Source of the DNA: Xanthostigma xanthostigma | Lineage: Eukaryota > Arthropoda > Insecta > Raphidioptera > Raphidiidae | Direction: 5' to 3' | DNA length: 64,000 nt | NCBI GenBank assembly: GCA_963575645.1 | Contig: OY754468.1 | Coordinates: 23,398,465-23,462,464 of the forward strand | Part shown: positions 1 through 64,000 of the stretch, in pieces | How the letters are laid out: each line of letters opens with the position of its first letter | How positions within the stretch are numbered: position 1 is the first letter of the stretch | Position numbers and translations under genes: made by a program | Notes under the pieces: model-generated | What the model saw: only the letters and a program-made list of their open reading frames with translations | Told to the model about the DNA's origin: nothing | Databases searched by the model: none

Positions 1-104
1 AAGTCATTGTAACTTGACATCTACTCACGTGCTAAGAATTGTGTGGAATGATACTAATTTAAGTCAATATTCACTTCTCAAAATTTTACTATAATTTTCA
101 TTTT

Positions 105-760
105 GAGATCCCCTGAATAAAAAAAAACACATTTTTGGAAAAAATCTGTGCGTCTATTTGTTTGTATACACGATACAGGTCAAACGAATGAGCAGATTAA
201 AACCAAATTTTGGGCGGATGTTTGATATACAAACTTGAAGAGTTCTGTTGTTTTTGGGGAAAATCGGCGCATGCGCAAAAGAGATATGTGCTATAACGTC
301 GTTTTTATTTAACAATGCTAAATGTAGAAAATAACGGGAAGTGTGATAGATGAAAAATAGTAATGGTGCGAATGGCGTCTGTTATGATATAAAGTCGAGA
401 AACGGACGTTAAACGCATTATTATTATCCACTTCCCGACGATAATTAAAATAATAATAATTATTATTATTAACAATGGTATACTTTTCATAACGGTTTAT
501 TATTCTAGGTACTTATTTTTACAAGAAAGTTTTGTAAAAAAATTCTTTTTTTACTTTATAGTTTTGGAAATATTCTGAAAATAAATAAAATCAGCTGATG
601 CAGATAACCATGCAAACGAATAGCAAATATCATAATATGTAATACTAGCCGTTACCCGCGTTACCGCACGCGATAACAAATTTTATTTTCTTTTTTATAT
701 TATATCAAATGTCAATATTGTTGGAATGGTTCCGGCGTTTAATTGGCTGGAATTTTTTAA
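105..760 (-). repeat. Dispersed repeat family E, copy A (Helitron-like end)
   Basis: Read on the minus strand, this stretch matches 10275-10880 (plus strand) over most of its length. Shared landmarks are the GCGCATGCGCCGATTTTCCC block near 265-285 and the block around 590-640. On the minus strand an internal end reads GCGGGTAACGGCTAGT at 646-661, a GC-rich hairpin followed by CTAGT, which is the usual Helitron 3' end. Copy B lacks that end, so the two copies differ by an insertion or a rearrangement there. The copy is also interrupted by a truncated SINE at 318-468. No coding capacity is visible. Confidence 0.6.
318..468 (+). mobile_element. 5'-truncated SINE, 9-bp target duplication
   Basis: A 151-bp insertion into repeat family E, absent from copy B at 10.6 kb. 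It is flanked by TTAACAATG at 309-317 and 469-477. Its body (about 318-425) matches 57226-57345, the 3' part of a tRNA-derived SINE, including the AAACGGACGTTAAACGC block. It ends in an ATT/AAT-rich tail. A 5' truncation with a tail and a variable-length duplication fits insertion by a LINE-encoded reverse transcriptase; the tRNA-like head is missing. That 57 kb is the parent structure is an inference. Confidence 0.6.
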
Positions 761-1456
761 AGTATCAAAATTGTAACCCGTTCTTACGTAATGTAATAAT
801 CTCCTGCCCTAGCACTGGTTCTCCAAGTTGGGCAGGAGATCATTTATATTATAATAATGCATACATGTAATTGTATAACATTTTTAGGATATAAAAAAAT
901 AAAATTTAAATATGGTGTTGCAGCTGCTACCGCAAAAACTACATCCATTTATTTCAATGCACGTTTTTTGTTGCATCATTCACCGCCATGTTACGACTAC
1001 TATATTACGGTACCGCTATCTTAGGAAATCAAAGCTTTGCCAGTCTCCTGAAAAGACAGAACAGTAACTTCGCGACAACACCGGTACTGTTATCAAAGTT
1101 ATATTAATTAAAACTGTACAATATCGGCACCTTAGAGAAGTTACGGATCTGTCCTTTCAAGAGACGAACATGTCTAGTGGGAGCCATTCAATTACGTCAC
1201 ATACTGAAGGGAGCGATAGTAACAATATTGTGATGCTCGAGGTACAGTATTAAAACAAAAGGCAAACGACTGAAATGAGATTTGTATAAATGAAATCTGA
1301 AACATACCTACAGAAGCTCAACTATACTATTGTTTTTAAGGCGGTCGTTAGAGAGAAATGTGACGTACTATTAGACGGGGGTAATATTTATAATGACAAA
1401 ATGTGACATGTGAGAGGGGGATAAAAAAAAGTGAGAGCGGATAGCTTTACGAGTGG
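761..1456. other. Intergenic, two small fold structures
   Basis: No gene seen. Apart from the stem-loop at 799-840 there is an inverted repeat at 1044-1164. Its arms of about 28 bp (TCTCCTGAAAAGACAG and its near complement near 1150) enclose about 65 bp. The rest is unremarkable AT-rich DNA. Confidence 0.5.
799..840 (+). other. Conserved stem-loop, likely LINE/SINE 3' tail
   Basis: ATCTCCTGCCC (799-809) pairs perfectly with GGGCAGGAGAT (830-840) around a loop that contains TAGCACTGG and CCAAG. The same fold, with compensating stem changes and the same loop, occurs at 37958-37993, where an AATAAATAAATAAA tail follows. A loop conserved across a varied stem suggests a recognised RNA structure, such as the 3' end of a LINE/SINE family. 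The family is not identified. Confidence 0.45.
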
Positions 1457-1590
1457 TTGAAATAAAACTTCTCTTAATTCGTTTATACCGCTTTCACTTT
1501 TGGGAAATATTCACTCACAAATTAAATCACTCGAAAATTATATTACGTTGGCTATGCTTATTGGCTATGTTTCCACTTTCATTTGGGAAC
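1457..1590 (-). repeat. Repeat family D fragment
   Basis: Begins TTGAAATAAAACTTC, the terminal inverted repeat of family D with one change. Read on the minus strand it matches 46130-46258 and 6590-6719 (shared TGAGAGTGG-like and GTGATTTAATTT blocks). Only one end of the element is kept. No coding function seen. Confidence 0.6.
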
Positions 1591-2836
1591 CGCGATATGG
1601 ACTACTCTATCTGGCGGCGAAACTTACTAACTAACATGTAAGAAACAAGTATATGAATCGTACTGTCAATGAATACTGTTAATCGTGATTTTTTTATAAT
1701 AATAATAAAAAAATCGTTGATAAATTAATAAATAACTTATTATGGAACCTGCGAAGTTTTCACCTCGTGCAAACACAAATAAAAAGTTATAAAAAGTTGT
1801 AATAGTTATAGTATACCACGTCATTTCAATGCAGATGGTTAGTTATTTTACCAAGTAAGTAGGTATTATACTTAATCTTAGTATTGAAAACTTAATTTAT
1901 TAATTGAATAGTTATTACTATTAAATAACATTCCCAATTTTGATAGAAAAAATTAAGTTAAAAAGACATTTTGACAGATGACTATTTTTAGGTTGAGAAC
2001 TTATCTGTTGCAATAAATGTTTGCAACGTTCATCAACACTGCATTGATATAATATCTCTATTCACCACTTTTATTTCTTGTGGATTACTCTTTAAATCGA
2101 AAGTTTGTAAACAGAAAGCATTAAAATTCACCTTACTTGAAGGTTCTGTTTCAACTGAATTTTTGCCTAATTTTATGATATGGCCGGCATTAAAATATAT
2201 ACGTTCCCCTTCAAGGAAATTTCTTTTTCGGTGATTTGTATCAGCCCAATTATTGTTCGGATACTTCACATTTTATTGCACTTAAAAAATTCATAATTGC
2301 ACTGTTTACTATGTAGTAACCACAGTAACTATGGGAAATGATACTTCATCATCGCCATGTTTTCAAAGCTCCACCCATTTGACGAACCCCAATTCAAGAT
2401 CATGGTTTCTACAGATGCGTTTTGATGTCTGTATCTCTCTTAGTTTGGAAACTACGACCATTCGAATATTTTAAATGATTTGTTGAAAACTATAAACTAT
2501 AACTTCTAAGCCAAAAGACATACAGACGTTTGTTTGTGCTCATTGGATTCAGCCTGTTTTTTTCTATAAGCATGACGATTTTCCAAAAGTTCCAACAAAT
2601 TTCGGTTTTCGTCAAATTTCGCATTTTTTTAAAAGGGTATCGAATTCTCAAATATACTTTTGAAATTGAAAATACTTACAGAAAAAAATACGCTAAATTT
2701 AATGAGCGTAAGCAAATGACTCTTTTAGTTTGGAAACTACGGTCATTCAAAGGTTTTGTATGATTTTCTGAAAACTCTAAATGCAAATAACTTCTAAACC
2801 AATTTTTTTATAAAATAACGATACGGAACACTGAGC
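1591..2836. repeat. Intergenic with a diverged direct repeat
   Basis: No gene seen. A unit of about 75 bp at 2436-2512 recurs at 2717-2798 about 281 bp on. Both contain TTTGGAAACTACG and end in AACTTCTAARCC. The copies are diverged and are probably an internal duplication in an old element. Confidence 0.4.
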
Positions 2837-2877
2837 GCGCGAGTTCCACTCGCACTTGTCCGTCTTTTTCAGTATTA
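2837..2877 (+). repeat. Family F terminal hairpin
   Basis: Reads GCGCGAGTTCCACTCGCAC then TTGTCCGTC and T-rich sequence. The small palindrome (GCGAGT/ACTCGC) followed by CTTGGCC-like sequence recurs at 32059-32095, 33586-33615 and on the minus strand at 46862-46890. It marks the end of a dispersed insect repeat whose body is best seen at 46855-47397. Confidence 0.5.
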
Positions 2878-2959
2878 TTGACTGTTCTCTCTTTTATGAG
2901 TTATAGAGAAATAAACCCGCGGGTTATAGGTTCGCCATCACTGGTATATGCTGTGCTTA

Positions 2960-4048
2960 TAACAAAAGCCAATTTTTAAAGTTTTTGTCTGTATGCCTGT
3001 TTGTTCCGGCTAATGTCTGAAACGACTGGGCCGATTTTGACGGGACTTTCACTGGCATATAGCTGATGTTATAAGGAGTCACTTAGGCTATAAAAAGAAA
3101 ATAAGGAAGTCTTTCCGTAAACTCTGCGAACTGAACAAACATAAATTCCACACCTCGTTATTTAAAGCAACCTACTTCATACCTAGAGCTAATGGCCTTG
3201 CTGCCGAAGCCTCATAATATAGTACAGTGTGTCCCCGGATAGAGTTCACAATAGGTGAGATTGACCAAAAATTTTCAAATTGGAAATTCATATTTTGGGA
3301 TTCCGCCCTGCTTAGTCTGAAACTTATTTTTAGTTGACTTTCGATTTTTTTAAATCAAGTAGGCCTTTACAGTTGAGCAAGACCTCTTTTCGTTTCAGGT
3401 AAAGTACCTGTTCCGTTCATAGTACGAAAAAGTGTCACTAAGAAAAGTTGTTCACTATGAAAAATTATGGCGTTATGCAAATTTTCAGAATGATCGGCCT
3501 ACTTTGATAAAAAATCCACTTTTATTTTGTTTTGTTTGAAAAACAATCGCGTGGAGGAAGCCAAACAGAGGAATTGAAGTTTAATTTATTTTTTTTGATA
3601 AACTGTAAAAATTTGAATGTTAATTTGAACACTTCTAACCATTCTGTTTTCTCATCTAAGATTTATCATGTAATCGTTAATAATAAATATTTTTCTACTT
3701 CTATTATTAAACTAGGCCGAGCATTCTGAAAATTTGCATAACGCCATAATTTTTTATTGTGAACAACTTTTCTTAGTGACACTTTTGCGTACTATGAACG
3801 GAAAAGGTAATTTACCTGAAACGAAAAGAGGTTTTGCTCAACTGTAAAGACCTACTTGATTTAAAAAAATTGAAAGTAAACTAAAAATAAGTTTCAGACC
3901 AAGCAGGGCGGAATTCCAAAATATGAAATTTTAATTCGAAAATTTTTGGTCAATTTCACCTATTGTGAACTCAGTCCGGGGACACACTGTATACATATAT
4001 AAAAAAAATAATAAATTCCACGCGGACGAAGTCGCGGGTTACAGCTAG
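2960..4048 (+). mobile_element. Helitron-like element, split by a MITE
   Basis: The 3' end is clear: the hairpin CGCGGACGAAGTCGCGGG at 4021-4038, a short spacer, then CTAG ending at 4048 before host T, which is the Helitron 3' signature. The left part (2985-3110) has the TGTTCCGGCTAATG and GATTTTGACGGGACTTTC blocks often seen in insect copies. A Tc1/mariner foldback (3225-3989) occupies most of the interior. I cannot place the 5' TC end, so the left border is approximate. No Rep/helicase is encoded, so it is non-autonomous. Confidence 0.6.
3225..3989. mobile_element. Tc1/mariner-type foldback MITE, TA duplication
   Basis: Ends in CAGTGTGTCCCCGG and its complement, flanked by TA at 3223-3224 and 3990-3991. 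The arms are very long: 3225 to about 3495 is the inverted copy of about 3717-3989, around a centre of roughly 220 bp. The TA duplication and CAGTG ends fit Tc1/mariner. The 65-codon ORF at 3532-3729 is AT-rich and not recognisable as a transposase. It lies inside the Helitron-like element, so it is younger than that element. Confidence 0.8.
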
Positions 4049-4049
4049 T

Positions 4050-4765
4050 AATAAATATTTCAAGATCAACGTGAGTGTCGCTTCCGTAATAATTTTCTGT
4101 GGTACTACCAACACTAACACAGATGCTCTACCAACGTTAGGTAAAGAAGTTTTTTTTATGCACATGTGTATCCGTAATATACGTGCACAAAGCCCGACAA
4201 TAGGTTTAGAATGAGGATGTTAGAGTGAAGAGGAACCCTATAATATGCGGGAGAGACAGGCGTCGAAGTGGGACAGGCTGAAAACTGAAGGAGATATAAG
4301 TTTGGGAGGTCGTCTTTGTTGATGTGATGTTAGGGATGTTCATATATTGTTCAGACTGAACTTACCACTCGCTTGTCTACATAATTTAACCGAGATACTT
4401 TACTTTGCATACCTCAATACAACTTTGATATTCTCAATTATTTAATAACAGATGCTTTACTAGGATCTTAAGTGAACCGGACGAAACGAAACCGCTTAAA
4501 AACTAATTTATTTGGACCTAGTATAAACGAGCATCTTTAATTTCCCGGTAGTGGGGAAGTTATGGCTCCGAAAATCGAAATAAAAATTTGTAACATATAA
4601 TAATATAGTGTTTTTACACTATTTTTGTTGAAAAGATCTCTCTGTCTCTCTCTCTCTCTCTCTGTGTATGTACGTACGTACGTGATCATTTCTTTCTACG
4701 ATGAAATAATAAAATAAAATAAAAAAAATAAAAAATGATTTCGAATACATATATGTTATATATTA
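4050..4765. repeat. Intergenic with microsatellites
   Basis: No gene seen. A (CT)n tract at 4641-4664 runs into (GTAC)n at about 4670-4682. The rest is low-complexity AT-rich sequence. Confidence 0.6.
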
Positions 4766-4918
4766 GATATCGTGATAATAATAAAAGAAAAATCGTAGGA
4801 TTGTGGACAAAAATATTAGAAAAAATATTATATTCGTGTACGACGTTTCGTCTAAATCTATAGACGATACTATTTTTGTACACAGGCCTGCGATTTTTCT
4901 TATTATTATTGATATCGA
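4766..4918. repeat. Short foldback
   Basis: The arm 4766-4820 is the near inverse of 4864-4918. Both contain GAAAAATCG and ACAAAAATA and end near GATATCG. The total of 153 bp with a loop of about 43 bp suggests a hairpin MITE. No target duplication is recognised. Confidence 0.45.
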
Positions 4919-5577
4919 CTACGTTAAGGTTCCAATCGACGCGCATTAACGTAAATATGATCTTAAAGATTTTTTTTTAATCGGTTTAACCAAAAAAACA
5001 GCAACAAAGTGCATTTTAGGGTTTTTTGAGAAAAATTTGTACAAATTTTTTTTATTTAAATCAAAGCTACCTGCATTTTTATAGTAGTAAAAAAAACCCA
5101 ATTGTAAACTTTGCTGAAATTCTACCTACCTTGGGAGGAAACTTAAAACAGTATTTCAGGCCTGAAAATATCTATTGTCAGAGAAGATTGGTATAAACTA
5201 ACAAAACATCAAATTACTTATGAAAAAACTAAATTCATTTATAAGCGCCTGATGTTAATTAACTCGAAATTTGCGTATCACGATACCATTAATTATCGGA
5301 AATATGAGAGCCAACGAAACTATAATTCGAGACTGACTTCAACTGAGATTCGAGATTTAATATCAGCTCCTGCTGTTTCAATTCCAAGTTTCATATAAAA
5401 TTATACTGTGTTTGAAATACAAGTACTATCTGATTATAGGTAGGTATTAATTATAATTTATATAGTAACAGTAGAACATCGTTTTAGTTCAAATCACTTA
5501 CTAGGTTTTACCTGTTTGTCTACACATCGATTCTGTTCCTACGACGGTAACCTTATCGAAAAACTAGCATAATGTTG
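4919..5577. other. Intergenic, nothing recognised
   Basis: AT-rich sequence with poly-T and poly-A runs. No ORF, terminal repeat or known motif is visible. Confidence 0.5.
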
Positions 5578-5585
5578 CAATAGAT

Positions 5586-6115
5586 CAGTGATTCCCAAAG
5601 TGGTCTATATATTGACCCCCAGGGGTCCACGACAACTTGCAAGGGGTCCATATCAGGGGGAAAAAAATTGGGAGTCCATGAAATGAAAATGGGGATCAAC
5701 GATAGTGAATCTCCTAACAAAAAAAGGAACAAACTGGATATCGTTAACCGAAGAGATTTATAAGATTAAATCTAACTAAATTGATGCCAAATGTTGAAAA
5801 ATTATTAAAGCATCAGGTTCATACTAAAAGAATAAATTTTTTGCTTAGTTATTTTATGTAACAGAAATTATATTTTACTTTGCTTCGTTTTAATTTGAAT
5901 CTAATTAATAAATGTATAAAACTAAACATTTCACACTACATTTCACTACCGTTATAAATTTAAATCGTTCAAAATGAGAAGCACTATACCGGGTGTCAAA
6001 AATACATTGAAATTAATGAATTTGCAAAAAATCATTATCAGATAAGCAGGGGGTCTACCCAAAACCGAAAAACATGGCAAGTGGTCTACAACACAAAAAA
6101 GTTTGGGAACCTCTG
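5586..6115. mobile_element. hAT MITE, 8-bp duplication CAATAGAT
   Basis: The ends are CAGTGATTCCCAAAGTGGTC and the complement of GTTTGGGAACCTCTG, typical hAT termini. CAATAGAT flanks both sides exactly (5578-5585 and 6116-6123). The 530-bp element has no transposase ORF and is non-autonomous. The ends have diverged by a few bases, so it is moderately old. Confidence 0.85.
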
Positions 6116-6278
6116 CAATAGATGAAGACAGTTTATCGTTCGGTTAGGGTGAGAAATCGTAAACGATTAAAAATCGCATAGTGTTACCAACATAGGAGTT
6201 AATCTCCTATAGAGAACCAAGATTTAAATGCAAATAACGTCTATGCAAACAACTTATTTAAAGTCTCGTTTGTAGAGA

Positions 6279-6470
6279 GAAGTTTTACTTCAATAAATAA
6301 AAAAAAATATCAAGGGGAAGTCGATCGTTTATGGGATCTCTTGTCCCCCGATTAGTGAGCGAGTTTTGCCAGTTTAAAACATAAACTGGCAAAACGCGCT
6401 CACAAATAGATACCATAAACGACCGACTCTCCATGGATATTTTTTTTTTCATTTATTGAAGTAAAACTTC
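6279..6470. repeat. Palindromic element with a central hairpin
   Basis: GAAGTTTTACTTCAATAAAT at the left is the exact inverse of the right end. Complementarity continues inward through the CGTTTATGG-like block to a central hairpin at about 6353-6402 (GTTTTGCCAGTTT against AAACTGGCAAAAC). The outer 15 bp equal the terminal repeat of family D, and a family D copy starts at 6456, so the two share an end. No coding sequence. Confidence 0.6.
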
Positions 6471-6719
6471 GTTAGGTGCGACTTGAGAGTAACGCAAATT
6501 TTGTTTCGTACGAAAGTAACGTGTTTATGCTTTTTCCGCTGCCTAAAGGCATCGATTGACAGATGGCGGCATCAAAACACATCTGTAAGAAACCTAGCTG
6601 CATACGTAAACCAATAAGAATAGCCAACGTAATTTAATTTGCGAGTGATTTAATTTAGTGAGTGCATCTTTCCCAAAAAGTGAGAGTGGTAAAAACAAAT
6701 TAAAAGAAGTTTTACTTAC
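6456..6719 (+). repeat. Repeat family D copy
   Basis: Starts TTGAAGTAAAACTTC and ends GAAGTTTTACTT, an inverted terminal repeat of about 13-15 bp. The body matches 45997-46258 (GGCATCGA, ACAGATGGCG, ATAGCCAACGTAATTT, GAGTGATTTAATTTA blocks in order). It is non-coding and probably a non-autonomous DNA transposon. No clear target duplication is visible. Confidence 0.6.
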
Positions 6720-6968
6720 ACGCACTCATGTATTTTTAAATTATTATAGTTTTTACATAGTTGCTACTTAACCATTTTTCTTGTAGACCGGGCACCTAAG
6801 AGGTTCATATGCGTTCTCACGTCTGATATAGATTCTAGAGACCACAGACTTCCATATAATTAATGTTGCCAGGAAAAATTTCAGTCTAATTTTGTTTGCG
6901 CGCATAAAGTACTTAGCCAATTTTTATATTGGAAACTTTTTTTAATCAAAATAGTGAACTCATTAAAA

Positions 6969-7416
6969 TCCTAACTAAAATTATTAATGCGAATGTGAGT
7001 TTGTTTGTTACGCTTTCACCCGTAAACCACTGAACAGATTTCGATATAATTTGGCATGGAGATAGATTGAATCCTGAGGAAGGACATAAGTTACTGTTTG
7101 TTTCAAAAAACAACACTGAATAGGCGATGAAAGTTTGTATGGAGAACCGAACATTTCTCAACTTAGGTATATGAAAATTCATATTTTGGCTTTTGGTAAG
7201 AATAAAGAAATACGTATTTCACCGTTTTTGCAAAATTTACCCTCAGGAGGGTAAAATTGGGGATGATTTCAAAATTCACACGTAATATATAGCACACAAA
7301 AATGTCAAATTGTACCTATAAACATTGTTTTTTTTAAGTGGTACTACAATACGGTGGAATCGTTGCGTTGTCTCTGTTTCATCTCAATCGCGTGAGGAGC
7401 CGCGGATAGCAGCTAG
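6969..7416 (+). mobile_element. Non-autonomous Helitron
   Basis: The 5' end TCCTAACTAAAATTATTAAT follows host A. The 3' end is the GC-rich GAGCCGCGGATAGCAG then CTAG at 7413-7416 before host T. Insertion between A and T, no target duplication, a 5' TC and a 3' CTAG fit Helitrons. The internal blocks (TTTGTTTGTTACGC, TGAACAGATTTCGAT) are common in insect copies. The 78-codon minus-strand ORF inside is a by-product of the repeat. Confidence 0.7.
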
Positions 7417-7438
7417 TAAAATATAATTACACCAGGAA

Positions 7439-7836
7439 GTGAAAATACAATGTATACAATGTATTTTCACTAGCTGTAAAAGTAACTAGAAATTGTGTAC
7501 CCGTATGTATTCGTTACTTAAAGAACCAGTACCCGTTACTTTCGTATCGTTACCTTACTCGTTACTTTTCATACGGCATACAATCGTGTATAACAGCATC
7601 AAGAAGTGTATGTTCTCTGGCATCAAGCATGTACCCATCCTATCGAGGCGCGTCGCATCGTGGTACGGTATGACTTCGTTCGTATAACGTATAACCGCAT
7701 CATACGAGTCGAACTGACTCCATGCCAGTTCGATACGACAGATGCGAGTAACGAAATGAATTTGTAAGTAACGATTCGGTACTTCGAGTCAGACGATGTA
7801 CCCGTTACTCAGTAACGAATACATACGGTTTGTTAC
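7439..7836. repeat. GTAAC-rich inverted repeat region
   Basis: Opens with a perfect short palindrome (GTGAAAATAC/GTATTTTCAC, 7439-7470). From about 7495 to 7830 there are many GTAAC/GTTAC motifs. CCCGTATGTATTCGTTACT at 7500-7518 is the inverse of AGTAACGAATACATACGG at 7811-7828, so it is probably a MITE of about 340 bp. Superfamily unknown. Confidence 0.45.
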
Positions 7837-7937
7837 AGCTTAGTCCGGGAGCCGGCAATAGTGAAAGTGCACTTACACGGATTTTCAAGATTTTATATAA
7901 ATAAATAGTACATAACAATACGAACAGAATAAGCCCG

Positions 7938-8290
7938 GTATGACAGGGTTTATCCTGGCACCTGTATTTTTTATGCATTTTAGTATATTCAAAATTCTAT
8001 TATGTTTTGCACCTATCGCGGAAATAAATTTTAATTACACTATTTTCTTGCAAATTTTATGAACTTTTCAAAAATCTTGGTATGACAGCAATTATCGTGG
8101 CAGAAAAGCCTGTCATACCGCCTTAAAGAATATAGAAGTTATCAAATTTTACCCCCATCGCGGATAACATTTTTTTTTTTTTTAACTTCTTCATTTTAAT
8201 GTATTCTTTCAATATATTTCAGTATGACAGCTTAAAACATGCCGATAATCCCTGTCATACCAGTTTCAAAAAACGTAATTTTTTTAAGAA
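7938..8290. repeat. Subterminal 142-bp tandem repeats (left arm)
   Basis: TATGACAG occurs at 7939, 8081 and 8223, exactly 142 bp apart, and the inverse CTGTCATA at 8110 and 8252, again 142 bp apart. ATCGCGGA also recurs. The array is mirrored in the right arm at about 9207-9559. Regular subterminal motifs are known transposase-binding arrangements; that role here is inference. Confidence 0.6.
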
Positions 8291-8468
8291 GCTGACTTAT
8301 ATACCGTATACAAAATTAAATATTATAAAGTTACTTACCTAATTGATAAAAAAAATATTGTTATCAATGAATAAGGGAAATTAATAAGGGAATATATGTA
8401 GATTATATGGTTTAACTTATTTATTTAACAAAAAATTACTTAAAAATAAAATACAATGTTAATATTAC

Positions 8469-8717
8469 TTATTCATAATTATCGATATCGTCACAATATC
8501 GTATATTTGTTTGTTCATCGTCTTCATCTTCATTTTCATAATTTTTGGTAATTTCTTCAACAGTTAGCGGAGCTGCCTGGCCAATATACCATAATGGTTC
8601 AAGTCTATTTTTTTCATTAAGTTGCCAACCACACGTTGTTGGGTCATATAAAATGCAGGTTTGTTGAGTAGCATTTTGCCACATTGTATTTATAAATATT
8701 GTTCTTAAAATTTGCAT
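8469..8717 (-). pseudogene. C-terminal transposon-protein relic, left arm
   Basis: 82 codons, mirrored in the right arm from the ILRTIFINTMWQ block to the stop. Here the ORF starts at an ATG made by the arm junction, so it is a by-product of the inverted duplication. The visible pattern is I-RT-I---W----Q followed by DPT--GW and an acidic tail ending in DNYE. It is not expected to function alone. Confidence 0.5.
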
Positions 8718-9028
8718 TTTATAAAGGCATGATAAACTTCAATTCCAGCAATATTCCTCCTTGTTGGAAAAGTTTATCACAAAAAATTTTAAGAACAATA
8801 TTTATAAATACAATGTGGCAAAATGCTACTCAACAAACCTGCATTTTATATGACCCAACAACGTGTGGTTGGCAACTTAATGAAAAAAATAGACTTGAAC
8901 CATTATGGTATATTGGCCAGGCAGCTCCGCTAACTGTTGAAGAAATTACCAAAAATTATGAAAATGAAGATGAAGACGATGAACAAACAAATATACGATA
9001 TTGTGACGATATCGATAATTATGAATAA
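8699..9028 (+). pseudogene. C-terminal transposon-protein relic, right arm
   Basis: 109 codons. The first 30 residues come from the unique spacer and include the block IPPCWKSL, followed by ILRTIFINTMWQ, DPTTCGW, LEPLWYIGQ and the acidic stretch NEDEDDEQ before the stop. The order PPC..L..KI.RT...W, then DP...GW, then LEPLW resembles the C-terminal part of proteins encoded by insect DNA transposons. I recognise the pattern but cannot name the superfamily. The N-terminal and catalytic parts are absent, so it is a relic. Confidence 0.5.
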
Positions 9029-9659
9029 GTAATATTAACATTGTATTTTATTTTTAAGTAATTTTTTGTTAAATAAATAAGTTAAACCATATAATCTACA
9101 TATATTCCCTTATTAATTTCCCTTATTCATTGATAACAATATTTTTTTTATCAATTAGGTAAGTAACTTTATAATATTTAATTTTGTATACGGTATATAA
9201 GTCAGCTTCTTAAAAAAATTACGTTTTTTGAAACTGGTATGACAGGGATTATCGGCATGTTTTAAGCTGTCATACTGAAATATATTGAAAGAATACATTA
9301 AAATGAAGAAGTTAAAAAAAAAAAAAATGTTATCCGCGATGGGGGTAAAATTTGATAACTTCTATATTCTTTAAGGCGGTATGACAGGCTTTTCTGCCAC
9401 GATAATTGCTGTCATACCAAGATTTTTGAAAAGTTCATAAAATTTGCAAGAAAATAGTGTAATTAAAATTTATTTCCGCGATAGGTGCAAAACATAATAG
9501 AATTTTGAATATACTAAAATGCATAAAAAATACAGGTGCCAGGATAAACCCTGTCATACCGGGCTTATTCTGTTCGTATTGTTATGTACTATTTATTTAT
9601 ATAAAATCTTGAAAATCCGTGTAAGTGCACTTTCACTATTGCCGGCTCCCCGCCTAGCT

Positions 9660-10270
9660 CTAAAATGCATCCTTTGCACATTTAGACTACGCCACTGAGT
9701 AAGTATGCATATACTCCTTCCAAACATACGCGAACACACCAACACACCCACACACTCTTACACACATGCATGCATGTGCTCACATAGATGTGAAGATCTG
9801 GACCATAAAACAAAGGAAGGAACTTGCATCCTAAATTATGTTTTTTCTAGTCTTCCTTACACTTTCACTACCTTATATATTTACGTCGTTTTGTTTACTT
9901 TTGATTTCGTCTTTTTTGTTAAAGGAGTATCATTCGTCTACCTAACCACAAATAAAAATAAAAATGAAATGGTGTTTTATAAAAAATATTTATTTTTTCA
10001 GTTAAAATGGTGAAACTTATTAAGTCTAGACTTCAAAAGTGTTAGTGTACATTTTCGTAGTGTGGAATTAATGAATTATAGTTTCAGATTTAATAAAAAA
10101 AATCAGTCAAATATCAAAGCAATTCATGCGCCAAGGGTGACGTACATCATTCGCTATAATTTGTCTGTAATCTTTAATTTTTTTCAAAATGTATCAAATG
10201 TATTATTTTGGTGATAGAGGGACGTTATACTTTTTTGGTATAATTTTATAGAAAGTCATCAAGAAATTAA
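9660..10270. repeat. Intergenic with CA-rich simple sequence
   Basis: 9714-9785 is CA/CACA-rich with a short CATGCATGCATG run. The 102-codon ORF over it has simple-sequence composition and is not believed. The rest is AT-rich with nothing recognised. Confidence 0.5.
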
Positions 10271-10274
10271 AAAA

Positions 10275-10880
10275 AAATTCCAGCTAATTGGGCGAAGGGA
10301 CCATTCCAACTTCACAAATATTGACATTTGATTTAGTATAATATAAAGAAAATAAAATTCTGATATCGCGTGCGGTAAATAACATATTTGCCATTCGTTT
10401 GCATGGTTACCTGTATAATAAGTTCCACGTCATGTAAAATTAATTAATTAAAGCTTACAGCTTAACTAACTTCTCTCTGACAGACCTACAGAACAAGAGA
10501 ACACCTAATTATTTTTATTTGCAAAATATTTCTGAAACTATAAAGTTTAGAAAAACATTTTTTTACAAAACATTCTTGAAAAAATAAATAAAAAAATAAC
10601 CGTTATGAAAAGTACACAATTATTTTATAAAAAAACAACATTATAGCAAATATCTCTTCTGTGCATGCGCCGATTTTCCCCAATAACAATAGGGCTCTTC
10701 ATATTTGCATATGAAACATCCTTCCAAAATTTGGTTTCAATCCCTTTATCCGTTTGACATGCATCGTGTTCGCAGACAAACAGACACACAGAAAATTTCC
10801 AAAAATATGTTTTTTGGATTCGAGGGACCTTAAAACGAAAAATATGTAAAATTTTGAAAAGTGTTGGAATGGTAAAATAG
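10275..10880 (+). repeat. Dispersed repeat family E, copy B
   Basis: Matches the minus strand of 105-760 through four blocks: the ACCATTCCAAC/ATTGACATTTGAT end, CATTCGTTTGCATGGTTA, AAAACATTTTTTTACAAAAC, and GCATGCGCCGATTTTCCCC through the AAACAGACACAC block. It lacks both the SINE of copy A and the GCGGGTAACGGCTAGT end. The 90-codon minus ORF is incidental. Confidence 0.6.
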
Positions 10881-11361
10881 TAGGTACCTACATTCAACGT
10901 ACATTTAATAATATTTATTTATAATATATGAACTAGTGTATGTTATTTTAACTGTTAACACTTTAAAGAAACAGTTAAATTAAAAAGTCTTCGGAACAGA
11001 AATTACTACCTCAATTAAAAAAATTGGAATATTTCGTCAGATCCTTAGATCCAACGTAGATTAATTTATGAAAATGTTAATAACGAACACCTGATCTGAT
11101 GATTATTATTGTTGGTGATGTAATGAACGAAATTCATTAGCGCTAAACTTTATCTTCAAACGCCTGTCGACACACAAAAGATGCAATTTAACTTTGTTCT
11201 TATATAGGGTCGGCACGTCTTGTGGAGAAAGTTATGTCCTTCAAACTCGACCGGTAAAATAATAACATCGCATCAGAGCGAAGACAGCTCACTGTATTAT
11301 ACAATCACGCACCTGTTTTATGTTTCAATATATCCGTACACTAAATTTATTTCCAATTTTT
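10881..11361. other. Intergenic, nothing recognised
   Basis: AT-rich. CTGATGA occurs near 11097, but without a convincing ribozyme context. Confidence 0.45.
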
Positions 11362-11989
11362 GATGTGAAACATCTACAGGCGCGTTTGAATGGGGATAAA
11401 ATCGTGTAAGTGCCGTGACGCTCGACGCTGTTCGAGACACGTATTACGTTTAATTTAGTTAATGATAGGTATTTGGAAAAAATTCCGAGGCATAAGGATC
11501 GAAAATGAAGCAATACTGAAATTTTTTAAACTTGCGTTTAATGCTGACGTTTGGATACGTTTTGTATCATCTTCTGAGTTTTCAAATGCTGTTAATTTAG
11601 CTACTTTGATACCCTTACATGACAGCGCGAAAATGTGTGTTGGTGCTTGCCGTGTATATGCGTTGGATTATGGCATGGATTTTGATGATGGCGACATCTA
11701 ACGGACATTTATTAGTTACTATAGCATAGTCATTTAACTGGCGCTGTAACTAAAAGTTGCATACGGCGAACATGGCGTTTGTTGATAGCGACATCTAACG
11801 TAACTTCGAACATGGTTTTAATATTTCGACATGTGGTTGTGTATGTAGTTTTGCGTAGGTAAATAGTTACTGTGCGTTGTTATATATTTTTACGTTTTCA
11901 CTTCGCTCAAATAATAACATTTCAATATAAAAAATACATAAATAAATTTAGATGTTTCACATCAGCCCGGCGTCTCACGACGGCTCATG
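11362..11989 (-). repeat. Repeat family C, copy 1
   Basis: The ends GATGTGAAACATCT at 11362 and AGATGTTTCACATC at 11950-11963 are inverted. The right side continues into CGTCTCACGACGGCTC, shared with 37585-37600 and 58437-58450 in opposite orientation. The sequence inside the left end (GGCGCGTTTG then GGGGATAAAA) matches other family C copies. The 79-codon ORF at 11462-11701 is unrecognised and absent from the other copies. Confidence 0.55.
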
Positions 11990-13129
11990 TTTGTTTTATT
12001 AATAATAATTGCTTATTTTTATATTAAAATAAAGTAAGTATATGAAAAAAGAATTAAATACGATTTACCAAAAACAAGATCTAAATCTACTCTAGCGATA
12101 TGTAGTAATATTAAACATGCAGTGATATTTTTTATTAGATCAAAATAATTATTTTGTATATTATTATTTTGTATTAAATTATAATTATAAAATTGATTAT
12201 TGTTTTATCTTTATTATGTCGTTTTTTCTCATTTTTTACGCTCACTATAAAAGTTTCACTTCAAAAAGTCTTTTTTGTTACTTTCTGCGTAAAACGGTTG
12301 ATTGTAAAAGCAACTGTATAGTACACCGGTAGACATGAGTGACTTTATTCTGTAGATAGAAATCATTAATTTTTACTCATCAACGATATTTTATAAAATT
12401 TCATAATGGAAATACGTAACGATTTGTTAAAAAATGAGAATTTGATAAACAATTCTTCTTAATGAAAATAAATATAGTTCACAAATTTTGGAGTTGGTTT
12501 CGTTTCTTAAAAATTATTTCGACTTTATTCTGTGCCGTCTTTCGATTATAGAAGGCTGGGAGAATTCTCCATAAAAAAAAAACACATTCCGCACGGAAAA
12601 TTAACGCCATCATGTCTTCAACACACAATATTGCCAAAGACATTCAATAAGCAAACACAACTGTTTTCCATAATAAAAAACTTTTTTTATAAAAAAATGT
12701 AACCTTCTTCAAAAAAGAGTTACTAGAAAGCATAAAATAAGTTTCGAGGTTGGCACCAATTTATTATACGTATAAGTACCTACCTAAATGCAACAGTAAA
12801 ATAATAGGCGCCGTCCTCAAAACTTTGTTATTTTATGATTTTTGGTGAGCCTCTTTTGAAGGAGGTTCAGTTTTTTTGAAAGTTTTTTATTTTTAACTTT
12901 TTAGCTGAAAGCAAAGTATTGAAGTCGGTTTTTATTTTTTTTTTTGGAAAAAAATTCTTTTTTTAAAACCAATTTTGCATAAATTTATATGAGACCAACT
13001 TTGAAACATTTTTTAATTTCTAATGAAACCGAAGAGCAACGTTCACGCCAACAACTACAACTTTTACAATATTTCTTTTTGATTTTTTTGTTGATTTTCT
13101 AAAAATTTGCAATGTTTTTCAATGTTTTT
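11990..13129. other. Intergenic, weak inverted repeat
   Basis: Very AT-rich. TGTAACCTTCTTCAAAAAAG at 12699-12718 is the near inverse of CTTTTGAAGGAGGTTCAG at 12854-12871. The same motif (GTAACCTCCTTCAAAAAAGG) occurs inside the MITE at 27738, so this may be a decayed relative. No gene seen. Confidence 0.4.
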
Positions 13130-13325
13130 CATGGCACGACCCCCTTAGTATAAAAACATATTTTGGAACCCCTACCCTCCGCTGTTCCTAACCGGTATAG
13201 TGTATGTTATTATATTACAAATATCAAATACGTACATTTTTATTTTTACTGAGGCTCCGCAATTTCCTTTTATAAGGCTTTGCTACCCCCCAGGGGGTCG
13301 CAACCCACACTTTGAAGAACACTAA
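13130..13325 (-). mobile_element. hAT-like terminal remnant
   Basis: The right part CAGGGGGTCGCAACC, then ACTTTGAAGAACACT ending at 13323, is the inverse of a common hAT MITE start (AGTGTTCTTCAAAGTGTGGG). The left part carries GGCACGACCCCCTTAG, consistent with the other side. The left terminus is decayed and no duplication is seen. Confidence 0.45.
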
Positions 13326-13841
13326 CTCTCTAAGGAATAACTTCAATTTACAATATTACTAGCGATTTTGTGTTTTAAAACGAATGCTAACGTCCACATT
13401 GCATGTAAAAAAAAATCACAGTGTGACGTAAAACAATACATCTCGTAAACGGAAATAAAAGATTTATCTGTCTAAGAAAGTGGCGGACGACTGATTTGCA
13501 GAGTCCTGGTTTCTGTGATGTGTCCGAAACATTGCTCTCTCAGTTTGTGTTATTTCCCAACCGTGTCATCATTCATCTCGTACTCTCAGAGACTGACGCC
13601 ATCTCACTGTAAGTAGTCACTTGTACGATATACACCGCCTTTTATCAACAGTGCCGTTTCAAAGAAAAATCAACTTGACTTTAATACAAAGACTCAAAAT
13701 TACAATACTGAGTTTTATAGACTTGGGCAATAGCTCGACGAACCATGTCCTCTGTCGCGGAGATATTTCTTATCTTCCCTCAGAACATGTCCATACTTCG
13801 ATATATAATAGACCGATTTCATCACGATACATCGCACCTTA
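13326..13841. other. Intergenic, nothing recognised
   Basis: No terminal repeats or credible gene. The 73-codon ORF at 13621-13842 is not recognisable. Confidence 0.4.
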
Positions 13842-14040
13842 ATAGTACTAACAGACGGTCGTACTTGGTTCGAAGCGGACAGCGGATCTGGTCCGCTCCG
13901 TACCAAATCTGTTCGTCTGTACAGTAGTCTGCGTGTCCGCCCGGTTCGATGGGAACAGATTCGGTCGTCTGTTGCAAGATCCGCCGTACCATGTCCGTTG
14001 TCGGACCGGACCAAGTTCGAGCGTCTGTTAGTACTATTAG
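13842..14040. repeat. GC-rich hairpin element
   Basis: AATAGTACTAACAGACG at 13842-13858 is inverted at 14024-14040. The interior is much richer in GC than the surroundings and packed with GGACC/GTCCG/GATCTG motifs that also pair across the centre. The outer context reads TTA on each side, compatible with a 3-bp Harbinger-like duplication, though ambiguous. The ORFs across it are artefacts of the hairpin. Confidence 0.5.
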
Positions 14041-14125
14041 AATTACAATGACGTAAGTACAAAGGAATGCAATATTGAGTTGAGTATGACAAATATCTTA
14101 CCTATCAAGTGACAAACTATCGAAA

Positions 14126-14611
14126 TAGGGTTGCCAGATTGGGAAATCAAAATTTCTGGAAAATATTCTAAAATATCTGGACCAAAGGATTTTAGGCTGG
14201 ACAAAATAAAAATCTGCATTAATCAACCGAAACACGACATATAATTAAGTAATATGTACTTACTTAGGTATTATTGTTATAATAAAAACGAAAATATGAA
14301 CTATTGAGCTGAACATCTGAAATTGGTATAAAACAGAGGTAGCTTAATCTAACAGTCAATGGTACCTATCAAGTCACTTTTTTGCCACATATATAGTATT
14401 TCCCTTAGCCGCCTTTATCATTTTAGCCTTACTCTGTATTTAGAAAAGATTTAAAATTAGTACAGTTTTCTTCAAAGTTTAATCGAATTATTAGCTCTGG
14501 CGGTGCATGTTTTTTTATTTTTAGCTGGACATTTTGCCTAAAACCGGGACACTGGACAACGTGTAAAATTGCTGGACAATCCAGCCAAGTCCCGCCAATC
14601 TGGTAACCCTA
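14126..14611. mobile_element. hAT MITE, 8-bp duplication TATCGAAA
   Basis: Starts TAGGGTTGCCAGATTGGG and ends CCAATCTGGTAACCCTA. TATCGAAA flanks at 14118-14125 and 14612-14619. The ends and 8-bp duplication are typical of hAT. It is 486 bp, has GCTGGAC motifs near both ends, and carries no transposase. Confidence 0.85.
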
Positions 14612-14788
14612 TATCGAAAGCAACATTGACTCTCATCATAATAATAACAGCTAATGTTGCTAGATGGCAGTAGTGTCGATGTGAAATTGAGCAGGTCTTG
14701 AAGACAACAACGCCTGATTGGCCAGTTGCTCACGGAAAGTGGGACGGGTTAGTTGCTCCACAGTGTTACAGCGACGCAACGGTAATTA

Positions 14789-14893
14789 TGTCATTTTTTT
14801 ATTAAATTTAGAAAGAACATCGACTTAATTGTTATTTGTGTCAATATTTTTATTAAATTTAGAAATAACATTGACTTAATTGTTAGTTGTGTC
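14789..14893 (+). repeat. Two-copy tandem repeat, 51 bp
   Basis: ATTAAATTTAGAAA followed by GACTTAATTGTTA occurs at about 14801 and again at 14852. The two copies differ at a few positions. Confidence 0.6.
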
Positions 14894-15353
14894 ATAATAT
14901 ACCTATATATTACAAGTTTACTTCAAACGTTTATGGAAACATTGACGTTTATTACACTTAAATTCATTTTGAAAAGGTAAAACAATAAAATAACGAAATA
15001 TTAAATTAATAATATATTAAATCTGTATAAAAGTAAATATACCTAACATTTTAAAAAAGCAAACATCAAATAAATAATGTCTTCACGAAAAAAGTTATGG
15101 AGAAAAAGAGTAAACAAAAACTTTCAAGTGCGTTTTTCCCGAATTGATGGTATTTGCACTTACGTCATTTTGATTCTAAAGGTGCGACATGTCCAATAAT
15201 GGTCACAGTATGAGTTATTTGTTCGTGCCTAAATGAGAGTGCATATGTACTAGATTGTGGCTTGTGCTTGACGTTTAGTAGTACGAAGCATATTCCTGTT
15301 CGTTAAAATTTCAAAATTGTGGAACAAGATCGCTTCGCAGTCTCATAACTTAT
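14894..15353. other. Intergenic, nothing recognised
   Basis: AT-rich stretch left of the old LTR. No ORF or repeat end identified. Confidence 0.45.
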
Positions 15354-15508
15354 TGTAACGAAACACCACTAGAGGCGGCAGCAGCGCATTGTTGTCAGAG
15401 CCGCGTGGACAACAATGCTCGCATTATTGTCGGCACCGCATAGAAGAATGCCGAAGAATGTTCTAGAACGCGGCTGAAAAATTTATATAAACAGCGCAGT
15501 GTCAGTAA

Positions 15509-15654
15509 GGCCTAGTTTATATGAGAGGCGTTCAACGCGCGTTCAACGCGCCACCAACGCGCGTTATCATATAAACAGTCCTATACAATTGTATAGAAAC
15601 TGTAAACGCGCGTTGGGCCAACGCGCGTTGAACGCCTCTCATATAAACTAGGCC
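15509..15654. mobile_element. Harbinger-type MITE, TAA duplication
   Basis: Perfect terminal inverted repeats of about 35 bp start GGCCTAGTTTATATGAGAGG and run into GTTCAACGCGCGTT. TAA flanks at 15506-15508 and 15655-15657. It is 146 bp with CAACGCGCGTT repeats inside. A 3-bp TAA/TTA duplication and GGCC ends fit PIF/Harbinger. It lies within LTR L1 just after the TATA region and is absent from L2 and L3. Perfect arms suggest youth. Confidence 0.8.
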
Positions 15655-15723
15655 TAATAGTCAACAGTGCGACATAAATAGCTGTCACAAGATAGAGAAC
15701 CGTGATATAAATATTCTATGTAC

Positions 15724-16668
15724 TGTAACGGTTTAGTATCCAGGACAACGGAAAAAAATAATAAGTTCAGTTGAGGAGAGCATTTTTGATAGAAAGAGGT
15801 GTGAGGTTTAAAGTCGGAATAAATATTTGGATAATTGTCTAAGTTTGGTTGTCACAATTCATTAAAGTGTGAAATTAGTCAATTGGTACCATGTTGTAGA
15901 TGTTCAGATTATAAGCTTGTTTTGTTATTATGGTTGAAACTGTGAAGTGACTTGTATTGTGAATAAGTATCTTGTATTTAATATTTGCGCGTTCAGTGCG
16001 ATAAAATTGTGATGAAATTGAAGATAGACAAAAATTTGTTGCGTATTTGAATTTTGTAAATTTGGATGTTGTTTATTGCTCATATAATTTATTTAATTTT
16101 GAATACTAGTTAATTTTAAGGATTCCATCTAATGTCATACCAGCGTTGTATTGTTTAACTTACACAGCCTTCACTGACAAATGGTTTTACTTCAGTTTCG
16201 AATTTACGGGAAGTTAATTAAATATTATGACATTAGGTTATATTAGATTAATATTTTTCTTACGGTGCACCGCTTCAATTCTAATATTAATTAATTTAGA
16301 AGATATTGCCTAAACGGTACCTGTGTTACTCGTCAATTTTTGATAATTTAAATTTTGTTAAATATAGACCTATATTAGTTAATAATTTTTTTATTGATCT
16401 TATTCCTGTCTTTTTACTTCAGAATTATTAGGACAGATAATTCCTGAATCATTTATACATTGTGCACTGTCCTTGGCGCCCTTAAAACATCTTTAAAAGG
16501 TCAACAACAAAATTTCTTCGGGACCTCATATATTGCACTTATTATTATTACTCTGAATAGACAGGATAATTTTTTTCGTTTTCTTTAATAAGACCCTGCA
16601 GTCCTTACGACCCTCTCTACGACTGGTTTCAGCTGCCGCGCATGACGTTTTCTGAAGGAATCGTCATA
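15724..16668 (+). repeat. 5' LTR of the Ty3 element
   Basis: Begins TGTAACGGTTTAGTATCC and ends GGAATCGTCATA. It is 945 bp, the same length as the 3' copy, with no difference seen. The 3' terminus is TA, not the usual CA. That border is fixed by the match to the 3' LTR and by the GTAC duplication. Confidence 0.93.
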
Positions 16669-16674
16669 CAAATT

Positions 16675-16692
16675 TGGCGTCCAAACGTGGGG
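16675..16692 (+). other. Primer-binding site, tRNA-Lys-like
   Basis: TGGCGTCCAAACGTGGGG lies 6 nt after the LTR. It resembles the complement of an insect tRNA-Lys(CTT) 3' end (TGGCGCCCAACGTGGGGC) with one substitution and one extra A. It is expected to prime minus-strand DNA synthesis. Confidence 0.7.
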
Positions 16693-16858
16693 CCTAATTG
16701 TTTATCGTGCAGTTGTGGTTTGTGTTCGGTAACATTTTCTCATTTTGATTAATTATTAACGTGCATTTTTTGTTACATTTAATTCGTCTATCTTTATAGT
16801 TTTACTTGCTTAATTTTTGTTATTATTACTTATTAGGTATTAATTTTAGTATCCGAAA

Positions 16859-18094
16859 ATGGATATTTCATATGAAATTGACGTTGAACATTTACGTACG
16901 TTTGAAATCAATTATGAGCTTTTGATTAGAGGATTTATAGCTTCGGAAGATGAATCTAAACGTCGAAAATGTTTAAAACGACTTTTATCTTCTGATTTGA
17001 ATAGCACAGAAGTTAGATATTATATTGAAGCGTTTGACAGAGAAACGGACGGTGCAGAAATAGATTCAAGTATTACATCCATTGACAGTTTGTTAGGAGT
17101 ATTTTCTGGAAATTACATGGATGAAATTTTCTGTCAAATACGAAGCCGGCTTAATCATGTCAAAGGACGCCTTTCCAGGATTCAGTTGGACGATGATGCT
17201 GTGATTGCGTTTAAAAATGATAGATTAATATCTGTACTAGCTATAGAAGACACGTTCCTGGAAAAAGTGGGTGAAATTTCACCTGAAATGTTTGGTAACG
17301 TTGTAAATAATGCAATTATTAATACTACAACTCAACTTAATAACAGTGTCTCTTCTAGAGTTGATAATACTTTAAAAATATTTAAATGGGGAATTACATT
17401 TGATGGTATCAGTCCAGTCAGTGAATTTTTGCAACGAATTGAAGAACTTCGCCGAGCTCGACATGTGTCTAAACATTCGTTATATGATTCGGCTGTTGAA
17501 TTATTTTGTGGTAATGCTTTATTGTGGTACCGGTCGATGCGTGAAAATAAATTCGATGATTGGGATTCTCTTGTTAAAGCACTTAAAGATCATTTCTTAC
17601 CTCCAGATTACGACCAAGAGATTCTTCGACAAATTTATGCTCGATTTCAGCAGCCTGGTGAAAAAGTCATCATATTTGTTTCGACAATACAAAATTTGTT
17701 TGCTCAGTTGCCTGATTCCCCACCGGACGGCGAAAAACTTCGCGTTCTCAAACGCAATATTTTGCCTTGTTATCGCCCACATTTAGCACTTCGAAATATT
17801 TCTTCTGTTTCAGATTTAATTGATATTTTAGTAATTTTGGAACCGACGGTAGTTCCAGAAAATTCGACGGACTTTTGTCGAAAGAAAAATGTATCAGTAC
17901 TACATAATGTTTCTAACACTTCGAATACCAGTACATCTAATGTAAAATGTTGGAATTGTCAAGAAGAGGGACATCTTCGTTTCAATTGCTCAAAACCGAA
18001 GACAACGAATTATTGCTTTGGATGTGGTAAACCTAATGTTACTCGTCCGAAATGTCCGCGTTGTTCGGGAAACGGAAATGGAGAGAGTTCATAG
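16859..18094 (+). CDS. Gag polyprotein (Ty3/gypsy)
   Basis: 411 residues, ATG at 16859 directly after the leader. Residues about 170-325 form a retrotransposon Gag capsid region (EFLQRIEELRR, ALLWYRSM, LKDHFLPPDY motifs). A CCHC zinc knuckle lies at 364-377 (CWNCQEEGHLRFNC). A second knuckle at 386-399 keeps its cysteines but has V in place of the histidine, so it is degenerate. Gag packages the element RNA into cytoplasmic particles. The last codons overlap pol, and the frameshift site is codons 403-405. The ORF is uninterrupted. Confidence 0.92.
   Translation: MDISYEIDVEHLRTFEINYELLIRGFIASEDESKRRKCLKRLLSSDLNSTEVRYYIEAFDRETDGAEIDSSITSIDSLLGVFSGNYMDEIFCQIRSRLNHVKGRLSRIQLDDDAVIAFKNDRLISVLAIEDTFLEKVGEISPEMFGNVVNNAIINTTTQLNNSVSSRVDNTLKIFKWGITFDGISPVSEFLQRIEELRRARHVSKHSLYDSAVELFCGNALLWYRSMRENKFDDWDSLVKALKDHFLPPDYDQEILRQIYARFQQPGEKVIIFVSTIQNLFAQLPDSPPDGEKLRVLKRNILPCYRPHLALRNISSVSDLIDILVILEPTVVPENSTDFCRKKNVSVLHNVSNTSNTSTSNVKCWNCQEEGHLRFNCSKPKTTNYCFGCGKPNVTRPKCPRCSGNGNGESS
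18067..18073 (+). promoter_or_regulatory. Programmed -1 frameshift heptamer GGGAAAC
   Basis: G GGA AAC sits exactly in the X XXY YYZ register of the gag frame (codons TCG GGA AAC). After a -1 slip the frame reads into GKRKWREF and onward through the pol ORF. Downstream, GGAGAGAGT (18080-18088) can pair imperfectly with ACTCTTCTC (18101-18109), a possible stimulatory stem. GGGAAAC is a known retroviral slippery sequence; use here is inferred from frame and overlap. Confidence 0.8.
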
Positions 18095-19428
18095 GTCGTC
18101 ACTCTTCTCGTCCACCTAAGGCCTGTTCGAAACTACCGTTTGATTCAACTGGTTGGCAATCATGGTTGCAACATGTTTCTGAATTTTGCGTTGGAAAAGC
18201 TCAGGTAAACCCTATATTTTTCTCGCGCCCTAATGATAATCGTCCACATATTTCTGTTTCAATTTTTGATATGAGTGTAGTTGCTTTAATGGATTCCGGA
18301 GCTAATTTGTCAGTTTTGGGACGCGAAGGTCTAAATATAATTAAAACGTTTTCTCTACCGATTCACAAGTCAACTGACAGTTCTCTTGTCACCGCTGATG
18401 GAGCAGCTCAATCTATTGTTGGATTTGTCTGGTTGCCCATTAGTATTGATAACAATCTAAGATTAGTGAAAGTCCATGTAGTGCCATCTTTATGTCAGTC
18501 TCTCATTTTGGGAAGCGATTTTTGTACACAATTCAGGATCGTCATAGATTTCCGTAATAATTCATATCTAGTAGGGGATAAAAATATTCGAATTCCGGAG
18601 GTTGCCTGCAATTTGTCGAAATCTAATGTTTGTGGTCATGGCGTGAAGAGTCGTCAAGATTTAAATGCTGCTCAAAGCAAACAATTAGATGCTATGATTA
18701 AAAATTTTGAGACACTTTCATGGATGGATGGTACTCGATTGGGAAGGACCAGTAAAATAGTTCATTCCATTGATACTGAGGTGGCTAAACCTATTAAACA
18801 GCGACAATACCCCCTGTCACCATTTATGTTAAAGCATTTATATGATGAATTAGCTAAAATGCTTGAGCTAGGAGTAGTTCAAAAATCATCTAGCCCATGG
18901 ACATCTCCAGTACTGCTCGTCAAGAAGTCAGATGGGGAATATCGTTTTTGTTTTGACGGACGGCGTCTAAATGAAGTTACGAAGAAGGATGCGTACCCAC
19001 TTCCACGAATAGACCACATTCTTAATCAATTGTCTGGAGCACAGTTTTTGTCCAGTGTTGATTTAAAATCAGCTTTCTGGCAAATACCGTTAGATGACCT
19101 GTCACGGGAAAAAACTGCTTTTGTTGTCCCCGGAAAAGGCCTCTATGAATTCGTTGTTATGCCGTTTGGTCTTAGCAATGCTCCACAAACACAACAACGC
19201 CTTATGGATGCTGTACTTGGTCCGGAACTTGATCCGTTTGTTTTTGTATATCTTGATGATATCATTATAGCGACACCAACTTTCGAGAAACATATTGAAA
19301 TATTAGAGGAAGTGTATCGACGTTTATTGGCTGCGAATCTCACCATTAATTTGAAAAAATGTGAATTTTGCTTGCCGGCACTTAAATATCTAGGTTTTTT
19401 TAGTGGATCGCGAGGGTTTGAGAACTAA
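18067..19428 (+). CDS. Pol part 1: protease and reverse transcriptase
   Basis: Open in the -1 frame to 19428; the first ATG at 18052 lies in the overlap and is unlikely to be the true start. An aspartic protease follows, with catalytic DSGAN at 18292-18306 and the later LILGSDF motif. The RT has SSPWTSPVLLVKK, the R-LN/YPLP region, SSVDLKSAFWQIPL, VMPFGLSNAP and the catalytic YLDD at 19249-19260, and ends in LKYLGF. Translation stops early because of the extra T near 19395; RNase H and integrase continue in the next frame. Confidence 0.9.
   Translation, partial: GKRKWREFIGRHSSRPPKACSKLPFDSTGWQSWLQHVSEFCVGKAQVNPIFFSRPNDNRPHISVSIFDMSVVALMDSGANLSVLGREGLNIIKTFSLPIHKSTDSSLVTADGAAQSIVGFVWLPISIDNNLRLVKVHVVPSLCQSLILGSDFCTQFRIVIDFRNNSYLVGDKNIRIPEVACNLSKSNVCGHGVKSRQDLNAAQSKQLDAMIKNFETLSWMDGTRLGRTSKIVHSIDTEVAKPIKQRQYPLSPFMLKHLYDELAKMLELGVVQKSSSPWTSPVLLVKKSDGEYRFCFDGRRLNEVTKKDAYPLPRIDHILNQLSGAQFLSSVDLKSAFWQIPLDDLSREKTAFVVPGKGLYEFVVMPFGLSNAPQTQQRLMDAVLGPELDPFVFVYLDDIIIATPTFEKHIEILEEVYRRLLAANLTINLKKCEFCLPALKYLGFFSGSRGFEN
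19394..19401 (+). other. Frame break in pol at a T run
   Basis: After LKYLG the sequence is GG followed by seven T. Six T would keep the reading frame in line with the next ORF. Reading on as is gives a stop at 19428. No -1 slip here enters the downstream frame, since it would meet TAG; a +1 shift or one base fewer is required. An inactivating insertion and a homopolymer sequencing error are both possible. Confidence 0.8.
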
Positions 19429-21373
19429 TCCTGAAAAGGTATCTGCAATGCTCGAATATCCTCGGCCTGAGAATACCACTCAGTTAAAACGCTTTATAGG
19501 TATGACTTCCTGGTATCGACGATTCATACCACATTTTTCTTCACTCACTGCACCAATCACGAGTCTAATTAAAGGTCGAAAGAAATTTCAAAGCATTAAG
19601 TGGACATCGGAAGCGGAAGAAGCATTTATTAAAATAAAACAAGCATTAATTTCTGCACCAATATTAGCAGGTCCAAACTTTAATAAAATCTTTAGTATCC
19701 AGTGTGACGCATCGGACGTTGGTTTAGGGTGTGTTCTCACCCAAGAAAATGATCAAGGACTAGAAGTTCCAATTGCCTTTGCGAGTCGTACATTGACGGC
19801 TGCAGAAAGAAATTTTACAGTGACTGAGAGAGAATGCTTAGCGGTTCTTTTTGGTGTTGATAAATTTAGACCTTACATTGATGGGACCAGATTTCGAGTG
19901 ATCACAGATCACCATTCACTTTTGTGGCTCCATAAACTCAAAGATCCGGTTGGTCGTCTTGCCAGATGGTCGGTAAAACTACAACAATACGAAATGGATA
20001 TCGAACACCGTAAAGGTCAACTTAATATTGTTCCCGATGCTTTATCTCGAGCTCCTCTTAGTTCATGTTTTTTACAAGTGAACGACGACTATTGCGCTGA
20101 GGATAGCTGGTACCAGCGTATGTTACAATTTATTGCTACCAGATCTGAAAACTTTCCTGACTGGGATGTTGTGGAAGGACATCTTCATAAATATGTTCCC
20201 AATGCAATCGGTCTTCGTGCTGGTCCCGAGTGGAAAGTAGTGGTACCAAAACGTCAGCGTACGGATGTGATTCGACATTGCCACGATGAGCCAATGGCCG
20301 GTCATCTGGGAATATTTAAGACTATCAATCGTGTGTGTGAAACGTACTATTGGCCTAAAATGCGTGGTGACATTAAACGTTATGTGCTTCGTTGCCGCAT
20401 ATGTGCTGCTCAGAAAGTTTCTTCCACTGGACGTCCAGGATTTATGGGGAAACAAAAGCGTATTTCTCATCCCTGGCAGCTCGTTTCAATAGATATGATT
20501 GGTCCTTTGCCTCCTTCTCGTAACGGTTTCTCCTATTTACTTGTCGCTACGGACTGGTTCACCAAGTTCGTTTTATTACGGCCTTTACGTAAAGCCGTTG
20601 CTAGTGCCGTTGCTAAATTTTTGGAGGAAGAAATTTTTCTAATGTTTGGCGTTCCTCAGTTTATTACTTGTGATAATGGAACAGAGTTTTGCAACAACAC
20701 CATCAAAGATCTTGCCCAACAATATGGCGTCAAAATTTGGAATACTGCTCGTTATCATGCACAGGCTAACTTTGTTGAACGCTACAACAGAACTATTGGA
20801 ACTGCAATTCGCTCATACCTAGAAGGTGCAGATCATCGTTCTTGGGACAAAGGTATACAAAAAATAGCATTTGCCTTGAGAACAGCTGTTAACGAGTCGA
20901 CGGGTTTCGCAGCTACATTCCTTAATTATGGTCGTTATGTGCCGTCAAATGGCGAATATTATGGCCGACTTAATGATATAGATGATATGGATCCTGATGT
21001 TGTACGGCAATTACACACTAAAGAACTAAAACAGCTTCCCGATATTTTTAAAGAAGTCCAACGAAAAATAACGCAAGCTTACGAAAAGAATATGCGATCC
21101 TACAACCGTAATAAAAAACCAGCAAATATTTATGCTGTTGGAGACAAAGTTTGGAAGCGTCATCACACCATGTCTAGTGGATTTCACCATCATGCTGCGA
21201 AATTAGCACCCAAATACGTAGAAGCTACTGTAGTAAAAGTGGTGTCTGACCTCGTCTACGAGTTAGAAGATGAGAATGGGGCTAATGTAGGAAGATGGCA
21301 CGTAAAAGATTTAAAGCCATTCACAGCTTCCGATTCAACAGATTCGGAATCCATAAGTAATTCAGAAAATTAA
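19403..21373 (+). CDS. Pol part 2: RT thumb, RNase H, integrase
   Basis: 656 codons. It starts with the RT connection (KRFIGMTSWYRRFIPHFS), then RNase H (QCDASDVGLG, TERECLAVLFGV, TDHHSLLWL). The integrase has an HHCC zinc region (about residues 290-340, ending CRICAAQK) and the catalytic triad D (20492-20494), D (20672-20674) and E (20777-20779) in SIDMIG, CDNGTEF and NFVERYN. The C-terminal part (LAPKYVEATVV to WHVKDLKPF) looks like a GPY/F module. No chromodomain and no env follow. The ATG at 19403 is an artefact of the frame break. Confidence 0.92.
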   Translation: MDREGLRTNPEKVSAMLEYPRPENTTQLKRFIGMTSWYRRFIPHFSSLTAPITSLIKGRKKFQSIKWTSEAEEAFIKIKQALISAPILAGPNFNKIFSIQCDASDVGLGCVLTQENDQGLEVPIAFASRTLTAAERNFTVTERECLAVLFGVDKFRPYIDGTRFRVITDHHSLLWLHKLKDPVGRLARWSVKLQQYEMDIEHRKGQLNIVPDALSRAPLSSCFLQVNDDYCAEDSWYQRMLQFIATRSENFPDWDVVEGHLHKYVPNAIGLRAGPEWKVVVPKRQRTDVIRHCHDEPMAGHLGIFKTINRVCETYYWPKMRGDIKRYVLRCRICAAQKVSSTGRPGFMGKQKRISHPWQLVSIDMIGPLPPSRNGFSYLLVATDWFTKFVLLRPLRKAVASAVAKFLEEEIFLMFGVPQFITCDNGTEFCNNTIKDLAQQYGVKIWNTARYHAQANFVERYNRTIGTAIRSYLEGADHRSWDKGIQKIAFALRTAVNESTGFAATFLNYGRYVPSNGEYYGRLNDIDDMDPDVVRQLHTKELKQLPDIFKEVQRKITQAYEKNMRSYNRNKKPANIYAVGDKVWKRHHTMSSGFHHHAAKLAPKYVEATVVKVVSDLVYELEDENGANVGRWHVKDLKPFTASDSTDSESISNSEN

Positions 21374-21394
21374 ACTTCTTATTTTTTTCTTCCA

Positions 21395-21407
21395 AGAAAG
21401 GGGGGAA
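21395..21407 (+). other. Polypurine tract
   Basis: AAGAAAGGGGGGAA directly precedes the 3' LTR at 21408. It is the expected plus-strand primer. Confidence 0.85.
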
Positions 21408-22352
21408 TGTAACGGTTTAGTATCCAGGACAACGGAAAAAAATAATAAGTTCAGTTGAGGAGAGCATTTTTGATAGAAAGAGGTGTGAGGTTTAAAGTCG
21501 GAATAAATATTTGGATAATTGTCTAAGTTTGGTTGTCACAATTCATTAAAGTGTGAAATTAGTCAATTGGTACCATGTTGTAGATGTTCAGATTATAAGC
21601 TTGTTTTGTTATTATGGTTGAAACTGTGAAGTGACTTGTATTGTGAATAAGTATCTTGTATTTAATATTTGCGCGTTCAGTGCGATAAAATTGTGATGAA
21701 ATTGAAGATAGACAAAAATTTGTTGCGTATTTGAATTTTGTAAATTTGGATGTTGTTTATTGCTCATATAATTTATTTAATTTTGAATACTAGTTAATTT
21801 TAAGGATTCCATCTAATGTCATACCAGCGTTGTATTGTTTAACTTACACAGCCTTCACTGACAAATGGTTTTACTTCAGTTTCGAATTTACGGGAAGTTA
21901 ATTAAATATTATGACATTAGGTTATATTAGATTAATATTTTTCTTACGGTGCACCGCTTCAATTCTAATATTAATTAATTTAGAAGATATTGCCTAAACG
22001 GTACCTGTGTTACTCGTCAATTTTTGATAATTTAAATTTTGTTAAATATAGACCTATATTAGTTAATAATTTTTTTATTGATCTTATTCCTGTCTTTTTA
22101 CTTCAGAATTATTAGGACAGATAATTCCTGAATCATTTATACATTGTGCACTGTCCTTGGCGCCCTTAAAACATCTTTAAAAGGTCAACAACAAAATTTC
22201 TTCGGGACCTCATATATTGCACTTATTATTATTACTCTGAATAGACAGGATAATTTTTTTCGTTTTCTTTAATAAGACCCTGCAGTCCTTACGACCCTCT
22301 CTACGACTGGTTTCAGCTGCCGCGCATGACGTTTTCTGAAGGAATCGTCATA
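21408..22352 (+). repeat. 3' LTR of the Ty3 element
   Basis: 945 bp, same start (TGTAACGG) and end (CGTCATA) as the 5' LTR, followed by the GTAC duplication. No mismatch found by eye. Confidence 0.93.
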
Positions 22353-22498
22353 GTACATAGTAGTTTAATGTTATTATAGTTTGTTTAGGATTCGTTTTTT
22401 TTTTTTCGTTATTTACAGAGTACCTATTCATTTTTCATTATTATTAGATCATTACTTTTAGTTTTTTTTTTTTTTTGTTAACACTTAGTTTTGTAAAT

Positions 22499-23228
22499 GC
22501 CGAGGTTCGGTTTAAAATTCGAGTACAAACGATGTTACAATCAGATTAGTACCAGATCGTAAATTATAGACGCTCAACAGACGTCAGAGTGTATAGTAAT
22601 AAACCAATAGGTACTATAATTTTCTTTCAAAAGTAATATCCAAATGATTTATCCGAAAAGCTCAAAAAAGCGTGAAACGACCCTGGTGTGTGGATTGCAG
22701 TTACGTCGTCAAAATTACCAAACTTCATTCGACGGCACTTCATTGTATTAAATTACATTCCACAGAAGTACTTTCAGCCCTAACAAGATCGAATTGAAAC
22801 ATTACAATTGCATTATTTATTCATCGACTGATTTGATACGTTGTTTAATAAGGTACTCAAACGGAAACTGCGTAAACACATTATTTCCGTTCGGGTAAAA
22901 AAGATTTCAGTTGTTCTCAAGTCGCACCTAAAGAAATTTTACTTCAAAAATTATTTTTTGGCAATAAAAATCAATATTTTAAACATCATCTGTCAAGAGA
23001 GATTCCGAATAGCTATTTACTCCTTTGCCGATCTTTTTTACGAACAGAATAAAGTTTTTATGATATTCGCAATAAGCAATTTTAATTATTTATTAATTAT
23101 ACGTAAGTTTGACTTAAAATTGTATCTGTTAGCTTATAGGAAGCAAATAGAGTACATTTTGTACTTGCGATCATTATTGAAAGGGAAAAACATTTTTTTA
23201 CACGCCTCTATAAAATACTAATTGTAGT
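22499..23228. other. Intergenic, AT-rich ORF not believed
   Basis: A 126-codon plus ORF at 22841-23221 is rich in K, I, F and L from AT composition. It has no domain and stops at the edge of the next foldback. No other signal seen. Confidence 0.45.
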
Positions 23229-24013
23229 GCGAGATCCGGTATTAGAAATACCTATATACCCTCATCTGTTATTTGATGATGACAAATATTATATGTTAGA
23301 TAATATACACATTGATAAATTGCACATGGCCGTTACCTAGTTAAATCGCGTACCGATGTTGTTAAACTAAATAAATTCTAATTAATTTTTTTGGATCAAC
23401 TTTCCCGATTTGTTAATCATAAAAATCGAGCCTTAAATGGAGAATCTGACATAAGCAAACGAATACACAGAACACAACTATTTAAAAGGTATGTTATGTG
23501 GATGATCTATATTTTTGTATAGAATCAATGATATATTCCAATTTCTTGTGTCATATTCTCTCATTTTAAGCTTGATTTTTATGATTAACAAATCGGGGAA
23601 ATTGATCCAAAAAAGTCAGTTAGAATTTATTCAATTTAACAGAATCGGTATGCGATTTATCTAGACCAGTGGTTCCCAAAAGGTGGTCCGCGGACCCCCA
23701 GGGGTCCGCGGCTAGCCGGTAAAAATAAAATAGTAAACAAATTTTCAAAAACATGCTCAGATACGCTAAAAACGTGCCAATTTAATTGTAATTTTGCAAA
23801 TTTTCCCAGACCCCCCGGTATTCGGGGGTCCCCGACTACTTAGCTAGTTCACTTAGGGGTCCACGATTACCTGTTATTTGGGAACCACTGATCTAGACAA
23901 CCGATGTGAGATTTATCAATGTAGGTAGGTATATTGTATATATTATTATCTAACATAGAGTCTTTGTCATCATCAAATAACAGATGAGGGTATATGTTTC
24001 CAATATCGGATCT
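23229..24013. mobile_element. Foldback element, interrupted by a hAT MITE
   Basis: GAGATCCGGTATTAGAAA at 23229 is inverted at the right end (AATATCGGATCTTAG). Inward, CTCATCTGTTATTTGATGATG and GATTTGTTAATCATAAAA are inverted at about 23965-23985 and 23582-23598. Once the hAT MITE at 23667-23890 is discounted the arms are about 220 bp. No duplication recognised. Confidence 0.65.
23667..23890. mobile_element. Short hAT MITE, 8-bp duplication ATCTAGAC
   Basis: Ends CAGTGGTTCCCAAAAGGTGG and its inverse (TTGGGAACCACTG). ATCTAGAC flanks at 23659-23666 and 23891-23898. The 224-bp element has GGGGTCCGCGG motifs. It sits in the right arm of the foldback, so it is younger. Confidence 0.88.
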
Positions 24014-25032
24014 TAGACTATTGCTTTTCGTATAAATAAATAATTAATTGCAAAAACCTGGTTAAAATACGAAGGATCAAAATTTTTTAAGGAGTTCTTC
24101 AGATAGCACATTTTTATTTTGTGAATTAATATCGAAACTTCCGATTTTCTCGAAAACGGCTCCAACGATTTTATTCAAACTTTAATTGGCAAGTCATCAA
24201 TGACAATTTTGAAAATCCAGGTAGGACAGTTTAATGACGAACGCAAATTCGCGGTCAAAGCAGTTGAGCGAAAATGTTGGCACGGTGAAGACTACCCAGT
24301 TAGTGTAATTTTCAATATTTTCATTGAATACAAAGTTCCAAACAGTTATTATCACCTTACTCACCTTGAGAATCTATAGTAGACGGTTCTGCACAAATAA
24401 TCTTCAAGTGTTCGGGATTAATTTACCATGCCCGAACACTCTTCGCAACTTTAGCATCTATATCGCTAAAACGTTGTGAACTTTATATTTAAATTCAATT
24501 AAGTTTATTAATACGCTACAAAGTACGATAAATCACATATAAAAAACTACTGCTTCATAAAAAATCGAGTTTAAATTTTATGGATATTATCTTCCACGAA
24601 TCTCTCGAAGAGGGTTGAAACCTTTAGTCTGAAGACACTGAATAACCACAAAAATCAAATCTGTAACTTTTTCCTCAACGTAGGTACGGTTCACTAACCA
24701 TCGTCAACATCAACAGGATTATTATTATGATTATGTTGGTAGAACGATATATTTTAACACAGAAAACTGGCAAAGACTTTTTTTATTTGGTAAATTTTAT
24801 TTTATATAAATACTTTAAGTGATCTTCGATACAAGATTATGTATCTTGTCTCAATGAAAAGGCAAAACTCTAAAACATTTTTGAACATTATTAAAGTAAA
24901 ACTATATTGTTTAAGGGGTAAGGGATATTCAGGATTTCGAAAAAATCAATTTCCATTTTTTTTGCATTTTCTTGTAGTTTGATGTATTCCCTGAAAATGT
25001 CAAATGAATTGAATGAATAGTTTCCGAGATTA
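24014..25032. other. Intergenic, nothing recognised
   Basis: AT-rich, without credible ORFs or terminal repeats. Confidence 0.45.
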
Positions 25033-25126
25033 TTATATGGCCCAGGATCTAATCCTGGGCCATATAAATTTCGGTTTCGGCCTAGTTTCGGCTGTCATTC
25101 GTCCGAAACTACGGCCGAAACCGAAA
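25033..25126. repeat. Two adjacent hairpins
   Basis: TTATATGGCCCAGGAT pairs perfectly (16 bp) with 25052-25067 around a 3-nt loop. Two bases on, a second inverted repeat, TTCGGTTTCGGCC then TAGTTTCGG (25069-25091), pairs with 25103-25126 with one bulge. It is GC-richer than its surroundings. Function unknown. Confidence 0.6.
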
Positions 25127-25273
25127 GTACATTCGGGAGGTTTTGCACTGAAATTAGACATGTTTGGTGCAGCTGCGAACGACGAAGTGTCTTTTATGCC
25201 TCCACGCTCCGCGTTTTTTTTTTTTTAGTTTGAGAGAAAACTCTTTTTGTTTTGATACTTTCGATTGAAGTAT

Positions 25274-25318
25274 ATTTCCAATGGATATTTTGCACATCGA
25301 ATTATCGTACTCTAATCT
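25274..25318 (-). repeat. Family G terminal fragment
   Basis: The minus strand reads AGAGTACGATAATTCGATGT then GCAAAATATCC, matching the left end of family G (47830 and 53280). Beyond it the match stops, so only an end remains. Confidence 0.6.
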
Positions 25319-27494
25319 ATATAATTTTTTATGACGACCATGAATTTTGTAATGCTATTTTAAGCATAAAATTGAATATAGTTTTTTATTTTTCAAAAGC
25401 CTGTAAGTAATGACTGCTCATAAATTAAATTTCATTTATATTCTCCACTGAATATTGAAAGTATAAATTTAAAATAATTGCTCATTTTAATTAATTAATT
25501 CACGACCAATATATTTATCGTTTGTACAATTATTTACGATAAAAAATACAAAGGTAAATTTTAAATTTAATATAATTAGTGGAAAATATCCAGTGTGTTT
25601 TTACACATAAATCAATAAAGAACCATTCTCGGTAATTATTTCAGAAAGCTACATCAATGATGGAATTTTTTCAGGTGATGAGGGAAAATACGAATCACAA
25701 TTATAGAGTGCGTCATTTAAAACTGACAACTTCAAATTTCATTTTTGTAGATTAGGTGCTTTTACAAGCAAAATCACTTAGAAAAATATTTTGAAAAATT
25801 TTAACCGGCGTGAAATTTTGTCCACTTATTTCTTAATGCTTATATCTGCAATAAGTACGTACCCAAAACGAGTTTAAATTTAAAATGATGAAATTCGCAT
25901 AAGCTTTCATAGGAAAATCACGAATTTATAGTTTAATACCAGTAAAACGCATAGTAATATCACCGAGAAAAATTCGCAATTTTTAGAAAATGTCCAAGAA
26001 ACTCTGTTCAAAATTGTATCTACTGTGACCGTTGAAAACCATTAGAAATAAATTATTACTCCTGATTCCCTGAAAAGTGTCAAACAAACAACTCATGGCG
26101 TATAGAGTTCATAAACACTTTTACTATGGCTACCGCTTTCTTTTGACAACTAACCAATGACATTGAAAGATTTAATTATTGTTCAACTGCGACGCTGTCG
26201 CGATATCTTTCATGCTAGTTATTCACTCATACTTAGGTAACACTGTGTTGTTGTCTAGCAAATTGTACCGAAATGGACTTTTTCGTACAATTTGACGTTG
26301 TTGTTACCATCTTATAATATATAAGGTTATGAATATAATATATATAAATATACTCTTGTATGTGACTGTGTACCTCATACATCTTTAATGGGAGAGTAAT
26401 ATAATTACCATAAGTATTAAAGAAATATTGAACTAAATTCGGAACCATTAGATTTTCTAATTGAATAAATTACCTACACAATCTAATGTACCGACCACAA
26501 TCTTGATAACGCCTACACCCTAAACACAAAACATAAAAATAAATTTTATATAAGAATCTGTCCATTTTATTTTGTACGTCTAATAACATAGCACAAAAAA
26601 GTGAGATGAGAAAACGGAGAAAAAGAAAACTGCACTATCTAGAGCGGCAATGTATGTAATATAAAAGCGGGCAGTTAGTTCTTTTTTTGGAACGAACATC
26701 AAAAGGTCTTGAAATTGTGGAATGGAAGCTATATTTGCAGCCTGTTTCACAGCACACGTCATTTGGTAAGCCGTTTTGGCCATCCAATTTAAATAAATTG
26801 GTCAGTTTGAAGTGCACTGCGCTTTGGAAAAGTTTAAATGGATTAGATACAACGAATGTTTAATAAAAATTTCAATAAAAATCATTTTAAAAATGCAATT
26901 TCAACGAAATACATCCAACAAACAATCTGACAAAAATTTCATACCCCATTTTTCTTCTGGAGTTGTTTAGCTCATTTCCCGGATATTAAAATCACAAATG
27001 AAAAAACACGAGGGAAGTCATTTGAAATATTTGAATACCCTCCAAACAGTTCGTTTGTTCTTGAGCAGTCACCATGACGTAAAATATTCGCGTATTGATT
27101 ACAAACCAATCACATTTCACTTTAGCGACAACCGTTGCATATCGTTTGTAGAACACAAATGTGGATTTTTTGTTATAGCCGTAATTTGAAATTTAACTAT
27201 ACGCGTCGAATACTGACTTAAAAAACGCGTATTTAGCACCCAAATAATTATATTTAGTCGTATTTTACTATTTGTGTTCCAATTACTGCTCTTCCGTAAT
27301 CACAGTGATTACAGAATTTATAAGAATTCACTAATGTTTAACATGCTATTTAGGTAGTCACTTTGCTTAGCAGATCAATAAATAATATCAAAATGAATAC
27401 CTATACCCCGAGTGTCTATTTTGCTAAGCACTTGGTAATCACCGTGTATATCGTTAGAAGAATATACCTGATTATCAGCGAATTCATTCACGTA
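25319..27494. other. Intergenic, nothing recognised
   Basis: About 2.2 kb of AT-rich sequence. ORFs are all under 75 codons and of low-complexity composition (for example 26233-26448 and 26580-26783 on the minus strand). No repeat ends found. Confidence 0.4.
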
Positions 27495-27886
27495 GGGGGC
27501 CATTCAAGTATTACGTAAACACCAAAGGGGGAGAGGGGGTTTTTGCTTAGTTTATTTTTGATGACATGGGATTACAGGGGAGTTTAGATGGTGATCACGT
27601 CAGCAATATTTATTTATAAACTTTTTCTGATTTTTCTGCAAAGCTAATGGATTAAAATATGACAACCCTACTTATCCATGCTCGAAAGCGAAAAGCATGT
27701 TCAGGGATTCCCTAAAAAAGTCTTTAAAAAAATGTAACCTCCTTCAAAAAAGGGTCACTAAAGAGGGACCAATGTTTTTATGTAAGCATAGGAGGGGGGT
27801 AAGAGCTTTGCATACTTTTGCTGACAAAGGGGGAGTAGGGGTCAAAAATTACTAAAATTCTACTTACGTAATACTTGAATGGCCCC
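27495..27886. mobile_element. MITE with GGGGCCATTCAAG ends
   Basis: GGGGCCATTCAAGTATTACG at the left is inverted at the right (CGTAATACTTGAATGGCCCC). The flanks repeat TAG, so the duplication is TA or TAG. It is about 391 bp, with G-rich AAGGGGGAG subterminal blocks on both sides. Non-coding. Superfamily uncertain. Confidence 0.7.
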
Positions 27887-28574
27887 TAGCTACCTATTTT
27901 TTTTTTATTAAAATAGCCACAAACGTGTCATCTTAGTCTCGATCTAAAATGCGTTAATGCGTGTGAAGCAGGCATTAGGAACCGCCAACTAACGTTATAC
28001 ATACATACGTTGAGGAATAAAAAGGGAATAACATTATGTTGTATCCTATGGGATTTGAGCCTTTACACATACACATCACAACAGTATATATATACCAACC
28101 TGTATACTTTCAGGAACGACTGGGGTCACATAAAACAGGGTTCAACTTCGATATAATGCGAGAAAATACCTATTTAATATGCGCAAGGCGTATGGTATAG
28201 TTACTTTAGGTATAAAATACTGCAAAAATAAAAATGTAACAATTATTAACAGACAAGTATCAAAAAAATTTTAAACTTTCAAAGATTAGAGCTCATAATT
28301 ATATCATTCTGTCTTCTTTTTATTAACGGATCAATTCATGACTGTTCCATTTAACCAATTTTGGAACGCACGTCTCTAAATATCAATAATTGCAGTCTGA
28401 CTTCAATAAATTTGAGAAATATTATGTGGATTATATCTTTCCGATTTTTTTTTTCTGCGTGCACTCTGATATTAGGTACGCATCCACGATTCTATATTTC
28501 TTTTAGTTTACGATCGACAATTAGACGGTACCTTTTTTTTTTGTTTATTGATAATAAGTTGTCTTATAATAGAT
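27887..28574. other. Intergenic, nothing recognised
   Basis: AT-rich. The 71-codon ORF at 28361-28576 is not recognisable. Confidence 0.4.
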
Positions 28575-28744
28575 AGCGCCGTAGCTAGATTATCGGCGTC
28601 TATAACAAGATTCTGATTTCGTGCTCCCATAATTTTTTTGTTGATATATTCAAACAAAACAACTATTATAGTATTGATGATTGCGCCCTCCCGGGTTTGC
28701 GTCCCTGCAGCGGACCCCGGTTGCTAAGCTCTAATTACGGCGCT
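28575..28744. mobile_element. Short MITE with AGCGCCGTA ends
   Basis: AGCGCCGTAGCTAGA at 28575 is inverted at the right end (TCTAATTACGGCGCT). The element is 170 bp with a G/C-rich stretch near the right end (CCCTCCCGGGTTTGC). GAT flanks both sides, a possible 3-bp duplication. Confidence 0.55.
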
Positions 28745-28916
28745 GATAAGAAATTCTGAAATCTTCCTGTTCGAAGTGCGAAGGTAAATAATAATTTCTA
28801 GCAAACTTTTAAAAAAATCTGTCATTTAGCAATGAATAGATTTTACCCAATAGTGACAAGCAAAGGGGTTATATTTTTCAAAAGTGTGCATGTAATTCTT
28901 TAAATTGTAATCATTT

Positions 28917-29435
28917 TTAGGATTCTTTACCCGAAGGGTGCCCAACAGGACCCTATTACTAAGTTTCCGCTGTCTGTGATTCTGTCTATCAGTGGAATGT
29001 ACCACATGAGTCGTAAAAATTTTCACAGAGTGTGTATTTCTATTGCCGTATAACAACAAAATCATATGAAAAACCGAGATGACGAATTTCAAAATGGCCA
29101 CCAAGCTTAGAAAAAAATCTCCCATTACACTGATATTAACCATGCGTGTATTAACAATATATGAAAATGAAAGAAAAAGATGGAGAATTTCAAAATGGTC
29201 GTCTTACAAATTTAAAGAAATCTCCAATTGAGCTGATACTGGGCGTGCATGTTCAGTCCTACTAAAATTACACGAGAATGAAAAATATAACCAAGACGAC
29301 AAATTTTTAAATGGCCGCCATGTAAATTAAAAAAAAATCCGATTAACCTGGTATTGGTCATGCGTGTAAAAAGTACATATAGTGTTATATCTTGTACGAT
29401 GGTACGGAACCCTCCGTGTGCGACCGGTGTTTTGA
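28917..29435 (+). repeat. Family F copy that has lost its end hairpin
   Basis: Begins TTTTAGGATTC and continues CTGTCTGTGATTCTGTCTA and GGTACGGAACCCTCCGTG, as in family F at 46855-47397. Where other copies have the GCGAGT/ACTCGC hairpin, this one goes directly from GTGTGCGA to CCGGTG. Inside, a degenerate unit with AATTTCAAAATGGCC recurs at about 29084, 29185 and 29300. Confidence 0.55.
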
Positions 29436-31231
29436 CATTTTGATACTGTTCAGTTTCCGTTCGTTATAAATGTCCCTCGTTTCCCCTAGCCACTGTGTTC
29501 ATTGTACACATAGTTTTTTCGTCCAACGATGTCTAAACTTCGCTGCACGCCACTCGATTCCTCTGGTTTGTGGCGATAAAAGGTCGGCCGGCCACTAGAG
29601 TCACACGAGTTCATTTACGTGGTTTTGTTGTATCACCAAACTACCCAACCCACATTCTGCTGATAACGAACATCACAAATACACCCCCCCATCTTTGTAT
29701 CTGCTGTTATAAGGTAAACGGGTTTTGTCACATTTTTTTTTTCAACTAAAAAAAACATTTTTTTTAATCGTAGGTACTTCAAAACAGAATTCAGAATATC
29801 TCTAAAAAAGATGAAATAATGTTTTTCTTCTTTTTACAATCACCTTCCATAACCTACGTTCAATTAGAAGTAGACCGAATGATTCCTGTTGCGCCGAGTA
29901 GCTACTCGTTTATTACACGGTACTCGGCAATTCGACGATTTTTTTAGTGCTCGTATTCGGCAAAATAAGATGGTTGTTATTTTAATATTTCACAAAATCA
30001 TTAATATTAGCTGGTGAAGACCCGTTTAAATAATATTAATAGGCAACAAAACTCAAACAAACTAAAATTTAATCACGAAATGACCATATTCTCCGAACTT
30101 AAGTCGTTATTTATTCGGTTCATTTGTTTTCAGGCAGCTATTCCTCCGAATTAATAGCGATAATTCAGTTCAATAAACATAATTTTGTTTACTATTCTGT
30201 TTTATTTCGAGGGTATATATATTTATTCGCCTGATAAAATAATAATGGCCGCCACATAGATCCTAATACCTAACCTATAAACGTGGATTATATCTACAGT
30301 TTGCTCTTGAGAATTTATTGTTGTGTTGTTTATTAACCTTTTGTGAAGTATACCTACAGTTGGAAAACATTAAAGTTAGTGGAAGTTTTGTGTGCAATTG
30401 GATTAGAATAAAACGTTATTATTTTGTGAAACTTTTTTTGACATTTACACTAATGCCATCGGTCTGATTTTTGGGGGAATCTCAAAATATTCACTAAAAA
30501 GAGCAAGGAGTATAGTGCATTAGAGCAGTGTATATTTATTCTTTAAATAACCTTTCAAACTGATATTTTGCTTGGTGAATTGAAAGTTAATTTTATTCTA
30601 ACTAGTTTTGTTCCAAGATTAGTAACTTCTATCTTTGATAGTGTTCAGTAAATATGGATATTAGCAGCACAATTTACGTGTACAAACCAAAAATCAATCA
30701 AATCAGACAAGACCCTCTATTTTTTATTCGAATAGCAAGCGCATTTTCAAATCTTGGACTTCGACACGGCGCCTGGCGAAGACGGGTTTAACCTAGCGTA
30801 TTAATATTATTAATATTAATATGTCAGTGCGCACGCGCTGAGCACATCATTCCCATTTGATAATTAACTTGTTCACTAGCTCGTGCAAATTACTGCACGA
30901 AACAAACATGGAAGATAATGACCGAAATCATATATTAGCTACATAGAAAATTAACACAAACGCGGACATCGCCTGTGCACAGTTGCAGGTAAGCGTGTTT
31001 ATAGAAATGTGTGGATATGTGTGTGTGTGCGTGTGGTCTAAAGTCAGTACATTTTAGCTAATAAACAACCAATGCTCATTCACACAAACCATGTACATAT
31101 AGTGTGACCCGTATATTCATTCAAACAAACGTGTTTTTGATGTTGCAGGACTACTATACGTCTTAGTTTGGATTGCAGAACGGATTATCAAAAATTTGAT
31201 TTGACAATGACCTTAGATTGTGATCATATTA
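29436..31231. other. Intergenic, one unassigned small ORF
   Basis: Mostly AT-rich. An ATG at 30655 opens 45 codons to 30792 beginning MDISSTIYVYKPK; I do not recognise it. 29500-29720 is GC-richer and ends in a GT that could be a splice donor (ATAAGGTAAAC), but nothing links it to a gene. Confidence 0.35.
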
Positions 31232-31640
31232 TACAGGGTGTCCCTAAAAGGTCTTTACAAAAACCTACCACATATTCTTCAGGCCAAAACAACTCGATAC
31301 AAGCAAACTTACCTCAGTACAAAGTTGCTTAGTTTGGGCGCTAGACGGCTCTTAAGTTACAATTTTTAAATCGTTTTTGCTTTATAACTTTGAAACGGCT
31401 CATGAGATTTTACTCAAATTTGGTACGTTGGCATAGCTTTATTGGACAATAAAACCCATATCATAATAATGATGAATATCATTGCATGGGCGTAGAACTT
31501 GATTTTTTCGATAATTAAACATCTAAAACTTCTACGCCAATGGAAAAAAATCAGTTAGAGTATGAAATCTGGATCACGCGACTCATTTAGCTACAAAAAA
31601 GGTACTCTTGATAAAATTCGATTACTCTCATAGTTTCGAC
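31232..31640 (+). mobile_element. TE fragment with one TACAGGGTGTCCC end
   Basis: TA then CAGGGTGTCCCT at 31232-31245 is a common Tc1/mariner-like insect repeat terminus. Characteristic non-coding sequence follows. I find no matching inverted end downstream, so the other terminus is lost. Confidence 0.45.
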
Positions 31641-31916
31641 AAAATTTTAATTTTAGTAATTTAGAGCATAGTACTAAGCTTACAGTGACTTAAACCATTC
31701 ACATTGACGTCGTTGACAATTGTAACAATAAACATTATTATTGTTAAGCTTTTATTATACTCTATAGTTTATCCGAAATGCGAATAATATAAGATCAGAA
31801 TCATATTAAAATGAGCTCAGAGCTGAGTGTGTGTATTGTGCTGTGCAATGCTACATGACTCCATGATGTTAGTTCACACCTCTGCAGTCTGCACACTTGT
31901 GTAGTGCGTACTGTCT

Positions 31917-32022
31917 AGTAGTAGTGTCGCTCCTTTGAACGACTCGCTCTGAGCGACTCTTTTTAGTGAGCGGAGCGCACGAAGCCAGCTCTCAATAAAG
32001 AGTCATGTGGACACATCACTAG
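31917..32022. mobile_element. Possible short MITE
   Basis: TAGTAGTGTCGCTCC at the left is inverted, with changes, to GTGGACACATCACTA at the right. GAGCGACTC-type motifs lie between. The flanks do not show a clean duplication. Low confidence. Confidence 0.35.
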
Positions 32023-32058
32023 ACGATACCGAAGTGACATCAATGAGTCCGACATCAA

Positions 32059-32095
32059 TGAGCGCGAGTTCAACTCGCACTTGGTCAGTTTTTTT
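32059..32095 (+). repeat. Family F terminal hairpin
   Basis: GAGCGCGAGTTCAACTCGCA then CTTGGTCAG and a T run, the family F end. The body to the left is not recognisable. Confidence 0.5.
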
Positions 32096-32613
32096 ATATT
32101 AACGAGCAAAACTTGTGATCACGCCATATGTCATGAATAAAATTGTTGTTTACTCGGACATATGATGTAAGCATCGGACTATGTGAATTTAGGTTTTGAC
32201 ATAGCAGATCATAATTTCCAACCGCAATCTATAAATTCGACATTAATACCCACAAATACACGTGTAATTACGAATTATATCTAAACCTTTGTTATGAGCC
32301 CCGTACCTTGCATTAAATGCTCAGCTTTATTCAACGCAAACCGTTTATAGCAGAGCTTCTGGAAATGTTTATGTCTATTCATTAATAAAATAATTCACAA
32401 CCGCACAATAGCTCCGACATTAACCGTTTTTTTATTATTGTCTGTTTGAATTTATCGAATACTGATCACTTCATAAACATTAGCTCGTTATTTTTTTAAT
32501 TATTCATTTATAGAGACGTAAAAAACTGTTAATACAAAAAATAAAAACATAAATCGATTTTTCAAAATCAGAATTAAGTAAATTCCATTCTGTGATACGG
32601 ATAATATAATTAG

Positions 32614-32935
32614 TACTTAACTAAATATCGCCCTGTAACTAAATTTCACTCGGTAACAAAATACTGCCCTGTTATCTAGTTGTCGCCTTTCATAAAAGCC
32701 AAGTAAATAATCCAAGGCAAACACAAAGTAAGCGTCACGCGCTGTCATCTAACGAAATACTAGTAACTAAACTAGTAACAAAATTTCGCCTTGCTATCTA
32801 GATGTCGCCTTCAACTAAAACCGTGTTTAATCCAACGCACAAAAATGTCCTCCCATTAAACGTCGTCCCAGAAAAGTGTTTTCCCAATTGCACGGTTTTA
32901 CTCCCAACCAAACGCGCCATTAGATATTTCACATC
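32614..32935 (+). repeat. Repeat family C, copy 2
   Basis: Matches 37620-37800 plus 38520-38660: AACTAAATATCGCCCTGTAA, CTAGTTGTCGCC, GCGCTGTCATCTAACGAAAT, then GTTTTACTCCCAACCAAA and the end ATATTTCACATC. The left end is truncated. The internal AACTAAATT/TCGCC units recur several times. Confidence 0.65.
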
Positions 32936-33335
32936 AAAATTTATTTTTTTAATGATTTTTTACACAATTTTTTAATCTCTAAAAATCGCTGTCCCGCCTT
33001 TGTGTGTCAAAAAATATGGCTCAGAAAAATTTGAAAAAAATATCACGAATTCTCGTGGTGGGATAGCATTAATAAAGATAGTTTTTTCAGAATTGTGCAT
33101 TAGTTTTTGATATAAATTAAAATGAAAAATGTTCATAGTACCCAAGAAGACTGTAACTAGGAGACCTAGCTTCGTATGCTTGCCGTGTTTCGAGACGGAC
33201 CGTTTTCTGGCGCACGCGAGATGGCGCTGTTATCACTACCTGGGAAAACTTCGGTTATTTCCACCTGCTTTTACCATAGTTACCAAAGTTGTCTAACTTC
33301 ACAGATACTACAGCCATGCAAGCCATGAACGTGTA

Positions 33336-33585
33336 TGCGTTACCCAGTAGCTGACGCCATATTGGTTCATGCGACAGATATCGGTCCACCTCTACGCTCG
33401 AACTGGGTTTCCTGGTTATGACTTCGTGGACAATACACATATATAAGGAATGAATTTGTGCGTTACCCAGTAACCGACGCCATATTGCTTCATGCAACAG
33501 ATATCGGTCTACCGCTACACTCGAGCTCGATTTCCTGATTAAAGCCTTCTTGATAGTACCGAGCACTAAAATATAATATGCAAGT
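33336..33585 (-). repeat. 124-bp tandem repeat, two copies
   Basis: GCGTTACCCAGTA starts at 33336 and at 33460, and both units contain GACGCCATATTG and ACAGATATCGGTC. On the minus strand this gives a 119-codon ORF (33255-33614) with two copies of a VDRYL-HE-IWR-LLGNA module. Because the DNA repeats as a whole, I read the protein repeat as a consequence. The family F tail follows at 33586. Confidence 0.65.
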
Positions 33586-33615
33586 TCAACTTGCACTTGA
33601 CCATTTTTATTCACA
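33586..33615 (+). repeat. Family F terminal hairpin, decayed
   Basis: GCAAGTTCAACTTGCACTTG, then ACCATTTTTA. The stem changes are paired (GCAAGTT/AACTTGC), so the hairpin is kept. Confidence 0.5.
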
Positions 33616-34204
33616 TAAAGTTAAAATGTTTGCATGCACATGCTTTTTCAGTACAGAAAAAATAGTGCATATTATCTTCAGTCGGTAGTTGCATTTAGAT
33701 CTAATTACGTACAATTTTCCACTTGTGGAGTTGGTTGACACGATGAACTAAAATCTAATGTTAATAGACATAGTTTTTTATCGCTGTCTTGCGCATAAGA
33801 CAACAAATTAATTGGATTTCACAATTAAACTTATGCTCAAGTATAGAAGAGAGAAAAAGGCGAGAAAAGCGATAAAATAACAGAAAGAGCAGGAAATGAG
33901 AAGGAAACAGGCTCGGGTAGTCCAGAATGCAGAGCTCAGAGAAATTATAACATGCAGTGATCCATAAAAATCGCGAAATAATGAAAAAAGTTAGATATAT
34001 ACATGTACGTGTATATTCGACTGTATTTAATATTTATACAGGACTTAAACTAGGGTTGAGTAAACACGTAGGGTTATTATAGACATTGATAAAAACCAAA
34101 TGTCGACCCACTACAGTCTAGGTACACAGGGAGTTCTTAAAATACATAAATTAAATTAAATAAAATAAAATTATTTTTATTGCAAGTGGCAAAAATGGTA
34201 ACGT
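33616..34204. other. Intergenic, nothing recognised
   Basis: AT-rich with a purine-rich segment near 33845-33930. No ORF or repeat end. Confidence 0.4.
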
Positions 34205-34570
34205 TTATTCACACAGATACTTTAAATTTAACTTTATTTTTTCAAGAATACGAATCTGTGTGCGCAGAGTCATAAACCGATTGCTATGAAATTTTGACAT
34301 ACCGTTGCGTTCGAATGTATACGTGCGTGTTCTTATATACCTAGATGTCACACCTGTGACAGATGAAAAGGATGCTTTCTTTGGAAAACAGCGCCCTCTG
34401 TTGGACGTTAAAGCAACACACGCTATACTAAATACTTTACGGCAACGTGAGCGCCATCTATTAAACGTTAAAGCAACACACACTATACTAAATATTTATC
34501 ATCTGTTGAACGCAACAGCAACACACGTAAACCAGACTGGACCACTGCAACGCGTGGCCAAGCATAGCAA
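34205..34570 (+). mobile_element. Helitron-like relative with minisatellite
   Basis: Shares with 41529-42099 the blocks CCGATTGCT, GAAATTTTG and GACGCC/GTCACACC, and a unit of about 60 bp containing GCGCCATCTGTTGGACGTTA then AAGCAACACACGCTA. The unit occurs about three times here. The expected CTAGT end is decayed (GCAAGTAC near 34568). The 5' border is uncertain. Confidence 0.5.
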
Positions 34571-34609
34571 GTACTACAGAAACATGAAATTCGGTAATTG
34601 TATTTAATA

Positions 34610-35404
34610 TGTTACCGTTGAAATACGGAATACGTTAATATGTCCATTAACTAGGTAATCTGCAAATTACTGGATAAAATCCGTTAAAATATGAAATTTT
34701 ACTTAAAGTAGCAGATATCTTGACTTACGTAGTTAATCTGCATATTAACGGATACTACACCGTTAAACCGTGGAAGACAGCAAGCGAAACACTTTTGTCT
34801 CGTTTTCTCGGCAAAGTAATCATTAGATAATGGTCAAAGCTTCAGGAAATGTGATTGCAAATCTAAATGTGCAGCTAATAGGTGTGCTTGTCGCAAAAAT
34901 AAATTTTTATGTAATTCAAAATGTCACGAATTTTTAGATTGCACTAATAAGTAATTCTGTGTTTTTTCTTATGTGGAATATGTGATAAAGCTGTGAAAAT
35001 AATTAGGAGTGATTTATTGCAATTTCATAACTTTATGCTTATTACCGTCAGACTGTTTTTAGTTATTTTTGTTGAGTTTATTGAAGAAAAGTTCCTATAG
35101 TTAAATTGCCTTATTTGATCGCTTATTTCAGTGGAGTAACATACGAGCTAAATTGGAATTAGACTCTGCTGTAATTAAAATAACTAGTAAATTAAATGGA
35201 TAATTACAATGAATTTGAATTCGAGCAAGAAACCTGTTTTTTAACTTAACCGTATGCTTGGTCGTTAGTCTCCAGATTACCTATAGGAACTAGTTTATGT
35301 AAGATCTGAATCAATTTTTTCCACTTTAATAAACTCATCCAGATAATCTGCAGATTAACAAGTTAACCAGCACTCTAACAGATTTACGCATGTTAGCCGT
35401 AACA
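34610..35404 (+). mobile_element. Ginger-like DNA transposon relic
   Basis: Terminal inverted repeats of about 68 bp: TGTTACCGTTGAAATACGG inward from 34610 aligns with the complement of the right end (TGTTACGGCTAACATGCG), and GTTAATCTGCAGATTA-type motifs are kept in both. The ends are TGT...ACA. The flanks AATA and TATA are similar 4-bp sequences. Inside lies the cysteine-rich C-terminal coding remnant at 34820-34954. TGT ends, a 4-bp duplication and this domain fit Ginger-type elements; the assignment is inference. Most of the coding region is deleted. Confidence 0.6.
34820..34954 (+). pseudogene. CXC cysteine-rich C-terminal relic of a transposon protein
   Basis: 44 codons and a stop, after an in-frame TAA at 34817. 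The spacing is C-D-C-(4)-C-(4)-C-A-C-(6)-C-(3)-CH, seen as KCDCKSKC, NRCACRK and CNSKCHEF, ending DCTNK. This repeated cysteine pattern with a final CNSxCH is what I recognise at the C-terminus of integrase-bearing KRBA2-like/Ginger2-type proteins. No start codon, no DDE domain and no upstream exon are present. It sits between the inverted repeats of the relic element. Confidence 0.6.
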
Positions 35405-36684
35405 TATACATTTCACAATGTGTATGCTGCACCCGGATTCCGAGGGCCCTCTAATTATTAATATAGATAACAAGGTTACACAATCCCTTATATTTAGGGA
35501 ACAAAATTCAAATGCAGTACAATTATAAAATAATAGTAAAACGCTAAAAAGGGAGAGGAAGTAAAAAGCAAATAAAACACATTAAAAATTAAAAATCTTG
35601 CTACTCTACAGCCGCTCTACGCCTTGCTGTTTCCGAACACAGCTGGCTTGTAGTAGGACTGATGCTGCGTCGCTGAATTTCTTAATTGGCAAAAATGTTC
35701 ACTAATTAAAAAAAAATACATTTGTATAACATTACAACCTTTATTGATAATGCATTTGTTTTTTTGTCATTTTATTTGTCTCTTTATTTGAATTAAGTAC
35801 TGACCCAACGAGGGCAGATGTTGTAAAAGGCTTTTCGATCAGGAAATTCATTTTTTAAACCAGTAATTTAAACTGACGTCATATTCAAATAATTCATGCT
35901 TAAAATATATAGTGGCCTTCTTTGGTGTAATTTTTTGCAACGACCAACGTTTGCAATGTCGCGACCCGGCACCGGGTCGTAGGAAAATTTTGCCGGGTCG
36001 CGAAAAAAATTGTACAAACAAAAAAAATTAATTCACTAATTTATAATTGTTAATTTTTTAATTACTTATATTTTTATAATATAATTATTTTCCAATTTTT
36101 GTATATGAAATAAGCAAACAAATAACTCGATTTCTATTAAAAAATAGTTTTGTTAATAAATGTTTTTTTTTATTTATAAGGTAAGTTGCGAAAAATTTTA
36201 TAACTTCGGAGCGAGCCGCGGTCAAAAAAGTTTGGAGATGCTGCTATAGAGTACAGTTCGGCGCCGTCCGATAAATACTACATGCTACAGAAGTGAACGA
36301 AAAATCTATATCTAAATGTTACAGATTGAGATTTATAAAAAATAATTATAATGATAATTCGTTGGCATGGCTACACCCTTAGCGTTAAATATTAAACGTA
36401 AACGTTAAATAGGCCAAACTCGCATAAAATGTTACATTTGAGTATAAATGCGTTCAGAGTGTTAAGCTGTTTCTAGCCTACGAAATGTTGAAAAGTACAC
36501 AACAAAATTTAGACAGACATTAAACGCAATGTGAACGGTGCTGCTGACAAATTAATACATGCCGCTGCGTAATATGTGCCATCATCACAATATAGTCTCT
36601 AAAGTCTGCCCCAAACGTCTGAAAAAATTGCTTTTGTAATTTTACGCATCAAGTTTTCGTATCTAACAGATTTAAAAGATATAG
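35405..36684. other. Intergenic, possible decayed hAT MITE
   Basis: AT-rich. 35938-36234 has CAACGTTTGCAATGTCGCGA near the left and GCGGTCAAAAAAGTTTGGAG near the right, with GGGTCGCGA motifs between. It may be a decayed hAT MITE, without a duplication. Nothing else recognised. Confidence 0.35.
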
Positions 36685-37090
36685 GTGACCGGTAATTGCT
36701 CGTATTCCTCTCCGGAGAAGAAACCATGACTAATTTGGAATGATTTAACCTTACCACTTGGGGGTCGGAAATGTGTAATTTTTTTATGATAATGACACTG
36801 CAGTGAAAAATTTTTATTTTATTTTTTTTTTATTTATTGTAAGTTTTAACACACAACATAAAATTTAACAGTAAATTTCGTGGTTTTTAGCTTTAGGAAA
36901 GTTGGTCAATTAGCAAGCTATCTTGAAAAAATTCAGGCCAAAAAGTGAGAATTTTTTTAAATTTTTAACTCATAAAATTCGGATTTTTTGTAAGAAGAAA
37001 ATCGAAATTAATTTTGTTGACAGAGGTTATATCATTCCAAATTAGTCATAGTTTCTTCTCCCGAGAGGAACACGAGCAATGACCGGTCAC
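36685..37090. mobile_element. MITE with GTGACCGGT ends
   Basis: GTGACCGGTAATTGCTCG at 36685 is inverted at 37073-37090. Inward the arms continue for about 60 bp (GAGAAGAAACCATGACTAAT against ATTAGTCATAGTTTCTTCTC). 406 bp, non-coding, flanks ambiguous. Confidence 0.65.
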
Positions 37091-37584
37091 TTTGTATAAA
37101 AGCGACTAAAAAAATCATTATCCAATTCAGATTAAGGTAATTATTTACAAATGGGGCTTCAGACAAATATCACTATAAAAAATTCTTTGGTTATTCAGGG
37201 TTATTTCGGAGTATACCAATAATACATATTTTTTCCCTCGTAATATGCATTTCACGATATACATCGTATATAAAAAATATTTTGTTTTATTGAAATAAAT
37301 GATTATTATATGGGGGCTCAAAACGTTAGAGGCTTGGGGGAGGGAATGTTAAACGGTAGTCAAAATTTTTGACAATAAAATAAAATACCTATTGGAAAGG
37401 TCTAAGATAAAGCCTATCCTAACGTCCTCTGTCATCTATGTCCCTTCATATTACGTCGCTTATTTTCACTATCAGGCAAATTTTCGCTTGATTTTGCCTA
37501 ATATCAAAACTAGCCCTGATTAATTAACTCTTAACATAAAGGCCATTCAGTCAAAAAAAATCGTGCACCGTCGCGGTCGTGGGA
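37091..37584. other. Intergenic, nothing recognised
   Basis: AT-rich, no ORF or end motif. Confidence 0.4.
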
Positions 37585-37848
37585 GGCCTGGCAGATGTGA
37601 AACATAAATTTAAGCGAAATTCTAGTAACTAAATATCGCCCTGTCAATTAACAAAATTTTAGTAACTAATTATCGTGCTGTAACTAAATTTCACTGTCAT
37701 CTAGTTGTCGCCTTTAAAAAAGCCACATTATAATCCAACGCATCTACAAAGCAAGCGTCACGAGCTATCATCTAACGAAATACTAGTAACTAAATTTCAC
37801 CATGTTATACCTATATATGTAACATAATTTGTTGACCCAAAAAAAAAA

Positions 37849-37873
37849 AATATATATATATATATATATAATA
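37849..37873. repeat. (TA)n microsatellite
   Basis: About 12 TA units after a poly-A run. Confidence 0.8.
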
Positions 37874-37957
37874 ATTTAAAGAATTAAATTATATTTCTAA
37901 TATTATAACATTATTATTTTTGTTTTTTTTTTATAATGTTCGATCAAGTGGTCGAGC

Positions 37958-37993
37958 TCCCACCTTAGCACTGGCTTACCAAGTTGGGTGGGA
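37958..37993 (+). other. Conserved stem-loop with AATAAA-rich tail
   Basis: TCCCACC pairs with GGTGGGA around the loop TTAGCACTGGCTTACCAAG. The loop is nearly the same as at 799-840 while the stem differs and still pairs. An (AATA)n-like tail follows at 38030-38055. Probably the 3' end of a LINE or SINE copy. Confidence 0.5.
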
Positions 37994-38094
37994 AAATTCT
38001 TAACGTTTTTGTAATTGGATTAAAATGTATATAAAAGAATAAATAAATAAAATAAATATCTAGATGTTTCATTATTCGTTTCCGTAGTATAATA

Positions 38095-38150
38095 TTTATT
38101 AAATTGGACGTTTCGCCATTTAATTATGACTTCATCAGCAACTTACTAAT
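38095..38150 (-). ncRNA. Hammerhead ribozyme candidate
   Basis: On the minus strand: stem I strand ending AAGTTG, core CTGATGA (38138-38132), stem II AGTCAT...ATGGC imperfectly paired around AATTAA, core GAAAC (38114-38110), then GTC and CAATTT. CAATTT pairs with AAGTTG (one G-T). The GTC triplet is a canonical cleavage site. Stem III is only the self-complementary ACGT, so activity would need a dimer. Confidence 0.55.
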
Positions 38151-38475
38151 AAAATTCAATTGTTAAAAATAAAAACTTTTTTGTTAAAATAATAATAATA
38201 AAATCTAATAAATTCCATTTTGTGACTTTTAAATAAAATGGCATTTATTGGATTTTATTATTATTTTAACAACAAAGGTTTTGTTTTTAACAATTGAATT
38301 TTGTAACTTTAAAATAAAATTCGAGAATTTTATTTTAAAATGACAAAATGGCGTTTATTAGATTTTATTATTATTTTTACAAAAAATTTTAATTTTTAAC
38401 AATTGAATTTTATTAGTAAGTTGCTGATGACGTCATAATTAAATGACGAATGGTCCAATTTAATAAAATCAAATT
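38106..38475. mobile_element. Head-to-head inverted repeat with hammerhead ends
   Basis: 38088-38160 (minus) and 38400-38475 (plus) are inverted copies, each reading AACAATTGAATTTTATTAG, then AAGTTG, then CTGATGA. Between them an A/T-rich unit with AAAATGGC and TTAGATTTTATTATTATTTT recurs about 110 bp apart. Penelope-like retroelements are known to carry hammerhead ribozymes; relation to them is inference, as no protein is present. Confidence 0.6.
38411..38475 (+). ncRNA. Degenerate hammerhead copy
   Basis: CTGATGA at 38424-38430, perfect stem II CGTCAT/ATGACG (38431-38448), then GAATGGTC where the other copy has GAAACGTC. The conserved GAAA is lost, so it is probably inactive. Stem I partners AAGTTG and CAATTT are kept. 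Confidence 0.5.
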
Positions 38476-38668
38476 CAAGTTTATTAACCTTTCCAACTTG
38501 CTACGATTTATCTAACTAAATATCTAGATGTTGCGTTCAACTAAAACCATGTTTAATCCAATGCACACAAACGTAACGCCGTCCCATAGAACGCCGCCCC
38601 ATAAAAGTGTCACATCAATTGCACGGTTTTACTCCCAACCAAATGCGCAATGTTTCACATCAAACAGG

Positions 38669-39999
38669 AGAATGATGCCCTGCTAGTTGTAGTGATGAAA
38701 AAACCAGCTCGGATTCATGAACTGATTGAATGTGTAGGATCGGCCCGAGTAGATGATTACCAAGCAGGGGGAAGTTGAATTGGTAAATCCGCGTATAGTG
38801 GTTTTATGTATACACATAACGTTAATGGCAGACTCGTTACATGAATCAGCAATCATTGTATTTGATAGATGCTGGTGCAGTTGAGAGAAATACAAACGGC
38901 CACCCAACACTCTGGCAATGCTTTAGAAGTTTAGACGTTGTACTCCGTACACCTATTGCGCACCTCAGACTGTACGCACTGATTAATAATGGATCCAGTT
39001 ACATTAGCAAACAATGCTGCTAATTACAAATTAACAATTATACTTTATCAATGACGAATCCCAAATGCCTGAACTGAAGACGCGTTTATAATTTTACTCA
39101 CTTTACTATACAAAGCAGCTGCGTTGATTTTAACGTCATCGCTACAAGGATAGTTTCTGTATCTTAAGATATTTGAATACCATTGCCATTCGCGAAAGAA
39201 CATTTCTGTCGCGGCGCTCCGGGAGAATTTCGCGGAAATGAAGAGTAAAACAGAAACATTTTCAAGTTTGATAACGTCATAGTTATGAGTGCAGTATGTT
39301 ATGACTGTTACCTTTTTTCTTTTTCCGGTTTAAAAAAAAAAAATTAAATATAATACTTAATAAAAATAGTGCGTTGTTAAAATAAATGTTTAAAATATAA
39401 ATTTAAATAATATAAAATAATGGTGACATTTTAGTGCTTACAGTTGGTACAAAAAATAAAATTTCATAGGCATTTGTTCTCGATTAATTTAGTCGTAAAA
39501 CAGTTCGTTGCTCGTCGCCTGACACAACACATCGGACCGATTTGGGTTTGTAGAGAAGTGTTAATTTATAAATATATTTGTTCGAATTAAACAATTCGTT
39601 TGTTTTTTCTATTTTTTTTAAATCTTACTTTACGTAGGTAAGAGGTAGCGAACAGATTTTTTTTCTTTTTTTGCGTGTTCAGTCGACGAGCAGCGAAACA
39701 TTTTTAATTGTATTTCTAGGTTATACCTACATTTTTTTCTTTTTTCACGTGCACGTGTCATTTTAATATATTTTTTTTCAATATAAATTTAATCGATGTT
39801 TATCATTGAAACTATAAGAGATATTGCGATATAAATACTATTTTACTTTTTGTTTTCTACCTTCAACTGCCCCTATGGGCCCCGGCAGGCTTCCGCCAAT
39901 GGCATAGACTATGGTTCAGAGCGTTCTCGGCGACATGACGTTACAGGTAACGTAAAAAATTAGCAGAAATGAATGTATTAAAGGATGAAAGCTGCGGAA
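38669..39999. other. Intergenic, nothing assigned
   Basis: Two overlapping short ORFs on opposite strands (38683-38910 and 38841-39023) have ordinary composition but match nothing I know. The rest is AT-rich. Confidence 0.35.
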
Positions 40000-40436
40000 A
40001 AAAGTCAACAATGCGCGCATTGATTCCGCGTAATGTTATCAGAACCGCATAGACGAATGCCGAAGCTTCTAGAATGCCGAAGATATTCCAGAATGCGGCT
40101 GAAGTACGTATATAAACAGCGCTAGCGTGGAAGGCAGAGTAGTCAGTCAAAAGTCAGTGTCAGTGATAGTGAGCAGTGCGCGAAAGACGTAAATAAATGT
40201 TCTAAATAAATATAGAGATAAATAGAGAGCTAAGTTATAAAATATTCTGTGTACATAGTAGTTTAGTGTTGTTATTGTTGTTCAGAATTCTTCCGTTTGT
40301 TTTTTGTCATTTATTTCATTATTTCATTTTTCAATATTATTAGAGGAGTACTTTTTAGTTTGTTTTAGTTAACGTTCATTTTTGTAAATAAATATTTTTA
40401 CCATCAACAAAGAACAAAATTGCCAGTTTCGTTACA
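40000..40436 (+). mobile_element. Solo LTR L2, 5' part decayed
   Basis: Aligns with L3: AACAATGCGCGCATTG, GAATGCCGAAG, GCGGCTGAAG, the TATA region GTATATAAACAGCGCTAGCG (about 40103-40122), GTCAGTGTCAGTGATA, GTGTACATAGTAGTTTA, AATAAATATTTTTACCA (likely poly-A signal), ending TTTCGTTACA. The first about 150 bp of the LTR are not recognisable. The region around GTGTACATAG is the empty form of the Ty3 target. Confidence 0.7.
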
Positions 40437-41528
40437 ATATGTTGCTTAATAATCAGAAAAGAGGAAACAAATAATTGAAAATTTAAATATCCGCTTTATT
40501 TACTATAGCATGGTGGACCCATTTAGCTCTTATGTTTTTATATAATTTAATGTATTTTGCTATTCCCCAAGGCCAAATTATTTACATATTATCAAAACAT
40601 ATTTTTGAATGTGAAATTGCATTACATCCAATTTTATTTTTATTGCGTCATTTACAACTTAAATTGTGATTTCAGTGTAATCTTCTCATATAAAAAATAT
40701 ACCTACCTACATAGAATAGAATAGAATAAAAAATAATTTTTTATCCGAAACAGCTATACGCAGGATTCGTCAATTAATTACAATTTAGAAAAATACACCA
40801 GAGAAATTTATTAGCAGATTATAAGCAAGCTTTAATTAGCAGTAAGTCTATTTCAAACTTGGGAAATGGTAATGTCTTCATGTCAGTAGGAAGACAGTTA
40901 CAGTATTTTAAAGTAGGATTTAGGGCTATTTCGAAAAAGACTTAGGTTAGGTCAAAAAAGCTTGATTTTACATACAATTTTTTTGTCGCACCTATTAATA
41001 CTGAGACAAAATCCTCAATAATGTAGGCTGTCCGGTCTTTTTACCCAAATGTCCGGCCAAACTGGCTGGTCTGTCCGGCTATTTGGTTTGGCGACCTGGC
41101 AACCCTAGTTGTATACAATGGGTGTTTCAGCCAAACTTGTAGCATGGTGGCATGGTGTAGCATTTTTGGTTGCGGTTGAGTTAAGATAAGATGTCTATCA
41201 AAATTGGATCCGAGGGTACAAGCTAAATAAGGAAACCAGTTGACCTGGAGATCAACTCTAAAACTTCCCGCAGTGTTAAAACGTTACAATAAATTAGACA
41301 ACAATTAATTATCTATAGTCAAAACTTTAGTTTCCCTAACAGAGTACATTTCTGCAATTCTAAAATTTTATTATTTACATATTTAGAAAAAAACTTGTTT
41401 TCTATAAGGATCTACGCTCCAGCGGACCCTAGATCTCACGATTCCATCTACGCCAATAGTATAATATGCAAATGCAGGCAAATACACTGATGAATGAAAA
41501 TACTCACAACGTGACTTGGATAAAAAAA
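40437..41528. other. Intergenic with a hAT end
   Basis: At 41030-41107, repeated GTCCGG motifs lead to GACCTGGCAACCCTA, the inverse of the hAT end seen at 14126. The opposite end is not found. No gene. Confidence 0.45.
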
Positions 41529-42099
41529 TCTATATAAATAAAATGTAATGTTCGGTTGTTCAAAATCGCAAATCTCCTAAAGCTCTTCACCGATTGCTTT
41601 GAAATTTTGGCACAAGGTTGCATTCGAATACGAGCGTGTTTTTGTAAATCTATTTTATATAGATATGACGCCTCTGACAGGAAAAAAATGTTTTTTTTTA
41701 AACAGCGCCATCTGTTGGACGTTAAAGCAATGTGTCGTTTAACGTAGTGTTGATTTCATGAGTATTAATTAATTTATGCTTGTAAAACAAGGCCACATAA
41801 CCCATCTGTTGAACGTTAAAGCAACGTATCGCTTACCATAGCGTTGATTTTTTGAGTATAGTTTATTTTATGCTTTTTTCAAAAACAGAGCCGCACAACG
41901 CTATCTGTTAGACGTTAAGGCAACCCTCGCTATAGTAAATATTTACCGCGACTGAAGCGCTATCTTTTGGATGTTAAAGCAACTATCGCTGTACTAAATA
42001 TTTTACCAAAAAGGTAGCGCCATCTCTTGAACGTTACAGCAACACACGTACTTAACCGAATTGAGCCATAGCAACGCGGGACCGAATACCTACAGCTAG
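41529..42099 (+). mobile_element. Non-autonomous Helitron with internal minisatellite
   Basis: Starts TCTATATAAATAAAATGTAA after host A. Ends in the hairpin-like GCAACGCGGGACCG, a spacer and CTAG (42096-42099) before T. Inside, a unit with GCCATCTGTTGGACGTTAAA then GCAA recurs about five times (41705, 41808, 41900, 41962, 42020) with growing divergence. Related to 34205-34570. Confidence 0.7.
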
Positions 42100-42775
42100 T
42101 AAGTAAGTATAATATATATTAATACGCTAAGGTTAAGACGTTTGCTTCCCTTTTAAGAAAAAACCACACAATTTCTACACATAAATTATATATCATTTTA
42201 CAGATAATTGCTTGCTCTACTGACATCGACAACTAAACAATAATTATTATTGCTTTTGTGTTTGTAAATTAATTAATTATTAAACTTATATATATATAGA
42301 TATACATTAAGACACAATACAGCAACGCTGAACAACGTCTGCCGTCTGACGGCTTTAATTTTGAAACAACGTCAACACTTGTTTGTTTTATTTCAGTTGA
42401 CCAAAATCTGCATTGTACCCTATCAGGCTGTTTCGGTGATAATAATATTTTCTATTTCGTTTAATATTTCAATGATTAAAAAGCAGTAAGCAAATCTTTA
42501 ATCTTCAAAAAGAAACTGCCATGTCCTGCACAATTCTATACATATTCAGAGAGAGAAGATATTAGATAAGGAACTTCTGTTTGTATCCAGGAAACATAAT
42601 ATGAATGGCGTAACATCACAGAAAGACAGCACACTGCAGATCTACTGTCATGGATGTGTTCCTTGTTCCAGGAAACCTGCTGAAACTACAACCCGTGACG
42701 TAAAAAATGTTCCGAGCGGGACACCGAAAATTGTATTATAATTTAACCAAACTCAAATGTCTCGCATGATCCTAA
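42100..42775. other. Intergenic, nothing recognised
   Basis: AT-rich, no terminal repeats or credible ORF. Confidence 0.4.
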
Positions 42776-42930
42776 AGGCCGCTTCACACGAGGCTGGTTT
42801 TGCCGCTGGAATCACTGATGGAACTTATGCTGAATGCGAGGATGAAAATGACGTCACTGTGGGCTCGCGGGCTGAATTTCAAAATTAGGACCGGGACTAT
42901 TTGTCGTGCTGTTTCTGTACTGACTTTTAT
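42776..42930 (+). mobile_element. Harbinger-type MITE, left fragment
   Basis: TAA then AGGCCGCTTCACACGAG at 42773-42792 matches the start of the complete element at 57884. Similarity continues (GCTGGAAT, ATGACG, GGGCTCGC, AAAATTAG, GGG-CTATTT) to about 42930 and then stops. The right end is missing. Confidence 0.6.
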
Positions 42931-44341
42931 CAAGTGATGACCGATTTGGATCTGGTAATTTTTTATTTAATCTGTAAGTATTAAACTGTAACTCATGTAA
43001 ATTTCAGCCCTTAATATTGTAAAATGGCGCCGCAGGAATTAAAAAAAAAAAATATTTCGGCTCCAGAAAGTCGGAGGGTTGATTTTTTTTTTTTTAATTC
43101 ACAGAAAAATACCAGCTATTAAATGGCAATAATGACGATTGTAGAAAATTTCAATTTTTGAAGGTATTTAATTTTTTGTTTTTATTGAAAAAAAAAATAC
43201 CGATTTTTCGACCGATTTTTCGCACATTACCGATCAATTAAAAAGGCGCGCAGTAATTACAAACATTACGGAAACTATTAAAGAAAATTTTAAGCCCCAA
43301 AACGTTTATAAAAACTTACGGGTTTATGAGTTATTGGCATTTTAAAAAAATGCTCTTTTTCGAAAAAATCGTTTTTTGCAAAAACTTTTCATTATTTTTC
43401 AAATTTTAAAAAACGATTTTGTTTGGATTGCAAAGGGCTACACTTTCACTAAGTATCGCTTAAAGATTATTTTTTTCCAAAGAGATACAAGCGTTTCAAA
43501 AAACAGCGATTTTTAACGGTTTTTTTATAATTGCCACTCCATTTTCGAATTTTTTAACATCGGACCAAGCCAGATCGATCCGTAATAATTATTTCTATAA
43601 CTTTTGTATTAAACTTTTCTCAATCCAAAGATTTTTTTTTTTTAAAAACGCAAAAAACAGTTTTTGACCAACTTTGGCCCCAATTTTCGGTAAGACCCAT
43701 CACTGTCAGTTGTTTTAAAAATACAGCATTGAATTCTACGGAAAATTTCCGATTTTTTACATATTTTGGTTTGCTGTATAACGGTAAACAGCTGAAACAT
43801 TTAAAATGACCGGTCTATCATTAGGATCTTATACCATGTATTTTAAATAAAACAGTTATCCAAAAGTTTTGATTTTATTAAAATTTTAACAAAAAAAGTA
43901 TTGGAAAAAAACTTTTTAAAAACAGGCTTTTATTGCAGTGTACCTACTAAAGAGGAAAAATTTATTTTTAATAATTTTCGTTCATAATTTTAAAAGTGTG
44001 GGTTGTAAGCTCTATGATAATATAAAATTAGTCACAGCCCACGCTTTTATAAATATGGACCTAAATTATTAGCAATTATTTTTCCTTTCTTAGTGCACTG
44101 CAATGAAAGCTTGTCTTTAAGAACTTTTCTAATATTTTACTTTCAACTTTTTAGTTACGTCTTAATCTATGCATTTCCCATACTGAAAGAAAAAAGCAAT
44201 CCGCCATCTTGGGGCGTCTGCCATATAGGCAGACTTTTACAAGACTTGTGGTACAATGTTCGCAAAATGTGTCGCTTGATTACTTTTTGCTCAAAGAGAT
44301 CCAATTAGTGCCCGATCTTAAAAAATATAGAGAATCTGACG
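42931..44341. repeat. AT-rich region with a foldback
   Basis: 43000-43830 is A/T homopolymer-rich with many TTTTTCG/CGAAAAA motifs and no ORF. 43890-44150 is an inverted repeat: GCTTTTATTGCAGTG near 43926 against CACTGCAATGAAAGC near 44095, with AAAGTGTGGG against CCCACGCTTT nearer the centre. It looks like a MITE. No duplication recognised. Confidence 0.45.
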
Positions 44342-44837
44342 TGTAACGAGACGCCACTGGACGCGGCGGCAGTGATTTGTTGTCAGAGCCGCGTAGACAA
44401 CAATGCTCACATTGTTGTCGGAATCACATAGACAATAATGTGTGTATTGTTACGCGTATTGTTATCGGAACCATAAAAGAATGCCGAAGAATGTTCCTCG
44501 ATGCGGCTGAAGAACGAGCGCTAGCGTGGAAGGCTTGGCAGTCAGTTACGAGTCAGTGTGTCAGTGATAATGAACAGTGCACGTCATAAATAAATATAGT
44601 GACGTAAATAACCGATACAAGATAAATAGACATTTGTGAGATATAAACATTCCGTGTACATAGTAGTTTAATGTTATTATTGTTATTTTGGAATTCGTTT
44701 ATTTTTTTATTTATTTTATTTTTGCATTATTATTAGCGAAGTACTTTTTAGTTTGCTTTTGTTAACGTTTGTTTTCGTTATCATTTCTTTTTGTAAATAA
44801 ATATTTTTAACCACCAACAAAGAACAGTTTTGTTACA
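44342..44837 (+). mobile_element. Solo LTR L3
   Basis: Starts TGTAACGAGACGCCACTGG and ends TTTTGTTACA, 496 bp. Contains GGCGGCAG, GTCAGAGCCGCGT, GAATGCCGAAGAATGTTC, CTAGCGTGGAAGGC, GTGTACATAGTAGTTTAATG and an AATAAATATTTTTAACCA poly-A region. The flanks GACG and ACCG do not match, so recombination or decay is possible. It is the most complete copy of this LTR family here. Confidence 0.75.
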
Positions 44838-45436
44838 ACCGGATTAAAGCAAACGCGACAATCAAATAAGACACGTTGCTCTATAAAAATCGACCAATAA
44901 AACGAATTTACCGACCGTTCCAATAAGCCACTTTTTGCGTAAAATACCCCAATATATGGCAAGAGGGGACCCGTTCATTAGCCAGTCGAGTGCAATCTCT
45001 TCTACAGTAGCCTGCACCTGCCTGGACAACGGTCAAACAGTAGGTACGGCCGATCCACCGGGTGCGCTAATGGGATAGGATGCGGTTTTATATGTTGCTT
45101 TTCGTGCCAAGCGGTCGCTTGCCGCATTATACTACCACACATCCTGGCATCCTATCTGTACAACACAAAGACTCGACCAAAAACGACGACCTACAACCGG
45201 TCACCGAGCGCATTGACCAAGGATGTCTACAATCTACGCTAGACAGAAGAACTGGCTATCTGTTCGTAGTACCTATATTGTTTAGAGACTATGTCGTTAA
45301 TATTCAATTTGTGTTTTCAATATTTTATGATATATTCGAAAAGCGATACTCTCAAATTTGAATATATTAAAACAACGGTACTATTGACATTTGTTTCATT
45401 TATGAATTTCAGTGAATATCAATTTTGGTATTTGAA
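44838..45436 (+). other. GC-richer intergenic block, possible promoter
   Basis: 44940-45260 is richer in GC than its surroundings. TATATGG at about 44952 is about 30 bp upstream of AGTCGAG, a spacing like TATA and initiator. A 93-codon ORF (45080-45361) follows but matches nothing I know. It could be a decayed exon or an unrecognised repeat. Confidence 0.3.
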
Positions 45437-46258
45437 GTAGGGGAAGGTTGCTATGATTGGATCACTTAACTTATTTTCCTATTATCTCGTGACGTCTGCG
45501 TGATAACTTAAAACCATTTGATGATTTTTATTCATTACTAACGCTAGTATTACGAGTCTTTTATATTTTCAATAAGCTGTAATGGTTGAAATCTATCAAG
45601 AAAACGATTTTCTCCTTAAGACCATGGTTGCCTTGATTGAATCACTAGGTTGCCATGAACGAGTTTCGGCATATCTATGAGAAAAAACCATAAAAAAATT
45701 AGAAATATAAAAAATACTGAAGTATTGCTTAAAACTACTCACTAAAATATATTATTCATCTTTTTACCTTTCAAATTAGATAATTTGCTTTATTGTCGCT
45801 TGATTTTTATGTTGTCAATGACCACTCTCACACACGTCAGTCCGCGTGTCGCGGCGGCCCTGAAGTTACCCTGAGACCCAGTGGGGTCAGTGACGCTATT
45901 TTGTGACTTAATAGAATGTAGCCAATTTGCGAAGTTTTTTTATATATTTAGTTGGTTCAATGAAAGAACCGGTTCTATGATCGCAGCCTTCCCCTAAAAC
46001 TTTTTTATGCGCGACTTGAGAGTACCTCGGGTCTTTTTTCGAATGGAAATAACGTGTTCACAGAGTTTCGGCTATTTAAAGGCATCGACTAACAGATGGC
46101 GACATCAAAACGCATGAACGAAAGGTGAAACATAGCTACGAACGCAAACTACTAACAAATAGCCAACGTAATTTTACTTACGAGTGATTTAATTTATGAG
46201 TGAATATTTCGCGAAAACTGAGAGTGGCAAAAACAAATTAAAAGAAGTTTTACTTCAA
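45432..46258 (+). repeat. Repeat family D copy, split near its left end
   Basis: TTGAAG (45432-45437), interrupted by a MITE, continues TAAAACTTTTTTATGCGCGA at 45995 and ends GAAGTTTTACTTCAA at 46258. Removing the MITE restores the terminal TTGAAGTAAAACTT. The body matches 6456-6719. Confidence 0.7.
45440..45994. mobile_element. MITE with GGGGAAGG ends, TA duplication
   Basis: GGGGAAGGTTGCTATGATTG at the left against the inverse of GATCGCAGCCTTCCCC at the right, with TA on both sides (45438-45439, 45995-45996). 555 bp, non-coding. It inserted at the TA inside the terminal repeat of family D. A TA duplication is compatible with Tc1/mariner. Confidence 0.75.
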
Positions 46259-46854
46259 CCGCGCGTCAAGGTTACGCACACTCATTGTTTTTCACAATTA
46301 ATTAGCAACAAAAAAATTCAACAACAGTTTTCCGCGCGATTTTCTAGTCAGTGGCACGGTTGTCGCAAAAATGTCGCTATATAATCAGGGCATCTCAAGG
46401 TATCGGCAGGAAAAAAGTATTTAAAAAAAAAGACAAGAGATCAAAAATATTGATAATTTCGAGCCTGATAAAATAACGAAATTCGATGTAGCACAAATGA
46501 TTCGCGAGGTAGTTAAATATTTTTTCTTTATCAAAATATCGTTACTTTAGTTAGTTGAGGAAGCGGGCGGTCAATAATATGGGTTTATGATCTCCTACGC
46601 TCTCCACCAATAAACTCGCAAAAAATTCAACGATTTGTAAGTAGGTAAACGTCATTTTTGGTGACATTCCGACTATACTACTGGCAATTTCAAACTAGTT
46701 TAACGAAACTTGCATAGCTTTGTACCAAAAACTATTTGGCGCGATCTGTACTTTATTTCAATGACCACATTTTAGTATTTTCCGCAACATTGTTGCCATC
46801 ATTTACGAAATAACCGTATTACACTACCTATATACAAAACAGACAAACTGTATT
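46259..46854. other. Intergenic, nothing recognised
   Basis: No ORF or repeat end identified. Confidence 0.4.
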
Positions 46855-47397
46855 TTGTATTAAAAAAACAGCCAAGTGCAAGTCGGCCTCGCGCACCGAG
46901 GGTTTCCGTACAAACTTGTAGGTATGTAAATAGTTCGTGCATCGCGGGAGTCGAGTGACGTGTCTCAAAGATTTTTCCCGCTTAACCGTTGGAAAACTGT
47001 TGTCATACATCGACAAAGGTCTCGACCAGTTTGCCAACTAAGTGTGTAATTGCAATGAGTTCAGACAGACTATTGAACGTGGCTATATCTGATAGCCTAA
47101 ATGTCGTACCGTGTTGTATGCGAGAGTTCTCATCAGCGGTTGTATTAGAATAGAATTGTTACTGTGTAGGCATGTTGTTGCAGTTTGAGAACATTATTTT
47201 TTTGTGAAATTTACGGATTTCGGATTTTTCCCTTTACTTGTGCTATAAGACATTGCTTCCTGCCAAATTTCATGATTCTAGTTCAACGGGAAATACCCTT
47301 TACGTTTTGATTCCCAAGAGTCTTGACAGACAGGCGGACAACAAAGTGATCCTATAAGGATTCATTATTTCCTTTTAAGGTACGGAATCCTAAAAAT
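46855..47397 (-). repeat. Repeat family F, fullest copy
   Basis: On the minus strand: TTTTTAGGATTCCGTACC, a GTCCGCCTGTCTGTC block, a body of about 350 bp, then GTACGGAAACCCTCGGTGCG, the CGAGGCCGACTTGCAC end and CTTGGCTG plus a T run. This layout is a common insect dispersed element. The 69-codon ORF inside is incidental. Class uncertain. Confidence 0.55.
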
Positions 47398-47821
47398 CGC
47401 AATCAAGCAAAAATAGTTTGTAAAATGGAAGGATCATTCTGTCCGAAAACATTTGCATATCAGTAGATACCTTGACTTAAGAGTGAAAATTGAAAAACAC
47501 AGTTGTAAATTCATATTAATATTAAGTGAGGGTACGGCAGTTGATTTATAAAGTTTACCTCCAGAACTGGGAGCAGGCATGCGTGTGTCGTAATGTACAG
47601 GATGTCCTTCGTACATTGTCCAGACAATGCTAACATGCAACAGCAGACAGGTACCAAAACTATAAATCCCTCACAAAATTCAAAACTTTTTGGTACACTT
47701 TGCGTAATAATTGTGTAAACAACACATTTTTCTGTTATTTTGTGATGAAAATTTGGGATTCGAACTGCATTGCGACACAATGCAGCAAAGAAACATGCAC
47801 ATGTCCGTTTGTACGCAAATT
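47398..47821. other. Intergenic, nothing recognised
   Basis: Overlapping minus ORFs of 68 and 118 codons occur (47434-47867), but neither resembles a known protein, and the longer one runs into family G. Confidence 0.35.
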
Positions 47822-47829
47822 TTATTTTA

Positions 47830-48261
47830 GGGTTAGAGTACGATAACTCGATGTGCAAAATATCCACTGGAAATACACAATTATTATTTTATATAACATA
47901 ATAACACTATTATTAGCCGTTAAGTGCGGAAAATTGATTTTTATAAATTTTTTTTTGCGCAGTGAAAAGGGCAGGGCGTTTGGGGGAATTCTTAAAAAAA
48001 TAACTACGGGGTCGTGCATACAAAGTGAAATAGTAATACAGTAATTCCACACCAGTTGCTGTGGCGTGTATATGTGATATCTGATTGGTTAGATTAAAAT
48101 AATGACAGTGAAAGACGAAAAGTAGTTCCATTTTTTTACGTATTTTTAAGGAAATTTGTGAATAATCTGCAAAGTTTTTTTTAGAACATCAAAATTTAGC
48201 GTTTTTTTCTGATTTAAAAAAAAGTCAAAATTTGGGCACATCGTGTTATTGTACTGGACCC
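47830..48261. mobile_element. Family G DNA element, duplication TTATTTTA
   Basis: Left end GGGTTAGAGTACGATAACTC; right end, inverted, GGGTCCAGTACAATAACACG. TTATTTTA flanks at 47822-47829 and 48262-48269. 432 bp, with GACAGTGAAAGACGAAAAG and AATCTGCAAAG blocks shared with the other copies. The 8-bp duplication and GGG ends do not settle the superfamily. Confidence 0.75.
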
Positions 48262-48335
48262 TTATTTTATTTTATCTATATCATTGATAACATCAATTAC
48301 AACTGATTTAAATATGTCAATATTATTAATCTATT

Positions 48336-48714
48336 GTCGTTGGTTCTGTAATACCTTCTATGTGCAAAAAGTAAATATTTGCAGGAAAGGCCAAAAAGTG
48401 GTTATTTCAATAATGGATAATAAGAAACTAGCAATTTCAGAGGTATATTTCTAATTCATAGTTATCTTTACTATACCTACATATTTAATTAATACGAAGT
48501 ATTGTCTTAAAAAATATTTAACGTTAGTTTCGGATTTATTGGCACATGGGAGGAATTATTTGATTGGGAGTTTTACAATATAATAAATTAAAGTATTTTA
48601 ATTCAGTTTTTGCACATAGGAGGTAAAACTAGTGTATAGAGCTCCGTTTTTTTTTCATCTACAAAACGTAAAATCTGCCAACTATGCACATAAGAGCTAT
48701 TACAGAACCAACGA
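48336..48714. mobile_element. MITE with repeated TGCACATA motif
   Basis: GTCGTTGGTTCTGTAATA at 48336 is inverted at the right end. The motif TGCACATARGAGGTATTAC occurs, with small changes, four times (inverted at 48353, direct at 48545, 48613, 48687). 379 bp. Flanks without a clean duplication. Confidence 0.55.
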
Positions 48715-49628
48715 CGCTATGTTTTATCAATTGCATCATTCAAAGCTTATTTGCAGCTTGGCAACATTAATATAGATTTTTTCTCACCGGTGTCGTTTAG
48801 ATGTATCTGAATAATTGTGATCAGACATTTTTAGGTTTGTGTGATAAAATTAAATTGTATTGTTTTTTTTTATTATTTACTAACTTTTAATTGCATTCAA
48901 AAATCAGTCAGATAATAATTAATTATACAGAGAAAAGGGTTAAACATACTCTTGTTGTTTCGTGTAAAATTAACTGCAAACTACTTAGTCATTAAACAAA
49001 GTAATATGTATTATCAAAGTTTATATCAAACGGATTACCCGGTATATATAATATATTACATAATTTACGTACGTATGTGTCGGTCACCAGTGGCCTTACT
49101 CAAATTTGCATCACATTTTCACCTGACCGCGTACGACTGTTGCATGAGTTTTAACGTTCCACATTTGTATTTATCTTAATGATAAAGCATAAACACCAAA
49201 TACAGGCTGTTTTTGCCCGGCTGCACGACAGCAAAGACAGGGTTATGTTTTTCACGCGTATCTGGGTATGTATGTGGGGTCCTTTATACCCTCGAAGCAT
49301 CCCAACGCGCGGCTGGATAGATTCGTCTAAAGCGTGTGATGGTTATAGGTTATGTTTTGTTTTTATAAAACCAAAATGGCGGTGGAGACGGGAAAAAATT
49401 GCATACCATAATTAGTGACATATTACTGAATAGGTCTTTCAAAATCAAAATGATGTTTTACGACTACTACAGCTATAAGCGCCGTTTAAGAATTACACAA
49501 CCTGAAAGTTGTGTAGGTAGGAACTCTATATATTTTTGGTTGTGCATAATGAATGAATCTGTTGTATTTGCCGAAAGGATGACATTGTGTATAAAACACA
49601 AATTTGATATCTAAAAATAAAAAAATAA
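48715..49628. other. Intergenic, possible repeat at 49185-49400
   Basis: 49195-49400 (CAGGCTGTTTTTGCCCGG, GGGTTATGTTTTTCACGCG, AAAACCAAAATGGCGG) looks like a dispersed insect repeat, judged by memory only. The short ORFs are not recognisable. Confidence 0.35.
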
Positions 49629-49861
49629 AAATTAACTATTTATAAAAGCAAGAAACACGACTACTCAAAAAACAACTAAAAAGAGGAAAAAAGTTGGATA
49701 ATCTCAACATACAGCAGTTGAAGGCCTATTTGTCTCTTTCTTTTCTTTTAGAATGGGTCTCCACCACTGCATGTTGAGATTATCCGACATATTTTGCTCT
49801 TTTTAGTTATTAATTTAATTTTTGAGCAGTCGGATTTTTTGTTTTTATAAGTCATTAATTT
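49629..49861. repeat. Foldback of 233 bp
   Basis: Nested complementary blocks: TTATAAAAGCAAGAAACA against the complement of TTTTTGTTTTTATAA, GACTACTCAAAAA against TTTTTGAGCAGTC, AACTAAAAAGAG against CTCTTTTTAGTT, and GGATAATCTCAACAT against ATGTTGAGATTATCC. Small insertions separate the blocks. The transcript would fold into a long hairpin. Confidence 0.6.
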
Positions 49862-50652
49862 TTTGCTCATTGAGTTTAAAATCAAGCACACATGAATCAG
49901 GATCCAATTATGGAAGTCGTTTGCAAAATGTTACATTGAAATTTTACTCCTTGAATAATTTATGTTATAATTACAGGATCACTACGAAAGTATTATTATT
50001 TTAGTTTATATATTAGTTTTATTGAAATCATTTAATTTTAAAACTAAATGAATAAATTCAACAACCCTTTGAGCCAGAATGTACAATTTTTTGTACACTA
50101 AATTGAACATTTTCTACAGAAACTGCATTTGATAAAGTACGAAAATACTCGAACTTCGAATACCGGTTGATTTTAGAAGTATTCAGTCGTCGAGTTAAGT
50201 AGAAAAAATACTCGAAAAAAATCGAGTTACGTAGGTAGTAAACAAATGACGTTTGCTGTTCAATCTGTAAATATAAAATCGATGAATCGATGTATCTGGT
50301 TTCGCACTGAATCGGGGAGTGCAACGAAAAAAATTAAATTCTGAAAAAAGTCTTCGATTGGCATGCCTTCTAAGTACCGAATTGTTTTTGAGTCCAGTAT
50401 TTGATAAACACATTATGTGTAATTTTATGTACGAATTCAAAAATAGCTAAGTAATGGTTCTAAGTGATTAACTTCTACGCAATCAAAAACGCTATGAAAT
50501 ATTGAATGGCTACCAAAAGTTTGACTTGGTACTAGAGAATGCAATATCGGTTTCAAGTCAATATTCAACAGGACTTTCAGTGGATGGAATGCCATACGAT
50601 TGGCATGCGAAATTTGGGAGATATTGCTAAAGGTACAAAATTGCGTACTAAC
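49862..50652. other. Intergenic, nothing recognised
   Basis: Two overlapping minus ORFs (50058-50324, 50195-50440) look like chance. Confidence 0.4.
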
Positions 50653-50799
50653 AGCTCTGTTCCACCCTCTCTGCGAACGGTAATATTATCGTCACAGTCG
50701 TGCGTAGTAGCTAAAACGAAACTGTTTATATCGGTTTTGAGCTATTGCGCAAGACTGTGACGATAATATTACCGTTCGAAGAGAGGTTGGGACAGAGCT
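50653..50799. repeat. Hairpin element, 147 bp
   Basis: The 47-bp arms (AGCTCTGTTCCACC, then CGAACGGTAATATTATCGTC) are inverted at 50753-50799 with a few mismatches, around 54 bp. Probably a hairpin MITE; flanks give no clear duplication. Confidence 0.6.
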
Positions 50800-51115
50800 T
50801 ATATTTGATCTAATAAGCACCAAACTCATTGCCTGAAATTCTTACCGAGGTCTGAAAAAACCACTCACATCCGTAATTTACCAACGCAGTAAATACCACA
50901 GACAAAAAGACATGCGCATAGTTTCGATGCAAAAAAACACTTTTCATTACATTTTGAGTATACAGGCGATTTTTAAGTAGATTCTTCTTTTTTAACAGCG
51001 TGTAGAAATCAAATAGACGAACAAATATTTTAAGTAACTTTTTATCAAAACTCATAAATAAGAGAGAAGCAGGCGTTGAAAATTTAATTAAATTTTTTAA
51101 ATTTTATTTAATTAA

Positions 51116-51307
51116 TTCAAAAGCACGGTTAACACACGCGAAGAAATTATAGCACGAATCGAAAATGCATCCGAAATAATTCGCGGAAGGCCTTTATCGC
51201 TACTACAAACATGTACAGAAAAGCATGGCTACGAGGCACGCATCTTTGTATCCAACAAAGCAGGAACAACTTCAAACAATTTCTGTGAATACTTGACAAT
51301 GACATAA
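51116..51307 (+). pseudogene. Transposase C-terminal relic, Tc1/mariner-like
   Basis: 63 codons open from 51116 to TAA at 51305. The block VNTREEIIARIENASEII is the helical pattern seen after the DDE domain in several Tc1/mariner-like and related insect transposases (xNTREELIARIxxA). There is no DDE core or start codon. It lies between the inverted arms of the relic. Identity by pattern only. Confidence 0.45.
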
Positions 51308-51430
51308 CATATTTCCATAGTGACATAACATAACGCTAGGACCGACCTCAAAATTTGATAAAATTTAATAAAACTTTGAAAGCCCGTTTCTTTTTCACTT
51401 TTGAATTTTGATAAAAAAGTTACTTGTAAT

Positions 51431-51960
51431 TAGGGATTGCTCCCGGGAATTACCGGTACTTACTGAATTTCCAGGGAATTTCCGGAAAATGTCATCGCCT
51501 TCAGTGCCAGGAACCAATTTCCCGGGAATTCCGGTACTACAAAAAATTATACTAATTTAAATGTTTATTATTATTTTTATTTATTATTATTTTTTCAAGC
51601 TGTAAATGCTGTAATCGTCTCCAGTGAATTTTTCAAAACCAGTTTGAATTTAAGGTTCCTTTTTCATGACAAGAATGATTATTTTTTGTTAAAGTTAAGA
51701 TAATACTTAATTTGTTGATTAATTATTATCAAAGATTATTATTGAGACTGATTTAAAGTTTACTGAATTACGTAGGGTAATTCAGTTATTTGTATTGTGA
51801 TTAAACTTCTTTAAAACTATTTCCAACATTTTATTTCACGCACAACAAGCATTTAACACATTTTGTCTTTAGTACCGAAAGTATCTAATTTCTCGGTACT
51901 GGATCTCCTCCAGTAACGGGAAATACAAATTCGATTTCAGTACCGGTACTGCAAACCCTA
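51431..51960. mobile_element. hAT MITE, 8-bp duplication CTTGTAAT
   Basis: TAGGGATTGCTCCCGGG at the left and GTACTGCAAACCCTA at the right; CTTGTAAT flanks at 51423-51430 and 51961-51968. 530 bp with AGTACCGGTACT-type motifs at both ends. It inserted into the right arm of the older relic. Confidence 0.85.
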
Positions 51961-52040
51961 CTTGTAATATTTCTTTGACTATGTGAATTCTACACGCTAT
52001 TAAAAAAAAGAACTTAAAAATCACCTGTATAGTGCAATCA

Positions 52041-53279
52041 GAGTCTGACTTTAGCTCGGACACGATTTTCACAATTTATTTACAGCACATGGAAGTAAAA
52101 CCAGTCTGTATAAAACGAAACTTTCACTGAACTACAAACATGTGCATAATATTAACATACGTCCAGTGTTACATTTAATGGACGTGGCACATGAATTAAA
52201 TACACATGTATGGTGTGTGCTTTGATTACTCAAATAAAATCAGCTTTAGACAAATTTAATGCAAATTCTCACATATTCTACACAGTTGTTGCGCGTCTAT
52301 AATCTACAATCTCTCTCACATATTCTGTCTAGTAACATAAGATCTTTCTGCGACATTCATACGCGGAACCGTTATTTACTTACCATACAAATAAAATAAA
52401 ACGTATTAAAAAATTATGAGTAGCTTGCCAGGCAACATCCAAATGCAATGAGCCTGATTTTTTGATAATTTTCACCATAAATCATCCTTTCTTTTCAACC
52501 TTAACTATAAGATTTAACACTATTTAAAAAAAATACTATGAGGACTTACATCTCTTTCTCTTATTGCGTGCACCGTCCCTGTTACAAGTTTTTGATCATA
52601 ACTTCGCCAAAAATGTTTCAATCTGCCAAAATAAAAAAAAAAATAATGTAGTAGTAATAGTTTTTTTTATGAAGAAATTATAGTATCTATTTCAAACTTT
52701 AGTGTGCAATAAAAAAAGTAATGTTAATAATTTATAAAAAATTGTTCAACCAAAAAATTAAAAAAACGTCTCGTCAGACTATAGAGGAAATAATTATCAA
52801 GATTTGAAAAAAAAAGCAAAAAATATTGAAAATTGAACGAGTTATCGTGCCGACACTGTCAAAAAACGCGTTTAAAGTTTCTAATAGGTACAACGTGAAC
52901 TTGCGGCTAGTCTTCCATTTCGGCTTCGTACTGTACACCTTCTTCCTCTTGTATTTTCGTGTTTTTATAGTGCTTTTATATTTTAGGAGGCCTTATAAAC
53001 GACCTCATTTTTGAACAAAAAAATTACGAAACGCAGCTGTCGAGAAGAGCGCGGCAAGTTAGCCAAGTAACCGTCCTAACCCGATGTCCGGGCACATTTA
53101 TTGCTATATAACTTTGTAACGGAGTGTAATTTTATTTAAAAAAAAATGTTTTTGAAAAATTTAAAAGTATAAAAAATAAAAATCTGTAGAGAAAATATAC
53201 ATTTTATCAGAATTTCCGGGGTATGTGAGCCCTTGAATAAATACCGAATAGTGTGGCTTACCGAAATAACCTGATCGAT
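52041..53279. other. Intergenic, nothing recognised
   Basis: AT-rich; the 62-codon ORF at 52826-53014 is low complexity. Confidence 0.4.
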
Positions 53280-54301
53280 TGGTAAGAGTACGATAACTTG
53301 CTATGCAAAATATCCACTGGAAATTCACAATTATTGTTTTATATAACATATAACAGCGTTATTGGTCGTTTTAAGTGCGGAAAATTAATTTTTATAAATT
53401 AATTTAAAAAAATTAAATATGGTATAGTAAATTGATTTGGAGTATATTATTTACTCTAGCGATCGCTATCTTGTCTCATATAGTGATAAGAAAAGAGAAA
53501 GTTATATATACCTGTATCTATGATAAACAAAGATAGAAATATCAATTGGTTGGAATGAAATTCAATTGAACGTTCAGGGCAGAGTCGTATTTGGAAATTT
53601 TAATTTATAAAACGAATTTTAAATTTAAAACTCACATTTTCATGGAGATTGAAAACTATCGCTTTTTTTGATAAAGGGGTATGCGAATTGTCTCGCAGTG
53701 AAACGGGAAGGGGCAAATGTGGAATTTTTAAAAAAACAATTCCGGGGTGAACGATAAACGGGTATGCGTATTGTAATTCTGGGGTGAACGATAAAGGGGT
53801 ATGCGAATTGTCTCGCAGTGAAACGGGAAGGGGCAAATGTGGAGTTTTTAAAAAAACAATTCCGGGGTGAACGATAAACGGGTATGCGAATTGTAATTCT
53901 GGGGTGAACGATAAAGGGGTATGCGAATTGTCTCGCAGTGAAACGGGAAGGGGCAAATGTTGAGTTTTTAAAAAAACAATTCCGGGGTGAACGATAAACG
54001 GGTATGCGAATCTAAATACGACCCTGCTTCCATAACACAATCGAAAGCTGCATACAAAGTGAGATAGTTATATAATAATTCTACACCAGTTGCTATGACG
54101 TGTATTTGTGATTTTTGATTGGTTAGATTCAAAAAATGACAGTGAAAGACGAAAAGTAGTTCCATTTTTTTCACGTATTTTTGAGGAAATTTGTGAATAA
54201 TCCGCAAAGTTTTTTTTTTTTGAACGTCAAATTTTAGCGTTTTCTATGACTTAAAAAAAAAATTTCAAAATTTGGGTGCATAGTGTTATCGTACTGGACC
54301 C
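53280..54301. mobile_element. Family G element with tandem expansion
   Basis: Left GGTAAGAGTACGATAACTTG, right (inverted) GGGTCCAGTACGATAACACT. TGATCGAT flanks at 53272-53279 and 54302-54309. The outer parts match 47830-48261, but the interior is enlarged to 1,022 bp by a 120-bp tandem array plus about 250 bp of AT-rich sequence. Confidence 0.75.
53669..54010. repeat. 120-bp tandem array, about 2.9 copies
   Basis: Exact 120-bp period: GATAAAGGGGTATGCGAATT, TCTCGCAGTGAAACGGGAAG, CAATTCCGGGGTGAACGATA, repeated with very few changes. Because 120 is a multiple of 3, the minus strand is open for 146 codons with a 40-residue repeat (HPGIVFLKT, LPLPVSLRDN). The unit resembles GCGCAGTGAAAAGGG and ACGGGGTCG in the shorter copy at 47960-48012. 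Confidence 0.85.
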
Positions 54302-54397
54302 TGATCGATTTAATATTTGAAAGAATAGTCTATTTCAAGTACACATTCGTGGTGGGCAGTAGGTACTGTTGTTCGATGTTTCCCTCCATATATTTAA

Positions 54398-54735
54398 CTA
54401 GAGATCCCGCCCGGTTTCACTCGGTTGCGAAACAACGAATGGGGGGAGGGACATGAGTACGCACATTCATCTTAGTTTACCGAGATGAATGTTGTGTCCA
54501 AATTTCATGATGATCGGAGTTACCGTTCAAAAGTTTTTGTCGGACGGACAAATTTTGAGATACCCATTGCAACATTTTTCATTGATGCTCGGCTCCTATT
54601 GGTCGTAGCGTGATATTATATAGCTTATAGCCATCCTCAATGAATAGGCTATTCAACAAAAAAAAAATCAATTTGAGCGTTCACCAAACAAACAAACAAA
54701 CAAACAAACTCTTCAGCTTTATATATTAGTGTTGA
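54398..54735 (-). mobile_element. Non-autonomous Helitron, both ends kept
   Basis: On the minus strand it starts TCAACACTAATATATAAAGC after host A (54736) and ends GGGCGGGATCTCTAG before host T (54397). Near the 5' end is (GTTT)n. The internal sequence (TAGCCTATTCATTGAGG, AATTTGGACACAAC) is a common insect Helitron body. 338 bp. Confidence 0.7.
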
Positions 54736-55480
54736 TAACTTCTATATTGCCGTAAATGGAAGCATGTCCTATGAAGTAAGACAGCAAATGACTTTTTCTA
54801 TCACTTGCTTTTTACTTGACCCGTTGTGCGCAAGTGTCGTGTCTGTAGTGGGATAATATTAGTAAATAAGTGAGTGGAATAGAGCACCTCCCTTTCACAA
54901 CTTAGTTCCATGTGCAAACTGACGCAGCAACTGACGTGCATCCATTCACGGGCATGAGCATGAGACTCGGAGTATAATAAGTGAGACAGACATATACATG
55001 TCTGCAACATAGTGTTTAAGTCTTTCTCCCGATCGTTGCTAGCAACATAGAGGGTATTAAATATATGTTTCTCTCTCCTTAGTGAACTGTCAAAAATTTT
55101 TGAGGTTATATTTAGCTGTCATCGTATTAGAATCTGAATGTTTTTATAATTGAAACAACAAAACAAACTAACAAGTGATGAAGTACCTATAGGTACATAT
55201 ATAATAGATGTAATCTGTCATGGAATGTAGTTAAACTTTACTTAAAATAAATTACACAAAACAAAGCTAAAAAAGTGTATATGATGAGACAGAAAATATT
55301 ACCAGAAAACTGTAATAATCAATGTTGACCACAGAAATGTCTTTCTTTGATTTACGTCGGAGGGAACTCGACACGTCATCAGAGTCTATTATCAGTACTA
55401 TATAGAAATTAATATTTCCAACTGTTATTATGTGTGTTTAAGTAATATAAGACAGGGGCTGTGAACAAAACCTTACCCCG
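54736..55480. other. Intergenic, nothing recognised
   Basis: A 69-codon minus ORF (54801-55010) is not recognisable; the rest is AT-rich. Confidence 0.35.
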
Positions 55481-55489
55481 CTGCAGCTT

Positions 55490-55870
55490 GTCCCTCGAGG
55501 TGTGAATGGGTGTGACAGTGAAAGAGCGATTGAGAAACAGAGAGGTCCTTATAAAGAGAGCACTCATTCAATGGTGCAGTTATACTCGCGTCCCACCCGC
55601 TGTAGACTGTGACAAATGTACACTCATTTTTCTTAAGATAAAAGTAACGAACGGTCTTGTCAGTTTTTCCTCTCACTATCGCTTATATGTAGAAGTCAAA
55701 AAGAACGACTACCTCCACCGCCGCCGCCGCCATCTGCAACAGCAGCGCGGCGTGAGCAACACCGCTAACATCACCCGACTTAAACAGAGTCACCCGTGTT
55801 TCCTGCACCACCTCTGTCACGTGGAGGTGTGTATCAGCTATATACTGTAGTAGACAACTTTTGCCTTCCC
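55490..55870 (+). other. GC-richer block with TATA and initiator spacing
   Basis: TATAAAG at 55550-55556 is 28 bp upstream of the A in GCAGTTA (55576-55582), close to a normal insect TATA/initiator layout. A 114-codon ORF (55506-55850) overlaps it; it includes a CCGCCGCCGCC run and CAG repeats and matches no family I know. It could be a first exon, a 5' untranslated region or an unknown repeat. No splice partner identified. Confidence 0.3.
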
Positions 55871-55923
55871 GATGGCGTCGTCAATATTACGAAACTACAT
55901 GAGACGTTACAATAAACAAAGGG

Positions 55924-56600
55924 CCCCGCACCAAATACATGGAAAAATGGATTTCGGTGTTTTTTTTTTCTAATTGAGAGAATGAGTCAGTCATTTGATG
56001 CTGAAAAAAGTTTCCAATACAACTTGGGTCTGAAAATTCCATTATATACAGGTGAGTCATTTTAATCTTCGGATGAGATTATATCTTTCCAGGGTAGGGA
56101 AAAATCGAAAAATGGTTCAGGGCAAAGTTAATTGGTTCGAAGGGGGACGTCAGATGCCATGGTCACTTTAAGCCTTGGGTCGACGGTTCAAGTTCATTCA
56201 GGGTCAACTTTTTTTAAATGGGAATTCTCATTTATACATCCGTATTCGATTGGCCGTGAAAAAACATAAAACTTTTCTCCCAAACATTTTGTCCAAATCC
56301 CATATTTTGCGAGATATCCAGGTCCAAAATTTGAATTTCCAAATTTTTATGATTTTTTACTGCCTTGAAAAATCCCAAAAACTTTTTGTCAAAAAAATCT
56401 ACGATTCGGCAGTAAAAAAATCATAAAAATTTGAAAATTCATCTCATCCGAAGATTATAAAATGGCTCACCAGTCACCTGTATATAATAAGATTTTCAAA
56501 CCTAAGTTGTATTGGAAATATTTTTCAACATCCAATGACTGATTCATTCCCCTCAATTAGGAAGAATTGAAATTCATTTTCCCATGCATTTGGTGCGGGG
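55924..56600. mobile_element. MITE with CCCCGCACCAAAT ends
   Basis: CCCCGCACCAAATACATGG is inverted at the right as CCATGCATTTGGTGCGGGG. The arms continue inward: CAATACAACTTGGGT against ACCTAAGTTGTATTGG-like sequence, then GAGTCATTTTAATCTTCGG against CCGAAGATTATAAAATGGCTC. 677 bp, without a recognisable duplication. Confidence 0.65.
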
Positions 56601-56930
56601 TATGAATTATTAGTTTTTTTTTTTTTTTAGATAAAATCAACATTCGGCAGTGTTGAGCTCAACATTGTCACAAGAATAAATTAAAATCCCGAAATGTAAC
56701 TCTTTATTACGCGCTTTGTTCCGCCCCGTAACCTCGGTGTTCGGTTAATCTGAGATTCTATCCCGAAACGGCCAACGCTATGCCGTCTCGAGCGTTGTGA
56801 AAGTTTGCAGTGAATTGTTTCTTATGCTTTGGGTTTAAATGGATCAGTTGACTACTGCTGTACAGGCATGAAAATCAGCTATTTTATAGGGGGTCGTGCG
56901 AAACAATTGTGGATATTATTGTAAAACACA
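56601..56930. other. Intergenic, nothing recognised
   Basis: No ORF or repeat end identified. Confidence 0.4.
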
Positions 56931-56931
56931 C

Positions 56932-57345
56932 AGAGTGGGGTGGTGTAGTGGCGAAAGCGCTAGACTCGCATTCGTAAAGTACCGGGTTCGAATCCCGGCG
57001 GGGGCAGATGTGGCTGGATCTTTTTCCTGCTGCCGCTCGCCGAGAAACGGTAGTTCCTGTACCGACCATCTTGTTGAGGTTTTCCATGTTTTCCCTCAAT
57101 ACTGTCCGATAAATATTGAAATGGTTCCTTATTCAAGGTCATGATCGATCACTTGTCAATTTCCTGTACTCTAAATTAGCCTGCCTTTATTCCTTCATTC
57201 GCCCATTGCTATTAATTAAATGGAAGTTTAAAAATGTAGAAAATAATGGGAAGTGTGATAAAAGGAAAATAGTAATGGTGAGAATTGCGTCAATTATGAC
57301 ATAAAGTCGAGAAACGGACGTTAAACGCATTATTATTATTGCAAA
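56932..57345 (+). mobile_element. tRNA-derived SINE
   Basis: The head folds like a tRNA: box A TGGTGTAGTGG (56941-56951), box B GGTTCGAATCC (56985-56995) and a GGGGCA end. The body (TTTTTCCTGCTGCC, ACCATCTTGTTGAGGTTTTC) matches 62520-62745 on the other strand. The 3' part from 57226 (GGGAAGTGTGATA, AAACGGACGTTAAACGC) and ATT tail match the truncated copy at 318. GTAAAACA before and GCAAAACA after are a possible duplication. Transcription by RNA polymerase III is expected from the boxes. Confidence 0.8.
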
Positions 57346-57883
57346 ACATCATCATCGAGTGATCAATTTTGAAACGCCCGCGTATAGAGATCTTTCGACA
57401 AGTCACAAAGATAAAGAGAGAGACAAAGGTATAGTGCGTGAGTGAGAAAAGGAACATAAAGAAAGGAGACGTGTACGCTTCACCGGCCAAGCGTACATCT
57501 TTCATTCACACATGAACTGTTTGAAAAAAGAATTCACTAATGCAATGAAGACATTGCCACATTATTTTACATTGAATTCACAGCCCGAATGTCGCATGAT
57601 GTAAGGGATTTGCCCTATTATCTTACCGCGACCCCACGCGGCAGACAATAGGATAATAATAAGACCAAACCACGAGTCAACGTTTATCTTTCCCACCTCT
57701 TCACTCCGACACGGCGACCATTTTCAATTGTATTTATGCATGAACGAGATAATATTATAAAATGAAATAATATTGACGATACAGTTTTATAACAATAGAT
57801 ATTAATGAATTAAAACATTTAAAATTTTAAAAGGAACTGTGTTTTTATAACAAACACAAAGAAACGTTTTCTCGGGTTTCTAA
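57346..57883. other. Intergenic, nothing recognised
   Basis: AT-rich with no ends or credible ORF. Confidence 0.4.
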
Positions 57884-58342
57884 AGGCCGCTGCACACGAG
57901 ACTGGAAACACTGCTTGGTCTTCTGCTGGCCAGAAGGTTGGGTACGAGGCCGGAAATGACGCCATTGCGGGCTCGCTTGCTAGCTCACAAGATAGATTTT
58001 AAAATTAGAACTGGGGCTATTTTTCTTGCTAGGTTCTCTGCTTGCTCAAGAACACAATCAGAAAACTGCAGTATCTTCTCATGTGGGCGATATGAACAAA
58101 CGCCCACAAACCAAAATGGCATCATTCTGCTCAGAGTCAGATAACAGACACTTTTTGCTCTGCATTTATATTTGAACTGTCACTGCGCGCGCACCAAATA
58201 CATCCCCAAAACAAGTTTGAAAAGACGTCTCGTCTGAAGCGAGCACATAAAAGCAGTTAAGAAAACCAGTATCTACTAGAAAACTAGTTGTCAAATCTAA
58301 CAAGGAATCTAGCGGCAAATCCAACCTCGTGTGCAGCGGCCT
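57884..58342. mobile_element. Harbinger-type MITE, TAA duplication
   Basis: AGGCCGCTGCACACGAG is perfectly inverted at the right end. TAA flanks at 57881-57883 and 58343-58345. 459 bp, non-coding. A left fragment of the same family is at 42776. The ends and duplication fit PIF/Harbinger. Confidence 0.8.
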
Positions 58343-58436
58343 TAAATCAGCAAAACGTCACTTATAAACGTGTAAATGTTTTTTGCAGAAATGTTCAGTA
58401 TAAGATCTTCAAGGTATAAAAAAAAATGGAGCCATC

Positions 58437-58783
58437 GTAGGACGTCTGGCAGATGTAAAACATAAATTTAGGTTTGCCCAATGCAACTTTAAGTTACAAA
58501 GCCAATGAACACTCTACGGACACTTCCTAAAGCCATATGGACACTGTAACTAAGTTACTAGCAACATCACCTAAGTGACTATTCTAGTAACCAAAAAATC
58601 TCAAATGTCTCCGTCAACGAATACCATGTTACATCCAACGCATACACACAGCAAACGTTATGCGCTGTCGTGTAACGGATTACTTAGTAACTGAAAAAAA
58701 CATAACGTCCGCCCATAAAAATGTTGCCTCGATTGCACAGTTTTACTCACACCCAAACGCGTCATTAGATGTTTCACAAAAAA
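58437..58783 (+). repeat. Repeat family C, copy 4
   Basis: CGTAGGACGTCTGGCAGATG then TAAAACATAAATTTAGG at the left; AACGTCCGCCCATAAAAATG, GCACAGTTTTACTC and GATGTTTCAC at the right. A short complete-looking version of the family, without the nested insertions of copy 3. Confidence 0.65.
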
Positions 58784-60209
58784 AAAATTGCAAGGCAATC
58801 AATTATAATTATAATTAATTGAAGTATACGAGATACTGTCAGTAAGAAAAGACAAACTATAAATAGTCTGCAATCGATTTGGATGTTTTCCATTATTTTA
58901 CCGGTTAAATTCACTACTGAAATTTTTATTCAGTAGGCGTTTGTACCGTAGAAGCTTAGCTTACTGGAAGAAACGCTGAACGCTTTCAGTCTGGAAGCGT
59001 TCTAAGTGATGAGACGAACGCCTTGACAAGTTTCTCTTTAACTAACAAGAAGCATGTCAAACTATCGAGCCACTTTCCCCTACAATATTCCATTACACTA
59101 TTGGCTATGCGATACAGCTATATTATATACAAAGTGTACCAGAAATAACGCCAAGGTTTCTGAGAGCATATTCCTTGTAGTGATAAGTACTAATATAAAA
59201 TTATTTACCTTCAAAGTTTTGGCGAAGATCGGAAAAAGTTGTACAAATGATTTTTTCATCCATTTTTATGCATGCAAAGTTACAAAAATCGCAAAAATTA
59301 ATTTAAAGTCATTTAATTATTCCGCAGGCTTTTTTAACTTTAAAATTAATTCTGGAGGCAAAGCTGCAAAGGTATTTTTAAATACAAAACATAGGGAATA
59401 TTCCCTTTTTCTGAATCATTGGGTATAATAAAGAAGAAAGCAGGTAAGTATGAAATCTATATATAAAGGAGATATCTGATATCACTGGAATATGATCTGC
59501 GCTATCACCTTATTACAGACATAGTAGAAAGTTCAAATCAGCTCCGGGCGTCTTGAAAACTCCCCTACTTCGGCGGACTTGCTCCGCCTCCAATACGCGT
59601 ATGGAATCAACTAACAACCCCATTTGCCACCATTTATTCTATAATAAATTATCTGCTATACACGAACAATATTCTGTGATATTTCAGAATAGTTCCCTCG
59701 AAGGTTTGATATCAATAATTTTATCAAAGGACGAAGTTATTACTACCTAAATTATAATTACGAACTCGAATAATTTTGACTACGAATTCTGTATGAATAT
59801 TTTTAACCCAATATCAATCAAATTTACATATTAATAATATATATCCATAACTGTACTATAATATTGAAATATTTTTTTATTATTATTATTATTCTTCGAG
59901 CAGGATTCTCTTACTTTAATTTTTAAGGCCATTAACTGCCCGAGATATTTTAATTTAATGTCATTTGACAAAATAGAAAATTGAAACTCAAGTTGACAAA
60001 TTCATTTTCAATAATAAACTGAAAATTCAGTTGAAACTTTCACTAGTACTTGAGATTGGTGCCTGATAGGGATAGGGATTGTACTAGATAAGTGATGGAA
60101 ACGTTATATAAACAGCGATTTCCATACGAGCTCGATTATTCCTAATTTGGGTAGCAAATTTGAAAGAGCAGGGTCTGTAACTGACCTTCCAAGATAAGGA
60201 ATACCAAAG
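58784..60209. other. Intergenic, nothing firmly recognised
   Basis: The 124-codon ORF at 59054-59428 has low-complexity composition. 59568-59590 forms a small GC hairpin (GGCGGA/TCCGCC). At 60104-60117 TTATATAAACAGCG resembles the LTR TATA region, but the rest does not align. Confidence 0.4.
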
Positions 60210-60480
60210 ACTAGTGATGTCTTAGGGGAGGAGGGTCCGACAAAATCTCACCAGATCTCATTTACAGAGAGGGAGGATCAATGAAAAGCTCACGTCATCT
60301 TTTTAATTCAGAGAATATACATTATTATAACAGATAACATTTAAAGTTTATATAGGGTAAATCTCACGTGAGGAGGAGAAGGAGTTCCAACACATCTTAC
60401 CAAATCTCACGAAGGAAAAGACGGGAGTTCTAGATTTAGAAAAAAAGGCCTCACGTAATTAATGGACGTCCCGTTAGTTT
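60210..60480. repeat. Possible repeat with CTCACG motifs
   Basis: AGGGGAGGAGGGTCC near 60221, then AAATCTCACCAGATCTCA and AAATCTCACGAAGG, and finally CCTCACGTAATTAATGGACG. The repeated internal motif suggests a decayed MITE, but the ends are not matched. Confidence 0.35.
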
Positions 60481-60557
60481 ATGATAACCTTGTATATTGT
60501 AATTGTCTATTATTTAAATTTTCTAGGATAATCAACTGACAAACATTTTAACGCCTA

Positions 60558-60619
60558 TACAATATCTCTGATGATGACAGAGAGCCTGTCGAAACGCCAG
60601 CTCTATACAAGATATTGTA
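60558..60619 (+). ncRNA. Hammerhead-like motif, probably inactive
   Basis: Core CTGATGA (60568-60574), perfect stem II GACAG/CTGTC (60576-60590) with loop AGAGC, core GAAA (60591-60594). TACAATATCT (60558-60567) and AGATATTGTA (60610-60619) form a perfect 10-bp stem I. The expected GTC cleavage triplet after GAAAC reads GCC, so self-cleavage is doubtful. Confidence 0.5.
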
Positions 60620-61030
60620 GTGAAGTTTACTACAATCATTACAGGTAGGTATATTATCTCAAAAGCAAACGTTTTAAAATCAGAAAGTCAACACGTAGAG
60701 AGACAAAATAACAAAGAAATGTATGTTAACTGAAGAAAGCAATTCACTTATCAAATTACACGACAAGATAGTAATAATAATCGTATATATACGCTGATGG
60801 CGTTACAAGCCCTGATACATGTATTCATTTGTTATGTATAACGAGTGAATGTGTATCATCAACTGACAAAAGACATTTTATAACTCGTGTCTGAAACTCA
60901 TTACCAGCCCCTTTCCGTCAAGTAAGAGAATGCATTGCTTAGAAAAGTGTAGAGAAAAGATCAGCACGGGAGACGAGTTGGTAAACATTTAGAATTCATT
61001 TTTAATTGAAAAACACGTTATCAATGATAT
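60620..61030. other. Intergenic, nothing recognised
   Basis: AT-rich. Confidence 0.4.
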
Positions 61031-61434
61031 AAATAAAATATTTTTAACAAAAAAATTGAACCGACTTCAAAATATGCACTAAAAAGTAAAAAATAATTGC
61101 ATATTGAAATAAATAATATTAGACTACTTAAAATTCAATCAAATTATTACGATAATATCATGTACTTACAATTATTGTTATTTTTAGAGTCGGTGTCACA
61201 TCGTAATTCGAAAGTAGCAATTTAAATCTTACATGTCTCTAGTTCTCGGAATAGATTTCATTTTGGCTGACACCGACTCCAAAAATAACAATAATTGTAA
61301 GTCCATGATATTATCGTAATAATTTGATTGAATTTTAAGTAGTCTAATATTTTTCATTTCAATACGCAATTATTTTTTACTTTTTTGTGCATATTTTGAA
61401 GTCGGTTCAATTTTATTGTTAAAAATATTTTATT
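61031..61434. repeat. Foldback with arms of about 170 bp
   Basis: AAATAAAATATTTTTAACAA then TTGAACCGACTTCAAAATAT at the left is inverted at 61391-61434. The match runs to AGTCGGTGTCA at about 61190-61203 against TGACACCGACT at 61269. Centre about 60 bp. Confidence 0.7.
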
Positions 61435-61722
61435 TTTCTCATTTTAGTGGTAGATATTTGACGAAAAAATCGGTGAACATATATAAAAAACATTATGCGT
61501 GCCTTTGAAATTTGAGAGTTTCCCTCGATTTCTCCGGATTCCACCATCAGATCCTGACTTGGTTCCGATGGGACCATCTCGGAAGTGCACTTTTTCGAAT
61601 AAAAAAATAATTTTGAAAATCGGTCCACAATTGACGGAGAAATTGGTGAACATACATAAAAAAAAATATATATACAGTCGAACATAGAACCTCCTCCTTT
61701 TTTGAAGTCGGTTAATAAAATA
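61435..61722 (+). repeat. Unclassified repeat ending in GAAGTCGGTTAA
   Basis: ATCGGTGAACATATATAAAA near 61470 recurs as TTGGTGAACATACATAAAA near 61643. It ends CCTCCTCCTTTTTTGAAGTC then GGTTAATAAAA, an ending I have seen in insect dispersed repeats. The 148-codon minus ORF crossing it is not believed. Confidence 0.4.
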
Positions 61723-61729
61723 AAATATA

Positions 61730-62095
61730 GGTCCAGTTCGATAACTCGATGTGCCCACATTTTGGCTTTTTTTGTCATAGAAAACGCTAAATTTTTAGTT
61801 AAGTTTGAAAAAAAACTTTGCAGATTATTGACAAATTTCCTCAAAAATATGTAAAAGCTTTTCATCTTTCACTGTCATTTTTTTAATCTAACCAATCAGA
61901 AACCACATATTATGCACGTCATAGCAACTGATGTAGAATTGCTGTATTAATATTACTATCTCACTTTGTATACACGACCCCATAATTGTTTTTTTAAGAA
62001 CTCCCTTTTTAACGCCGTCCCCTTTTCACTGCGCAAAAAAAGCCATTGCATCGACATTCTCCAAAAATTATCAAAAATTCAATGTAATTTATTTT
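61730..62095 (-). repeat. Family G copy 3, truncated
   Basis: Plus strand GGTCCAGTTCGATAACTCGA is the inverted right end of family G. TTTGCAGATTATT, CTTTCACTGTCATTTTTTTA and CAATCAGA follow in the order of the other copies. The other terminus is missing. Confidence 0.65.
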
Positions 62096-62519
62096 GATAC
62101 AAGGCAAAAATGTGATAACGTAACTAGAAGAACACAAAAAAGATTGCCTTAAATGCACTGGAATTTCTGTAATTTTATTTACACCGCTGAGAGTTCAAAT
62201 CCGAACACTCTCTCACCCTCTCCTTAATTTCTAACTGTAGATACATTGTTCAGTTTGCGTAATGCGAATTTGATTTCAACAAAAAACGACTTATTACATC
62301 AGAATTCAATCTCGTATCAACAAATCGTTGTTTTTTTGTTGAGGAAGCATAAAAATTCGTGGCTCAAAAAATACCTGAAAAATATCAATAATATACGCAT
62401 ACAAACTGTAGAGGAAATGTGTGTGCAATTTTAGAATTTCTACTAAATATCTTTAGGAATAAGTCTTGATATTTGATGTCTGAAATTAAGATAAGATAGG
62501 CAACTTTTGAGATAGCAGT
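62096..62519. other. Intergenic, nothing recognised
   Basis: AT-rich; short ORF only. Confidence 0.4.
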
Positions 62520-62745
62520 TTGACAGTTAATAATCGGCCATGGCGTTGAATCAGGAACCATCTAGATATTTATCTGGAATTAATGAGGGAAAACATGGAA
62601 AACCTCAACAAGATGGCCGATACAGGAGAGAGGCAGCAGGAAAAAGTCCCAGTCACATCTGTCCCCGTCGGGATTCGAACCCGGTACCTTCTGAACTCGA
62701 GTCTAGTGCTCTCACCACTACGCTACACCACTCGTCTCGTCCAGT
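62520..62745 (-). mobile_element. tRNA-derived SINE, second copy
   Basis: Minus strand: TGGTGTAGCGTAGTGGTGAG head, box B GGATTCGAACC in plus orientation at 62671-62681, then CTTTTTCCTGCTGCCTC, GGCCATCTTGTTGAGG and GGTTCCTGATTCA. It lacks the ATT-tailed 3' part seen at 57 kb, so it is 3'-truncated or a shorter subtype. Confidence 0.75.
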
Positions 62746-62866
62746 CAATTATATGCGGATAGATAACCAGACGCGCGGCATTTATATAATAAATATTGCT
62801 TAAATGACAAATCTGCTTGATTCGTCGTTTCAATTGTGCCAATAGTGAATGTGCCATATTATACAC

Positions 62867-63483
62867 TAGTGGCGTGTGTGAGTCGGAGGACTGGTAAATA
62901 TTTTGATCCGGAATGAAACTACCTTCCCCCTCCCCGTTTTCGAGGATGCTGAACACGATGGCGGCGTCAGAATTTCTCGTTTGGGTGGCCCAACCCTTCA
63001 AACCGGCCAAAAACCACCCCCGAGAGGGTTTAAACACGATTTACTAGGTTTCCCTGCAGAAAGAAGTACTTTACCCCCGTTTTTGAGGATGCTGAGCACG
63101 GTAGTGGTGTTCGATATCGCGTCCGACCTATACCAACTCTTCCACCGGACAATACTCACCCCCGAAAGGGGTGAATTTTTTTCCCCATTTATATGCTCTG
63201 CAACGTCGAAAATGGGGGGAGAACATATATTTACGGTTGATATTGCAAAAAAAAAATTCACCCCTTTCGGTAAAGTCCTTCTTTCTGCAGGGAAACCTAG
63301 TAAATCGCGTTTAACCCCTCTCGGGAGTGGTTTTTGGCCGGTTTGAGGAATTGGGCCACCCAAACGAGAAATTCTGACGCCGCCATCGTGTTCAGCATCC
63401 TCGAAAACTGGGGGAAAGGTAGTTTCATTCCGGCTCAAAATATTTACCATTTTCGTGTTTTTTCCGACTCACACACGCCACTA
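62867..63483. mobile_element. Foldback with TAGTGGCGTGTGTGAG ends
   Basis: TAGTGGCGTGTGTGAGTCGG is inverted at 63463-63483. The arms of about 250 bp include GGATGCTGAACACGATGGCG, GGTGGCCCAA and CTGCAG blocks, inverted with few differences, around GGGGTGAATTTTTTTCCCC-type palindromic sequence. A segment with GAGGATGCTGARCACG also repeats directly at 62943 and 63086. Mirrored ORFs on both strands (147 and 150 codons) are by-products. Confidence 0.7.
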
Positions 63484-63960
63484 TACCTACTATAGGTAAA
63501 TACATTAATAATTGTAAACAGTGTCACGGACAATAATTGAAGCAGACCATTTACGCACAATAAATGATAAAAAACGGCGTATTGGGGTACCATTTTTCAT
63601 ATTTAGTATCTACATCGGCGCGACCGACGTCAATTTTGGGCGTGGGGCCGGAACGTCAAGAGAATGGAACCGGGTGTCCGGAACGAGCTCGATGACATTC
63701 CAATAGTACCAACCTACGTATACGCATGTGTTGTACAAGAATAAAACAGCAAATGTTTCTGTATGTAAAATATTAACGAACGTTGATTATACAGCGCACG
63801 CCAAAAATATTCTCTCTTCCTTCTATATGTTTTAAACATCACGAAAAACAATTACATTTGAAATTTATGTATGAAAACTGCAATTCTACTTTATGAAAGA
63901 CAAAATATGAGTCGACCCCAAAGATTTACTTTTTAATTCTGCTTGTAGACCATGGTTCAT
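63484..63960. other. Intergenic, nothing recognised
   Basis: Moderate GC around 63600-63690; no ORF over 61 codons. Confidence 0.4.
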
Positions 63961-64000
63961 TGATATTTCTACCTGACGTTTCGTCTACGACTGCGGTAGA
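63961..64000 (-). ncRNA. Hammerhead candidate cut by window edge
   Basis: Minus strand: TCTAC (stem II), loop CGCAGTC, GTAGA, C, core GAAAC (63982-63978), cleavage triplet GTC (63977-63975), then AGGTAGAAATATCA, the 3' strand of stem I. The CTGATGA core would lie just past 64000. ACGT again forms the minimal stem III. Confidence 0.45.

Follow-up and report, generated by a model that had tools for sequence, protein, structure and literature searches.

The window, a stretch of 64,000 nucleotides of contig OY754468.1 of Xanthostigma xanthostigma (Raphidiidae; GCA_963575645.1, positions 23,398,465 to 23,462,464 of the forward strand), contains an inverted repeat of 1,816 bp at 7841-9656 with GCT at both sides. 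Its two arms (7841-8713 and 8784-9656, 873 bp each) surround a 70-bp spacer at 8714-8783. Between 7847-8713 and 8784-9650 the arms are exact reverse complements, with 0 mismatches over 867 bp, a match that is beyond chance. The only two mismatches between the arms both lie within the outermost 6 bp, where the left end reads TAGTCC and the right end, read inward, TAGGCG. The first-pass annotation had reported a 1.8-kb near-perfect palindrome with apparently identical arms of about 866 bp, and the measurements bore out both statements. The terminal inverted repeats (TIRs) thus fill nearly all of the element (1,746 of 1,816 bp), and its transposase gene is incomplete, with about 105 last codons left. 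The coordinates of the features are given in Table 1. The subterminal motifs listed there may be transposase-binding sites.

Table 1. Features of the palindromic element and its target site, in window coordinates.
Feature	Position	Strand	Remarks
Target-site duplication, left copy (GCT)	7838..7840		Flanking sequence
Outermost left hexamer TAGTCC, unlike the other end at 2 of 6 positions	7841..7846
Left native TIR, 422 bp; sole part of the left arm also present at the left end of non-palindromic members	7841..8262		Length from L027/L028/L032/L033
Putatively acquired 451-bp inverted duplicate of 8784-9234 (3' flank and roughly 81 final codons of the transposase-like gene)	8263..8713	-	Missing from the left side of L027 and L028
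Putative founding junction AAATTT/GCATTT; overlap with native sequence at most 1 base	8713..8714		Same spacer adjoins both arms in 20/23 copies
Spacer, 70 bp, native coding sequence AFYKGMINFNSSNIPPCWKSLSQ...; reversed relative to the ends in 12/23 copies, the window's included	8714..8783	+
C-terminal tail of transposase-like gene, stop codon 9026-9028	8784..9028	+	Homologous to the tail of a 680-codon open frame (L071), 64% identity
Right native TIR, 422 bp	9235..9656
Outermost right hexamer CGCCTA (inward: TAGGCG)	9651..9656
Target-site duplication, right copy (GCT)	9657..9659
Subterminal GGTATGACAG / CTGTCATACC motifs, several in each arm	7928..8262, mirrored at 9235-9569		Repeat families D1-D3, I2, I3, I8, I9

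Several other repeats were seen in the window. The left flank of the palindrome (7480-7835) holds, by eye, an inverted pair around ACCCGTATGTATTCGTTACT / AGTAACGAATACATACGG, and the insertion site of the palindrome may have been next to an older MITE. A complete-looking LTR retrotransposon at 15724-22352, which we take to be gypsy-type from the look of its frames, has 945-bp LTRs that are 100% identical, GTAC at both sides and long open frames between, and seems to have inserted very recently. Three further self-complementary stretches (61023-61443, 38095-38467 and 23337-23664), about 330-420 bp long with 77-87% identity, are probably old MITE-like or foldback elements. At 53600-54040 there is a 120-bp tandem array (53670-54011, 2.8 copies, 98% match), which the minus strand reads as an open, repetitive frame of 146 aa. 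The repeat GCGGACGAAGTCGCGGGTTACAGCTAGT near 4,020 is reminiscent of Lepidoptera.

To place the palindrome within the genome (623 Mb, 28 contigs), we combined a nucleotide search with one arm, which gave at least 81 matches and in which 40 of 66 candidates were scored, and a protein search with the 150-aa coding tail, in which all 127 candidates were scored. Together they yielded 23 palindrome-derived copies at distinct places. The window's palindrome is one of these, and not the product of a founding event of its own. The copies were about 99% alike, and the spacer of each matched at 68-70 of its 70 bases. Full-length arm pairs were present in 16 copies; in the other seven one arm was altered, by deletion or truncation (L020, L025, L026, L030, L035 and L036) or by a large insertion (L029). 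The same spacer adjoined both arms in 20 copies, one side being deleted in L020, L025 and L035, and these shared junctions fit a single origin followed by transposition.

The target-site duplication (TSD) of the family is 3 bp long. The flanking trinucleotides were identical in 21 of the 22 copies with both ends readable, most commonly TTA/TAA, with GCT, AGA, GGA, TTG, AAA and others also present. The sole exception was L009 (C2, about 35393794-35395608), whose flanks are CTT and TTG, a possible trace of exchange between copies. Each of these 22 palindromes had one TAGGCG-type and one TAGTCC-type end (TAGTTC in L030, and one G short in L024). One end of each type is not a general requirement for transposition, as both ends of a 3.4-kb relative on C10 read TAGTCC. 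The insertion in one arm of L029 (L029:1631-9562, about 7.9 kb) contains a direct repeat of about 1.17 kb with 99.1% identity around two long open frames, which by eye resemble those of the window's LTR element.

Because 23 copies were found, and matching TSDs flank 21 of 22, the element in the window is a mobile, non-autonomous foldback DNA transposon and not an accident of assembly. An unsplit hairpin read, or arms collapsed in polishing, could have produced the 867-bp arm identity, since polishing is able to copy one arm onto the other. However, an unsplit read would mirror the flanks, whereas the palindrome ends at transposon ends with different flanks and a TSD. The 22 further copies show the same structure within their own flanks, and many carry private mutations. 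We do not find it credible that an artefact would recur at 23 differently flanked places, and we regard an assembly or library artefact at the window's locus as extremely improbable.

Four non-palindromic members of the family were informative about its natural ends. L027 and L028 have the right half and the spacer in common with the palindromes, and their left half is different: it consists of a 422-bp TIR, leaves the right-end sequence at position 423 and continues as other, partly coding DNA, with an open frame (...NVNKARYELFLKYFASTSNNDAFYKGMINFNSSNIPPCWKSLSQ...) that runs through the spacer into the tail. L032 and L033 have lost internal sequence in another way, and their TIRs are likewise 422 bp long. 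The natural ends of all four agree over 422 bp save for the 2 terminal mismatches, 0-2 substitutions and 0-1 single-base indels. TSDs were matched in L028, L032 and L033 and unmatched in L027 (TTA/TTT). As L027 and L028 read through the spacer from upstream with another left half, the frame FAFYKGMINFNSS... in the spacer must be the native one, in agreement with the earlier claim that only the right copy of the coding tail continues into the spacer with fitting protein sequence.

Judged from these alignments, the palindromic element is not the natural form of the transposon, and its left arm holds an inverted duplicate of the right end. The first-pass annotation had explained the whole left arm in this way. 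That explanation holds for the inner 451 bp (8263-8713) and fails for the outer 422 bp, which were already a natural TIR, so that only the inner part needed copying in. The alternative that the 873-bp arms are the natural TIRs of an autonomous element, with no duplication at all, gains something from the long TIRs of the relatives (422 bp in L027, L028, L032 and L033, about 471 bp in the C10 relative) and from Galileo, whose TIRs include coding sequence even in a nearly complete copy (PMC4168063, in excerpt). The departure of L027 and L028 from the right-end sequence at position 423 contradicts it, unless these two are later recombinants, and we consider it very improbable.

A genome search for a parent with a distinct left end, as the first-pass annotation had proposed, was thus answered in part: L027 and L028 carry such a left half, but no full-length family member was found among the 127 of 127 scored tail candidates, and none at 85% identity or more extends upstream beyond L027 and L028. 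At this identity the tail was confined to the palindromes and these two members. We infer the founding template from the deletion derivatives and from a relative with 64% identity; a parent lying in an assembly gap would escape the search. This relative (C10:14759991-14763434, L078 and L071) is complete in outline, with 3,444 bp, TTA at both sides and one open frame of 680 codons from stop to stop (L071). Its TIRs of about 471 bp are 98.3% identical over 474 aligned columns. Its tail has a close copy at C1:34194563 (L070). Other candidates for the parent were rejected. L034 (C3:26702000-26710000) has the left TIR only, which becomes other DNA after about 391 bp, and L040 and L038 belong to a related family and are interrupted. 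A 357-aa open frame about 4.5 kb beyond the TIR of L034 has, by eye, the look of a membrane protein.

We compared the coding sequences with protein libraries to place the family in a superfamily. Searches of Pfam and PDB sequences with the window tail, the L038 frame and a 662-aa relative gave no usable match, those listed being weak and below cut-off, and the same was true of NCBIfam, searched with the 662-aa relative only. A 5-row profile (alignment A1) found no usable Pfam or PDB match, and other members of A1 gave weak matches only. Viral contigs, plasmids and prokaryote genome contigs yielded no relatives. PIF/Harbinger elements use a 3-bp TWA target site. TTA and TAA are the commonest TSDs of the window's family, yet GCT, AGA, GGA, TTG, AAA and others occur, and the Pfam search of the 662-aa relative showed no Harbinger domain. 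In the relative L071 we noted by eye EEADTRIFYHL, SVDTDVLIICLG and HAFTGCDYT, motifs that to us look FEN1/XPG-like and recall Academ, without support from Pfam or PDB by single sequence or profile. Academ elements have a 3-4-bp TSD and an XPG-like nuclease in the transposase, and the 3-bp TSD of the window's family and of the C10 relative fits that length. Our literature search found no paper linking Academ with XPG, and one paper lists Academ among the superfamilies with a DDD/E transposase, with XPG unmentioned in the excerpt at hand (PMC9587614). With respect to Galileo and the P superfamily, a TSD of 7-8 bp (PMC4168063, in excerpt) differs from the 3 bp seen here; as to a P-type transposase, no Pfam family of any kind exceeded its cut-off for the 662-aa relative.

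The two arms of each copy were compared with each other and with those of other copies in the 16 intact copies, leaving out the last 6 bp and counting substitutions but not indels. Arms differed by 0.18% within a copy and by 0.48% between copies. Had the arms diverged independently after the founding event, arm A of a copy would be closer to arm A of other copies than to its own arm B, and the opposite was observed. Within copies there were 25 mismatches in total; when arms were paired at random 2,000 times, the mean was 65.6 and no pairing fell below 43. A total of 18 distinct derived substitutions were found on both arms of a copy, and 12 of these were private to one copy. Columns 384 and 385 fall in a part of the alignment rich in indels, which may account for as many as 4 of these 18, 2 of the private ones among them. 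An earlier comparison that included the shortened copies L020, L025, L026 and L030 and the terminal mismatches gave a weaker contrast (0.61% within against 0.80% between copies). Since arms agree better within than between copies, although the arms must have separated before the copies did, the data favour arm-to-arm conversion as the cause of arm perfection.

The copies resident in the genome also bear unrepaired mutations in one arm only, at 23 sites. Two of these sites were common to two copies (L010 and L012), and both lay within 10 bp of the spacer. These shared variants, small in number, fit a sparing of the bases where homology runs out. No substitution between the arms was found in 5 of the 16 copies, among them the window's, which is for this reason probably young. 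The first-pass annotation had offered recent origin or ongoing gene conversion as the explanation of perfect arms. The family data favour conversion, and the window's own copy is probably young as well.

Because the two ends can be told apart, the orientation of the spacer relative to them could be scored. All four non-palindromic members have TAGGCG at the 5' and TAGTCC at the 3' end (L027 and L028 by the spacer, L032 and L033 by alignment), and the same polarity is seen in seven of nine members of a related family (TIRs 72-75% alike), namely those with at least one end found (L038 and L044 are without). Among the palindromes, this polarity was kept in 11 and reversed in 12, the window's included (L036 was scored from one end only).

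Orientation was also scored by haplotype class. The first class, which lacks an insertion near arm column 381, held 5 reversed and 5 unreversed copies. In the insertion class with T at spacer base 61, L010 and L012 were reversed and L029 was not, and in the class with C at this base L016 and L019 were reversed while L015, L017, L018, L021 and L025 were not; L029 and L035, whose intact arms the class pattern missed, were assigned to their classes by separate comparison. The window's copy, L009 and L013 have other variants near arm column 381, and all three were reversed. As three haplotype classes each hold both orientations, we conclude that the centre inverted recurrently. At least three inversions would be needed if each marker arose once and copies never exchanged sequence.

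Parsimony on a tree gave 6 orientation changes (bootstrap 4-7), against a mean of 6.5 with shuffled labels. This tree, of 20 of the 23 copies (without L029, L035 and L036), is nearly a star in which 2 of 17 inner branches are well supported, and those two branches alone force just 1 orientation change. The haplotype-class argument is safer than a count of flips by tree.

An appearance of flips could also arise if copies exchanged sequence with one another before transposing. More broadly, spacer orientation and shared arm variants might both stem from ectopic exchange or conversion between copies and not from events within one copy. The copies are numerous and about 99% alike, L009 is a palindrome with unequal flanking trinucleotides, and Galileo is known, by excerpts of its literature, for ectopic recombination. 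The matched TSDs in 21 of 22 copies nevertheless indicate that reciprocal exchange at the present sites is rare. In addition, 12 of the both-arm substitutions occur in only one of the 16 copies, whereas a donor copy should share them. Recombination in ancestors that transposed later could still have taken place, and we think it unlikely, though a serious contender, that exchange between copies explains the pattern.

Our preferred reading is that the palindromic foldback transposon originated once from a parent with 422-bp TIRs, was amplified in trans, had its arms homogenised and had its centre inverted more than once; we hold this with high, though not full, confidence. The parent would have had its last codons near the right TIR, with TAGGCG at the 5' and TAGTCC at the 3' end, as carried over from the deletion derivatives in which this polarity is seen. 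In a single founding event, during repair of a break or an excision gap, synthesis in the left TIR may have switched to the right TIR, which is the same sequence inverted, and copied 451 bp further inward, taking in the 3' flank and the coding tail. The copied end would then have been joined end to end with the remaining interior at the spacer. For defective copies of Galileo, gap repair with abortion, slippage or template switching has been invoked (PMC4168063, in excerpt). Fold-back priming at a short inverted repeat in the spacer (TGATAAACTT/AAGTTTATCA) was rejected, since by eye the arms begin elsewhere (about 16 bp off on one side and 4 bp off on the other).

The product would have kept two working ends, and a transposase acting in trans would have amplified it. 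Arm was presumably copied onto arm through gene conversion, or through template switching in a hairpin or cruciform, and crossing-over or switching between the arms may have inverted the 70-bp centre more than once, giving the present 12:11. The outermost bases and those next to the spacer would have been spared, as homology ends there. A bolder version, to which we give only a slim chance, is a self-isomerising transposon, in which each mobilisation would pass through a hairpin or cruciform, arm would be copied onto arm and the centre could invert, which would keep the arms of mobile copies identical, with the unmatched terminal and the spacer-side bases escaping; beyond that, the hairpin, with the coding tail of the parent in it, may have silenced and outlived its parent.

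Another possible role of the element is that of a natural silencer: a read-through hairpin RNA with the transposase tail would give rise to small RNAs that silence the parent, a role proposed for Mu killer. Mu killer has a similar layout, in which one transposon end is present twice and a piece of the transposase gene is duplicated in inverted orientation (PMC3440606, in excerpt), and the assembly is without a full-length parent as far as found. However, Mu killer transcripts include shorter ones unable to form a long hairpin (PMC3440606, in excerpt), and parents are lost for other reasons too. We consider such a natural silencer improbable.

Among known foldback elements, Tc4 and Tc6 of C. 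elegans are short and nearly palindromic (about 1.6 kb) and belong to another superfamily. The closest precedent is Galileo (P superfamily, Drosophila), whose TIRs were extended by an inverted copy of the transposase gene end, taking in 69 bp of it and in one copy more than 500 bp; its authors in 2014 called this recruitment so far unique to Galileo (PMC4168063, in excerpt). The window's family differs in its 3-bp instead of 7-8-bp TSDs, a transposase unrecognised in the libraries searched, two arm-spacer junctions shared by 20 of the 23 copies, perfect arms of 867 bp (in the window's copy) and a centre found both ways round. Mu killer of maize likewise has the same transposon end twice, together with transposase-gene sequence duplicated in inverted sense, but it is described as a single silencing locus (PMC3440606, in excerpt), whereas the window's family is mobile and multi-copy. 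Tetris of Drosophila virilis is a foldback element too. That some Tetris copies are homogenised internally, with unequal crossing-over and gene conversion named as possible routes, has been suggested by its authors; tandem repeats of 220 bp lie in its TIRs (PMC4079207, in excerpt), and the window's element has none of these. A thin search of the open-licence PMC literature turned up no description of a palindromic transposon with spacer isomers.

We find the family-wide pattern of arm copying and centre inversion the interesting part of these results. Long perfect palindromes are expected to be unstable, and despite this one has spread to more than 20 places. The family adds a case of TIR growth by uptake of the transposase gene end, with 3-bp TSDs that differ from those of Galileo. 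Through the two-base difference between its ends and its unmirrored centre, each copy records both the turning of the centre and the copying of mutations between arms. A single genome thus offers, in the many copies of one transposon family, a replicated natural assay of how palindromes undergo arm-to-arm conversion and inversion.
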